A stretch of DNA of 42,647 bases, taken from positions 1 to 42,647 of the forward strand of contig NZ_PVWJ01000036.1 of the NCBI RefSeq assembly GCF_003003775.1. Direction: 5' to 3'. Positions 1 through 42,647 of this stretch are shown here, piece by piece. The DNA is from Merismopedia glauca CCAP 1448/3 (GTDB lineage Bacteria; Cyanobacteriota; Cyanobacteriia; Cyanobacteriales; CCAP-1448). The notes under the pieces are model-generated. The model saw nothing but the letters and a program-made list of their open reading frames with translations, ran no database searches and had not been told where the DNA came from. Both the position numbers and the translations under genes were made by a program. Position 1 is the first letter of the stretch, and every line of letters starts with the position of its first letter.

Positions 1-3
1 AGC

Positions 4-966
4 TTATTGACTAATCGAGAGGGCACTTTGATAAAGTTGTCTTTGATGGGCAATCTTTCCTTGTCTATCTACCCAAATTAGACTAGCTGCGGTGACGATT
101 CCTGCCTCTAATTCTACTAAAGAAAAGTTGTGTAGCCTAGAACCATCCATTTTGATAATTCTAGGAACACTAGCAGCATTGAGATAAATAGTTCCGGTGG
201 CACCATTGACTAAAGCAGTTCTTTCTATGGGGCGAGTATCGTCTCTGAGCATAGCTGAAGACTGACGCAACTGGTGATGCATATGCCCGAAAGTAACTAA
301 AGGAACTTTTTTCCCGGCCATCATCGTTTTTTCAATTGCTTCAGCTAAATCTGGATCGCCAAAATCTTCGCCTATGGGCTCCCAATCTTTACCGCAAGGA
401 GATTCTGGCTCAGATCCCAAACCTAACGGCCCATTATGACCGATAAAAATGACATTTGAGTACTTTGACGCTAAAGCCGCCGCCACTATTTTCTCGGTTG
501 ATTCCGCAAAACTCTTGACTCCAAACCTTTTTTGATAAAAATCAGGGCACTTCCAAGTGCTACCACCCCAACTAAAAGGTCTTCCTCCAACTACCGTCAA
601 ATTGAGCGCTGGAAAGTCTAGATAAGTATAACCCACATGGCGATCGCCCAACAGATCTAGCTGCTGTTGTACCCAATCTTCTTCCTCTCGGTTGTAAGGA
701 GATCTTTTGAGTCCCCAATCTGTAGCAGAATACCAAGCATCGTGATTTCCTAAAATGGCAGCATAAGGAAGATCGAGATTAGCTATCTCGGCAACTACTT
801 CTACCGCCTCGTTGCCAAAATCTCCGACAAATAAAACTAAATCGACCCCTAGATTGTGAAGCGCCAAAGCATCATCAGCTTCCCACTGATTGTGTACATC
901 TCCAACTACAGCTATTTTGACCCTTCGGTTTCTCTCAGGGTGAACGTGGTGGCGATCGTGTCCCAT
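4..966 (-). CDS. Calcineurin-like metallophosphoesterase (TIGR04168-like)
   Basis: A 320-residue predicted soluble metallophosphoesterase. The metal-binding motifs appear in the expected order: GDVHNQW (residues 22-28), GDFGNE (48-53), GNHDAW (73-78), then GHNGPLG and GHMHH in the second half. The spacing and the GHNGPLG block match the cyanobacterial and plastid family known as TIGR04168, whose physiological substrate is not established. There is no signal peptide or membrane segment, so it probably acts in the cytosol. The ATG at 966 is used; the first 15 residues are His/Arg-rich and poorly conserved in appearance, so a slightly later start is possible. It is separated by 83 bp from the antitoxin-like gene on the same strand and need not be co-transcribed. 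The fold assignment is firm; the reaction is unknown. Confidence 0.85.
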   Translation of the reverse strand: MGHDRHHVHPERNRRVKIAVVGDVHNQWEADDALALHNLGVDLVLFVGDFGNEAVEVVAEIANLDLPYAAILGNHDAWYSATDWGLKRSPYNREEEDWVQQQLDLLGDRHVGYTYLDFPALNLTVVGGRPFSWGGSTWKCPDFYQKRFGVKSFAESTEKIVAAALASKYSNVIFIGHNGPLGLGSEPESPCGKDWEPIGEDFGDPDLAEAIEKTMMAGKKVPLVTFGHMHHQLRQSSAMLRDDTRPIERTALVNGATGTIYLNAASVPRIIKMDGSRLHNFSLVELEAGIVTAASLIWVDRQGKIAHQRQLYQSALSISQ

Positions 967-1049
967 ACTGATATTAGTTTTCTGTATTCCTTACTTTAGG
1001 ATAGCGATGCCAATCGACTTTGCGTTTTAGCGATAGAGCGCGTATCGAG

Positions 1050-1364
1050 TTAAGCATTCGGGGTCAGCTTTTGCGGCATCAAGCGGTAGCCCATAGCCTT
1101 CATAATTGCATTCACGCTGCTGAATTGGGGATTGCCGTTTTCCGATAGGGCTTTCTGCAACCCCTTGCGGCTCAAACCCGAAACTTCGGCAATCTGGCTG
1201 ACACCCTTAACGCGGCTGATTATCCGCAGAGAGGACAGCAGCGCCGCAGCATTGCCGGAATCTGCATATTCATCAAACAGCACGGCGATATAATCGTCAA
1301 TTTCATCGGGGTGCTGGCGGAGGTAGTCTTCCGTCACCTCGCTGAGAGTTCTATAGTTGCTCAT
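1050..1364 (-). CDS. Orphan HigA-like addiction-module antitoxin (TIGR02684-like)
   Basis: A 104-residue DNA-binding antitoxin-like protein. Residues 1-50 carry the block typical of the probable addiction-module antidote family (an LSEVTEDYL start, then DEYADSGNAAAL). Residues 55-95 form a Cro/C1-type helix-turn-helix containing VSQIAEVSGLSRKGLQKAL. In this family the antitoxin normally lies next to a RelE/ParE-fold toxin, but no toxin reading frame or fragment is visible on either side. It lies 27 bp downstream of the STAND ATPase gene on the same strand and could be transcribed with it. Base composition is visibly richer in G+C than the AT-rich ATPase gene, suggesting the two have different origins. 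It could still bind DNA as a solitary regulator. The family call is confident; loss of the toxin is inferred from absence. Confidence 0.8.
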   Translation of the reverse strand: MSNYRTLSEVTEDYLRQHPDEIDDYIAVLFDEYADSGNAAALLSSLRIISRVKGVSQIAEVSGLSRKGLQKALSENGNPQFSSVNAIMKAMGYRLMPQKLTPNA

Positions 1365-1391
1365 CGCTAAGATACCTTTGCCAATAGTTCG

Positions 1392-2768
1392 CTATAGCTG
1401 CCAACTGTTTTTGACATATTCTTTAAACACAGGAGATAAATTAAACAAGTTTTTCTCGTCATTTATTTTTCTGACTAGATAGCGTTGTTGTAGGGACTGT
1501 AAACCATTGATAAAATCGGTTGAGGATAAGTCCAGTTTTTGACTTAAATCTGCTCTAGATATGGGGCGATCGCGCTTGCTAAATTCTTTGACTATTTGTT
1601 GTTCTACTATAGATAATCTCTCGAACAATTGTCTAAAATAATACTGCATATTAGCAGTAATCACTACTTTCGTTTCCATCAACAACTCAGCCACCTTGCC
1701 ATCAAATATATCTTTGGTTAAAGCGGCAATATCTTGTAAATATGCAGGAATGCCTTCATATAGTTGTATTAGTTCCAGCCATCTATCTTCATCTTGTAAA
1801 CCTTTAGTTTTGAGAATTTCAGCATTATCCATTCCCGATAATTCTAAACATTTAACGGGATATAATTCTTGGTCTAAACAGTGTATTTCGGAACATTGTT
1901 CTTGACTGATTAAGATAAAATGACTTTGATGTTCTGATTCTGCGATCGCCTGGAATAGGTTTTGATAGTCTTTATATTGTGTTTGATATTGTCCTGCCAG
2001 TTGACCGCTAACGAAGAGGTTATGAACGTCATCAAGAATAATTAGACATTTTTTTTCAACAATTAAATTTAATAGTTGCCTCAGTTTATCATCTGTACTT
2101 TCTTTAATAGATATATTACAAAAACTCAAGAGATCGTCCAGCAGTAAATTTAAGGATTTCGGAAATTTTAAACTTCTCCAGATGACTATTTCAAATTCGT
2201 GTAGGTTGAGATCGACGAATCTTTTCACTAAAGTGGTTTTGCCGATTCCTCGTAATCCTAATACTGAGATTAAACGGCTATTTTGACTCAGTATCCAATT
2301 AGATAAAGTTTTAATTTCGGTTTCTCGATTATAAAAGCGAATAATTTTAGGAGCTAAGGTTAAATCATAGTTAGATAACTTATTTTTTTGATTATCTTCG
2401 TAACTTTTTTGCTCTTCGTAATTATTTTTTCCTAGTGTTTGGGAGCCAAAGTTAAAATTATGATTGTTATTTTGTTTATTGTTGTTTTGTATAATAATAG
2501 GCAAAGGTGCTAAAAACAATCTTTCAATTATAGAGCAGAAATTTTGTTTATTAATATCTTCTCCTAGCCTTTCCGATAAGACTTGCCATAACTGATAACC
2601 TACATCTCCCACATGGTTTTTACTTACATGGCATTTCTCAGCAATCTGTTTATAAGTTTCTCTTTGCCAAGTTCCCTCAACTACAGCTTTTTGCACATCA
2701 TCTAGTCGCTTTCCAGTCTTTTCATACACTAGATTATCTACAAAATGTAACACTTCGTTCACAGTCAT
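1392..2768 (-). CDS. STAND NTPase with vMAP-type N-terminal domain and NB-ARC-like core
   Basis: A 458-residue signal-transduction ATPase. Residues 1-85 are a helical domain with a helix-turn-helix look (YKQIAEKCHVSKNHVGDVG) of the kind found at the start of cyanobacterial vWA-MoxR-associated (vMAP) STAND proteins. Residues 93-135 are an Asn/Gln-rich, low-complexity linker. The NB-ARC-like core has a Walker A at 171-180 (GLRGIGKTTL), a Walker B at 241-247 (CLIILDD), and a winged-helix region after about 370. STAND proteins normally end in WD40, TPR or LRR repeats that sense a ligand. Here the protein stops just after the winged helix, so it has no obvious sensor or effector. The gene is AT-rich compared with its neighbours. 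It diverges from the unknown gene at 2945. It may have a regulatory or conflict role, but that is inference. Confidence 0.75.
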   Translation of the reverse strand: MTVNEVLHFVDNLVYEKTGKRLDDVQKAVVEGTWQRETYKQIAEKCHVSKNHVGDVGYQLWQVLSERLGEDINKQNFCSIIERLFLAPLPIIIQNNNKQNNNHNFNFGSQTLGKNNYEEQKSYEDNQKNKLSNYDLTLAPKIIRFYNRETEIKTLSNWILSQNSRLISVLGLRGIGKTTLVKRFVDLNLHEFEIVIWRSLKFPKSLNLLLDDLLSFCNISIKESTDDKLRQLLNLIVEKKCLIILDDVHNLFVSGQLAGQYQTQYKDYQNLFQAIAESEHQSHFILISQEQCSEIHCLDQELYPVKCLELSGMDNAEILKTKGLQDEDRWLELIQLYEGIPAYLQDIAALTKDIFDGKVAELLMETKVVITANMQYYFRQLFERLSIVEQQIVKEFSKRDRPISRADLSQKLDLSSTDFINGLQSLQQRYLVRKINDEKNLFNLSPVFKEYVKNSWQL

Positions 2769-2944
2769 GGAAACTATACGGCGCAGAGATTTTATCCATT
2801 ATAGCCCAACCTAATCCGATCTTTTCCGTTGTTATCTTAAAATTTCGTGATAAAAATCCCGTTTAAATCAGGTAATTAAAAGCCATTAGCTCTTCTGAAC
2901 TTTTTGTAACAATGGGATTTAGTTAGGTCAACATAATTAAAAAC
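2769..2944. promoter_or_regulatory. Divergent intergenic region between STAND ATPase and unknown gene
   Basis: These 176 bp must hold the promoters for both the leftward ATPase gene and the rightward unknown gene. The stretch is AT-rich. No convincing Shine-Dalgarno sequence or -35/-10 pair stands out, and there is no clear operator palindrome. Confidence 0.4.
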
Positions 2945-3778
2945 ATGAATGACAACGACATCTCGGTTTTAGTTACTCAAGCCTTAGCTAGTCGCACTAT
3001 TTACGGTACAAATCCACTTCTGTCTTCTGGGAAAGGATTACTTTCCCAAGAACTATATTTTCCTACTCTTGATGAGGAATCTTTAATTCAAGATGCTATT
3101 AAAGAATACCAAAAGTATGTAGAGCAACAACGCCAAGAATATCAAGAATACCAGCGTCAACAACGTGATTTTAGGTTAGGCATTAAAATAGCAACTTCCA
3201 TAGTGGGATTAGTATTTGGTATCTCTCATAGTTTTGATGATAGTGGCATTGATTGGAGTGATGGACTAGATCAAAGTGAATTTTCTAAGTTTGCTCATGA
3301 TGTTGGAGGTGGTGCTGCATTAGGTTTGGTGGGAGGGAGAATCTCAACAAACATAATGGAAATCCTTGATACTACAACACTTCAAGAGTCAGGTTTAGAT
3401 TTAGATAAACTAGGTTTAGGTTGGATTGGAAAAGATCCGCAATCGTATTTGTATAGTATCAGAAGTCATCGAGGTCACGCAGTTCGCCGAGTATTATTAA
3501 TAGTGCCACATCCCGAAACTAATGAACCTTGCATTGCATTTGCCGTTCAATTTCCTGATGGATATGTAGCATACCTAACTTTTCTCAATCAAATGAATCT
3601 ATTTGGTATGTCAGGTGTTGGATTGCAATTAACAATGGATAGTTTACGTCAAACTCACCTAGGAGATTTACCTGTTGATGATGGCAGAAAAGTACCAGTT
3701 CAATTCTGGGAAGATAGCTGTCAAGAGCAATATACAATTGCTATTCCCTACACTAAACCGCATCATTCCATTTACTAA
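2945..3778 (+). CDS. Unknown protein with coiled coil and one hydrophobic segment
   Basis: I do not recognise this 277-residue protein. Residues 45-78 are rich in Gln, Glu and Tyr (repeats of the EYQxYxxQQR type) and should form a coiled coil. Residues 80-98 (GIKIATSIVGLVFGI) are hydrophobic and could enter a membrane. A Gly/Ala-rich patch follows (HDVGGGAALGLVGG). The C-terminal half, from about 150, looks like a folded domain with alternating hydrophobic strands (VRRVLLIVPH, CIAFAVQF, YVAYLTFL). There is no signal peptide and no catalytic motif I can name. The ATG at 2945 is the only sensible start. It is followed after 35 bp by a small membrane protein on the same strand, so the two may form a unit. 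Confidence 0.6.
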   Translation: MNDNDISVLVTQALASRTIYGTNPLLSSGKGLLSQELYFPTLDEESLIQDAIKEYQKYVEQQRQEYQEYQRQQRDFRLGIKIATSIVGLVFGISHSFDDSGIDWSDGLDQSEFSKFAHDVGGGAALGLVGGRISTNIMEILDTTTLQESGLDLDKLGLGWIGKDPQSYLYSIRSHRGHAVRRVLLIVPHPETNEPCIAFAVQFPDGYVAYLTFLNQMNLFGMSGVGLQLTMDSLRQTHLGDLPVDDGRKVPVQFWEDSCQEQYTIAIPYTKPHHSIY

Positions 3779-3813
3779 CTCAATCAATCTCAATAATCAA
3801 ACATTATAAATCC

Positions 3814-4038
3814 ATGAATAGAAATCTATCAAACCAAACCCATTCTGACATCATTCAAGATTCTCGCTGGGAAACTTTCAAACGCAATTCTCAACGCCGA
3901 ACTATTATTATTGGTGGATGTACAATTCTCCTGTTAGGGATATCTGTTATCTTAGGTCAGCTTTGGTTATTTCCTGTAGCAATGGGAATACTATGGCTTG
4001 TCGTGATGTATTGGAAAGTTTGGAGTAAGAGAAATTGA
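3814..4038 (+). CDS. Small two-helix membrane protein, unknown
   Basis: A 74-residue protein with a polar N-terminus of about 30 residues (NQTHSDIIQDSRWETFKR) followed by two closely spaced hydrophobic helices (roughly 30-48 and 50-67) and a basic end (KVWSKRN). This predicts a small inner-membrane hairpin with both ends in the cytoplasm. No family is recognised. It lies 35 bp after the unknown coiled-coil gene, and co-transcription is likely. The 110 bp that follow hold two HIP1-type sites and no further gene. Confidence 0.55.
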   Translation: MNRNLSNQTHSDIIQDSRWETFKRNSQRRTIIIGGCTILLLGISVILGQLWLFPVAMGILWLVVMYWKVWSKRN

Positions 4039-4148
4039 TTGGTGAGTTGCGATCGCTATTTCTGTAAGGCGTATAAAATAAGATAAATGCACCTTCTTTA
4101 TGCTAAAGATGTGGCGATCGCACTTAGACAAAAACAAAAGTTAGAGGT

Positions 4149-5498
4149 TTAAACGTGATAAATTGGTAGCAGCACCTTAAAACTAGAACCCAAACCTACC
4201 TTACTAGTCACAGAGATCGAACCTCCGCAACCTTGCAGAAGATTTTGGACTATAGCCAAGCCAATTCCCGCACCAGTATTTTCTTCTCCACCAGTAGTTT
4301 TAGTGCGGTAAAACCAATCGAAGATTTTGGGTAAGTCATTAGTAGAAATGCTAATTCCCGTATCGCGGACTTCTAATTCGACAAATTGGTCTTTTTCTGT
4401 GGCTACAACTGAGACTCTTCCGCCTGGGCGAGTGAATTTGATGCTATTGTGCAATAAGTGAATTACGATTTGTTTGAGCCAAGGTTCAAAACCAGAAATT
4501 GCTGGGAGTTTTTCAGGAACTGTGTAGCCTAGCTGAATCCCTTTTTCTTGAGCTAGGGGTTGATAAGTGCTAACTACTACCGGAATGATGTCGCTGAGCT
4601 TCAAGGGTTGAGGGGATGCTTGTTCTGTGGCTTGTTGTAGCTGTAAAAATTCTAAAAGACCCGTAACTAAAGAAGTTTGGCGATCGCATTGCACGTCTAG
4701 CATTTGCACGTATCGCTGACGCTGTGGTGGTTTGAGGCTTTCTGCTCCTACCAGTTTCAGCGCTGTTTTCATGGTAGTTAGTGGTGTGCGTAGCTCTTCT
4801 AATAGCTGATTGATTAAGGTAGCTGTGGGAATAAAACCTGTAAATGCAGGGAGTGACTCTTCTGGAGCTACAATTTTAGGACTAGCTTGTCTAGCTTCAT
4901 CTTGTTTATACAGTACTTGCAACAACATTTGAGTCACAATACTAGTTTGACTAGACGAAGAAGCATTCTCTATAGATTCTAAAATATCTAGGTCTGGTGC
5001 AATTGGTAGTGCTTCTTTTAAGGCAGAGCAAATTTTTGATAAAGTCTCAGGATCGGAGGTAATAATAGTTGATAACTGCGCTCTTTTGTGAGTATTTTCC
5101 CCAGAAGTAGAAATTCGTTGAGCAATAACTGCTAGATTGAACCCTGCTGCTAAAATTATGATAAAGTATTCCCCTCTCCACAGGTTAGGTCGATCTAAAG
5201 CTACTGGAAGTATTACCCCATCAGGACTCTGACTATTCGTTAGGTTTTGCCAAACAGCAGGATCGTACAGACAACAGTATATTTTATGATAGCAACCCGC
5301 TTGGCGATGATATCGCTCGATTTCTCCTTGCCAAACCTCTCCTGTAGGTAATTTGAGCCAAAAGCTAGCTGATTTATGTTGGGCGATCGCTACATCAATT
5401 AAACTGCTCAACAAAAACTTGAAAGCTACTAGACTGATAGTAATCGGTTCAGAGTTCTTCTGACTATCTTTGGCGATTTGGTACAGAGATGCGTCCAT
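4149..5498 (-). CDS. Histidine-kinase-like protein lacking the phospho-accepting His
   Basis: A 449-residue two-component-type sensor. Residues 1-200 form an N-terminal sensory region without membrane helices, somewhat like the DICT domain (ERYHRQAGCYHKIYCCLYDP). Residues 231-295 are a HisKA-like dimerisation domain. Its H-box reads QLLEELRTPLTT, with Glu234 where the phosphorylated His of HELRTPL is expected. The ATPase domain is complete: N-box at 348-356 (LLHNSIKFT), G1 box DTGIS (379-383), F-box IFDWFYR and a G2 box with GAGIGLAIV. It can probably bind ATP but should not autophosphorylate in the usual way. The ATG at 5498 is preferred because the 26 codons upstream run through a heptanucleotide repeat. 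No response regulator is adjacent. It is 109 bp downstream of murE. Confidence 0.8.
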   Translation of the reverse strand: MDASLYQIAKDSQKNSEPITISLVAFKFLLSSLIDVAIAQHKSASFWLKLPTGEVWQGEIERYHRQAGCYHKIYCCLYDPAVWQNLTNSQSPDGVILPVALDRPNLWRGEYFIIILAAGFNLAVIAQRISTSGENTHKRAQLSTIITSDPETLSKICSALKEALPIAPDLDILESIENASSSSQTSIVTQMLLQVLYKQDEARQASPKIVAPEESLPAFTGFIPTATLINQLLEELRTPLTTMKTALKLVGAESLKPPQRQRYVQMLDVQCDRQTSLVTGLLEFLQLQQATEQASPQPLKLSDIIPVVVSTYQPLAQEKGIQLGYTVPEKLPAISGFEPWLKQIVIHLLHNSIKFTRPGGRVSVVATEKDQFVELEVRDTGISISTNDLPKIFDWFYRTKTTGGEENTGAGIGLAIVQNLLQGCGGSISVTSKVGLGSSFKVLLPIYHV

Positions 5499-5505
5499 GT
5501 TTGCA

Positions 5506-5540
5506 GGATTGGGGATTGAGGATTGGGGATTGAGGATTGG
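5506..5540. repeat. Heptanucleotide STRR, GGATTGR x5
   Basis: Five tandem 7-bp units alternate GGATTGG and GGATTGA just upstream of the preferred kinase start. It has the 7-bp period of cyanobacterial short tandemly repeated repetitive sequences. It lies in the murE-kinase gap and argues against the longer kinase start. Confidence 0.85.
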
Positions 5541-5607
5541 GGGAGAAGTGGTTAGTGCTTGTTTCTCTACACCCAACCCTCACTAATTTAACCTTGATTT
5601 CGCCAGT

Positions 5608-7110
5608 TTATTGGCTTTTTACCCATAATGCCAAAGCTTTTTTAGCTTCTTCTCGATCGTCAAAGTGGATTTTTTCGGTGCCAAGAATTTGATAATCTTC
5701 GTGACCTTTTCCCGCAATTAGGACTCCATCTCCTGGTTTAGCCCCTAAAATGGCAGTTTCTATGGCACTTGAGCGATCGCTCGTCACTATTGGCTGGATC
5801 GATTGGGGAATTCCTGCCAAAATATCTTGAATAATAGTATTAGGTTCCTCAGTTCGAGGATTATCAGAAGTTACTACCACTACATCTGCTAATCTCGCGG
5901 CAATTTCTCCCATTTTAGGACGTTTGGTGCGATCGCGATCGCCTCCGCAACCAAAAACGCAGATCATTTTCCCTGGAATAAATGGTCTAGCCGCTTTGAG
6001 CAAATTCTCCAAACTATCTGGAGTATGTGCATAATCGACAAATACCCCAATTTTTTGCCCAGGTTCAATCTGTACCTTTTCCATTCTGCCAGGTACTCCA
6101 GCAAAATCTGGTAAAGTTTGAGCAATGATGGATAAATCTACTCCCAGGTGCAGTAAAGTTCCCACTGCGGCTAGTAAATTAGCCAGATTATATTCACCTA
6201 CCAAAGGAGAAGTAAAGGTAATCTCTCCTTGAGGTGTATGTAAAGTTCCGCTTGCGCCTGTAGGAGAAAAGGTAAGATCGCTAGCATATAGATCTGCTTG
6301 CGGATTAGAGACGCTATAACTCCACGATCGCTCTACACCTAATTGCTCTAAAAGCTTCTGTCCGTAGGTATCGTCTAAGTTAATAATAGCTCGTCCAGTG
6401 AGATACTCAGGACTGAATAATTTTGCCTTAGCTGCAAAATAGCTGTCCATATCCTGGTGATAGTCCAAATGATCTTGCGTGAGGTTGGTAAACACCGCTA
6501 CCTCAAATGGACATTGTAAGACTCTCCCTTGATCCAAAGCATGAGAACTAACTTCCATCACCGCCACTTGGCTACCTGCGGCTACAGCTTGAGCTAGTTG
6601 GTGCTGTAAGTCTACCGCAAAAGGAGTCGTGTGAGAGGCAACTTGTTCGTAATTTGACCAACGAGCGTATAAAGTACCGAGTAATGCCGTCGAAATCTGA
6701 GCTTGATGCAGGAAATATTCAATTAAATGGGTCGTTGTAGTTTTCCCATTTGTTCCCGTCACCCCAACACATTTTAACTGACGGGCTGGATATGACCAAA
6801 AAGCTGCTGATATAGCCGCACAAGTTGATATCATGTCATCAGTAACGATGACGGCTGGATTTGCGCCTGGTTCTAACTTGGTTTTCGCCGCAGCCTCTTG
6901 GGAAATAATAGCTGCTAATGCCCCTTTAGCGATCGCACTATGCCAAAACTCTCCCCCATCTACTCTAGTACCTGGCATCCCGATAAATACATCCCCAACT
7001 TCGCAAGCATGGGAGTTAGTTTTCAACCCCTTTACCTCTTCATTCCCAGCCTCAATATTAGTTAACTCTGATGAGTTTGATAAGACTTGTAATAGCTCGC
7101 GCAAATTCAT
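5608..7110 (-). CDS. murE: UDP-N-acetylmuramoyl-L-alanyl-D-glutamate--2,6-diaminopimelate ligase
   Basis: A cytosolic Mur ligase of 500 residues that adds meso-diaminopimelate to UDP-MurNAc-L-Ala-D-Glu in peptidoglycan synthesis. The N-terminal domain binds the UDP moiety. The central ATPase has the P-loop TGTNGKTTTT (118-127), followed by EVSSHAL and a TNLTQDHLDYH block that matches the family. The C-terminal domain carries DNPRTEEP, the signature that selects diaminopimelate rather than lysine. The length is normal for the family. A TTG lies one codon upstream, but the ATG at 7110 is the better start. The gene stands alone, away from a dcw cluster, as is usual in cyanobacteria. The glutaredoxin gene precedes it on the same strand by 82 bp. 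Confidence 0.97.
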   Translation of the reverse strand: MNLRELLQVLSNSSELTNIEAGNEEVKGLKTNSHACEVGDVFIGMPGTRVDGGEFWHSAIAKGALAAIISQEAAAKTKLEPGANPAVIVTDDMISTCAAISAAFWSYPARQLKCVGVTGTNGKTTTTHLIEYFLHQAQISTALLGTLYARWSNYEQVASHTTPFAVDLQHQLAQAVAAGSQVAVMEVSSHALDQGRVLQCPFEVAVFTNLTQDHLDYHQDMDSYFAAKAKLFSPEYLTGRAIINLDDTYGQKLLEQLGVERSWSYSVSNPQADLYASDLTFSPTGASGTLHTPQGEITFTSPLVGEYNLANLLAAVGTLLHLGVDLSIIAQTLPDFAGVPGRMEKVQIEPGQKIGVFVDYAHTPDSLENLLKAARPFIPGKMICVFGCGGDRDRTKRPKMGEIAARLADVVVVTSDNPRTEEPNTIIQDILAGIPQSIQPIVTSDRSSAIETAILGAKPGDGVLIAGKGHEDYQILGTEKIHFDDREEAKKALALWVKSQ

Positions 7111-7192
7111 CAAATTCAGTCCTCTTTTCTTAAATATGAGCTTTAAACAGCCAAAATCAAGACAAAAACTAGCCAGCTTATTTTAATAAACA

Positions 7193-7450
7193 TCAGGGAT
7201 TTAGTTGTTTTAACATTTTTTCCAACTGAGAAATGGGAGCGCGAGGAGAAAGACGGGGTAACAAAGTTTCTCCGTTTTCATGCTTAAAGTATAGAACCGG
7301 AACTTCATATTGATAAGCTTGCCACCAATCTGGATGAGTTGTAATATCTCGGATTTCTATTTGTAAATCTAGGTTGTGAATTTCTTGCAATTTCAACAGC
7401 AATCCTTCGCACAAATGACATCCCGGCTTGCTATAAAGAATTAATTCCAT
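7193..7450 (-). CDS. Glutaredoxin-family thiol-disulfide protein
   Basis: An 85-residue thioredoxin-fold protein. It begins with a beta strand (MELILYSKPG) that leads into the redox motif CHLC (Cys11 and Cys14). The cis-proline loop is in the VPVLYF segment. The size and the opening YSKPGCHLC match the short glutaredoxin-like family often labelled DUF836. It has no signal peptide, so it should act in the cytosol. Its partner is unknown. It lies upstream of murE on the same strand with an 82-bp gap and diverges from the Uma2 gene to its right. Confidence 0.88.
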   Translation of the reverse strand: MELILYSKPGCHLCEGLLLKLQEIHNLDLQIEIRDITTHPDWWQAYQYEVPVLYFKHENGETLLPRLSPRAPISQLEKMLKQLNP

Positions 7451-7597
7451 AATGAGTCAATCAGAAAACTGGAATAATACTCAACTTATACCAGAAGTTT
7501 ATGAGATGGTAGAGATTGAGCGATCGCCTGTGGTCATCTACAGTAAAAATATACTAACTATCTTCCTTGAACTTGGTGAGTTTTGAGAAACACCATC

Positions 7598-8296
7598 ATG
7601 TTAAATTACGACTTACGCAGCTATTTACCCTCAGCCGAAGAACTACCAGATTCTGACGACACCCCAGTGGATAACGAACTTCAAGAACTAATACCAGGGT
7701 TATTGAAAGCGATACTATTAATCCTGTGGTCTGAACGGATGGACTGGTTTTTTGGGATTGATATGGGTGTGTACTACGATCCAGATAAACCTGCGATCGT
7801 TCCAGATGCTTTTTTAAGTTTAGGCGTAGAGAGGGTTTATGATGAACAGTTGCGCCCCAGTTATGTGCTGTGGGAAGAACATATAGTTCCTCAGCTTGTA
7901 TTAGAAGTAGTTTCTCAAACCTACAGAAAGGAATATACCACCAAATTAGAACAATACGAGGCTTTAGGCGTACTATACTATGTTATTTATTCTTCCCATC
8001 GTCGTCGCAAACCTCGTTTGGAAGTCCATAAACTAGTCAACGGTAAATACGAACTACAATCGGGAAACCCCGTTTGGTTACCAGAAATCGGTTTAGGAAT
8101 TGGTTGCGAACGAGGGAATTACTCTGGAGTAATGCGAGAATGGCTGTATTGGTACGATGAAGAAGGTAAGCGTTATCCTACTCCCAAAGAACAAATTCAG
8201 CAGCAGGTACAACAGGTACAGCACGAAGCTCAACGAGCCGAAAAACTAGCCCAAAAATTGCGAGAATTGGGCATAGATCCAGATAGTTTGATTTAA
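7598..8296 (+). CDS. Uma2-family (DUF820) PD-(D/E)XK nuclease-like protein, copy 1
   Basis: A 232-residue member of the Uma2 family, a restriction-endonuclease-like fold greatly expanded in cyanobacteria, with unproven function. The usual catalytic pattern is visible: IVPDAF with the first Asp, LVLEVVSQT with the Glu, and KLEQYEALGVLYYVIY with the Lys/Tyr helix. The C-terminus (after about 195) is a Gln/Glu-rich coiled coil (QIQQQVQQVQHEAQRAEKL). The start is the ATG at 7598; a TTG five codons upstream is less likely. A close paralogue lies at 23428-24126 in this window, and large stretches can be aligned by eye without gaps. It is monocistronic and followed by a cluster of palindromic repeats. 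Confidence 0.88.
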   Translation: MLNYDLRSYLPSAEELPDSDDTPVDNELQELIPGLLKAILLILWSERMDWFFGIDMGVYYDPDKPAIVPDAFLSLGVERVYDEQLRPSYVLWEEHIVPQLVLEVVSQTYRKEYTTKLEQYEALGVLYYVIYSSHRRRKPRLEVHKLVNGKYELQSGNPVWLPEIGLGIGCERGNYSGVMREWLYWYDEEGKRYPTPKEQIQQQVQQVQHEAQRAEKLAQKLRELGIDPDSLI

Positions 8297-8314
8297 TAGT
8301 CAAAGCTTTGCTTC

Positions 8315-8364
8315 GCCGTGAACTCAAGTTCACGGCTCATAGCCAAAGTCCTCTGAAGAGGACT
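8315..8364. repeat. Double-hairpin palindromic repeat, orientation 1
   Basis: Two perfect palindromes are separated by a 10-bp spacer. The first (8315-8336) has 10-bp arms GCCGTGAACT/AGTTCACGGC around CA. The second (8347-8364) has 8-bp arms AGTCCTCT/AGAGGACT around GA. The spacer contains ATAGC. The arrangement is the mirror image of the pair at 8481-8530, so both appear to be copies of one element in opposite orientation. Confidence 0.8.
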
Positions 8365-8404
8365 GATACCAAATCACTAAATACTTGCTACGTATGAATT
8401 CTCT

Positions 8405-8432
8405 GTAGGGGCGCAAAGCTTTGCGCCCCTAC
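8405..8432. repeat. Perfect 28-bp palindrome, GTAGGGGCGCAA family
   Basis: A perfect palindrome with 14-bp arms starting GTAGGGGCGCAAAG. Closely related palindromes occur at 19545-19572 and 33101-33130. It sits between the two double-hairpin elements. Ends beginning with GTAG recall REP-type repeats, but no REP-associated transposase gene is present in the window. Confidence 0.85.
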
Positions 8433-8480
8433 CCAAGATTTGTAGCATCTTCAAGGTGAATTGGTATGAGTAGGGAATTT

Positions 8481-8530
8481 AGTCCACTTGAGTGGACTTG
8501 AGCTATTAGCTCGGAAATTGATTTCCGAGC
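8481..8530. repeat. Double-hairpin palindromic repeat, orientation 2
   Basis: Two perfect palindromes are separated by a 10-bp spacer containing GCTATTA. The first (8481-8498) has arms AGTCCACT/AGTGGACT around TG. The second (8509-8530) has arms GCTCGGAAAT/ATTTCCGAGC around TG. It ends 19 bp from the stop of the PEP-CTERM gene and may also act as its terminator. Confidence 0.8.
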
Positions 8531-8549
8531 GGGTGTTGCAGCCTAATAA

Positions 8550-9260
8550 TTAAGCCTTTTCACCTTTCTGAGGGCGCTTGAGCCAAGAACCAGCACCCAA
8601 GCTACCAAAGGCTAACGTACCCAAAATGGTAGTTGGTTCAGGAACGGCGCTAGAAGAAGAGAAAGAAGCTGTCCATACCATATCACCTCCTTTTGCGTTA
8701 TCAGTAGAGAAGGGCGAAGTCAGTAAATCCGAGAAACTAGTCGCGCCACTCTGGACTATCCTGCCACCACCATCTTCATATCCGTCGGTAAAATTAGATG
8801 CAGAAGGCACACTAACTATATCAACTATCCCATCTAGATCTTTGAGCGTACTAAGAAAAACGACATATTCTTGACCAGGAGTTAGAGCTAAACTCAACCC
8901 CTCAAAGCTAAAGTTTTCCAGGTTATCGCTAATTTGGGTTGATTTAGTCTCACTTTCAAACAAAATAGAACCAGCTATAGTATTGGTTGTGTTATCAAAA
9001 GCAGCAACAAAAGCTCGAAAATTTACATTGCCCAGATCCACACCACCTGGTACGCCCGTGTTCCCCAATACAAAAGAAAATTCGTTCAGAATATTGTCAT
9101 TAGTAGCAATAAAAGTTTGTCCAACTGTGTTTCCACGATAGGGATCATACTCTCCCATAAAAGCACCAATCAATCCATTACCAGGTCTAGTATCGATTGT
9201 AAATGCTTGCGCTGGCAGTACTGTAGCTGCACATATAAGCGCTACCCCCCCCATCTGCAA
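8550..9260 (-). CDS. PEP-CTERM sorting-domain protein (start region frameshifted)
   Basis: An exported protein of about 235 residues with a C-terminal PEP-CTERM signal: VPEPTTILG, a hydrophobic stretch, then an Arg/Lys end (WLKRPQKGEKA). Such proteins are cut and anchored by an exosortase. The body has no recognised enzyme motif and looks like a beta-rich surface domain. A signal peptide ending PAQA-F is visible. The open frame begins only at a TTG (9260) or ATG (9254) with no good ribosome site. A natural start lies at 9285 (ATG with GAGG seven bases upstream) and encodes MRLAKLMQIA, but it is in another frame. Removing one G from the G8 run at 9245-9252 joins the two frames. It may be phase-variable, a pseudogene, or a sequencing error. 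The family call is firm. Confidence 0.85.
   Translation of the reverse strand: MQMGGVALICAATVLPAQAFTIDTRPGNGLIGAFMGEYDPYRGNTVGQTFIATNDNILNEFSFVLGNTGVPGGVDLGNVNFRAFVAAFDNTTNTIAGSILFESETKSTQISDNLENFSFEGLSLALTPGQEYVVFLSTLKDLDGIVDIVSVPSASNFTDGYEDGGGRIVQSGATSFSDLLTSPFSTDNAKGGDMVWTASFSSSSAVPEPTTILGTLAFGSLGAGSWLKRPQKGEKA
9245..9252 (-). other. G8 homopolymer that puts the PEP-CTERM start out of frame
   Basis: Eight consecutive C on the plus strand (G on the coding strand) lie within the signal-peptide codons. With seven bases the ATG at 9285, which has a Shine-Dalgarno sequence, would read straight into the PEP-CTERM protein. With eight it does not. Confidence 0.8.
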
Positions 9261-9285
9261 TTTGCATAAGTTTTGCTAATCTCAT

Positions 9286-9650
9286 GAGTATCCTCAAAGT
9301 AGAAATATCAGAGCAATTCGACTGAGCAAGATTTGAGCCGAAATAACTTCTTCAGTACTTTCCTCAACCTGGCTCTACGAGAAATTACTTAAAAAGATAC
9401 CAGATTTAATCGATATTTAGTGAACTTAATCCGCCAATTTGACAACTAAATGCCTGTTTTATGATTCAGGAAAGCATTATTTTGTGAATGAAGATTTATC
9501 TATCTGCTCTTGTAGGTATTGCCTACCCTACCTATGATGCGTGTGGGTAAGTCCTGTTTAAAGATTTTCGCCTCTGATTTACGGGAAGATCCATCGCAAG
9601 GTAAAATAGATGTAGTTCAAGATGCAGAATTTTTAGATTTAATAGCGCCA
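9286..9650. promoter_or_regulatory. Intergenic region between PEP-CTERM gene and cysH
   Basis: This 365-bp divergent region is AT-rich and should hold both promoters. At 9512-9531 it contains a decayed copy of the GTAGGGTAGGCA palindrome seen intact at 19603-19627; only the right arm TGCCTACCCTAC is complete. No clear regulator site for sulfur control was recognised. Confidence 0.5.
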
Positions 9651-10382
9651 ATGACCCAAGCTGCACAATCGCCAGTCCAACTGTCTAACTTAAATTTGAA
9701 TGCATTGAACAAAAGGTTCGATAAAGCCTCGCCAAGAGAGATTTTATCTTGGTGTGTTGAAAATATCCCCACAGGCTTCGTACAAACCAGTGCATTCAAT
9801 GTGGATGATATGGTCATTACCGATATTCTCTACCGAGACTTACAACCTAATCCTCCCGTACCGGTTTTGTTTCTCGATACTTTACACCATTTCCCTGAAA
9901 GTTTGGAATTGGTCAGTAAAGCTAAGGCTGTGTATGGCTTAGATTTGCATACATTCAAAGTCCCTGATGTCAACTCAGAAGAAGAATTTGCAGCCAAGTA
10001 TGGTGAAGCTTTGTGGGATACAGATGTCGCCCAATTTCATCATTTAACTAAAATTGAGCCTTTAGTTAGAGGATTAACGGAACTCAAGGCAGTAGCTTGG
10101 ATTACTGGTCGTCGTCGCGATCAAGCGGTGACACGGGCTGATATGCCAGTATTTGAATTTGATGCTAATGGGAGAATGAAGGTTAATCCCTTAGCTAGTT
10201 GGACTCGTAAAGAAAGCTGGGCTTACGTCTACGAACACGATACCATGTATAATCCCTTGCACGATGAGGGTTATCCTAGTATCGGCGATCGCCCTTTAAC
10301 CACTAAAGTTGGCGAAGGTGAAGACGAACGCGCTGGTCGTTGGCGGGGTAGCGAAAAAACTGAGTGTGGGATTCATATTTAA
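9651..10382 (+). CDS. cysH: Phosphoadenylyl-sulfate (PAPS) reductase
   Basis: A 243-residue cytosolic enzyme of assimilatory sulfate reduction that reduces PAPS to sulfite with thioredoxin. The nucleotide-binding part contains TSAFNVDDMVITDI, followed by FLDTLHHFPE and GRRRDQ. The C-terminal tail KTECGIHI carries the catalytic Cys. The paired cysteines that hold a 4Fe-4S cluster in APS reductases are absent, so this is the PAPS type. The frame stays open upstream to 9519, but that extension begins inside a palindromic repeat (9512-9531) and has no conserved look. The ATG at 9651 gives the usual cyanobacterial length, although starts at 9534 or 9537 cannot be excluded. A strong terminator follows at 10417. 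Confidence 0.93.
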   Translation: MTQAAQSPVQLSNLNLNALNKRFDKASPREILSWCVENIPTGFVQTSAFNVDDMVITDILYRDLQPNPPVPVLFLDTLHHFPESLELVSKAKAVYGLDLHTFKVPDVNSEEEFAAKYGEALWDTDVAQFHHLTKIEPLVRGLTELKAVAWITGRRRDQAVTRADMPVFEFDANGRMKVNPLASWTRKESWAYVYEHDTMYNPLHDEGYPSIGDRPLTTKVGEGEDERAGRWRGSEKTECGIHI

Positions 10383-10416
10383 TCCTGATAATTCCTCATT
10401 TATAGACAAAGATAAG

Positions 10417-10451
10417 GGTAAAAGCTCACAAAATGACTTTTACCTTTTTTT
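10417..10451 (+). terminator. Intrinsic terminator after cysH
   Basis: A perfect 8-bp stem GGTAAAAG (10417-10424) / CTTTTACC (10437-10444) with a 12-nt loop is followed at once by seven T. It starts 35 bp after the cysH stop and separates cysH from trpE. Confidence 0.88.
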
Positions 10452-10553
10452 GGCAAACTCATGAGGCTCATTTATTAAAACGTGATCGCCCTCTGTAGAT
10501 CCGCGATCGTCTAAAATCGTTTCTATCTTTGCACGAGAGCATTTACGATTCTC

Positions 10554-12098
10554 ATGATTTTCCCTGACTTCTCCCAATTCAGCCAATTAGCACAAACTGG
10601 TAACTTCATCCCCGTCTATCAAGAATGGGTTGCAGACCTTGATACACCTGTTTCTGCATGGTATAAAGTATGTGCCAGTCAACCCTACAGCTTTTTGCTC
10701 GAATCTGTGGAAGGGGGAGAAAATTTAGCTAGATACAGCTTTTTAGGTTGCAATCCCTTGTGGATTTTGTCAGCGAGGGGAAATACCACTACCCAAACTC
10801 ACCGCGATGGTAGAGTGGAAACCTTTGAGGGCGATCCTTTTGCTACCTTAGCCCAATGTTTAGCCCCTTATCACCCCGTCAAACTCCCCCAACTCCCATC
10901 AGGAATCGGTGGTTTATTTGGGTTTTGGGGTTATGAATTAATCAATTGGATTGAACCTCGCGTTCCCATTCATCCTCTAACTGAAGGTGATTTACCTGAT
11001 GGCTTGTGGATGCAAGTGGATAATTTGCTAATTTTTGACCAAGTAAAGCGAAAAATCTGGGCTATAGCCTATGCAGATTTGCAAGCTGTTGGTGGAGACG
11101 TGAAACAGGCTTATGAATTGGCGTGTGATCGCGTTTCGCAATTAGTTCGCAAACTCCAATTACCCCTCGATGGTGCAGATGTCTTTCTAGAATGGACACC
11201 TCCCAAACCATCTTTAAAAGTTGAAACTGCACTCCCAGAAAATTATACCAGTAACACGTCTCGCGATCGCTTTTGCGATAACGTCAATCGAGCCAAACAA
11301 TATATCAAAGCTGGAGATATCTTCCAAGTAGTTATTTCTCAAAAACTTTCAACTACATATACAGGCGATCCGTTTTCTTTATATCGTTCCTTGCGCCTGA
11401 TCAATCCTTCACCTTATATGGCTTATTTTAACTTCAAAGACTGGCAATTAATTGGTTCTAGTCCAGAAGTAATGGTCAAAGCAGAATTGACTCCAGAAAA
11501 TAGTTTAAAAGCCATAGTTAGACCAATTGCTGGAACTCGTCGTCGGGGACAAAACCTGCCAGAAGATACCGCATTAGCTGAGGATTTATTGCAAGATCCT
11601 AAAGAAGTTGCCGAACACATCATGTTAGTAGATTTAGGGCGCAACGATTTGGGTAGAGTTTGTCAAAGTGGAACGGTAAAAGTCGACGAATTAATGTTAA
11701 TTGAAAGATATTCTCACGTCATGCATATTGTTAGTAATGTCGTCGGAATATTAGCTAAAAATAAAACAGCTTGGGATTTACTCAAAGCCTGTTTTCCGGC
11801 GGGAACAGTTAGTGGCGCGCCCAAAATTCGAGCGATGGAAATTATTTATGAATTAGAAAACAGTCGGCGCGGTCCTTATTCTGGAGTTTATGGCTACTAT
11901 GATTTTGAAGGACAATTGAACAGTGCGATTACAATTCGCACTATGATTGTGCGTCCTCAATCCGATAGAAAACACCTAGTTACAGTCCAAGCTGGTGCAG
12001 GTTTAGTCGCCGATTCTATCCCCGAAACCGAATATCAAGAAACTCTAAATAAAGCAAAAGGTTTGTTAGAAGCAATTCGTTGTTTACCGCAAAGATAG
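10554..12098 (+). CDS. trpE: Anthranilate synthase component I
   Basis: A 514-residue enzyme that makes anthranilate from chorismate in tryptophan synthesis, using ammonia from the TrpG glutaminase subunit. The N-terminal domain has LLESVEGGE (48-56), the region that binds tryptophan for feedback inhibition. The chorismate-binding domain runs from about 220, with IVRPIAGTRRRG, DLGRNDLGRV, and the GTVSGAPKIRAMEI signature. The length and motif order are normal for stand-alone TrpE; no TrpG domain is fused. The ATG at 10554 is chosen. No other trp gene is nearby, as is usual for the scattered trp genes of cyanobacteria, and no leader peptide rich in Trp codons was seen. Confidence 0.96.
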   Translation: MIFPDFSQFSQLAQTGNFIPVYQEWVADLDTPVSAWYKVCASQPYSFLLESVEGGENLARYSFLGCNPLWILSARGNTTTQTHRDGRVETFEGDPFATLAQCLAPYHPVKLPQLPSGIGGLFGFWGYELINWIEPRVPIHPLTEGDLPDGLWMQVDNLLIFDQVKRKIWAIAYADLQAVGGDVKQAYELACDRVSQLVRKLQLPLDGADVFLEWTPPKPSLKVETALPENYTSNTSRDRFCDNVNRAKQYIKAGDIFQVVISQKLSTTYTGDPFSLYRSLRLINPSPYMAYFNFKDWQLIGSSPEVMVKAELTPENSLKAIVRPIAGTRRRGQNLPEDTALAEDLLQDPKEVAEHIMLVDLGRNDLGRVCQSGTVKVDELMLIERYSHVMHIVSNVVGILAKNKTAWDLLKACFPAGTVSGAPKIRAMEIIYELENSRRGPYSGVYGYYDFEGQLNSAITIRTMIVRPQSDRKHLVTVQAGAGLVADSIPETEYQETLNKAKGLLEAIRCLPQR

Positions 12099-12339
12099 CA
12101 ATTCATCTAGTGGAATTAACGCGGGATACTTGAGAACCAACTTCAGTTTGCTGGCTCCATAATATGGAAAATATCATTAGTCAAAGTTAGAGCTATCATG
12201 TTTGCGAGACACTTTATCTAGTGGCACAAGAGCTTAAAATAGTCGGGCGATCGCCTTCATAATTGAAAGTAAGATAAAATTCATCTACGCTTATCTGCCC
12301 GCTTTTCAAACTTTTTCAACTTACAAGCGATCAATAATT
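12099..12339. other. Intergenic region trpE to pilin-GH gene
   Basis: These 241 bp contain one GGGCGATCGCC site and nothing else that I can support as a gene, terminator or operator. Confidence 0.4.
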
Positions 12340-13245
12340 ATGTACGCTAGAATCCCTTTGACAATTGGTGCAATAGCTTCTCTTATTTGTATTTCAGCTA
12401 CTCCCAGTATTTCTCAAACATTAGAAGAAAAATTATTGGGAACATGGGAGAGTGAATTGGCATTTGAGAGATATATATTAGTTTTTACTTCCCCAAATAA
12501 TCTATTCATACTAAATGCAGCAGGCTCGAAATCAGAATATCATGGGTTGGAGTATCGTTATAAAATAAATCGCAAAGCTAAGCCGACACAACTAGATATT
12601 ATTATTGACGGTATTAGATCGACAGACAAGCTTTCGACCATACTAGAAATAGACAGAAATGGTACTCTAAAAATTCAATTGGAAGGTGTCAAACCCAATC
12701 AAGAGCGTCCTAAAATTTTTACTGACAATGCTACAACTTTTGCTAAGATATCTGGCTCGACTTCACTACCTCCCAAAGCTTTTATCTATAACGGTAAACC
12801 CCAACCGCAAACAGCGAGAGGTAAAGAGAGCGAAGCCAGGTTGTTAATTGATTTTATCAACAGAGCGCAAATATTTCACCGTTCTCAAACAACTATATTC
12901 GTTAATAATACAGAATATCCCATCAAAAGAACTAGATTTACCAATAAATTTGATGCTCTAGCATTAGGCACTCTATCAGGAAAAAGTAGAGCACAAACCA
13001 ACAATTATGCATACAGATTATTTGGTGGAAAAGATAGGGCTTTTGCTACTGCTACGGCGAAAGTTAAGGGTTTAAAAAGTTATGTAGGTGCAACTTTTCT
13101 ATACGTTAATGTAGAAGGTAAATCTGTGATGTCGAGTATAGTTTGTGAGACAGAAAAACCCACAAAAATTCCGCCTAAGTTTCCCAAGCTTGTAGGGGGA
13201 AGTGACTCTATTAAATGCCCGTTAGGTTCTCAGCTACTAAAATAA
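12340..13245 (+). CDS. Exported protein with C-terminal type IV pilin-like G/H domain
   Basis: A 301-residue secreted or periplasmic protein. Residues 1-26 form a signal peptide (hydrophobic IGAIASLICISA, then SISQ). Residues 28-135 begin KLLGTWES and look like a small lipocalin-like beta domain. Residues 160-290 fit the cyanobacterial pilin-GH pattern: ARLLIDFINRAQIFH, a LALGT block, NNYAYRLFG, LKSYVGATF and IVCETEKP. Pilin-GH proteins usually have a prepilin N-terminus or lie close to a membrane helix. Here the domain is instead fused behind a secreted beta domain. It is transcribed alone, and a hairpin at 13253-13286 follows. The function is unknown; an envelope or stress role is only a guess. 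Confidence 0.75.
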   Translation: MYARIPLTIGAIASLICISATPSISQTLEEKLLGTWESELAFERYILVFTSPNNLFILNAAGSKSEYHGLEYRYKINRKAKPTQLDIIIDGIRSTDKLSTILEIDRNGTLKIQLEGVKPNQERPKIFTDNATTFAKISGSTSLPPKAFIYNGKPQPQTARGKESEARLLIDFINRAQIFHRSQTTIFVNNTEYPIKRTRFTNKFDALALGTLSGKSRAQTNNYAYRLFGGKDRAFATATAKVKGLKSYVGATFLYVNVEGKSVMSSIVCETEKPTKIPPKFPKLVGGSDSIKCPLGSQLLK

Positions 13246-13252
13246 AGGTTTG

Positions 13253-13286
13253 TGAGGCGATCGAGCGTGCAGAATAGAGCGCCTCA
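13253..13286. terminator. Hairpin between convergent genes
   Basis: Seven-bp arms TGAGGCG (13253-13259) / CGCCTCA (13280-13286) with a 20-nt loop lie between the pilin-GH gene and the convergent acetyltransferase gene. No U tract follows on either strand, so its terminator role is uncertain. Confidence 0.4.
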
Positions 13287-13301
13287 GTAACAAGTAATGA
13301 G

Positions 13302-13859
13302 TTAGTTCACTCTCAAGCCCATAATTATTAAATCTCGTTCTAACCCATCTAGTTTTGCTACTTTTGGGAAATATCCCCATTGTTGAAACTGGAATTTTTG
13401 GAACAAATTTAAACTGGGATAATTATGAGCAAAAATGAATCCTAGTAAAGTATTCACTTGCCATTTAGGACACATCTCTAAACTATGTTTTAGTAGATAA
13501 GAACCCCAACCTTTACGAGAGTAGCTGTTAGCAATATAGATACTTACTTCGGCTGTGGCTTGGTATGCAGGTCTACCATAAAAAGATTGTAAACTCAGCC
13601 AGCCGATCGCTCTTTTTTCTAGTTCTAAAACTAGTAAAGGTCGAGTATTTGAATCGTGTTCTTCAAACCAATTAAGCCGACTTTGCCAGGAAATTGGTTC
13701 CAGATCTGCTGTTACTATCCGACTGGGAATAGTCGAATTATAAATTTCAATTATTGCGGGTAAATCTTCTCTCTGGGCAATTCTAATGACTGGATTAACC
13801 ACGGTGGTAATATTTTTGACTTGAATAGTTAATAAGCGATCGAGTTTAAACTTAATCAA
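13302..13859 (-). CDS. GNAT-family N-acetyltransferase, phosphinothricin-acetyltransferase-like
   Basis: A 185-residue acetyl-CoA-dependent acetyltransferase. The start of the domain reads IRIAQREDLPAIIEIYN and the acceptor region is SWQSRLNWFEEH. The acetyl-CoA loop is SYSRKGWGSYLLKHSL, in the place of the usual RGxGxGxxL. This layout is that of the PAT/MnaT-type subfamily, which acetylates small amines such as phosphinothricin or methionine derivatives. The exact substrate cannot be told. The reading frame opens with a TTG at 13859; a GTG at 13802 would give about 166 residues, also normal for the family. Neither has a clear ribosome site. It is divergent from the M28 peptidase gene. Confidence 0.85.
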   Translation of the reverse strand: MIKFKLDRLLTIQVKNITTVVNPVIRIAQREDLPAIIEIYNSTIPSRIVTADLEPISWQSRLNWFEEHDSNTRPLLVLELEKRAIGWLSLQSFYGRPAYQATAEVSIYIANSYSRKGWGSYLLKHSLEMCPKWQVNTLLGFIFAHNYPSLNLFQKFQFQQWGYFPKVAKLDGLERDLIIMGLRVN

Positions 13860-13908
13860 ATTTTGGGTACTTTAACAAAAATAGAAATTAAGTCGAATCG
13901 CAAATTAT

Positions 13909-14754
13909 ATGGATGCTAATTTAACCGAAAATTTACATACCCATCTTCAAGAGATAGTCAGAGAACGCGATCCATATTTCAATACATTAGGACATTTTTA
14001 TGTAAAACAATACATTCACAAACAACTATCTCAGTGGGGTAATGTAGAAACTCATGAATTTCAAGATCGAGGTCAAACCTTTGAGAATTTAATTCTTAAT
14101 TTACCTAGTGCTACTGAAGAAAAACAGCCTCCGATTCTAATTGGCGCACATTATGACAGCGTACCAGGTACGCTAGGTGCAGATGATAATGGGACTGGAG
14201 TAGCAGTTTTATTAGAATTAGCCAGATTATTTGCCGCTAAACCTTTAAAATATCCAGTTAGATTAGTAGCTTTCGATTTAGAAGAGTATGGATTGTTGGG
14301 TAGTACCGCCTATGCGACTAAGTTACACGCCCAAAAAGAACCTCTGAGATTAATGATTTCCTTAGAGATGTTGGGATATTTTGACGATCGCCCTGGTTCT
14401 CAAACCTACCCATCACCTCTACAATACCTCTACCCCAATCGAGGAGACTTTATTGCATTGATAGGCAATTGGTCTACCATTACCGATTTGATGCGCTTGA
14501 GTGGCAAAATTAGGCAAACTGGAACCGCTTGTCAATGGCTACCCGTACCCAATAGAGGTTCAATCGTACCTATGAGTCGAAATAGCGATCATGCACCATT
14601 TTGGGATCGGGGTTACCCAGCTATGATGGTCACAGATACAGCTTTTTTACGCAATCCCCACTATCACCAGCCGAGCGATCGCCTAGATACTTTAAACTTT
14701 GATTTTCTCACAGGTGTCTGCCAGGGTCTTGCCCATAGCTTATCGTATTTGTAA
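13909..14754 (+). CDS. M28-family zinc metallopeptidase
   Basis: A 281-residue aminopeptidase-like enzyme that needs two zinc ions. The zinc ligands appear in order: His in GAHYDSV, Asp in GADDNGTG, the Glu pair in DLEEYGLLGS, Asp/His in NSDHAPFWD, and the final His in NPHYHQPSD. There is no signal peptide or membrane helix, so it should be cytosolic, unlike many secreted M28 enzymes. The ATG at 13909 gives a complete domain. The gene ends 31 bp from the end of the convergent anti-sigma gene. The substrate is unknown; general peptide turnover is a reasonable guess. Confidence 0.9.
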   Translation: MDANLTENLHTHLQEIVRERDPYFNTLGHFYVKQYIHKQLSQWGNVETHEFQDRGQTFENLILNLPSATEEKQPPILIGAHYDSVPGTLGADDNGTGVAVLLELARLFAAKPLKYPVRLVAFDLEEYGLLGSTAYATKLHAQKEPLRLMISLEMLGYFDDRPGSQTYPSPLQYLYPNRGDFIALIGNWSTITDLMRLSGKIRQTGTACQWLPVPNRGSIVPMSRNSDHAPFWDRGYPAMMVTDTAFLRNPHYHQPSDRLDTLNFDFLTGVCQGLAHSLSYL

Positions 14755-14785
14755 ACTGTAGACAAAATTAATTGTATAAGTACCG

Positions 14786-15610
14786 TTAAATCGATAAATT
14801 CCCCTCCATCACAGTTGCACCTGTAGGTTTTGGGAGAGACTTCAACGGCTCAATAGTAATCTTAGCTGCTGATATTGCTGGCATAGAACTATCCATTGGT
14901 AATTGCACTAAAACCTTTCCTTTAGAGTCAGGCTGAAAATCTCCACAGTTAATCTTTTTATCCCCACTCATTGCCCATAATCTGTAAACTTGTCCTTGAG
15001 GTGGTGGTGTGAGATTTTCAATCGTTAGGACGACTGTTTGAGATTTAGGTACAACTACCATACTCCCTGCTGCTTTGGGAGTTTTGCCCATCCCATGCAG
15101 GCTGACTAAGCTATTATTTGGTTGGCGTAGCAAGGCGATAGTCTGCTGATACTGGACTAATTCCTGCTTCAAAATCGCTATTTGCCGATCATTTTGGCGA
15201 TTTTGAGCTAGTTTTTGATTCAAGCTGGCGATTTGCTGATTAAGCTGATAATTCCACCAACCTAAACCAATGAGTACGCTAGCGGCGATAGTGCTGCCCA
15301 AACCCAGCCAGATATTTGGTTTACGGCTCCTTAGCCGAGGAATCGCCATGACTGGCGCTGCATCTTGTGCGATCGCTTCTGCTTGAGCCGCTTCTAGAAT
15401 TTTTGCTCCCAACTCTGCGGCAGGTGAACTTTCTGGTAAGCTCAGAGGCAGCAATGCTAAGGTTTCCCGCAAGCATCTCACTTCGTCTGCTAAATCGGGA
15501 TGGGATTCTAGCAATTCATGTACCATCGCCACTTCTTCTGAAGTCAAATCGCCAAGGACGTAACTTGCCAAAAGACCGTGCCATTCTTCGAGTCCGTGTG
15601 AGCCTATCAT
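14786..15610 (-). CDS. RskA-like anti-sigma factor
   Basis: A 274-residue membrane-bound anti-sigma factor for the ECF sigma factor encoded just upstream. Residues 1-60 form the cytosolic anti-sigma domain (ASYVLGDLTSEEVAMVHELL). The Cys-x-x-Cys pair of zinc-binding anti-sigma factors is missing. A single membrane helix lies near residues 100-117 (IWLGLGSTIAASVLIGLGWW). A coiled coil rich in Gln follows, then the outer RskA domain (TIENLTPPPQGQVYRLWAM). The start codon is 2 bp after the sigma stop, so the two are translated as a unit. Regulated proteolysis of the anti-sigma factor is known for the family; here it is inference. Confidence 0.9.
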   Translation of the reverse strand: MIGSHGLEEWHGLLASYVLGDLTSEEVAMVHELLESHPDLADEVRCLRETLALLPLSLPESSPAAELGAKILEAAQAEAIAQDAAPVMAIPRLRSRKPNIWLGLGSTIAASVLIGLGWWNYQLNQQIASLNQKLAQNRQNDRQIAILKQELVQYQQTIALLRQPNNSLVSLHGMGKTPKAAGSMVVVPKSQTVVLTIENLTPPPQGQVYRLWAMSGDKKINCGDFQPDSKGKVLVQLPMDSSMPAISAAKITIEPLKSLPKPTGATVMEGNLSI

Positions 15611-15612
15611 AC

Positions 15613-16167
15613 TTATTCCACTAAATCTTGCAGCATTTGTCTGAGCCTGAGTAAACCTTGGCGTTTATTAGTTTTAACCGTCCCTAATGGCAAATTTAAG
15701 CCTGCTGAGATTTCTGATTGACTCATACCCTCAAAATAAGCCATCTCTAAAACTTGTCTTTGATTGTCTGGTAGTTCAGACATAGCTTCAGATACACGTT
15801 GGGAAATCTCTTTTAAGGAAATCTTGTCCATCAAATTAGTTGAATTTTCCAGAGGTTGATTGTGACCCCATTTTTGCAGTACATTGAGATGCGATCGCTT
15901 TTGCCGATGGCGATCTATAGCTTTAGAACGAGTCATGGTAGTCAGGAAAACTTGCATCGAACCTCGCTTAGAGTCGTAGCTGCGATTGCGCCACAAAGTC
16001 AGAAAGACATCCTGAGTCAGATCTTCGGCTTCCTGTGGATTACCTAACATCCGTAAAGCCATGCGGTAAACTATCTCTCCATAACCATCATAAAGTTTGC
16101 CCAAAGCGGATAGATCGCCTAAACAGAGGGCTTGAAATAACTCTGCATCCGTTTGATTGGATAACAT
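15613..16167 (-). CDS. ECF (group 4) RNA polymerase sigma factor
   Basis: A 184-residue sigma-70-family factor with only regions 2 and 4. Region 2 (about 20-90) contains the core-binding block MLGNPQEAEDLTQDVFLTLW and the -10 recognition stretch. Region 4 (about 125-180) has LPDNQRQVLEMAYFEGMSQ, then the helix-turn-helix SEISAGLNLPLGTVKTNKR. It resembles the SigK/RskA-type ECF group. Its anti-sigma partner is the next gene, 2 bp away. ECF factors usually activate their own promoter; a 15-bp palindrome 91 bp upstream (16258-16272) may be relevant. The target genes cannot be read from this window. Confidence 0.93.
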   Translation of the reverse strand: MLSNQTDAELFQALCLGDLSALGKLYDGYGEIVYRMALRMLGNPQEAEDLTQDVFLTLWRNRSYDSKRGSMQVFLTTMTRSKAIDRHRQKRSHLNVLQKWGHNQPLENSTNLMDKISLKEISQRVSEAMSELPDNQRQVLEMAYFEGMSQSEISAGLNLPLGTVKTNKRQGLLRLRQMLQDLVE

Positions 16168-16257
16168 AATTTATCGATGGCTAATTGAGAATATCGGCAA
16201 TTTTTTCCTAGGTAGAATCACCTCTTATCAACTTCTCCTCTCGAAAATCTCTTAATT

Positions 16258-16272
16258 ATACGTAATACGTAT
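16258..16272. promoter_or_regulatory. 15-bp palindrome upstream of the ECF sigma gene
   Basis: Perfect 7-bp arms ATACGTA and TACGTAT flank one A, about 91 bp upstream of the sigma start. It could be an operator or part of an autoregulated promoter. Being AT-rich, it could also occur by chance. Confidence 0.3.
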
Positions 16273-16429
16273 TCAAACCCCAAAAAGATTTACTTCTTTA
16301 GAGATATCTAGAGACAGGGGTGGAAATAGTTGAGATCGTGTTACGGTGTTAAAGTTGTAGTGCTATAGCAGTCGAAGCCAAGGTTAGGACATAATTGAAG
16401 GCTGAAACCATTGATAAAGATGGCATTTT

Positions 16430-16471
16430 ACTTCTGACTTCTGACTTCTGACTTCTGACTTCTGACTTCTG
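16430..16471. repeat. Heptanucleotide STRR, ACTTCTG x6
   Basis: Six exact tandem copies of a 7-bp unit (42 bp). The same unit, or its complement AGAAGTC, occurs at 23313-23347, 40305-40346 and around the palindromes at 26832 and 29426. Confidence 0.95.
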
Positions 16472-16632
16472 CTATAACGTCTATCCCTAAATCGGGCAGA
16501 GCAGAACTACACCAGGCGATTGCGATCGTCTATTTTTAAGCAAGCAATTGCTTCTATTTTCCACCACCATTAAGCCGTCTTTTCTGGGCTTTAATGGCAG
16601 CTAAAAGTCTGTCTAGAGAGGATTGAACAAAA

Positions 16633-17229
16633 ATGGCATTTGAACAACCACCTTTACCTTACGATTCCAAGGCACTAGAGCCACATATGTCGGCTGAAAC
16701 CTTCAGCTATCATTATGGCAAGCATCATGCTGCTTATGTCGCTAATCTCAACAAATTGGTGCAAGATACCGAACTAGCAAGTAAATCCTTAGAGGAAGTC
16801 ATCAAAGCTAGCTACAATGATTCCAGCAAAACTGGCATCTTCAATAATGCTGCTCAAACTTGGAATCACACATTCTTCTGGAATTCAATGAAACCAGGTG
16901 GTGGCGGTCAACCAACTGGAGAATTAGCCGAAAAAATCAATGCTGCTTTCGGTAGCTTTGATAAATTCAAAGAAGAGTTCAAAAACGCTGCAACTACCCA
17001 GTTTGGTAGCGGTTGGGCTTGGTTAGTCAAAGATGGTGATACCCTCAAAATTACTAAAACCCCTAACGCCGAAAATCCTCTAGTCCACGGACAAACCCCG
17101 TTATTGACTTTGGATGTGTGGGAACACGCCTATTATCTAGATTATCAAAACAAACGCCCTGATTTTATCCAAGTTTATCTCGATAACTTAGTTAACTGGG
17201 ATTTTGCGGCTCACAACTTGGCTGCTTAA
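16633..17229 (+). CDS. sodB: Iron superoxide dismutase
   Basis: A 198-residue cytosolic superoxide dismutase. The metal ligands lie in [21 protein letters not shown] and [11 protein letters not shown]. The Gln in [11 protein letters not shown] and the overall spacing mark the iron type rather than the manganese type. There is no signal peptide or membrane anchor, in contrast to cyanobacterial MnSOD. It starts with ATG at 16633 after an AGAGGA ribosome site and is monocistronic, ending with a strong terminator at 17253. Regulation cannot be read from the upstream region. Confidence 0.96.
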
Positions 17230-17252
17230 TTTCACTAACTAAAAGAATTATA

Positions 17253-17288
17253 GAGAGGTGCGATCGCGTATCTACCTCTCATTTTTTT
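17253..17288 (+). terminator. Intrinsic terminator after sodB
   Basis: A 7-bp stem GAGAGGT (17253-17259) / ACCTCTC (17274-17280) is followed by A and seven T. A HIP1 site GCGATCGC sits inside the 14-nt loop. Confidence 0.87.
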
Positions 17289-17340
17289 CAACCACTATTG
17301 TGCATTAGAGTTGTGCTATATTTCCGATTCCTATGCCCAA

Positions 17341-17406
17341 GGTAGGCGGTGTCGGAGGTTTCCAGCCCCGCAGGGGCGGCTGCGCCAACCGACACTTAAG
17401 CCTACC
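17341..17406. repeat. Long imperfect inverted repeat with inner hairpin
   Basis: Outer arms GGTAGGC (17341-17347) / GCCTACC (17400-17406) and GTGTCGG (17349-17355) / CCGACAC (17389-17395) enclose a GC-rich inner hairpin CCCC-GCA-GGGG. It is much richer in G+C than its surroundings and looks like a mobile palindromic repeat. The reading frame of the small gene that follows passes through it, but probably is not translated here. Confidence 0.7.
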
Positions 17407-17449
17407 GCCATGCCCTATGCCCCGTGCCCAACTTATTCAATTGTTCCAA

Positions 17450-17656
17450 ATGAATAGTGAAGAATTGGCTCGCTATATTGAAGCTACAGATGGAATTTCT
17501 AAGCCTTGGTTGCTGATTCAACTACGGCTCAAAAAACTCGAAGAACGCCGTCATTCAATTTCTTCTCAAGAATACGAAGAGGAACTAGCCGAACTTCACA
17601 AACAATTGATGAATTTAGGTGAATGGTGGCGTGGAATTGAAGATGAAGTCTTTTAA
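17450..17656 (+). CDS. Small helical protein, unknown
   Basis: A 68-residue protein (start MNSEELARYIEATDG) that is almost wholly helical and charged. It has KKLEERRHSISSQEYEEELAE in the middle and ends in LGEWWRGIEDEVF. The frame is open from 17333, but the first 39 codons run through an inverted repeat (17341-17406) and are rich in Pro, Gly and Arg, so the ATG at 17450 is preferred. No family is recognised. It is convergent with the trypsin-TPR gene, 9 bp away. The helical pattern and amphipathic look support a real protein. Confidence 0.6.
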   Translation: MNSEELARYIEATDGISKPWLLIQLRLKKLEERRHSISSQEYEEELAELHKQLMNLGEWWRGIEDEVF

Positions 17657-17665
17657 ATGTCTCAA

Positions 17666-19279
17666 TTAGATTGGTTCGTTTAAACCGCCATCTGGAGCCG
17701 GATTAGATGGTTTTGGTGCGGGAGTTGAGGGATTGAGTTTGCGATCGCTCTCAAACTTTATTTCCCTATTTAGCCAATAAACTTCATCTGCGGCTTTTTT
17801 AGCTAGTTCTGGTTCATTTACACCAGGAAATAGTTCAGAGGCTTTTTGGAAATCTTCAACTGCACCTGTTAAGTCTTTAATATTCCGACGGACAGCAGCA
17901 CGGTTATACAGGGCAATGGGGTGATTTACTGTATTTTCTGGTGCTAACTCAATGGCTGAGGTAAAATCTTCAATTGCACCCTTGCGATCGCCTAAAGTAT
18001 TTCTAAATCTGCCTCTTTCGATATAAGCTTCCACATAGGTAGGTTTGACGCGAATTGCTTCGGTGAAGTCTGCTACTACCCCTTCGCGATCTTTGAGTTT
18101 AGAACGAGCCGCAGCACGGTTAAAGTAAGAGATAGCATCATTGGGATTGAGACGTAAAGCTTCGGTATAGTCAGCTACTGCACCTGGATAATCATTTAGC
18201 TCAAAAAAGCGAATGGAAGCGCGATTGTAGTAAGCATTACTATAATCTGGATTGAGTTTAATTGCTTCTCCGTAGTCCTCTACTGCACCTTGTTTATCTC
18301 CCCGACGATATTTAGATATTCCCCGTCTGTAGTAGGCTTCGGCTGAGTTACTATCCCGCTTAATTGCTTCCGAGAAGCTGTCAATCGCTGCTTTATCATC
18401 TCCTTTCTCGCTTTCTACCATCCCAGCGACAACAAAATCACCAGTCGATTGCGGGTTTTTGAGTTTTTCTTCGGGTTTCTCAGTGCTTGGCTCGTTATTG
18501 ACTGCCACATTTTGCACGTTTGTGCCGATTTGTCCGCGTTTAGCTAAAAAGGCAGAAATAGGAACTCCCGCATTCGTGCCAGTTTTGACTCTTACAGTCA
18601 CTGTTTGTCCGCTTTCTACCTGTCCTTGACCTTCTTCTAAGTCACCAGAGGTGTGGACAGCTACTACTCTTCCTTCCACATCAAAGACGGGTCCCCCACT
18701 CATTCCCCCTTTGGTAACGGCATTATAGACAATAAAGTTACCATTAAGGGCTTTTTTGCGAATACTCACGACAGATCCTGGCGAAAATCTAGCTTCGCGA
18801 TCGCTTCCTCGTTTCCGATTAGCGCCAATTCCCTCTACAGGATAGCCAAAGACATAGATATTGGAACCTAATTTGATTTGGCTAGAATCTCCTAAAGTAG
18901 CAGTTTTATAGTTATCTGTCGCTTTAAACGTTAAAACAGCCAGATCTGGATCTTGTTGATTATTTAAATCTCCCAAGCTTTGAAAACTAAGTACAGAATG
19001 GCTTTTACTATCGCTACAAGGCTGAACGATGGGATTTACTCCTACATCTCGTTTGACGTGGTTTGCCGTCAATACGGTGTAGATATCGCCATTTTTAGCA
19101 ATAATTACCCCCGAACCATCACCACTATTTCCAGTAGAATTGATTTGGACGCTGACATCGCAAGCAATTTGACCAACTTCTTCAGGAGTTTTGGCGATCG
19201 CCGGAAGTGTTATCGCAGAAGCGATCGCACCACTGACTATAATGACTAAGTATTTAGCTTCTTTTAAGTGTTTTTTCAC
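17666..19279 (-). CDS. Secreted trypsin-like serine protease with TPR repeats
   Basis: A protein of about 537 residues. It starts with a signal peptide (YLVIIVSGAIASAITLPAIA, then K). The protease domain has the catalytic triad His in LTANHV, Asp in DPDLAVLTF and Ser in GMSGGPVFD, as in HtrA-like trypsin folds; no PDZ domain is seen. The second half (about 290-500) is five to six TPR repeats of the type AEAYYRRGISKYRRGDKQGA. It is followed by a Pro-rich tail. It should act in the periplasm or outside the cell, with the TPRs binding a partner. No ATG is available near the front; GTG at 19279 is chosen, and TTG at 19291 is possible. Its gene is preceded by a repeat-rich gap. Confidence 0.88.
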   Translation of the reverse strand: MKKHLKEAKYLVIIVSGAIASAITLPAIAKTPEEVGQIACDVSVQINSTGNSGDGSGVIIAKNGDIYTVLTANHVKRDVGVNPIVQPCSDSKSHSVLSFQSLGDLNNQQDPDLAVLTFKATDNYKTATLGDSSQIKLGSNIYVFGYPVEGIGANRKRGSDREARFSPGSVVSIRKKALNGNFIVYNAVTKGGMSGGPVFDVEGRVVAVHTSGDLEEGQGQVESGQTVTVRVKTGTNAGVPISAFLAKRGQIGTNVQNVAVNNEPSTEKPEEKLKNPQSTGDFVVAGMVESEKGDDKAAIDSFSEAIKRDSNSAEAYYRRGISKYRRGDKQGAVEDYGEAIKLNPDYSNAYYNRASIRFFELNDYPGAVADYTEALRLNPNDAISYFNRAAARSKLKDREGVVADFTEAIRVKPTYVEAYIERGRFRNTLGDRKGAIEDFTSAIELAPENTVNHPIALYNRAAVRRNIKDLTGAVEDFQKASELFPGVNEPELAKKAADEVYWLNREIKFESDRKLNPSTPAPKPSNPAPDGGLNEPI

Positions 19280-19544
19280 GATCGTTACCAATTTTTTATA
19301 GGGGAAGGCAGGTTTGATTTGAACTTCAAACTTTGCTAATTAGACTTTTGGCAAAACCCGCTTCTACAAAGCGCAATTTATTGGGTTTGACTACCTAATA
19401 TATTGACGGAAACGCTCCACGGAAAAGTTTCCACTTCGAGAAACTCACATGGCGATCGCTCTGATAATTTCAAGCTACAACATTTTTTTTGTCTTGTCTG
19501 TAAGAAAAAGTAAATCATTAGTCCGCGCAGGCGGACTTTGTTGG

Positions 19545-19572
19545 GTAGGGGCGCAACGCGTTGCGCCCCTAC
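19545..19572. repeat. Perfect 28-bp palindrome, GTAGGGGCGCAA family
   Basis: Perfect 14-bp arms starting GTAGGGGCGCAACG. It differs from the copy at 8405 only at the centre. Confidence 0.85.
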
Positions 19573-19579
19573 CAGGATT

Positions 19580-19654
19580 TGTCGCTTAATTCCTTTAGTG
19601 CCGTAGGGTAGGCAATGCCTACCCTACCAAGAGTTGTCGCTTAATTCCTTTAGT
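19580..19654. repeat. Direct repeat pair with a 55-bp period
   Basis: The 20-bp sequence TGTCGCTTAATTCCTTTAGT occurs at 19580-19599 and again at 19635-19654. Each copy follows a palindrome, but the two palindromes differ in sequence. Confidence 0.85.
19603..19627. repeat. 25-bp palindrome, GTAGGGTAGGCA family
   Basis: Perfect 12-bp arms GTAGGGTAGGCA / TGCCTACCCTAC flank one A. A decayed copy lies at 9512-9531 upstream of cysH. Confidence 0.85.
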
Positions 19655-19657
19655 TGG

Positions 19658-22048
19658 TTACAAAAAGACCCCATTCGACTGTTTACGACGGATACCAATT
19701 ACAGATGGACGAGGTACGCCTTGCAATTGATTATTACCACCATCAGCGACAGAGATATTACTGGGCCAACTGCTACCCCGTGGTACAGTACGAGTTTGAT
19801 TGAATAAACTCCCATTAAGGTCTAACATCTCAATGTTACGACTCAAAAGAGTACCATCATTGATGGGACAATCTTCTCCAGGATGTTGCACCGCGATAAT
19901 CAAAGTATCTCCCACAAAGGTCGGCCCCGTCATCTCAGCACGCATTGGCCCGTGAGCAAAAGGAATCACCTCTCCTGCATATTGCCCTTTAGTGGGAATG
20001 TAGAATAACCAGTTATTCCCAAATACTCCGGTGAAATTAGCAACGTTACCAGTCGCAGTATGGTCAATAGTATTTTGAGTTCCCGCAGCACCTACGTCAA
20101 AACCATTATGAGTGCCAGTGGACATATCCGTTACTCCCCAGATGTTGCCACGAGCATCAAGGGCTAAATTGTCCAGATTCCCGAATCCAGCGCCATCCTC
20201 GGTTCCCGCTTCACCACCTTGGACAAATCTTTCCCAACGGAAATTGATTCCGGTTCCATCAGCACTATTTTCGATAATCTTGTACAATCCGCCAGATTGT
20301 TGATTTTCATCGGGATTAGCCGTATATTTAGCCACCACAAAAATCCGAGAGTCAGGGTAGCCATCGCTACCTGGCGCGCCATCAGTATAAGCGATGAAAA
20401 CTTCTTTGGTATCAGGATGTACTTCGATGTCTTCTGGACGCGCTGTGGGAGTACCGCCAACCAAATTAGCAGCTAAGAAAGCATCGCACAAAATTGCCCC
20501 TTGAGTAGGGTAGAAATCAGACAGCTTTTTACCTCGGTAATCGCGGATAACTGTAGTTTCGTTAGTGCGATCGCAGTTAAATACACCTCCATCCTCCGTT
20601 TGTCCAGCTATTCCATTGCGTTTAGGTAATGGTAACCGACCGTTCCTTTGCGCGGAACCTAAAGCCGCAAATTCTACTGATGAGATAACGGTTGGACGAA
20701 TGGGATTGGTTTGTGTATTTAAAGTGAGAGGAATCCATCTTCCAGTCCCATCTGGGTTGTACTTGGCGACGTACAGAGTTCCATCAGTCAGTAAGTTGCT
20801 ATTAGCTTTGTCCCCAGGGTACGTGACTTTATTTCTACTAACATACTTCCAAGTATGACCGCCACGGCGATCGTCTCCCATATAAACGATTAAGCGTTTT
20901 CCCGATTCTACTCTCAAAGCCGCATTTTCGTGGCGATAACGTCCTAAATAACTATGCTTGCGAGGTCTAAAACCTGGATTATTGGGGTCTATTTCCACCA
21001 TCCAGCCATATTTTTCGCCAACTAAGCCGAATTCCTCACCTGTAGTCCCGCTAGTATAACCTAACTGAGTGCCATCAGGTTTGACTCCTTCTGTGACTCC
21101 CACAAAAAAGCCAGAACTACCTTGAAAATTCTCTTCAGCGCTGAGAATTGTCCCCCAAGGAGTTGTACCACCAGAACAATTATAGGCAGTACCGATAATC
21201 TTATTCTTTAATCCATCGGAACTGAGGTTAAATACCTCTGTAGCTGCTGGTCCTGTTCCAATGAGATAGTTTGAATCGCCTTTTTGATAACTGCGAGTTC
21301 CCCAAGATGTAACCTGTTTGTAGGGAAGATTATCTTTAGGTCTAATATCTTTGCGACTGGCATTGATTCCTAAACCAGATAAACCGTGCAATCTACGATT
21401 TTTGGGATCTCTAACGACAATATATCGTCCTAGAGGGTTTCGGCGAGAAATCCTGACTATTGTTCCCCCCATGTTATACAAAAACTCGCCCAAAAGTTCA
21501 GTATTTTTAGTAGTGGGTAAACTTCTGCCAATTACTGGTGCAAATGCACTCGGAAAACCAACTAAATCGCTAGGAGTATCGGGAGCTAAATCTGATATTG
21601 GAAATCCTACATACTCGTGATTAATCCAAAGATAACCTTCGTCTAAAGATCTACTCAGAGGAATGAATCCGGTATAGTCGCAGTTATAGCCTACATATTC
21701 TTCAGGGTTACCAAAAACCTTATCACCCCATCTGACAATCACATATCGTTCATATTCTGGCGGGACGACAACATCATCAATGACCCTATAATTAGTTAAC
21801 TGAACGTTGCTAGAAGGGTTAATAATTTTCCCTCGATCAAGGTCTGTAGGTTGGTAACTTTTATTGGTTTGATATATCTCTAAAGGGTGAGGCAATCTGA
21901 CCGGAGTGAAGTTGAGTTGGTTACTTCTAGCTATACTGATGCTAGATTCACCCATTGCTTCTTTTCCATTCAGATGAGGAGCTAAAATAGCTGCACCAGT
22001 ACTACCTGCAAAGAAGAATAGTAGTTGTCTACGACTAATTTGAGACAT
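19658..22048 (-). CDS. phoX: PhoX-family alkaline phosphatase (DUF839)
   Basis: A 796-residue secreted phosphatase-type protein. The N-terminus has a twin-arginine-like signal (SRRQLLFFFAGSTGAAIL), which fits PhoX, a cofactor-loaded enzyme exported folded. Landmarks of the family include the YNCDYTGF block with its Cys, NCSGGTTPWGTILSAEENF with the metal-binding Glu, DDRRGGHTWKYVS, TEDGGVFN, and DGTGINFRWERFV. PhoX enzymes use iron and calcium and release phosphate from organic esters outside the cytosol. The length is at the upper end of the family. The ATG at 22048 is used. A possible Pho box lies about 190 bp upstream (22239-22268), in line with control by phosphate starvation. Some DUF839 proteins have no proven phosphatase activity. 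Confidence 0.87.
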   Translation of the reverse strand: MSQISRRQLLFFFAGSTGAAILAPHLNGKEAMGESSISIARSNQLNFTPVRLPHPLEIYQTNKSYQPTDLDRGKIINPSSNVQLTNYRVIDDVVVPPEYERYVIVRWGDKVFGNPEEYVGYNCDYTGFIPLSRSLDEGYLWINHEYVGFPISDLAPDTPSDLVGFPSAFAPVIGRSLPTTKNTELLGEFLYNMGGTIVRISRRNPLGRYIVVRDPKNRRLHGLSGLGINASRKDIRPKDNLPYKQVTSWGTRSYQKGDSNYLIGTGPAATEVFNLSSDGLKNKIIGTAYNCSGGTTPWGTILSAEENFQGSSGFFVGVTEGVKPDGTQLGYTSGTTGEEFGLVGEKYGWMVEIDPNNPGFRPRKHSYLGRYRHENAALRVESGKRLIVYMGDDRRGGHTWKYVSRNKVTYPGDKANSNLLTDGTLYVAKYNPDGTGRWIPLTLNTQTNPIRPTVISSVEFAALGSAQRNGRLPLPKRNGIAGQTEDGGVFNCDRTNETTVIRDYRGKKLSDFYPTQGAILCDAFLAANLVGGTPTARPEDIEVHPDTKEVFIAYTDGAPGSDGYPDSRIFVVAKYTANPDENQQSGGLYKIIENSADGTGINFRWERFVQGGEAGTEDGAGFGNLDNLALDARGNIWGVTDMSTGTHNGFDVGAAGTQNTIDHTATGNVANFTGVFGNNWLFYIPTKGQYAGEVIPFAHGPMRAEMTGPTFVGDTLIIAVQHPGEDCPINDGTLLSRNIEMLDLNGSLFNQTRTVPRGSSWPSNISVADGGNNQLQGVPRPSVIGIRRKQSNGVFL

Positions 22049-22401
22049 GAAGTTCGCCGCTCTTTAAAAGAAACTTGGGTATGACGAAATTAGCTATTAT
22101 GGTTAGCCAAGGTGTACATATTGACCGCAGTCATATCTAGTTTTTAAAGTATGACTGTCAAATAAATAGGTATTAACTATTAGCTAACTAACGTGACTGT
22201 CAGTGTCAGAACAGTACGTTTGGCAGTATATAATTCCAAAGTTAATTTGAGTTAATCTTTAGGTAAACAAGTTATCCAGAATATCAATTATCGTATCTAG
22301 TAGTAATGTTGGGGTTGAATATCGATTCGTTAAATAGGCTTAAGTTATCGCCTCCCCTTCGCCTAACGATAAACTAGAAAAGAAGTAGTGGGGAGAAAAG
22401 T
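22049..22401. promoter_or_regulatory. Divergent region between phoX and the GT2 gene
   Basis: This 353-bp AT-rich region contains a Pho-box-like triple repeat (22239-22268, minus strand) with a TATACT -10-like hexamer just downstream (22225-22230, minus strand). The GT2 gene on the other side is preceded by GGGGAG close to its GTG start. No other gene is seen. Confidence 0.5.
22239..22268 (-). promoter_or_regulatory. Candidate Pho box upstream of phoX
   Basis: Read on the minus strand, three direct repeats TTACCT, TTAACT and TTAACT occur with 11- and 10-bp spacing. The cyanobacterial PhoB (SphR) box is three copies of PyTTAAPyPy(T/A) with an 11-bp period. The match is imperfect in each unit, so this is a candidate only. 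Confidence 0.4.
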
Positions 22402-23349
22402 GTGTTTTTCAGCGTTGTGATTCCAACATATAACCGTTTACCGATTCTGGAAAAGTGTTTGACAGCACTAGAGAAACAGCAACTCAAGTCAAACACGGCG
22501 ATCGCAGATTATGAGATAGTAGTAGTAGATGATGGCTCTACAGATGGCACTATTTCTTGGCTAGTAGCACATCAGCCAGAGTTACCCCATGTTCGTTGGT
22601 TTGAGCAAAATCATGCAGGTCCTGCTGCGGCACGCAATCTGGGTGTAGCAAAGGCTCAAGGAGATTTTATCATCTTTATTGATAGCGATCTGGTGGTCAC
22701 AGCAGGTTTTTTGCAGAGCCATTGCGATGCTTTAATGGAGGGTGAGGCTGCAATTGAAAGCGATCGCCTTTTCACTTATGGTAGCGTTATCAATACCTGT
22801 AATTTCGATAATCCCACGGCTGAACCTTATAAAATCACTGATTTTTCCGCAGCTTATTTTGCTACTGGGAACGTTGCTATAGCCAAAAAATGGTTACAAG
22901 AAGCTGGCTTATTCGACACTCAATTTCAACTTTATGGTTGGGAAGATTTAGAGTTAGGGGTTCGCCTCAAAAAACTCGGTTTAAAACTGATTAAATGCCC
23001 CGAAGCAGTAGGTTATCATTGGCATCCACCATTCAGTTTAGCCGATATTCCCAACTTAATTGATAAAGAAATTCAAAGAGGAAAAATGGGAATTCTCTTT
23101 TATCAAAAACATCCTTCTTGGGATGTAAAAATGATGATTCAAATGACTTGGATTCATCGCTTATTATGGGGTATTTTATCTTTAGGTGGATTAGTAAACG
23201 AACGCAGTTTAGCACCTATTTTAAAACTTTTAATTGAACGAGGCAAACCACAACTAGCCTTAGAAATTGCGCGGATATTTCTTAATTGGTATAACGTTAA
23301 AGCAGTTTATCAAGAAGTCAGAAGTCAGAAGTCAGAAGTCAGAAGTTAA
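22402..23349 (+). CDS. Family 2 glycosyltransferase
   Basis: A 315-residue GT-A-fold glycosyltransferase. The nucleotide-sugar site has SVVIPTYNR at the start, VVVDDGSTDG (about 50-59) and FIIFIDSDLVV with the metal-binding DSD. The acceptor-side block GWEDLELGVRLKKLG holds the likely catalytic acid-base region (ED). There is no membrane helix. The start is GTG at 22402 behind GGGGAG. The last residues (EVRSQKSEVRS) are encoded by the AGAAGTC heptanucleotide repeat, so the natural C-terminus has probably been changed by repeat insertion. The sugar and acceptor are unknown. It is followed by a Uma2 gene. Confidence 0.9.
   Translation: MFFSVVIPTYNRLPILEKCLTALEKQQLKSNTAIADYEIVVVDDGSTDGTISWLVAHQPELPHVRWFEQNHAGPAAARNLGVAKAQGDFIIFIDSDLVVTAGFLQSHCDALMEGEAAIESDRLFTYGSVINTCNFDNPTAEPYKITDFSAAYFATGNVAIAKKWLQEAGLFDTQFQLYGWEDLELGVRLKKLGLKLIKCPEAVGYHWHPPFSLADIPNLIDKEIQRGKMGILFYQKHPSWDVKMMIQMTWIHRLLWGILSLGGLVNERSLAPILKLLIERGKPQLALEIARIFLNWYNVKAVYQEVRSQKSEVRS
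23313..23347. repeat. Heptanucleotide STRR, AGAAGTC x5, inside a gene end
   Basis: Four exact copies and one variant copy of the 7-bp unit form the last codons and the stop of the glycosyltransferase gene. This is the complement of the unit at 16430 and 40305. Confidence 0.93.
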
Positions 23350-23362
23350 TTTGGCTTCGCGA

Positions 23363-23404
23363 ATCAACCATCAACCATCAACCATCAACAATTAACCATC
23401 AACA
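23363..23404. repeat. Heptanucleotide STRR, ATCAACC
   Basis: Three exact tandem units ATCAACC and a decayed continuation lie between the glycosyltransferase and Uma2 genes. A complement-like trace (GTTGATGGTTGATT) occurs near 40256. Confidence 0.85.
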
Positions 23405-23427
23405 GTCCTAGTTTGTCACCCCGTCTT

Positions 23428-24126
23428 ATGTTTGAATACAAACCTCAGCTATACTATCCTTCTTCGGAAGAACTCCCCGACTCAGACGAAACTCCTGTGG
23501 ATAACGAACTGCAAGATTTGATTCCTGGAATGCTCAAAGCAATACTAGCTTGGCTGTGGGCAGATCGCACAGATTGGTTTTTTGGCGTAGATATGGGCAT
23601 CTACTACGATCCGGAGCAACCTCCTATAGTTCCAGATGGATTCTTGAGTTTGGGAGTCGAGAGGGTTTTTGATGAAGAACTGCGCTTGAGTTATGCTCTT
23701 TGGGAAGAGGATGTAGTGCCTACCTTAGCCTTGGAAGTACTTTCTCAAACTTATCGAGGAGAATATAGCCGCAAGAAAACCCAGTATGCTCAATTAGGGA
23801 TATTGTACTACGTTATTTATTCTTCTCGTCGTCGCCGCAAACCTCATTTAGAAGTACATAAGTTGGTCAATGGTAGCTATGTATTGCAAGAAGGGAACGT
23901 AGTTTTGCTGCCAGAAGTTGGTTTGGGCATTGGCATAGAACGAGGCATTTATCAGGGAATAGAACGAGAATGGGTGTATTGGTATGATGAGCAAGGGCAA
24001 AGATGGCTTGTTCCAGAAGAAATAGCTCGTCAAGAGCGGCAACAACGTCAGGAAGCTGAGCAACGAGTCAGAATACTAGAAGAGAGATTGCGTTCTTTGG
24101 GCATCGATCTGGAAAATGAAAAATGA
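23428..24126 (+). CDS. Uma2-family (DUF820) nuclease-like protein, copy 2
   Basis: A 232-residue paralogue of the protein at 7598-8296. It shares ELPDSDETPVDNELQ, DWFFGVDMG, the IVPDGF, LALEVLSQT and YAQLGILYYVIYSS motifs that form the PD-(D/E)XK core, and the EVHKLVNGSY stretch. In this copy the helix before Tyr reads KKTQYAQLG. The C-terminus is again a coiled coil (RQERQQRQEAEQRVRILEE). The start is ATG at 23428; a TTG upstream lies next to the repeat and is unlikely. The function of Uma2 proteins is unproven; transposon or phage-related nuclease roles have been suggested for the fold. Confidence 0.88.
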   Translation: MFEYKPQLYYPSSEELPDSDETPVDNELQDLIPGMLKAILAWLWADRTDWFFGVDMGIYYDPEQPPIVPDGFLSLGVERVFDEELRLSYALWEEDVVPTLALEVLSQTYRGEYSRKKTQYAQLGILYYVIYSSRRRRKPHLEVHKLVNGSYVLQEGNVVLLPEVGLGIGIERGIYQGIEREWVYWYDEQGQRWLVPEEIARQERQQRQEAEQRVRILEERLRSLGIDLENEK

Positions 24127-24280
24127 AGGCTTAATGGCGATCGCAAAACACGGAAAGTATACAATAAGTCCGATCTGTTTTTCCTCAGATCGCACCCAAA
24201 GATAGAGGTGTAATCGACCGATTTTAGGGACGATGTAAAATTATGAAATTGTCCTGAAAATAAGGCGCTAGGAGGTAGTT

Positions 24281-25480
24281 ATTACTGCTAATCTTTCACT
24301 GCCCTCCCCAACTTGGCAAACCGATTTATCTGTAGCTCAAACCTTACTTAAAGCTAAAGAAATAGCCGACTTTTGTACTGCTAACGCTGCGGCGACGGAA
24401 GCTAAAGGTACTTTTCCGGTGCCAGAATTTGAGTTAATAGCTCAATCTGGTTTACTAGCAGTACCACTACTGCCAAAATGGGGTGGATTAGGACTGGGAA
24501 TTGATGCCAATTTAACCTATGAATTACTGATGTTGCTCAAGCAAATTGGGCGAGGTAATTTAGCCGTTGGTAGGATTTATGAAGGTCATGTTAATGCCTT
24601 ACAGCTAATTCAAACCTTTGGTAGCGAAGAGCAAATAGCTGCTTATGCTGAAGATGCGCGCGATCGCCATTATATCTTTGGGGTGTGGAATGCAGAAGCT
24701 GGAGATGGAGTCAAAGTCATTCCGTTAGAAAATGGCGGTGCTAAGCTGGAAGGCTCGAAAACCTTCTGTTCTGGGGCTAGTTACGTGCAGCGTCCTTTCG
24801 TTAACGGCGCTTTACCAGATGGGAAATGGCAAATGTGCATTGTCCCGATGGAGCAAGTTGCTACCGTCAGCGATCCGAGTTGGTGGCAACCTCCAGGAAT
24901 GCGGGCTACTGTCAGCTATAAGATAGATTTTACCGGAGTTGAGCTAGATGCACACTATCTCATCGGTCAGCCAGATGAGTATAATCGTCAACCTTGGCTC
25001 TCTGGAGGAGCAATCCGATTTGCAGCAGTGCAACTAGGAGGTGCAGAAGCTTTATTCAACATGACTCGCGACTTTCTCAGGTCTTTGCAAAGAACCAGCG
25101 ATCCATATCAAGAAATGCGCTTAGGACAGATCGCGATCGCTCTAGAAAGCGGTCATCAATGGTTGCGTAGTGTTGCCGATCTGATGGCTAACTATCATCC
25201 CATATTCGGCGGTTCGCCTCAAGCAGATAGTCCCGATGCCGATCGCATTGTAACTTATGCCAACATGGTGAGAACTGCGATCGAACAGATTTGCATGGAT
25301 ACGATTCAGCACGCAGAACGCTCGATCGGGACTCGCGGTTTACTTCCACCTCAGCCAATGGAAAGGGTAATTAGAGATTTAACCATCTATTTACGTCAAC
25401 CAGCCTATGATGGCACGTTGAGATCTGTAGGAAAGTATGCCTTAAGTAGCGATCGCATGGCAGACGAGTTATGGTCTTAG
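24281..25480 (+). CDS. Acyl-CoA dehydrogenase-like flavoprotein with probable AUU start
   Basis: A 399-residue acyl-CoA dehydrogenase-like protein. The N-terminal helical domain has AKEIADFCTANAAATEAKG, then FPVPEFELIAQSGLLAVPLLPKWGG in two blocks. The flavin/substrate loop reads FGVWNAEAGDGV in place of the usual TEPxAGSD. The end reads QPAYDGTLRSVG where typical enzymes have a catalytic Glu in YEGT, so Asp replaces Glu. It may be an atypical dehydrogenase. The only ATG/GTG start (GTG 24419) would cut off 46 conserved-looking codons. An AGGAGG ribosome site at 24270-24275 sits five bases before ATT at 24281, in frame, with a stop (24269-24271) just upstream. AUU is therefore the likely start. 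Its stop overlaps the next start by ten bases. Confidence 0.82.
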   Translation: MTANLSLPSPTWQTDLSVAQTLLKAKEIADFCTANAAATEAKGTFPVPEFELIAQSGLLAVPLLPKWGGLGLGIDANLTYELLMLLKQIGRGNLAVGRIYEGHVNALQLIQTFGSEEQIAAYAEDARDRHYIFGVWNAEAGDGVKVIPLENGGAKLEGSKTFCSGASYVQRPFVNGALPDGKWQMCIVPMEQVATVSDPSWWQPPGMRATVSYKIDFTGVELDAHYLIGQPDEYNRQPWLSGGAIRFAAVQLGGAEALFNMTRDFLRSLQRTSDPYQEMRLGQIAIALESGHQWLRSVADLMANYHPIFGGSPQADSPDADRIVTYANMVRTAIEQICMDTIQHAERSIGTRGLLPPQPMERVIRDLTIYLRQPAYDGTLRSVGKYALSSDRMADELWS

Positions 25481-26211
25481 ATTCCCTCACTCGTGCTTCT
25501 AGCTTACCTTGGAGATCGATTCAGGAACTTGCTATTCCTCCTGTATTAGTGGTTGCTCCCCATCCAGATGACGAAACCCTAGGCTGTGGAGGCGCGATCG
25601 CTCTCCTGCGTGCTCTGAATTGCCCTGTAGAGGTGCTAGTCGTCAGCGATGGTACGATGTCTCATCCCAACTCTATTCAGTATCCAGCCCCTGTTTTGCA
25701 AGCTCTAAGAGCATCTGAAACCTTAACGGCAATGCAGATTTTAGGAGTAGAGAAAGCGGAGGTTACCTTTTTAAACCTACCAGATGGGGCGGTTCCTTTA
25801 CCCCAGACTGATACTTGGGAAGATGGATTACTCAAGTGTCGAGAAGCGATCGCCAGCATAAAACCTCAAACCGTCTTTTTGCCCTGGCGCAGCGATCCTC
25901 ACCCCGATCATCGAGCTACTTGGCATCTAGTCCAAGCTGCAATGAGTTATTTGCACCTTTCTCCCCAAATTATTGAATATCCCATCTGGGATTGGGATAA
26001 ACAGCAACAAGGAATGATTTCTAATTCAACTTTGATGAAAGCTTGGCGCATTAATATTCAATCCGTGCGATCAAAAAAGCAACAAGCGATCGCCGCGTAC
26101 CGTTCTCAAATTAGTAATTTAATCGAGGATGACCCCTGGGGATTCCAACTTAGTCCACAAATGTTAGATAACTTTTTGCATCCTTGGGAAGTGTATTTAG
26201 AGCAAATATGA
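25471..26211 (+). CDS. PIG-L family deacetylase
   Basis: A 246-residue zinc-dependent deacetylase of the PIG-L/LmbE family, which removes acetyl groups from N-acetylglucosamine-type sugars in conjugates. The zinc-binding motif VVAPHPDDETLGCGG is at about 28-42, and the third ligand is in DPHPDHRATW. It has no membrane segment and should be cytosolic. It overlaps the end of the acyl-CoA dehydrogenase gene by ten bases and overlaps the methyltransferase start by ATGA, so the three genes are translationally coupled. The context suggests it deacetylates the same glycoconjugate that the methyltransferase and glycosyltransferase act on. The true substrate is unknown. Confidence 0.92.
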   Translation: MVLDSLTRASSLPWRSIQELAIPPVLVVAPHPDDETLGCGGAIALLRALNCPVEVLVVSDGTMSHPNSIQYPAPVLQALRASETLTAMQILGVEKAEVTFLNLPDGAVPLPQTDTWEDGLLKCREAIASIKPQTVFLPWRSDPHPDHRATWHLVQAAMSYLHLSPQIIEYPIWDWDKQQQGMISNSTLMKAWRINIQSVRSKKQQAIAAYRSQISNLIEDDPWGFQLSPQMLDNFLHPWEVYLEQI

Positions 26212-26804
26212 GCAATTCACAACCAGCTAATTCTCTACCTCCTAGCTACTTCGACCAAATTTACCAAAAGGAACCAGATCCTTGGAAGTTTGCCACGAGT
26301 GACTATGAAGCCAACAAGTACCAAGCTACGATTGCGGCTTTGAATCGAGATAAGTACCGCTCAGGCTTAGAAATTGGCGGTTCTATCGGTATTTTAACCG
26401 AAAAACTAGCTGCTAGGTGTGAATCCATTTTATCTTTAGAGGTTTCAGCCCTAGCTCAAAGCCAAGCGATCGCTCGTTGTCAGCATTTACCTCACGTCCG
26501 TTTCCAAATCCTGCAAGTTCCCCAAGAGTATCCCTTAGAAAAATTTGACCTAGTTGTCCTCTCAGAAGTCGGCTACTACTGGTGTTTAGAAGACTTGAAA
26601 CAAGCTCGTCAACTAATCTTAGATTCTCTAGAGCCAGGGGGACAAATCCTCTTAGTACACTGGTTACCATTCACACCAGATTATCCCCTCACAGGCGATC
26701 TTGTCCACGATACCTTCTTGGAATTAGTACCGCATCAAGTGAAACACTTACTATCTCAACGCGAGGAAAAGTATCGCCTTGACCTTTTAGAAAAACAAGG
26801 ATAA
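26208..26804 (+). CDS. NodS-like SAM-dependent methyltransferase
   Basis: A 198-residue class I methyltransferase. The opening YFDQIYQKEPDPWKFATSDY and motif I GLEIGGSIGILTEKLA match the NodS-type family; NodS N-methylates the free amine of deacetylated chitooligosaccharide in rhizobia. The fourth strand is FDLVVLSEVGYYW and the later motif is LEPGGQILLVHW. The start is ATG at 26208, overlapping the PIG-L stop as ATGA; an upstream GTG-type start within the PIG-L gene is rejected. A methyl transfer to an amine freed by the deacetylase is a natural guess. It is convergent with the GT2 gene, with a palindromic repeat between. Confidence 0.88.
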   Translation: MSNSQPANSLPPSYFDQIYQKEPDPWKFATSDYEANKYQATIAALNRDKYRSGLEIGGSIGILTEKLAARCESILSLEVSALAQSQAIARCQHLPHVRFQILQVPQEYPLEKFDLVVLSEVGYYWCLEDLKQARQLILDSLEPGGQILLVHWLPFTPDYPLTGDLVHDTFLELVPHQVKHLLSQREEKYRLDLLEKQG

Positions 26805-26831
26805 AGGTGTTGGGTTTTACTCCTGACTTCT

Positions 26832-26860
26832 GTACAGACGTAGCACTGCTACGTCTGTAC
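26832..26860. repeat. 29-bp palindrome flanked by heptanucleotide units, copy 1
   Basis: Perfect 14-bp arms GTACAGACGTAGCA / TGCTACGTCTGTAC surround one C. TGACTTCT units lie on both sides. It is in the gap between convergent genes and may stop transcription in both directions. A near-identical copy in opposite flank orientation is at 29426-29454. Confidence 0.9.
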
Positions 26861-26879
26861 GAATGACTTCTGACTTCTC

Positions 26880-28214
26880 TCACGCTCCTTTTTTCCATGA
26901 TATTTGAGGTGAGGGGCGATTAACGACTAAAGAGGGAACTTGACGTTGCTGGCGCAAACTATTGACTCGCACCCGCAAATCGGCAATTGCTTGCTTAATT
27001 GGCACTAAAGACCAGCGCTGTTGCCAAATCCCTTCTGTTTGCTGACGCTGTTCTACTTGCTCCCACAAAGCCCCAAAAGTTTGACTTTGAGCTAATTGCG
27101 ATCGCAACCAACTATGATTGATGCCTAAGTTTTTACTCACACGTATAAAATCATGATTTTTGGGCAAATACCCCGATAAATGCTGCTGCCAGATTTTGCG
27201 TAACCGACGACGAGCGCGTAAGCGGCTTTCTACAGCTAAAGGGGTTTCTACCCGAAATTCTTCGCCTTTTTGCCCCATCTCCGTCCACATTCGCAGTTGA
27301 TTAGCAAATCCTTCTGCGGTTCGCCCAGAATCGCGAGCGGCTGTGGTAACTTTAACCAATAGACTATGCCGAAACCGAGCGTCTGCTCTTACTAAAGCTT
27401 GATAAAAAGCCACATCTTCAGGAGTACGCACTGCTGGCATTCCTCCGACTCTTTGGTACATCTGGGCTGTAACCGCCAAACTCGCGCCGTAATGGTGATT
27501 ATGGCGAGGAAAACCGTCGAAAGGGTCAGGATCTATGTAAGCTTCTAATTCAACAATTAAAGAGTAGTATCCTGCTCCTCGTAAGAAACAATTTCTGGCA
27601 TGAGGTTCTAGATTAGCTCTTTGGTGGCGATCAGTCAAAATTTTGCCCCCAACGGCATCTGCTCCTTGGGCAATTTCTGATAAAGTTGCAGCAATCCAAG
27701 TAGGAGACACTCTTGTATCTCCATCTGTCGAAGCGATGACTCCTCGATCGCGATTAATCGACAATAGCCGTCTGCAAGCTTCATCCATCAACATTTGCCG
27801 CACCCGACCGATATATGCTTCTGATGCAGGTAAAGTTCTCTCAACTACGTGCAAGACTAAATCTGGATGTTGACTGGCAAAGTCACGAGCAATTTGGGCT
27901 GATTCATCCGTGCAATTATTGGCAAAAACAATGATTTCGTAGCGGTTTTTGGCAAGGGGTTGACCTTGCAGATCTACTTGTTCTAGTAAAGAGATTAATG
28001 TCTGAGTCAGGAGTGCAGCTTCATTACGCACAGGAACGATCGCGCACACTTCACATTCTGGATCGGGTGAGATCTCGACTAAAGGTCGATCTTTGCAGAA
28101 ATAGGAAGTGGAAGAGAGCCTACTTTCAAAAGTCACGGCTTCCTTCGATTTCATCAATACCTCTAAGCGGCTAGAAGGAGCATAACTACTAACTACTAAG
28201 CTATCGTTTTTCAT
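26880..28214 (-). CDS. Soluble family 2 glycosyltransferase, cluster-associated
   Basis: A 444-residue glycosyltransferase with a GT-A core. The nucleotide-sugar site is CAIVPVRNEAALLTQTL, then YEIIVFANNCTDES, and the metal site is ASTDGDTRVS (DGD). The acceptor region includes VGGMPAVRTPEDVAFYQAL with a likely ED acid-base pair. Unlike chitin-synthase-type GT2 proteins it has no membrane helix. The C-terminal 120 residues are basic and helical and fit no family I can name. It lies opposite the dehydrogenase-deacetylase-methyltransferase row. Similar sets of these four families occur together in other bacteria to my knowledge, which links it to that row. The sugar and acceptor are unknown. 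Confidence 0.87.
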   Translation of the reverse strand: MKNDSLVVSSYAPSSRLEVLMKSKEAVTFESRLSSTSYFCKDRPLVEISPDPECEVCAIVPVRNEAALLTQTLISLLEQVDLQGQPLAKNRYEIIVFANNCTDESAQIARDFASQHPDLVLHVVERTLPASEAYIGRVRQMLMDEACRRLLSINRDRGVIASTDGDTRVSPTWIAATLSEIAQGADAVGGKILTDRHQRANLEPHARNCFLRGAGYYSLIVELEAYIDPDPFDGFPRHNHHYGASLAVTAQMYQRVGGMPAVRTPEDVAFYQALVRADARFRHSLLVKVTTAARDSGRTAEGFANQLRMWTEMGQKGEEFRVETPLAVESRLRARRRLRKIWQQHLSGYLPKNHDFIRVSKNLGINHSWLRSQLAQSQTFGALWEQVEQRQQTEGIWQQRWSLVPIKQAIADLRVRVNSLRQQRQVPSLVVNRPSPQISWKKGA

Positions 28215-28604
28215 GCAAATAGACCTTGCCTAATTCTCCAGATGACCATCATCAATTGCTAACTAACTTCACATTCCTGTCTTCAACTTACATTGGTCTA
28301 GATCGGGGTGAAAACTCCATAAAGATAGATAGTTCTTTCCTACTAAAGCGATCGATCCAAATTTCTGGAGATAGATCCCAATAATCGAAATTTATGCTTA
28401 TTTCTAGTTAAGTAATTTCCAGATCGAGAGGATGCGATCGCTAATTATCTTTAGCCTCCAAACTCAGGTCAAATGGTTGCTGGTAAGACGTTTGTGTTAT
28501 CTTAGTAAAGTTGTCTCAAAACCGCACATCCAGAGTTTCGGGTGTTTCTGTTTAATGAAATGCCTCTGGGTGGAGGATTAACCCGAAAGGAGTCTCATAA
28601 ACAT
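28215..28604. promoter_or_regulatory. rpsB upstream region
   Basis: These 390 bp separate the divergent GT2 and rpsB. The first 300 bp contain HIP1-type sites and AT-rich stretches with no gene. The last 80 bp form the structured leader described separately. Confidence 0.5.
28527..28592 (+). promoter_or_regulatory. Candidate pseudoknot leader of rpsB
   Basis: Two interlocked stems can form. Stem 1 pairs CATCCAGAG (28527-28535) with CTCTGGGTG (28564-28572), one G-U included. Stem 2 pairs TTTCGGGT (28536-28543) with ACCCGAAA (28581-28588). The order a-b-a'-b' is an H-type pseudoknot. Stem 2 ends on the AAGGAG ribosome site (28587-28592). In E. coli, S2 represses its own rpsB-tsf mRNA through the leader, so an autoregulatory site is likely by analogy. 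Confidence 0.6.
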
Positions 28605-29411
28605 ATGCCAGTTATTTCTTTAGCCCAAATGATGGAGGCTGGAGTTCACTTTGGTCATCAGACCCGTCGGTGGAACCCCAAAATGGCTCCCTACATCTAT
28701 ACCTCCCGTAATGGCGTTCATATCATCGATCTAGTCCAAACAGCGCAGTTAATGGAAGAGGCTTATACCTACGTCCGTTCTGCGGCTGAACAAAACAAAA
28801 AATTCCTCTTTGTTGGTACTAAACGCCAAGCTGCTGGGATTATTGCTCAAGAAGCCAGTCGCTGTGGTTCTTACTACATCAACCAACGCTGGTTGGGGGG
28901 AATGCTCACTAACTGGACTACCATCAAAACCAGAGTAGAACGCCTCAAAGACTTAGAAAGACGGGAAGAAAGCGGCGCGCTTGACTTACTACCTAAAAAA
29001 GAAGCTTCTGTACTCCGCCGCGAGATGGCGAAATTGCAGAAATATTTGGGCGGGATTAAACAAATGCGTAAGTTACCAGATTTGGTCGTAGTCATCGACC
29101 AACGTCGGGAATATAACGCAATTCAAGAATGCCAAAAACTGGGGATTCCCATTGTGGCGTTACTCGATACTAACTGCGATCCTGATGTCGTAGATATTCC
29201 TATTCCAGCCAACGATGATGCCATCCGCTCGATTAAACTCATACTAGGCAAGTTATCCGATGCTATCTATGAAGGTCGTCACGGTCAATTAGAAACCGAA
29301 TCTGAAGAAGATTACGAAGACTATGAAGGCGCTGAAGACGAAGGGGAAGAATACGAGATTGATGAATCGTTGATTCCTGATACTGAGGAAGAAGAGGAAG
29401 CGGAAGCATAA
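28605..29411 (+). CDS. rpsB: 30S ribosomal protein S2
   Basis: A 268-residue small-subunit ribosomal protein. It shows [16 protein letters not shown] (about 11-26), [26 protein letters not shown] and [19 protein letters not shown], all hallmarks of S2. After about 230 there is a very acidic tail (repeats of Glu and Asp with Tyr) that is typical of cyanobacterial S2. The start [13 protein letters not shown] at 28605 follows an AAGGAG site; an in-frame upstream TTG in the leader is not a real start. It is followed by tsf, as in most bacteria, but with a repeat in the 147-bp gap. Autoregulation through the leader pseudoknot is suggested. Confidence 0.97.
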
Positions 29412-29425
29412 GTCAGAAGTCAGTC

Positions 29426-29454
29426 GTAGAGACGTAGCACTGCTACGTCTGTAC
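29426..29454. repeat. 29-bp palindrome flanked by heptanucleotide units, copy 2
   Basis: Arms GTAGAGACGTAGCA / TGCTACGTCTGTAC (one mismatch) surround one C, with AGAAGTC-type units on both sides. It is the same composite element as at 26832 with the flanks inverted. It lies between rpsB and tsf, so it may lower read-through into tsf. Confidence 0.88.
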
Positions 29455-29558
29455 AGAAGTCAGAAGTAAAAGATTTTGATTTCTGGCTAATGGGTACTAT
29501 TAAGCAAGTCATATTTTACTAGTACCAAAAATCAATAACTAACTAGGAACGATAAATC

Positions 29559-30215
29559 ATGGCGGAAATACCTGCAAAAGTCGTCAAACAACTTCGTGAC
29601 GACACTGGTGCTGGAATGATGGATTGCAAAAAAGCCCTGACTGAAGTTGGCGGGGACATGGAAAAAGCCAAAGAATGGCTCAGACAAAAGGGAATCACCT
29701 CAGCCGGAAAGAAAAGCGATCGCGTAGCCGCAGAAGGCTTGGTCGGTACTTACATTCACACTGGTGGTCGGATCGGGGTATTAGTTGAAGTTAACTGCGA
29801 AACCGATTTTGTAGCGCGTAACGAAGCTTTTCAAGCCTTAGTCCGCAATATTGCTATGCAGATTGCAGCTTGTCCTAATGTGGAATATGTTGGTGTAGAA
29901 GACATTCCTCAAGATATCGTCCAAAAGGAAAAAGATATTGAGATGGGTCGCGATGACATAGCCAATAAACCAGACAACATTAAGGAAAAAATAGTTCAAG
30001 GTCGGATTGAAAAACGACTTAAAGAAATGACCTTGATGGATCAACCTTACATTCGCGATCAAAACATCAATGTTGAAGAATTGATCAAACAATCGATTGC
30101 TCAACTTGGAGAAAAAATCCAAATTCGTAGGTTTGTCAAATTCATTTTGGGTGAAGGTGTAGAGAAAAAAGAATCTAACTTCGCTGAAGAAGTTGCAGCT
30201 TTTAGTGGTAAGTAG
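29559..30215 (+). CDS. tsf: Elongation factor Ts
   Basis: A 218-residue guanine nucleotide exchange factor for EF-Tu. The N-terminal UBA-like domain has [19 protein letters not shown] and [12 protein letters not shown]. The core has [16 protein letters not shown], which contacts EF-Tu. It is the short form usual in cyanobacteria, lacking the coiled-coil and duplicated core of longer EF-Ts. The start ATG at 29559 follows TAGGAACG. It is downstream of rpsB in the expected order. A terminator lies at 30279. Confidence 0.97.
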
Positions 30216-30278
30216 ATGCCACTATCTCAACCAATTTACTGACTCAGACCAAAAATATATAATTTCCTGGAATAGAGG

Positions 30279-30313
30279 CAGGTCTTATTAATAATTTGAC
30301 CTGTTTTCTTTTT
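30279..30313 (+). terminator. Intrinsic terminator after tsf
   Basis: Stem CAGGTC (30279-30284) / GACCTG (30298-30303) with a 13-nt AT-rich loop is followed by TTTTCTTTTT. Confidence 0.7.
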
Positions 30314-30474
30314 GTTGAAAGTTGATTTCAGATTTTGAGCCAAGATTCGGCAATCCCTGTATCATCCACTGCTACTCACAAACGTGCTATTAGTCACAAT
30401 AATAAATAGAGCAGTGTGTAGCGGCGGTGGGGTATCCCCAAAAAATGCCGACTCGATGTTTAGGAGAGTAGAAG

Positions 30475-33081
30475 ATGTTAGAAGCTTATCGTCAACACGC
30501 CAGCGATCGCGCGAAGTTGGAAATTCCCCCCCTACCTTTGGATGCACAGCAAGCCTCAGAGTTGTGTGAGTTACTCAAAAATCCACCTGCTGGGGAAAAG
30601 GAAATATTATTGGAGTTATTGCGCGATCGCATTCCCCCTGGTGTCGATCCGGCTGCTTATGTCAAAGCTGGTTTTCTGACGGCTATAGCGAAAAAAGAAG
30701 TTATTAGTCCCTTAATCACCCCCCAAGCGGCTGTATACTTGCTAGGAACGATGATGGGCGGTTATAACGTTCAATCTTTGATCGATCTGCTCAAATCAAA
30801 AGATCTGGATATTGCCGCTTCTGCTGCCGCAGCTTTGAGTAAAACCTTGTTAATGTTCGATGCCTACCACGATGTCATCGATTTAGCCGATACTAACCCC
30901 TATGCGAAGCAAGTAGTCGATTCTTGGGCGGCGGCGGAATGGTTTACTTCTCGCCCCAAATTAGCAGAAGCTATTACCGTTAGCGTTTTCAAAGTTTCAG
31001 GAGAAATCAATACAGACGACTTATCCCCCGCGCAACAAGCTACCACGCGCCCAGATATTCCCCTCCACGCCTTGGCAATGCTGGAAAGCCGTCAACCAGG
31101 TAGTTTAGAAACTATTGCTAAATTGAAAGAAAAAGGGCATCCCGTGGCTTTTGTGGGAGATGTAGTTGGGACTGGTTCATCTCGCAAATCAGCTATTAAC
31201 TCCGTATTGTGGCATATTGGGTCAGATATTCCTTTTGTTCCCAACAAGCGCAATGGTGGGTATATTTTAGGAGGAGCGATCGCCCCTATCTTCTTCAACA
31301 CTGCCGAAGATGCAGGCGCATTACCCATTGAATGCGATGTTAGCCAAATGGAAACGGGAATGGTAATTACCATCCATCCCTACAAAGGTGAAATTACCAA
31401 CGAATCTGGCGATGTTATTTCGACTTTTAGCCTCAAACCTGAGACTATTCGCGATGAAGTCCGCGCTGGTGGGAGAATTCCGTTACTAATTGGGCGCAGT
31501 CTCACTGATAAAACCAGAGAAGCCCTAGGATTAGGAATCAGTAGTATCTTTATTCGTCCCCAACCTGCGATCGCCAACGCAAAAGGCTACACTCTAGCTC
31601 AAAAAATGGTCGGAAAGGCTTGTGGATTGCCTGGAATCCGCCCTGGAATTGCCTGTACGCCCCACATGACTACCGTTGGTTCTCAAGATACCACAGGACC
31701 AATGACGCGGGATGAATTGAAAGAACTAGCTTGCTTGGGCTTTAGTGCAGATTTAGTTATGCAGAGTTTCTGTCATACCGCCGCTTATCCTAAACCCGTA
31801 GATATCAAAGTTCACCACGATTTACCCGACTTTTTCGCCTCTAGAGGTGGGGTAGCCTTGCGCCCTGGCGATGGTATCATTCACTCTTGGCTCAACCGGA
31901 TGCTTTTACCAGATACTGTAGGCACTGGGGGTGACTCCCATACCCGTTTCCCCTTGGGAATCTCTTTCCCTGCTGGTTCCGGTTTGGTGGCATTTGCTGG
32001 GGCTTTAGGGGTGATGCCTTTGGATATGCCAGAATCGGTTTTAGTGAGATTTAAAGGTGAGTTGCAACCAGGTGTAACCTTACGAGATGTAGTTAACGCT
32101 ATTCCCTACGTTGCCATTCAAAAAGGTTTATTAACCGTCGCCAAGGAAAACAAGAAAAACGTGTTTTCAGGGCGAATTATGGAAATAGAAGGCTTACCAG
32201 ATCTCAAAGTCGAACAAGCCTTTGAACTTACCGATGCAACGGCGGAACGTTCTTGCGCTGGCTGTACCATTAAACTCAGCATCGAAACCGTGGCTGAATA
32301 CCTGCGTTCTAATGTCGCCCTCATGAAAAACATGGTAGCGCGAGGTTACGGAGATGCGAAAACCATTTTGCGACGGGTAGCCAAGATGGAAGAATGGCTG
32401 GCTAATCCAGTCTTGATGGAAGCTGACGCAGATGCAGAATATGCCGAAGTCATTGAAATCGATTTAAACGAGATTACCGAACCCATAGTTGCAGCGCCTA
32501 ACGATCCCGATAATGTGAAATTATTGAGCGAAGTGGCTAACGATCCTGTACAAGAAGTATTCATAGGCTCTTGCATGACCAATATCGGTCATTATCGCGC
32601 TTCAGCTAAGGTTTTGGAAGGCGCAGGATCTGTCAAAACCCGCCTCTGGATTTGTCCTCCCACCCGCATGGACGAGCATCAACTCAAAGAAGAGGGTGTC
32701 TACAGTGTTTTTGGAGCAGCAGGAGCCAGAACGGAGATTCCAGGATGCAGTCTGTGCATGGGCAACCAAGCACGAGTAGCTGATGGGACAACCGTCTTTT
32801 CTACCTCAACTCGCAACTTTAACAACCGGATGGGGAAAGATGCGCGAGTCTATCTCGGTTCTGCGGAATTAGCGGCGGTTTGCGCTCTCTTGGGTAGGAT
32901 TCCTAGTGTAGAAGAGTATAAGGAGATTGTAGCTAATAAGATTAATCCCATTGCTAGCGATTTGTACCGCTATCTCAACTTCGACCAAATTGCAGGGTTT
33001 GAAGACGAAGGTAGGGTAGTTGCGTTAGAAGATATGCCCAAGATTGAAGATATTTTGGGAATTCCTGCTTTGAGCAAATAG
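30475..33081 (+). CDS. acnB: Aconitate hydratase B
   Basis: An 868-residue aconitase of the B type, which interconverts citrate and isocitrate and often also acts on 2-methylisocitrate. The N-terminal HEAT-like helical domain starts [20 protein letters not shown]. The swivel domain follows ([25 protein letters not shown]). The C-terminal iron-sulfur domains have [11 protein letters not shown], the first cluster Cys in [12 protein letters not shown], and the other two in [11 protein letters not shown]. All cluster cysteines are present. The start ATG at 30475 follows TAGGAG. It is monocistronic; a GC-rich palindrome at 33101 lies just downstream. Confidence 0.97.
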
Positions 33082-33100
33082 TAAATAGGCGATCGCATAC

Positions 33101-33130
33101 CGTAGGGGCGCAACGCATTGCGCCCCTACG
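33101..33130. repeat. 30-bp palindrome, GTAGGGGCGCAA family
   Basis: 13-bp arms CGTAGGGGCGCAA / TTGCGCCCCTACG flank CGCA. It is the third copy in the window of the 8405 and 19545 family. It begins 20 bp after the acnB stop and could act as a terminator. Confidence 0.85.
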
Positions 33131-33294
33131 AATTCTCTTTTCCATATCAATCGATGTATCTGGTTAAATTCACCTAGAACAGAGTTTTTTGTGCGCTCAA
33201 ATATCCTGAAAATTGTCGATGAAATTGCAATGTCAAGAGCAATAAACTATAGGTCAAGTACCATCTCTCGATAGTTTTGACAGGTAAGCTTTAA

Positions 33295-34263
33295 ATGATT
33301 TTTATTATTCCTATAATTTTAGGCGCTTTGGCTGTTGGTAGTGCTGCCGTAGGCGCATTTGCTGGAATTGATGCAGTTTCCCAAATGGATGAGGCTAAAA
33401 AGCGTGGAAAAAGCGCACAAAAGCGTTTGGATAGCGCTCGTCAGTCTGTAGAGGTAAAAGTAAAAGCCACCAACGACCTTGCTGAAGAATACGGTCAATT
33501 GCAGATAAAAACCAAAGTCGAAACTATAGGAAGCTTCGTCGATCTGCTAGAACGTCTGGGTCAGCGCGTCAAACAAAGCAATCTAGAATTTCTAAACGGT
33601 TTAGAGGATATTTCCCCACAGCAGCTTAAAGAATATAAATCGCAAGCTTTGGAAGCTCAAGAATTGGTTAGTGGTGGCTTAAAGGCTATTGGGACAGCAT
33701 ACGGAGTTGGTCAAAGCACTATAGGACTGGTAGGATTATTCGGTACAGCTAGCACTGGAACTGCAATTGGCGGACTTAGCGGTGCGGCGGCGTGGAATGC
33801 CACTTTAGCTTGGCTTGGCGGTGGTTCGCTAGCCGCAGGTGGTGGCGGAATGGCTTTAGGCACATTGGTTTTGGGCGGTATCACTGTTGGGCCGGCCTTA
33901 CTTATAGGAGGTTTTATCTTGTCGGGAGAAGCTGAGAAAGCCTTAACTAAAGCCCGCGAATATGAAGCCCAAGTAAATATTGAAGTGTCTAAGCTCGATG
34001 CTTTTAGAGACTTTCTCGACCAAGTACAGCAACGTATTCGCGAATTAGAGTATTTAGTCTATAGTCTCAATGCTAGAGCAATTCAGGGTTTGATAGATCT
34101 TGAATCTCAGCCATTTGATTTCGATCGAGATGGTGCAAAATTGCAACGAGTTGTACTTCTGGTTAAAGCTTTATCAGAAATTATGAAAACACCTGTTTTG
34201 GATTCTGATGGAACAATTAATCTTTTGACAGAAAACCTTAAAGTTAAGTACGGAACTATCTAA
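33295..34263 (+). CDS. Glycine-zipper membrane protein with coiled coils, unknown
   Basis: A 322-residue protein I cannot assign to a named function. Residues 1-24 are hydrophobic (IIPIILGALAVGSAAVGAFAG). Residues 30-125 are helical and charged, probably a coiled coil. Residues 140-210 are a long Gly/Ala-rich hydrophobic block that includes LAWLGGGSLAAGGGGMALGT, a glycine-zipper pattern suited to membrane insertion. Residues 212-262 form a second coiled coil. The layout resembles proteins of unknown role in accessory regions of other bacteria, and a membrane-active effector is one possibility. The next gene starts 9 bp later, so the two are co-expressed. The ATG at 33295 is the only good start. 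Confidence 0.65.
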   Translation: MIFIIPIILGALAVGSAAVGAFAGIDAVSQMDEAKKRGKSAQKRLDSARQSVEVKVKATNDLAEEYGQLQIKTKVETIGSFVDLLERLGQRVKQSNLEFLNGLEDISPQQLKEYKSQALEAQELVSGGLKAIGTAYGVGQSTIGLVGLFGTASTGTAIGGLSGAAAWNATLAWLGGGSLAAGGGGMALGTLVLGGITVGPALLIGGFILSGEAEKALTKAREYEAQVNIEVSKLDAFRDFLDQVQQRIRELEYLVYSLNARAIQGLIDLESQPFDFDRDGAKLQRVVLLVKALSEIMKTPVLDSDGTINLLTENLKVKYGTI

Positions 34264-34272
34264 ACTAATCGC

Positions 34273-34677
34273 ATGATAAACAAATTATCTTTGGGCACAG
34301 TAGATACTTTAATTAGTCCAGCCCAATGCTTGCAAGAGGTTGTTGAGACTTGGACTAACTACCTTGAAATCGTCCAAATAGAAACCACTAAACGACGGGA
34401 AATTGAGGCAAGAGAACGGGCTATACTAGCTGATATTGAAGCTAAAAGAGAATTAATCATAGGTTATTTACAAAGATCTTTTGACGAACGCGCTCAAAAT
34501 TTTCAATCGTTATTTGCCATAGTAGATAGAGCGATCGCATCTGGCGATAGCATAGCCCTTTCATTAGCCCTTCAATCGATAGTAGATTTGGGGCAGTCTA
34601 GCCCTTTTAAAGATCTATCTAATTTATCCAATCTTAAGGCTGTGATGAGCGATCCAGATTACGAGTGGGAGTTATAG
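34273..34677 (+). CDS. Small coiled-coil partner of the glycine-zipper protein, unknown
   Basis: A 134-residue helical protein. Residues 35-80 are strongly charged and heptad-like (ETTKRREIEARERAILADIE). The second half reads FQSLFAIVDRAIASGDSIAL, followed by SIVDLGQSSPFKDL. No known domain is recognised and there is no membrane segment. It begins 9 bp after the glycine-zipper gene and is probably its operon partner, perhaps a regulator or binding protein. A pair of this shape looks like a dedicated two-gene system. The role is not known. Confidence 0.62.
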   Translation: MINKLSLGTVDTLISPAQCLQEVVETWTNYLEIVQIETTKRREIEARERAILADIEAKRELIIGYLQRSFDERAQNFQSLFAIVDRAIASGDSIALSLALQSIVDLGQSSPFKDLSNLSNLKAVMSDPDYEWEL

Positions 34678-34703
34678 TTTAGCGATCGCCCCAGAGTCCG
34701 TAG

Positions 34704-34760
34704 GGGCGGGTTTTGCCCACTATCTTTGCTCATACTATCAACTATAAATCAAACCCGCCC
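34704..34760. repeat. Inverted repeat after the two-gene module
   Basis: Arms GGGCGGGTTT (34704-34713) and AAACCCGCCC (34751-34760) flank 37 bp. It may end transcription of the upstream module. The left arm is preceded by GTAG, as in the other palindromes of the window. Confidence 0.6.
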
Positions 34761-34863
34761 TGTCTCACCGATAACGTATCCGATGGTGAAGGTGAAGAGG
34801 TTAAATAAAAGTGCGATCGCGCTAGACTGATAACATGACAGCAAAAAACAAGTTAAAAATCAG

Positions 34864-35106
34864 ATGGAAGTAGAGCAATATCCATTTGTCAGAGAACTAA
34901 TAGCTGACACTGAAGGTAATATCCAGCAAGTGGTGCTAGATTTTAATGATTATCAACACCTGTTGGAAGCCATTGAAGATGAGTCTTTGATCCTCGCTAT
35001 GAAGGAAGTCCAAAACGAAACCCCGCTTAGCATCAGTGAAGCACTAGCAGAACTTGAGAAAGAACGACTTCTACACCGTAAAGATATTTATCGCTATTTT
35101 CCATAA
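34864..35106 (+). CDS. Phd/YefM-like antitoxin-type protein without toxin
   Basis: An 80-residue protein that looks like a type II antitoxin. The segment VVLDFNDYQHLLEAIEDESL is the usual stretch of Phd/RelB-like antitoxins, followed by EALAELEKER near the end, where the toxin-binding tail is expected. A matching toxin should start within a few bases of the stop, but none is present; the downstream DNA contains only fragments. The last 11 codons may be altered. It is best regarded as an orphan or remnant. The family call rests on pattern only. Confidence 0.55.
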   Translation: MEVEQYPFVRELIADTEGNIQQVVLDFNDYQHLLEAIEDESLILAMKEVQNETPLSISEALAELEKERLLHRKDIYRYFP

Positions 35107-35247
35107 CTTAATATTCTCAGAATGCGATCGCCCCATATTTCGTAGGTTTGTTGAATATATTGCCGATATTGTGCGACAGGCGCGATCGCCTCCCGTTCGA
35201 CATCATAAGTTACCAATCTCAATTGATAAACTAATATCTTCGTAGAT
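35094..35247 (-). pseudogene. Possible XisH/XisI remnant
   Basis: On the minus strand an open frame of about 50 codons reads VYQLRLVTYDVEREAI followed by VAQYRQYIQQ. The first part resembles the end of XisH and the second the start of XisI, two adjacent cyanobacterial genes named for fdxN element excision control. If so, both are truncated and fused. The stretch is short, so the call is tentative. Confidence 0.3.
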
Positions 35248-35312
35248 CTGGGCGATCACACTATTGAAAAAGCGATCGCCAGCTATTGATGAAGGCAATT
35301 ATTTGGTGAAAA

Positions 35313-35453
35313 TTGACTTTCGATCCCATGCGTCAAGCGATTGTTTTAGTAGGCGGAAATAAAGCTGGAGATAAGCGATGGTATGAGAAAAATATTGCGA
35401 TCGCTGAAACTAGATTCGCCGAACATCTTATTAGTTTAGAGGAAAATGAATGA
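35313..35453 (+). pseudogene. Truncated RelE/ParE (Gp49-like) toxin
   Basis: About 46 codons encode FDPMRQAIVLVGGNKAGDKR followed by WYEKNIAIAETRF and EHLISLEENE. This is the C-terminal half of the Gp49-like (DUF891) toxin family. The N-terminal half is missing, and a stop lies just upstream in this frame. The fragment's stop overlaps the start of the HTH antitoxin gene as ATGA, the normal toxin-antitoxin arrangement. The toxin is therefore a relic. Confidence 0.7.
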
Positions 35454-35786
35454 TTACCTTTGATGATTATATGCAAAAATTACCACCAGAACGCCGTGCT
35501 AGAATCGAGCATAAAACTCAAGAACTAGTCACTCAACTCAATACTATTAAGCATATTAGAGAAGAATTGGGTTGGTCGCAATCAGATCTAGCTCAAAGGT
35601 TAGGAGTTCAACAATCTACGGTTTCTAAGTTAGAAAACGATCCAAATAGTTTAACTTTATAGTTTAACTTTAGGAAAACTCGCAACTGTAGTCAGCGCTT
35701 TGGGTGGAGAGTGGAAAATAACGCTAAAATTCCCTACAACTGAAGAGATAGAGTTAAGCAGTAGTGATGTTTTATCGACTCACTGA
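35450..35786 (+). pseudogene. HTH (XRE) antitoxin broken by a 13-bp tandem duplication
   Basis: The intact part (70 codons from 35450) holds an XRE-type helix-turn-helix: ELGWSQSDLAQRLGVQQSTV then SKLEND. The reading frame ends early at 35662. The 13-bp unit TAGTTTAACTTTA occurs twice in a row (35647-35659 and 35660-35672). Removing one copy restores a 107-residue protein that ends at 35786 and includes GKLATVVSALGGEWKITLKF, the usual end of antitoxins that pair with Gp49-like toxins. It may still make a short DNA-binding protein. Confidence 0.8.
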
Positions 35787-35854
35787 ATATCAAACAAGCG
35801 AGATCTAGCAATTATAATTTGAGCAAGAGAAGGATATAGAAAAGCGATTCGATT

Positions 35855-35917
35855 ATGAATTCAGCAACTTTGGCAGATATTGTAGAAGCAATTGGCACTC
35901 ACGATCGAGTATATTAA
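35855..35917 (+). pseudogene. Short antitoxin-like N-terminal fragment
   Basis: Twenty codons, MNSATLADIVEAIGTHDRVY then stop. The opening MNxxTLADIVEAI resembles the start of small cyanobacterial antitoxin-like proteins. Nothing continues it in any frame. It is likely another relic in this decayed stretch. Confidence 0.3.
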
Positions 35918-35945
35918 CCCAATCGAAATGCCAAAGGCGATCGCT

Positions 35946-37292
35946 TTACTTAGGAAAAACCTGTAAAGCCATCGAAACCATTGATAGAAATGTCATAAAA
36001 CCGATCGCATCTAATGTTGTAGTTAGTAGTGGTCCGCTAATTAAGGCTGGATCGAGGTTGAGCCGTTTTAAAGTCATTGGTAGTAAAGTTCCTAAACTAG
36101 CAGCAACTAGGACATTTACCACCATCACTGAAGCAGCAACTATCGATATCCATCGTTCGTTAGCTGGTGACCAAATCAGGGACAGAACTCCCAAAGCCGT
36201 ACCTAGAGCCAAAGAAGTACCTAATCCTGCCAAGAATTCTTTCCGCAAGAGTTTGAAAGTATCGAGGAGAGTCACTTCGCCAATCCCTAAGCCTCGTACC
36301 GTGACCGATAGAGCTTGAATTGCCACATTACCGCTAGTATTGGATAAAATTGGCATAATTACGGCTAATACCGGAACTGTCGAGATAATTTTTTGGAAAG
36401 GAGCGATCGCACTAGCTGCCCCCACATACAAAGCAATATTGCCCAATAACCAGGGTAAACGTTTGGCAATAGTGACTAAAGGCGGAGATAAGGCTTCTTC
36501 ATCCCCGCTCACCCCAGCAATCTTTTGAATATCTTCGGTAGCTTCTTCCTCTAAAATATCGATGACATCATCAATAGTGACAATCCCCACCAGTCTTTCT
36601 TCCCGATCTACCACTGGTAAGGCGATAATGTCATAGCGTTTCATTAATTGAGCCACTTCTTCTTGTGGCATTTCTGTCCGCGCTTTGATGACCCGATTGC
36701 TAGCTATATCTCCAACTAAAGCATCTGGTAAGGTAAATAATAATTGTCTTAAAGAGACTACCGCCAAAAGTTTGCGATTATCATCCGTGACGTAAGCATA
36801 ATAAATAGTTTCTTTATCTCGATCTACTCGACGAATTTTATTTAAAGCTTCCCCTACTGTTAATCCTTGACGCAACCGCACGTATTCGGTGGTCATGACC
36901 CGACCAGCCGTGCCTTCTGGATAACCTAGAATAGTAGAGGTAGCCTGTCTTTCTGCCATACTGAGTTGCTGTAACAGCCGTTTGACAACACCAGCAGGAA
37001 GTTCGTCAAATAGCTCGGCGCGATCGTCAGGACTCATCGCCTCTACAATTTGATAAATGTGAGCATTGTGCAAAGACTCAATCAGAGATTCTTGTACTTC
37101 TTGAGGTAAGTATTCAAAAACCCCGATCGCCTGGTCTTTACGCAACAAACGAAAAGCGATAGCTTGTCTTTCTTTGGGTAGTTCGGCGATGAACTCGCCC
37201 ACATCTACCGCAGGTAGATGATTTAATTCAAACTTGAGTTGATTTAAGTCGGCAATTTCCGACAGGAGCATCCGATTGTCCTGGGTGAGCAT
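35946..37292 (-). CDS. mgtE: MgtE-type magnesium transporter
   Basis: A 448-residue inner-membrane Mg2+ channel. The N-domain (about 15-130) has ELPKERQAIAFRLL and LFDELPAGVVKRLL. Two CBS domains follow (about 135-255), starting with GTAGRVMTTEYV and ending with VGIVTIDDVIDILEEEATED. The membrane part (about 280-448) has five helices, including the pore-lining SNTSGNVAIQALSVTVRGL. The N and CBS domains are known to close the channel when Mg2+ is high. The ATG at 37292 follows a strong AAAGGAGG site. The 5' leader contains hairpins that could control translation. It is divergent from gntK. Confidence 0.95.
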   Translation of the reverse strand: MLTQDNRMLLSEIADLNQLKFELNHLPAVDVGEFIAELPKERQAIAFRLLRKDQAIGVFEYLPQEVQESLIESLHNAHIYQIVEAMSPDDRAELFDELPAGVVKRLLQQLSMAERQATSTILGYPEGTAGRVMTTEYVRLRQGLTVGEALNKIRRVDRDKETIYYAYVTDDNRKLLAVVSLRQLLFTLPDALVGDIASNRVIKARTEMPQEEVAQLMKRYDIIALPVVDREERLVGIVTIDDVIDILEEEATEDIQKIAGVSGDEEALSPPLVTIAKRLPWLLGNIALYVGAASAIAPFQKIISTVPVLAVIMPILSNTSGNVAIQALSVTVRGLGIGEVTLLDTFKLLRKEFLAGLGTSLALGTALGVLSLIWSPANERWISIVAASVMVVNVLVAASLGTLLPMTLKRLNLDPALISGPLLTTTLDAIGFMTFLSMVSMALQVFPK

Positions 37293-37380
37293 TCAACCTC
37301 CTTTGTCTCCTTTCCCCTAGGAGACTGGCTCACCAGGTTAAAGGATCTGGCTACTGTAACTAGATGGACTTATGTCCATT
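37293..37380 (-). promoter_or_regulatory. Structured 5' leader of mgtE
   Basis: Two clear hairpins lie upstream on the minus strand: ATGGAC-TTAT-GTCCAT (37364-37379, plus-strand reading) and GTCTCCT/AGGAGAC (37305-37311 / 37319-37325). The CUCCU of the second stem can alternatively pair with the AGGAGG ribosome site at 37297-37302. This could form a switch. I could not match it to a known riboswitch class. Confidence 0.4.
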
Positions 37381-37588
37381 TCCTCTACAAACATTCGACA
37401 TCGATACCAGAATTTGGCATCGCTAATTTTTATCCTAACCTCATCGGGTGTAGTAAAGGTAGACATTGGGCAGAAAAATTACTCAAACTCAGAGGGGATG
37501 GGAGAGATCTTTCAAGGGTAGGTTGTTCCGATTGGGGGAGATTGAGAGGGGTGGGAAGCATATTTCTGACTTATTGCGGAGGAACTGG

Positions 37589-38104
37589 ATGATTTGTATT
37601 TTGATGGGTGTATCTGGAACCGGAAAATCTACTATTGGTAAACTTCTGAGTCAAAAACTGGGCTGGAAATTTTATGATGCTGATGATTTTCATTCTGAAG
37701 CTAACATCAGCAAAATGAAGCAGGGAATACCTTTAGAAGACAGCGATCGCCTTCCTTGGTTACAAGCTATTCGTGCCAAAATTGAAGCAATCGTAGCCCG
37801 TCAAGACAATGGTATTTTCGCCTGTTCCGCTTTAAAACAATCTTATCGCGAATTATTACAAGGAAATGACCCTCAAGTAGCTTGGATTTACCTCAAAGGA
37901 AGCTACCAGCAACTTTGGCAGAGAATGCAAGATAGACCCGAACATTTTATGAAGCCTGAAATGCTGCAAAGTCAGCTAGATACCCTCGAAATTCCCCAAG
38001 ATGCTTTGACTGTTGATATTGCTTTAAATCAAGCAGAGATAGTCGATCGAATCGCTAAATATCTTCAAGATTTGGCAGATTTGAAACCTGGGAAATTACG
38101 GTAA
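37589..38104 (+). CDS. gntK: Gluconokinase
   Basis: A 171-residue carbohydrate kinase of the GntK type that phosphorylates gluconate to 6-phosphogluconate, feeding the oxidative pentose phosphate and Entner-Doudoroff routes. The P-loop is MGVSGTGKSTIGKLL (6-20). The substrate lid has FYDADDFHSEANISKMKQG and the later block is CSALKQSYRELL. The helix with DRPEHFMKPEMLQSQLDTLE is typical. The start ATG at 37589 has a GGAGG site (37578-37582); the open frame continues upstream but is not coding. The gene is monocistronic. It could be a shikimate-kinase-like relative, but the FMKPEML block points to GntK. Confidence 0.93.
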   Translation: MICILMGVSGTGKSTIGKLLSQKLGWKFYDADDFHSEANISKMKQGIPLEDSDRLPWLQAIRAKIEAIVARQDNGIFACSALKQSYRELLQGNDPQVAWIYLKGSYQQLWQRMQDRPEHFMKPEMLQSQLDTLEIPQDALTVDIALNQAEIVDRIAKYLQDLADLKPGKLR

Positions 38105-38258
38105 AATCGACATTTATAGTCTAAATCCCGCATCCTATCCAAGTTTATGCTTTTGATAAACTAATTGGTAAGTAAATAGTCTCACTGAAATTATTGTTAC
38201 AATACTTAACGTGCGGCACTAAAATCTTCTCACCGAATTAGTAGGATTAGGAGTCTTG

Positions 38259-40250
38259 ATGGAAAAGTCTAACACCACGGTAGTCTCTGTAGCAGAAGAC
38301 GCGCAAGGTCATCCAGCATTGACTGTTAGCTACGAACTCCTACCACCTACTGAGGAAATTATCAGCCCTAATCAAACTTATGAACCAGCATTACGCTATG
38401 ATGCTGACGCGATCGCAAAATACTACCGCAGGCGACCATTTCAAGTCTGGTGGAGGTATTTAAATACTTTTGTCCCTCTACTCAGCTTTGGCTTCAAAAC
38501 CTGGTGGGATAAGCGCACCCAACAAACTGAATCAAATGCCAAAAAACGCGCTATTCAGTTGCGGAAAATGTTAACCAAGTTTGGACCAGCTTATATCAAA
38601 ATGGGTCAAGCGCTGTCTACCCGTCCCGATTTGATGTCAGCGACCTTCTTGGAGGAATTATCTTTACTTCAAGACCAATTACCAGCATTTTCTAATGAAA
38701 TTGCTTTTAATTTAATTGAAAAAGAATTAGGTTCTCGTCCCGAACAGATCTACGCCGAACTCACCCCCAACCCCATCGCCGCAGCCTCTTTAGGACAGGT
38801 TTACAAAGGCAGACTCCATACGGGTGAGGAAGTTGCCCTTAAAGTTCAAAGACCAGGCTTAAGAGAAAGAATAGAGCTAGATGTCTACATTTTACGGAGT
38901 CTAGCGGCTTGGGCGAAGAAAAATTTCAAGTTTATCCGCAGCGACTTGGTAGGTATCCTCGACGAGTTTGCGACTCGTTTGTTTGAGGAAATGGACTACA
39001 TTCAAGAAGGTAAACACGCAGAACGGTTTGAACGTCTTTACGGTAAATTACCAGAGATTTACGTGCCCAAAATCTATTGGCAGTATACCAGTCGGCGCGT
39101 TCTGACTATGGAGTGGATCAATGGCACCAAACTGACTAATGTCGAGGAAGTGCGTCGTCGGGGAATTGATGCGACTCACATGATAAATGTGGGGGTTCAG
39201 TGTTCTTTAAGACAGCTATTAGAACACGGCTTTTTCCACGCAGATCCTCACCCTGGGAATTTGCTGGCGACGAATGATGGGAAGCTAGCTTACCTCGATT
39301 TTGGCATGATGAGTGAAGTTAAGCCAGCCCAAAGGTATGGTTTAATCGAAGCCGTAGTCCATATGGTGAACCGTGATTTTGAAGGATTGGCGCAAGATTA
39401 TGTCAATCTAGATTTTTTAACCCCAGATACTGACTTAACTCCGATAATTCCAGCTTTGGGTAACGTCTTTGGGAATGCTCTTGGTGCTAGCGTCGCTGAA
39501 CTCAACTTTAAGAGTATCACCGATCAAATGTCTAATTTGATGTACGAGTATCCCTTCCGAGTTCCAGCTTATTATGCTTTGATTATCCGTTGTTTGGTAA
39601 CTTTAGAAGGAATTGCGATCGGTATAGATCCTAACTTTAAAGTTTTAAGTAAAGCCTACCCTTACATTGCTAAAAGACTTCTGACCGATCCTGCACCAGA
39701 ATTACGCTTATCTTTACAAGAATTACTCTTTAAAGATGGTAGTTTTCGGTGGAATCGACTAGAAAACTTGTTACTCAATGCTCGTAGTAGTGAAGATTAT
39801 GACTTGAGTAAGGTATTAGATCAAACTATCGAGTTTTTATTCTCGGAACGGGGAGCATTCATTAGAGAAAACTTGGCTGATGAGATTGTCAAGAGTATAG
39901 ATGAATTAGGGCAACGTACTTTACATAATGTTTCTCATGCATTCAGACAAACAGTTGGGCTAGCTGTGCCAGAAACTTCAGAAAGGGTCGAAAATCCGAA
40001 TAATCTGGATCGTGTTAAACGGATTTGGGATATTTTACAAGAAACTCGCGGGTTTGATGCCATGCAGTTACTACCTGTAATTCCCCAACTGCTAGTCAAG
40101 CCAGAAACTCAAAAAATGGGGCAAACTATTGCTAGTCGTCTAGCCCAAAGAGTTGCTACCAGGCTAATTAGAGAAGTCTTGCTGCCAAATACTCCTCCAA
40201 GTATGCCTCAAAATGGTTCTCAGCGTTCGTTACCACCAGCCCAGAAATAA
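38259..40250 (+). CDS. ABC1/UbiB-family atypical protein kinase
   Basis: A 663-residue member of the ABC1 (AarF/UbiB/COQ8) atypical kinase family, linked to quinone and prenyl-lipid metabolism in bacteria and plastids. The KxGQ signature is in KFGPAYIKMGQALSTRPDLM. The Ala-rich loop is AAASLGQVYKGRL, the ATP-binding Lys is in VALKVQRPG, and the catalytic and metal loops are HADPHPGNL and YLDFGMM. The C-terminus (after about 480) is helical; no clear membrane helix was seen. Cyanobacteria carry several paralogues, so a gene symbol is not given. The ATG at 38259 follows GGATTAGGAG. It is convergent with fabH. Confidence 0.92.
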   Translation: MEKSNTTVVSVAEDAQGHPALTVSYELLPPTEEIISPNQTYEPALRYDADAIAKYYRRRPFQVWWRYLNTFVPLLSFGFKTWWDKRTQQTESNAKKRAIQLRKMLTKFGPAYIKMGQALSTRPDLMSATFLEELSLLQDQLPAFSNEIAFNLIEKELGSRPEQIYAELTPNPIAAASLGQVYKGRLHTGEEVALKVQRPGLRERIELDVYILRSLAAWAKKNFKFIRSDLVGILDEFATRLFEEMDYIQEGKHAERFERLYGKLPEIYVPKIYWQYTSRRVLTMEWINGTKLTNVEEVRRRGIDATHMINVGVQCSLRQLLEHGFFHADPHPGNLLATNDGKLAYLDFGMMSEVKPAQRYGLIEAVVHMVNRDFEGLAQDYVNLDFLTPDTDLTPIIPALGNVFGNALGASVAELNFKSITDQMSNLMYEYPFRVPAYYALIIRCLVTLEGIAIGIDPNFKVLSKAYPYIAKRLLTDPAPELRLSLQELLFKDGSFRWNRLENLLLNARSSEDYDLSKVLDQTIEFLFSERGAFIRENLADEIVKSIDELGQRTLHNVSHAFRQTVGLAVPETSERVENPNNLDRVKRIWDILQETRGFDAMQLLPVIPQLLVKPETQKMGQTIASRLAQRVATRLIREVLLPNTPPSMPQNGSQRSLPPAQK

Positions 40251-40304
40251 TGTTGATTGTTGATGGTTGATTGGGTTTTCTTTCGCCTTGATCTCTCACT
40301 ATTT

Positions 40305-40346
40305 TGACTTCTGACTTCTGACTTCTGACTTCTGACTTCTGACTTC
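40305..40346. repeat. Heptanucleotide STRR, TGACTTC x6
   Basis: Six exact tandem 7-bp units in the gap between the convergent kinase and fabH genes. It is the same family as 16430-16471. Confidence 0.95.
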
Positions 40347-40417
40347 ATGCACTAGTTCATACCTTGATTCAGCAACGCCATTTTTTCATTTGGCGATCGC
40401 TGAGGTGTTGTCGCCGA

Positions 40418-41425
40418 TCAAAAAGCACCCCATCTAAAAATAGCTGCACCCCAACTTAAACCAGCACCAAAACCAGCCGTAGCGATCGCATCTCCTGGCT
40501 TAATTTTGCCGCTTCTGACGGCTTCATCTAAAGCTATCGGGATGGAAGCGGCTGAAGTATTTCCATATTGAGCTAAATTACTAATAACTTTGGCTGGTGG
40601 AACATTCAGCCTTTGGGCGACTGCATCTAAAATGCGTTGATTAGCTTGATGCATCAGCAACCAGTCAACCTCTGCCACACTTAAATTAGACCTAAATAAA
40701 GCTTTTTCTAGAACTTCTGGGACTTTATTAACCGCAAACTTATATACTTCTTTACCTCGCATCAGCATCGGTTTATAAGTGCCTTGGGAGATGACAACCT
40801 CACCGGTGAGAGTTCGATCTACTCCTTGGTAGGGCAAATTGAGACAATCATTTTGAGTACCATCACTGCGGATTTCAAAACCCAACCAGCGATCGCCTGC
40901 GGTAGTTGCTTGCATGACTACTGCTCCCGCCCCATCCCCAAAAAGCACGCAGGTGGTTCTATCTGACCAATCTACCCACCTAGAGAGGATATCTGCCCCA
41001 ATGACTAGAACATTACGATAAACGCCGCTACGGAGGAATTGGGCGGCTGTTACCATTCCAAAAATAAACCCAGAACAAGCCGCCGTGAGATCGAAAGCCA
41101 CCGCATTTTTTGCCCCAATTGCTGCTTGAATTTGACAGGCACTGCCAAAGAGGTCATCTGGGGTTGAACTAGCCAAAATTATCAAATCTACTTCGCTAGC
41201 GTCAATCTTTGCCATCTCCAGCGCTTTTTGACACGCTGTAGCGGCTATTTGACTGATTGACTCGGCGGGCGTAGCCAAGTAACGTTGCTTAATGCCTGTA
41301 CGAGTGGCGATCCATTCATCCGACGTTTCGACTACTTGACTTAACGTATCGTTGTCAAGAAACTGGACTGGAGCGGCAGAACCGCTACCAGTAATGGCAA
41401 TCCCTATAGTTGGCGATGTTGACAT
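40418..41425 (-). CDS. fabH: 3-oxoacyl-ACP synthase III
   Basis: A 335-residue condensing enzyme that starts type II fatty acid synthesis by joining acetyl-CoA to malonyl-ACP. The catalytic triad is visible: Cys in LTAACSGFIFG, His in MHQANQRI, and Asn in YGNTSAASIP. The N-terminus has DEWIATRTGIKQRY, typical of FabH. The length and motif spacing are normal. Its start codon overlaps the plsX stop by one base (TAATG), so the two are translationally coupled. Confidence 0.97.
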   Translation of the reverse strand: MSTSPTIGIAITGSGSAAPVQFLDNDTLSQVVETSDEWIATRTGIKQRYLATPAESISQIAATACQKALEMAKIDASEVDLIILASSTPDDLFGSACQIQAAIGAKNAVAFDLTAACSGFIFGMVTAAQFLRSGVYRNVLVIGADILSRWVDWSDRTTCVLFGDGAGAVVMQATTAGDRWLGFEIRSDGTQNDCLNLPYQGVDRTLTGEVVISQGTYKPMLMRGKEVYKFAVNKVPEVLEKALFRSNLSVAEVDWLLMHQANQRILDAVAQRLNVPPAKVISNLAQYGNTSAASIPIALDEAVRSGKIKPGDAIATAGFGAGLSWGAAIFRWGAF

Positions 41426-42480
41426 TATTCGCTCTCTTGAGATGAGGAAGCAGCTATAGTTGTGCGAGATTGAATTCTATCGATTACTTGGTGTTCTACA
41501 GCTTCTTTAGCCAAACGAATGGCGCTATATACAGAAGGTGCTTGAGAACTACCGTGACCGATGACGCACACCCCGTCAACTCCCAACAGTAAGCATCCAC
41601 CATGTTCGGCATGATCTACTCGTTGTTTGACGCGCTTGAGGTTAGGTTTGAGTAAAGCTGTACCCACCAAACCATTTAATCCTTGGGGTAATTCTTCTTT
41701 AAAGATTTGGAGAATTGCTTCCCCAATCCCTTCGGCAAACTTGAGTAAGATGTTACCCACAAAGCCATCGCAGACGATCACGTCAAAATCGCCAGAGAGG
41801 ACATCTCTACCTTCAGCATTACCTTTAAAGTTAACCAAAGGGTTTTTTTCTAATCTTTCGTGGGTGCGAATCGCTAATTCATTCCCTTTACAGGGTTCTT
41901 CACCGATATTGAGTAAACCTACTTTTGGTTTTTCTACCTCTAGAACATACTGACTATAGATAGAACCCATAACAGCAAACTGCTCTAGAAACTTAGGACG
42001 ACAATCGACATTAGCGCCTACATCTAGAATCAGAACAGATTTACTGGCATCCATTGTCGGGAAGAGGGCACCAATCGCAGGGCGATCGATTCCTGGTAAA
42101 CGTCCTAAGCGCAGAAGAGCCGCCGCCATAGCTGCTCCCGAATGACCTGCGGAAACAACAGCATCAGCTTGCTTTTGTTTTACCAGATCCATCGCCACAT
42201 TAATCGAAGCTTTGGGCTTCCTTCTAATGCCACTGAGGGGTTCTTCATGCATTTCAATCGTACCTTCGGAAGGCACGATTCTGAGTTTTTCTTGGCTACT
42301 GTGTTGCTTTAGAGCAGTGGCTACTTGCTCTTCGTCACCAACTAGGATGACTTCTACGTCTAGCTCTGCTTGTGCTCTAATAGCTCCAGCAACGATTTCG
42401 GCGGGGGCATAATCCCCACCCATAGCGTCTATTGCAATTCGCGCGCGAGTCGATCCCATTGGGCAATTTTGTAGAAACAT
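41425..42480 (-). CDS. plsX: Acyl-ACP:phosphate acyltransferase
   Basis: A 351-residue peripheral membrane enzyme that makes acyl-phosphate from acyl-ACP, the first step of the PlsX/PlsY route to phospholipids. Landmarks are IAIDAMGGDYAPAEIVAGA, SAGHSGAAMAAALLRLGRLP, LDVGANVDCRP and CDGFVGNILLKFAEG. The first seven residues before MGSTRARIAID may not be part of the protein; the ATG at 42459 is an alternative start. The plsX-fabH order is the common bacterial arrangement, linking phospholipid and fatty acid initiation. The 167 bp beyond it hold a HIP1 site and no gene. Confidence 0.97.
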   Translation of the reverse strand: MFLQNCPMGSTRARIAIDAMGGDYAPAEIVAGAIRAQAELDVEVILVGDEEQVATALKQHSSQEKLRIVPSEGTIEMHEEPLSGIRRKPKASINVAMDLVKQKQADAVVSAGHSGAAMAAALLRLGRLPGIDRPAIGALFPTMDASKSVLILDVGANVDCRPKFLEQFAVMGSIYSQYVLEVEKPKVGLLNIGEEPCKGNELAIRTHERLEKNPLVNFKGNAEGRDVLSGDFDVIVCDGFVGNILLKFAEGIGEAILQIFKEELPQGLNGLVGTALLKPNLKRVKQRVDHAEHGGCLLLGVDGVCVIGHGSSQAPSVYSAIRLAKEAVEHQVIDRIQSRTTIAASSSQESE

Positions 42481-42647
42481 TAAAATTCTACCAGAATCAC
42501 TCGACGGCGCGATCTCTTTAGTTGAGTTGGTTTGCCGATAAATTCAAGGTTACCAATGGTAATTGGGGCGCGATCGCGTAAATACATCAATATTTTGGGT
42601 AATAACGTAAGTTGCTAGTTACTATTTTTGACTTGTTTATTAATTGT

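Follow-up and report, generated by a model that had tools for sequence, protein, structure and literature searches.

A conserved four-gene set in Merismopedia glauca CCAP 1448/3 with a putative glucosamine glycoside product

Four adjoining genes in the window, the 42,647-nucleotide stretch of Merismopedia glauca CCAP 1448/3 DNA analysed here, encode members of four enzyme families that form a conserved set, found together far above chance. The set comprises an ACAD-fold flavoenzyme, a PIG-L family de-N-acetylase, a NodS-family methyltransferase (MT) and a soluble GT2 glycosyltransferase (Table 1). Our preferred reading, which is tentative, is that these enzymes constitute a cytosolic pathway whose putative product is a small protective glycoside of glucosamine that is N-methylated and flavin-oxidised.

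Gene layout and start codon

Table 1. Features of the four-gene set in the window.
Feature	Coordinates	Strand	Basis
Shine-Dalgarno AGGAGG (24270-24275) and ATT start codon (24281-24283) of the flavoenzyme gene	24270..24283	+	Direct reading
ACAD-fold flavoenzyme, 399 aa	24281..25480	+	Pfam, profile vs PDB sequences, AlphaFold2, Foldseek
PIG-L family zinc de-N-acetylase, 246 aa	25471..26211	+	Pfam 92.2 bits; profile vs PDB
NodS-family SAM-dependent methyltransferase (MT), 198 aa	26208..26804	+	Pfam NodS 56.8 bits; PDB 4isc, NodS 3ofj
Soluble GT2 glycosyltransferase, 444 aa	26880..28214	-	Pfam, AlphaFold2, GT-A fold matches

Re-reading of the sequence confirmed the gene positions of the original prediction, the 10-base overlap of the flavoenzyme ORF with PIG-L, the ATGA overlap of PIG-L with the MT, and the GT2 gene convergent with the other three, 75 bases from the MT. 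Its four family labels hold as well, the activity given to the flavoenzyme aside, as each window protein carries Pfam domains scoring above the cut-off (Acyl-CoA_dh_N with Acyl-CoA_dh_2, PIG-L, NodS and Glycos_transf_2). The maximum 19-residue Kyte-Doolittle mean is at most 1.61 in each of the four proteins; a membrane helix is therefore not indicated and the proteins are taken to be soluble, as had been proposed.

The flavoenzyme gene of cyanobacteria seems, from sequence comparison, to start at a conserved AUU or AUC codon. In M. glauca the ATT codon is preceded by a full Shine-Dalgarno sequence, the first ATG, GTG or TTG of the ORF lies at 24419 (residue 47), and a start at that residue would remove a helix predicted at residues 18-39 of the AlphaFold2 model. 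Of 42 cyanobacterial loci, 19 show a Shine-Dalgarno sequence followed by AT(T/C) at the conserved start, and 15 lack any ATG, GTG or TTG ahead of the conserved domain.

Conservation and genomic context

When 145 genomes of Cyanobacteriia, the class to which the window belongs, were searched separately for the flavoenzyme, the GT2 and the MT, with at most 12-22 candidates scored per genome, the same 24 genomes gave full-length, strong matches. Not counted among the 24 were the flavoenzyme fragments of G174 and of G167, the latter with a stop, and weak MT rows of at most 134 bits (G167, G101 and second copies in G054 and G106); the GT2 of genome G148 carries an internal stop. An MT search of genome contigs matched at least 594 stretches, among them at least 471 relatives, of which 80 loci, mainly cyanobacterial and Bacteroidota, were kept. 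All four genes are present in 67 of these 80 loci, located by the MT alone, and the GT2 (profile built without that of locus L020) is convergent in 66 of the 70 related loci having one. The set was also found in Bacteroidota, Thermomicrobiota, Verrucomicrobiota, Deinococcota and Pseudomonadota. The shared 24 genomes and the 67 loci confirm more than chance association, bearing out the statement in the original prediction that the four families cluster in other bacteria. Viral contigs yielded five PIG-L loci, in which the profiles found no further cassette gene. MT matches occurred in 84 and 166 plasmid records in two overlapping searches; those examined were 19 annotated records, one unannotated (L024), one from Acinetobacter baumannii (L118) and four nodS records, and a glycosyltransferase annotation is missing nearby in 4 of the 19 annotated plasmid loci. 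The four genes may be regarded as one mobile, all-or-none biosynthetic cassette.

Gene families recurring within 10 kb of the set were surveyed with Pfam through 30 representatives (of the 42 neighbour clusters with numbers 3 to 44, 30 were covered, with one more from cluster 12; the clusters number at least 45). The accompanying acyltransferase or acyl carrier protein that the original prediction proposed to look for did not appear among these 30 families; a short-chain dehydrogenase family that recurs there fits a broad model whose members include enoyl-ACP reductases. Two ABC-transporter families recur near the set, in 3-4 loci. Catalase and trehalose-synthesis families were likewise absent from the 30 recurrent neighbours of the 80 loci. 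Among 19 hand-chosen annotated plasmid records, 11 carry catalase, and in 5 of these it is no more than 10 kb from the set (0.80 expected; W04 and W14, two of the 11, have no more than a fragment or a gene with a stop); of 5 records with the trehalose phosphatase OtsB, 3 have it that close (0.54 expected).

The same four families, named by product only, are listed in two papers on A. baumannii, as the adjacent genes ACICU_02432-02435 of one operon (PMC5660220) and as genes beside blsA (PMC6240043); the accessible parts of these papers neither assign the set a function nor name its product. ACICU_02432-02435 were down 31-62 fold in colistin-dependent mutants, repressed together with otsA/otsB and catalase in a table of 33 genes that fell together (PMC5660220), whereas the adjoining ACICU_02436 was raised in colistin-resistant strains (PMC6330354); the direction of regulation is not constant in the parts of these sources available. 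The link to stress genes, a context absent from the original prediction, therefore rests on these selected plasmid records and a single table from the literature, none having appeared among the 30 recurrent neighbour families of the 80 loci. Treatment of the set as a pathway was not found in the literature searched, whose coverage mostly leaves out subscription papers. The set was not found in the accessible portions of a Chroococcidiopsis genomics paper (PMC13308351) or of PMC9162365, or in the main text of a BfmR paper (PMC5967708), and the repressed acyl-CoA dehydrogenases in the available text on Acinetobacter Tol 5 (PMC13130816) could not be matched to it. Rickettsia buchneri has a putative aminoglycoside cluster that combines PIG-L with a class I methyltransferase; it was rejected as the same set, as the available part of that paper mentions no acyl-CoA dehydrogenase or glycosyltransferase (PMC8770908).

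Predicted activities of the four enzymes

The nearest solved relatives of the PIG-L protein, by profile comparison with the PDB, are mostly deacetylases of GlcNAc sugars, including diacetylchitobiose deacetylases, BshB, teicoplanin pseudoaglycone deacetylases and MshB. Its Pfam score exceeds the gathering threshold of 28.2 bits, and the residues of its zinc motifs PHPDDE and HPDH (H31, D33, D34, H144, D146 and H147) are invariant in all 11 aligned proteins. The nearest NCBIfam model is BshB1, at 69.6 bits against a cut-off of 182.5; the MshB model gives 18.7 bits against 224.35. PDB profile relatives of the MT are methylators of amines, among them 4isc, NodS (3ofj), phosphoethanolamine N-methyltransferases and ToxA, which we take to be an N-methyltransferase, and the MT passes the Pfam NodS cut-off of 24 bits. 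The two activities are also joined physically: PIG-L and MT are fused in one ORF in three loci (L061, L097 and L105; checked with Pfam in L061), and one further locus (L004) has a CE4 deacetylase and a NodS-type MT in the same ORF. In a Rubrobacter locus (L108) the place expected for PIG-L is taken by a CE4 deacetylase. The solved relatives and the fusions are best read as pointing to a pair of enzymes that deacetylate and N-methylate a GlcNAc-type sugar. The original prediction of an N-methylated, acylated amino sugar is thereby supported in its amino-sugar and N-methyl parts; its acylated part is disfavoured by the flavoenzyme.

That enzyme is closest, by sequence and by fold, to flavin monooxygenases of the DszC/TdsC/MsuC type. 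Against PDB sequences its profile scores 102 bits with DszC and 93 with TdsC, compared with 69 for the best true dehydrogenase and 41-49 for the sugar nitrososynthases (DnmZ, 3mxl; and 3m9v/4kcf, presumably KijD3). An AlphaFold2 model (pLDDT 91.9, from 69 aligned flavoenzymes) has TdsC and DszC as its top Foldseek matches, at 22-23% identity in the fold alignment, so that DszC-type enzymes are nearest both by profile and by fold. Pfam and Foldseek alike place the protein in the ACAD fold; this fold is common to true dehydrogenases (TM 0.73-0.79), and dehydrogenase activity may therefore remain. The acyl substrate first proposed is nonetheless not favoured by the grouping with DszC and TdsC. 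The WNAEAGDGV loop on which that proposal drew is present, with W136 and N137 invariant in all 69 aligned relatives and residue 138 either A or T. Asp377, the putative counterpart of the catalytic Glu of dehydrogenases, is equally invariant (69/69), within an RQPxxD motif, and its YEGT-like context is not kept (Gly in 7 and Thr in 15 of the 69).

The AlphaFold2 model of the GT2 (pLDDT 88.6, from 66 aligned GT2s) matches GT-A folds. The sugars used by the top matches include fucose, rhamnose, mannose and GlcNAc, and this variety of sugars precludes reading donor or acceptor from the fold. NodC is not among its NCBIfam matches at E 0.01. A second GT2 lies in the window at 22402-23349; with NodC, the window GT2 outside the set (P0005) gives 23.3 bits, against a cut-off of 550.

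In the pathway that we favour, the GT2 would attach a GlcNAc-type sugar to a small soluble acceptor in the cytosol, the PIG-L enzyme would take off the N-acetyl group and the NodS-family enzyme would methylate the freed amine. The flavoenzyme may then oxidise the N-methylated sugar, its activity being that of a flavin-dependent monooxygenase or oxidase and not of an acyl-CoA dehydrogenase. The product would be a small protective metabolite of bacteria facing drying, UV or oxidation.

Competing pathways and biological meaning

The proposed order of steps resembles nodC-nodB-nodS of Nod-factor synthesis, in which a GT2, a deacetylase and a NodS-family N-methyltransferase act in turn on a GlcNAc-type amine. 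However, the deacetylase here is PIG-L rather than CE4, the GT2 is soluble and the flavoenzyme is monooxygenase-like. In the MT tree the four NodS rows group as a separate clade on a long branch (length 4.65), apart from the cyanobacterial clade of the window MT, in a poorly resolved region with several other long rows where bootstrap falls short of settling the placement; descent of NodS from within the cassette MTs gains no clear support from this tree. The Nod-factor pathway itself was rejected on the soluble GT2 without a NodC match and on the MT score against the NodS equivalog NF041650 (63.7 bits, cut-off 300). An N-methylated, acylated amino sugar, Nod-factor-like or a lipid, with the flavoenzyme modifying the acyl chain, fits the ACAD fold, the NodS-family MT and the deacetylase, and is nonetheless quite improbable given the monooxygenase-like flavoenzyme, the solubility of all four proteins and the lack of an acyltransferase or carrier protein among the 30 recurrent families; a NodA query that found no match in the genome adds a weak negative, as its control matched nowhere either. 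Still less credible is a low-molecular-weight thiol or redox buffer like mycothiol or bacillithiol, where a glycosyltransferase and a PIG-L deacetylase also act in succession in the cytosol (MshA-MshB, BshA-BshB). The BshB1 model and the catalase association on plasmids point that way; the PIG-L protein, however, falls far below the BshB1 and MshB cut-offs, a GT2 replaces the GT4 enzymes BshA and MshA, an N-methyltransferase and a flavoenzyme are added, and no cysteine ligase family occurs among the 30 neighbours scanned.

Decoration of a cell-surface or storage polysaccharide, in which neighbouring glycosyltransferases would build the glycan, the GT2 would add amino sugars to it and the other enzymes would trim them, is unlikely, if less so than the acylated or thiol products. 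Further glycosyltransferases adjoin the set in Novosphingobium, Sphingobium and Jiella, UDP-galactopyranose mutase lies by it in D. gobiensis, a GT4 family (cluster 21, by Pfam) occurs in five Bacteroidota loci, and the window holds its second GT2. Against this, flippase and polysaccharide polymerase families are absent from the 30 recurrent neighbours scanned, and most loci have a single full GT2, as judged by the GT2 profile only.

Four enzymes retained or lost as a unit, in phyla far apart, ought to yield a product of some use. A more specific form of the favoured glucosamine glycoside is speculative and rather doubtful: a new N-methylated, flavin-oxidised (for example N-hydroxylated) compound protecting against drying and oxidation in at least six phyla, in a role comparable to that of trehalose, with the first gene gated by AUU or AUC in cyanobacteria. 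Terrestrial cyanobacteria, Deinococcus, Hymenobacter and Acinetobacter tolerate drying and oxidation; if the product is such a protectant, it would be a chemical answer to both that these organisms share.

A widespread four-gene cassette

The flavoenzyme, PIG-L deacetylase, NodS-family methyltransferase and GT2 genes lie in the window as the original prediction had placed them, with ORF coordinates agreeing on the overlaps and on the opposite strand of GT2, and Pfam domains on the four families. Its claim that none of the enzymes has a membrane helix likewise agrees with hydropathy for all four proteins. Among the NCBIfam models listed for these proteins, none scores up to its cut-off.

Genes of the cassette in the window and related features at other loci
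Feature	Source	Position	Strand	Details
Flavoenzyme ORF (399 aa)	window	end at 25480	+	Pfam Acyl-CoA_dh_N and Acyl-CoA_dh_2
Strong Shine-Dalgarno and apparent ATT start of flavoenzyme gene	window	24270-24283		
PIG-L	window	25471-26211	+	Pfam PIG-L; 10-base overlap with flavoenzyme ORF
Methyltransferase	window	26208-26804	+	Pfam NodS; ATGA overlap with PIG-L
GT2	window	26880-28214	-	Pfam Glycos_transf_2; opposite to the other three
Second GT2	window	22402-23349		EpsD-like (below cut-off)
Pair of 237-aa ORFs	window	7583-8296; 23413-24126		visibly alike
HAD phosphatase-methyltransferase ORFs	L026, L027, L030, L033, L034, L035, L039, L040			
CE4 deacetylase-methyltransferase ORF (955 aa)	L004	520-3387		Pfam
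D. radiodurans flavoenzyme	L018	1196-3535		
GH1-like gene, Spirosoma	L078	15130-16467		Pfam

The second GT2 gene lies upstream of the cassette on the same strand.

Profile searches across 145 genomes of the window's class returned the flavoenzyme in 26 (24 full length, with fragments in G167 and G174), GT2 in 24 and the methyltransferase in 26, 24 of them strong (at least 259 bits). Full-length flavoenzyme, GT2 and strong methyltransferase matches pick out the identical 24 genomes; the computed chance of two random sets of 24 of 145 coinciding, relatedness ignored, is ~10^-27. In G119, GT2 is ~35 kb from the other genes, though still on their contig; in G158 it sits on a different contig, which may reflect a contig break.

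Purpose-built profiles were also applied to 80 loci from a species-genome collection (80 of at least 471 relatives), picked by the methyltransferase alone; these identified the flavoenzyme in 78, PIG-L in 78, GT2 in 70 and the complete set in 67. Four of the ten GT2 misses are less than 600 bases from a contig end, and in 66 of the 70 loci GT2 has the window's arrangement, downstream and convergent, whereas in the other four it is on the same strand. The phyla represented are Cyanobacteriota, Bacteroidota, Thermomicrobiota, Verrucomicrobiota and Chloroflexota, with PIG-L not recognised by the profile at the Chloroflexota locus (L069). Within 19 annotated plasmid loci picked for diversity, the flavoenzyme is less than 6 kb from the methyltransferase in all (by HMM only in Legionella), PIG-L is present in 18 and a glycosyltransferase is annotated in 15 (none in L018, L019, L023 and L109); in Rubrobacter, a CE4 polysaccharide deacetylase occupies the PIG-L place. 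Together, genome and plasmid loci place all four families in Cyanobacteriota, Bacteroidota, Thermomicrobiota, Verrucomicrobiota, Deinococcota and Pseudomonadota, and just three in Actinomycetota (L108, L109). The original statement that these families cluster in other bacteria is borne out across several phyla by the gene-neighbourhood search that had been proposed, confirming that the cluster is a real biosynthetic cassette with a wide distribution.

Start codon of the flavoenzyme gene

Of 42 cyanobacterial flavoenzyme ORFs, 15 offer no ATG, GTG or TTG ahead of the conserved domain, counting from the preceding stop codon, compared with 0/43 for PIG-L, 0/43 for the methyltransferase and 1/35 for GT2 at the same loci, and 1/37 flavoenzymes of other phyla. 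ATT or ATC follows a strong Shine-Dalgarno at a conserved position in 19 of the 42, including 13 of the 15; the sample contains many close relatives, as well as Gloeobacterales (L061), Gloeocapsopsis (L063), Nodosilinea (L062) and the window. The gene seems to have a conserved AUU/AUC start codon in many cyanobacteria, and calling the window flavoenzyme from its first GTG would lose 46 residues. AUU starts are rare, being known from infC and pcnB, and none of the papers listed by a literature search pointed to this gene.

Chemistry suggested by solved relatives and fusions

The PIG-L profile best matches diacetylchitobiose deacetylases (94 bits), TT1542 (88) and BshB (71) in the PDB, followed by teicoplanin-type deacetylases (49) and MshB (44). 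Most of these best solved relatives act on GlcNAc conjugates; LnmX (47 bits) and a 4-oxalmesaconate hydratase (38) do not, or are not known to. The methyltransferase profile matches 4isc (titled 'Methyltransferase', presumably from Pseudomonas syringae), NodS, phosphoethanolamine N-methyltransferases and ToxA. For the flavoenzyme, DszC (102 bits), TdsC (93), 5gj7/5z8t (81) and MsuC (80.5) all score above the 69 bits of the top genuine dehydrogenase; sugar nitrososynthases reach 41-49 bits. Its predicted structure (pLDDT 91.9) is nearest to TdsC/DszC (E 4e-18, TM 0.81-0.83), with a weaker match to butyryl-CoA dehydrogenase (E 9e-15). Since both profile and fold lie nearer TdsC/DszC, the enzyme more likely acts on the sugar, as a monooxygenase or oxidase, than on an acyl chain. 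Of the N-methylated, acylated amino-sugar compound originally proposed, the amino-sugar part is supported by the PIG-L and methyltransferase relatives; the acyl part is not supported. The GT2 model (pLDDT 88.6) has a plain GT-A domain, and neither donor nor acceptor can be read from this structure and its fold matches.

A single ORF holds PIG-L and methyltransferase in L061, L097 and L105 (by profiles, and Pfam for L061). A HAD-type phosphatase precedes the methyltransferase within one ORF in eight Scytonema/Brasilonema-type loci (cluster 12 of the recurrent families; Pfam for L033 only), which may point to a phosphorylated intermediate. The L004 ORF, a CE4 deacetylase with a NodS-type methyltransferase, resembles NodB and NodS joined as one chain. 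Long open frames with a NodS-type methyltransferase domain were also observed by profile in G167, G054, G106 and G101. The D. radiodurans flavoenzyme carries ~400 additional N-terminal residues with no Pfam match at E 1e-4; by eye, this extension looks like a glycoside hydrolase barrel. In three Spirosoma loci, a GH1-like protein is encoded by a gene of its own that recurs close to the set (cluster 38).

Stress-gene context

Pfam identified no catalase or trehalose family in a scan of 30 recurrent neighbour families from around the 80 genome loci, which counts against a stress link. The recurrent families, mostly common to one genus or family, include cell-shape genes, short-chain dehydrogenase, GMC oxidoreductase, GT4, a GH1-like protein and DUF4142.

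In the 19 plasmid records, hand-chosen and 12 of them added after stress genes were noticed in the first ones, catalase is present in 11 (as a fragment in W04 and interrupted by a stop in W14), five of which have it less than 10 kb from the methyltransferase (expected 0.80, P 0.0004). Five records carry trehalose phosphatase, three of them within that distance (expected 0.54, P 0.008). The Comamonas gene order is otsA, flavoenzyme, PIG-L, methyltransferase, glycosyltransferase, otsB, and ~13 kb of an A. johnsonii plasmid holds catalase, a PF14518 protein, DUF2171, the set and otsA/otsB. From its family and length, we infer that the PF14518 protein is probably DtpC, a diiron-oxidase-like protein that in A. 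baumannii is co-transcribed with KatE and protects dried cells (PMC13232832). PMC5660220 presents the four A. baumannii genes as a single operon that falls 31-62 fold in colistin-dependent mutants; otsA/otsB and a catalase go down with it, in a group of 33 genes. The DUF2171 gene neighbouring the set is instead reported as raised in colistin-resistant strains (PMC6330354), so the direction varies with strain type. KatE is under BfmR control according to PMC6181384, which cites BfmR control of trehalose genes. A stress role for the cassette is suggested.
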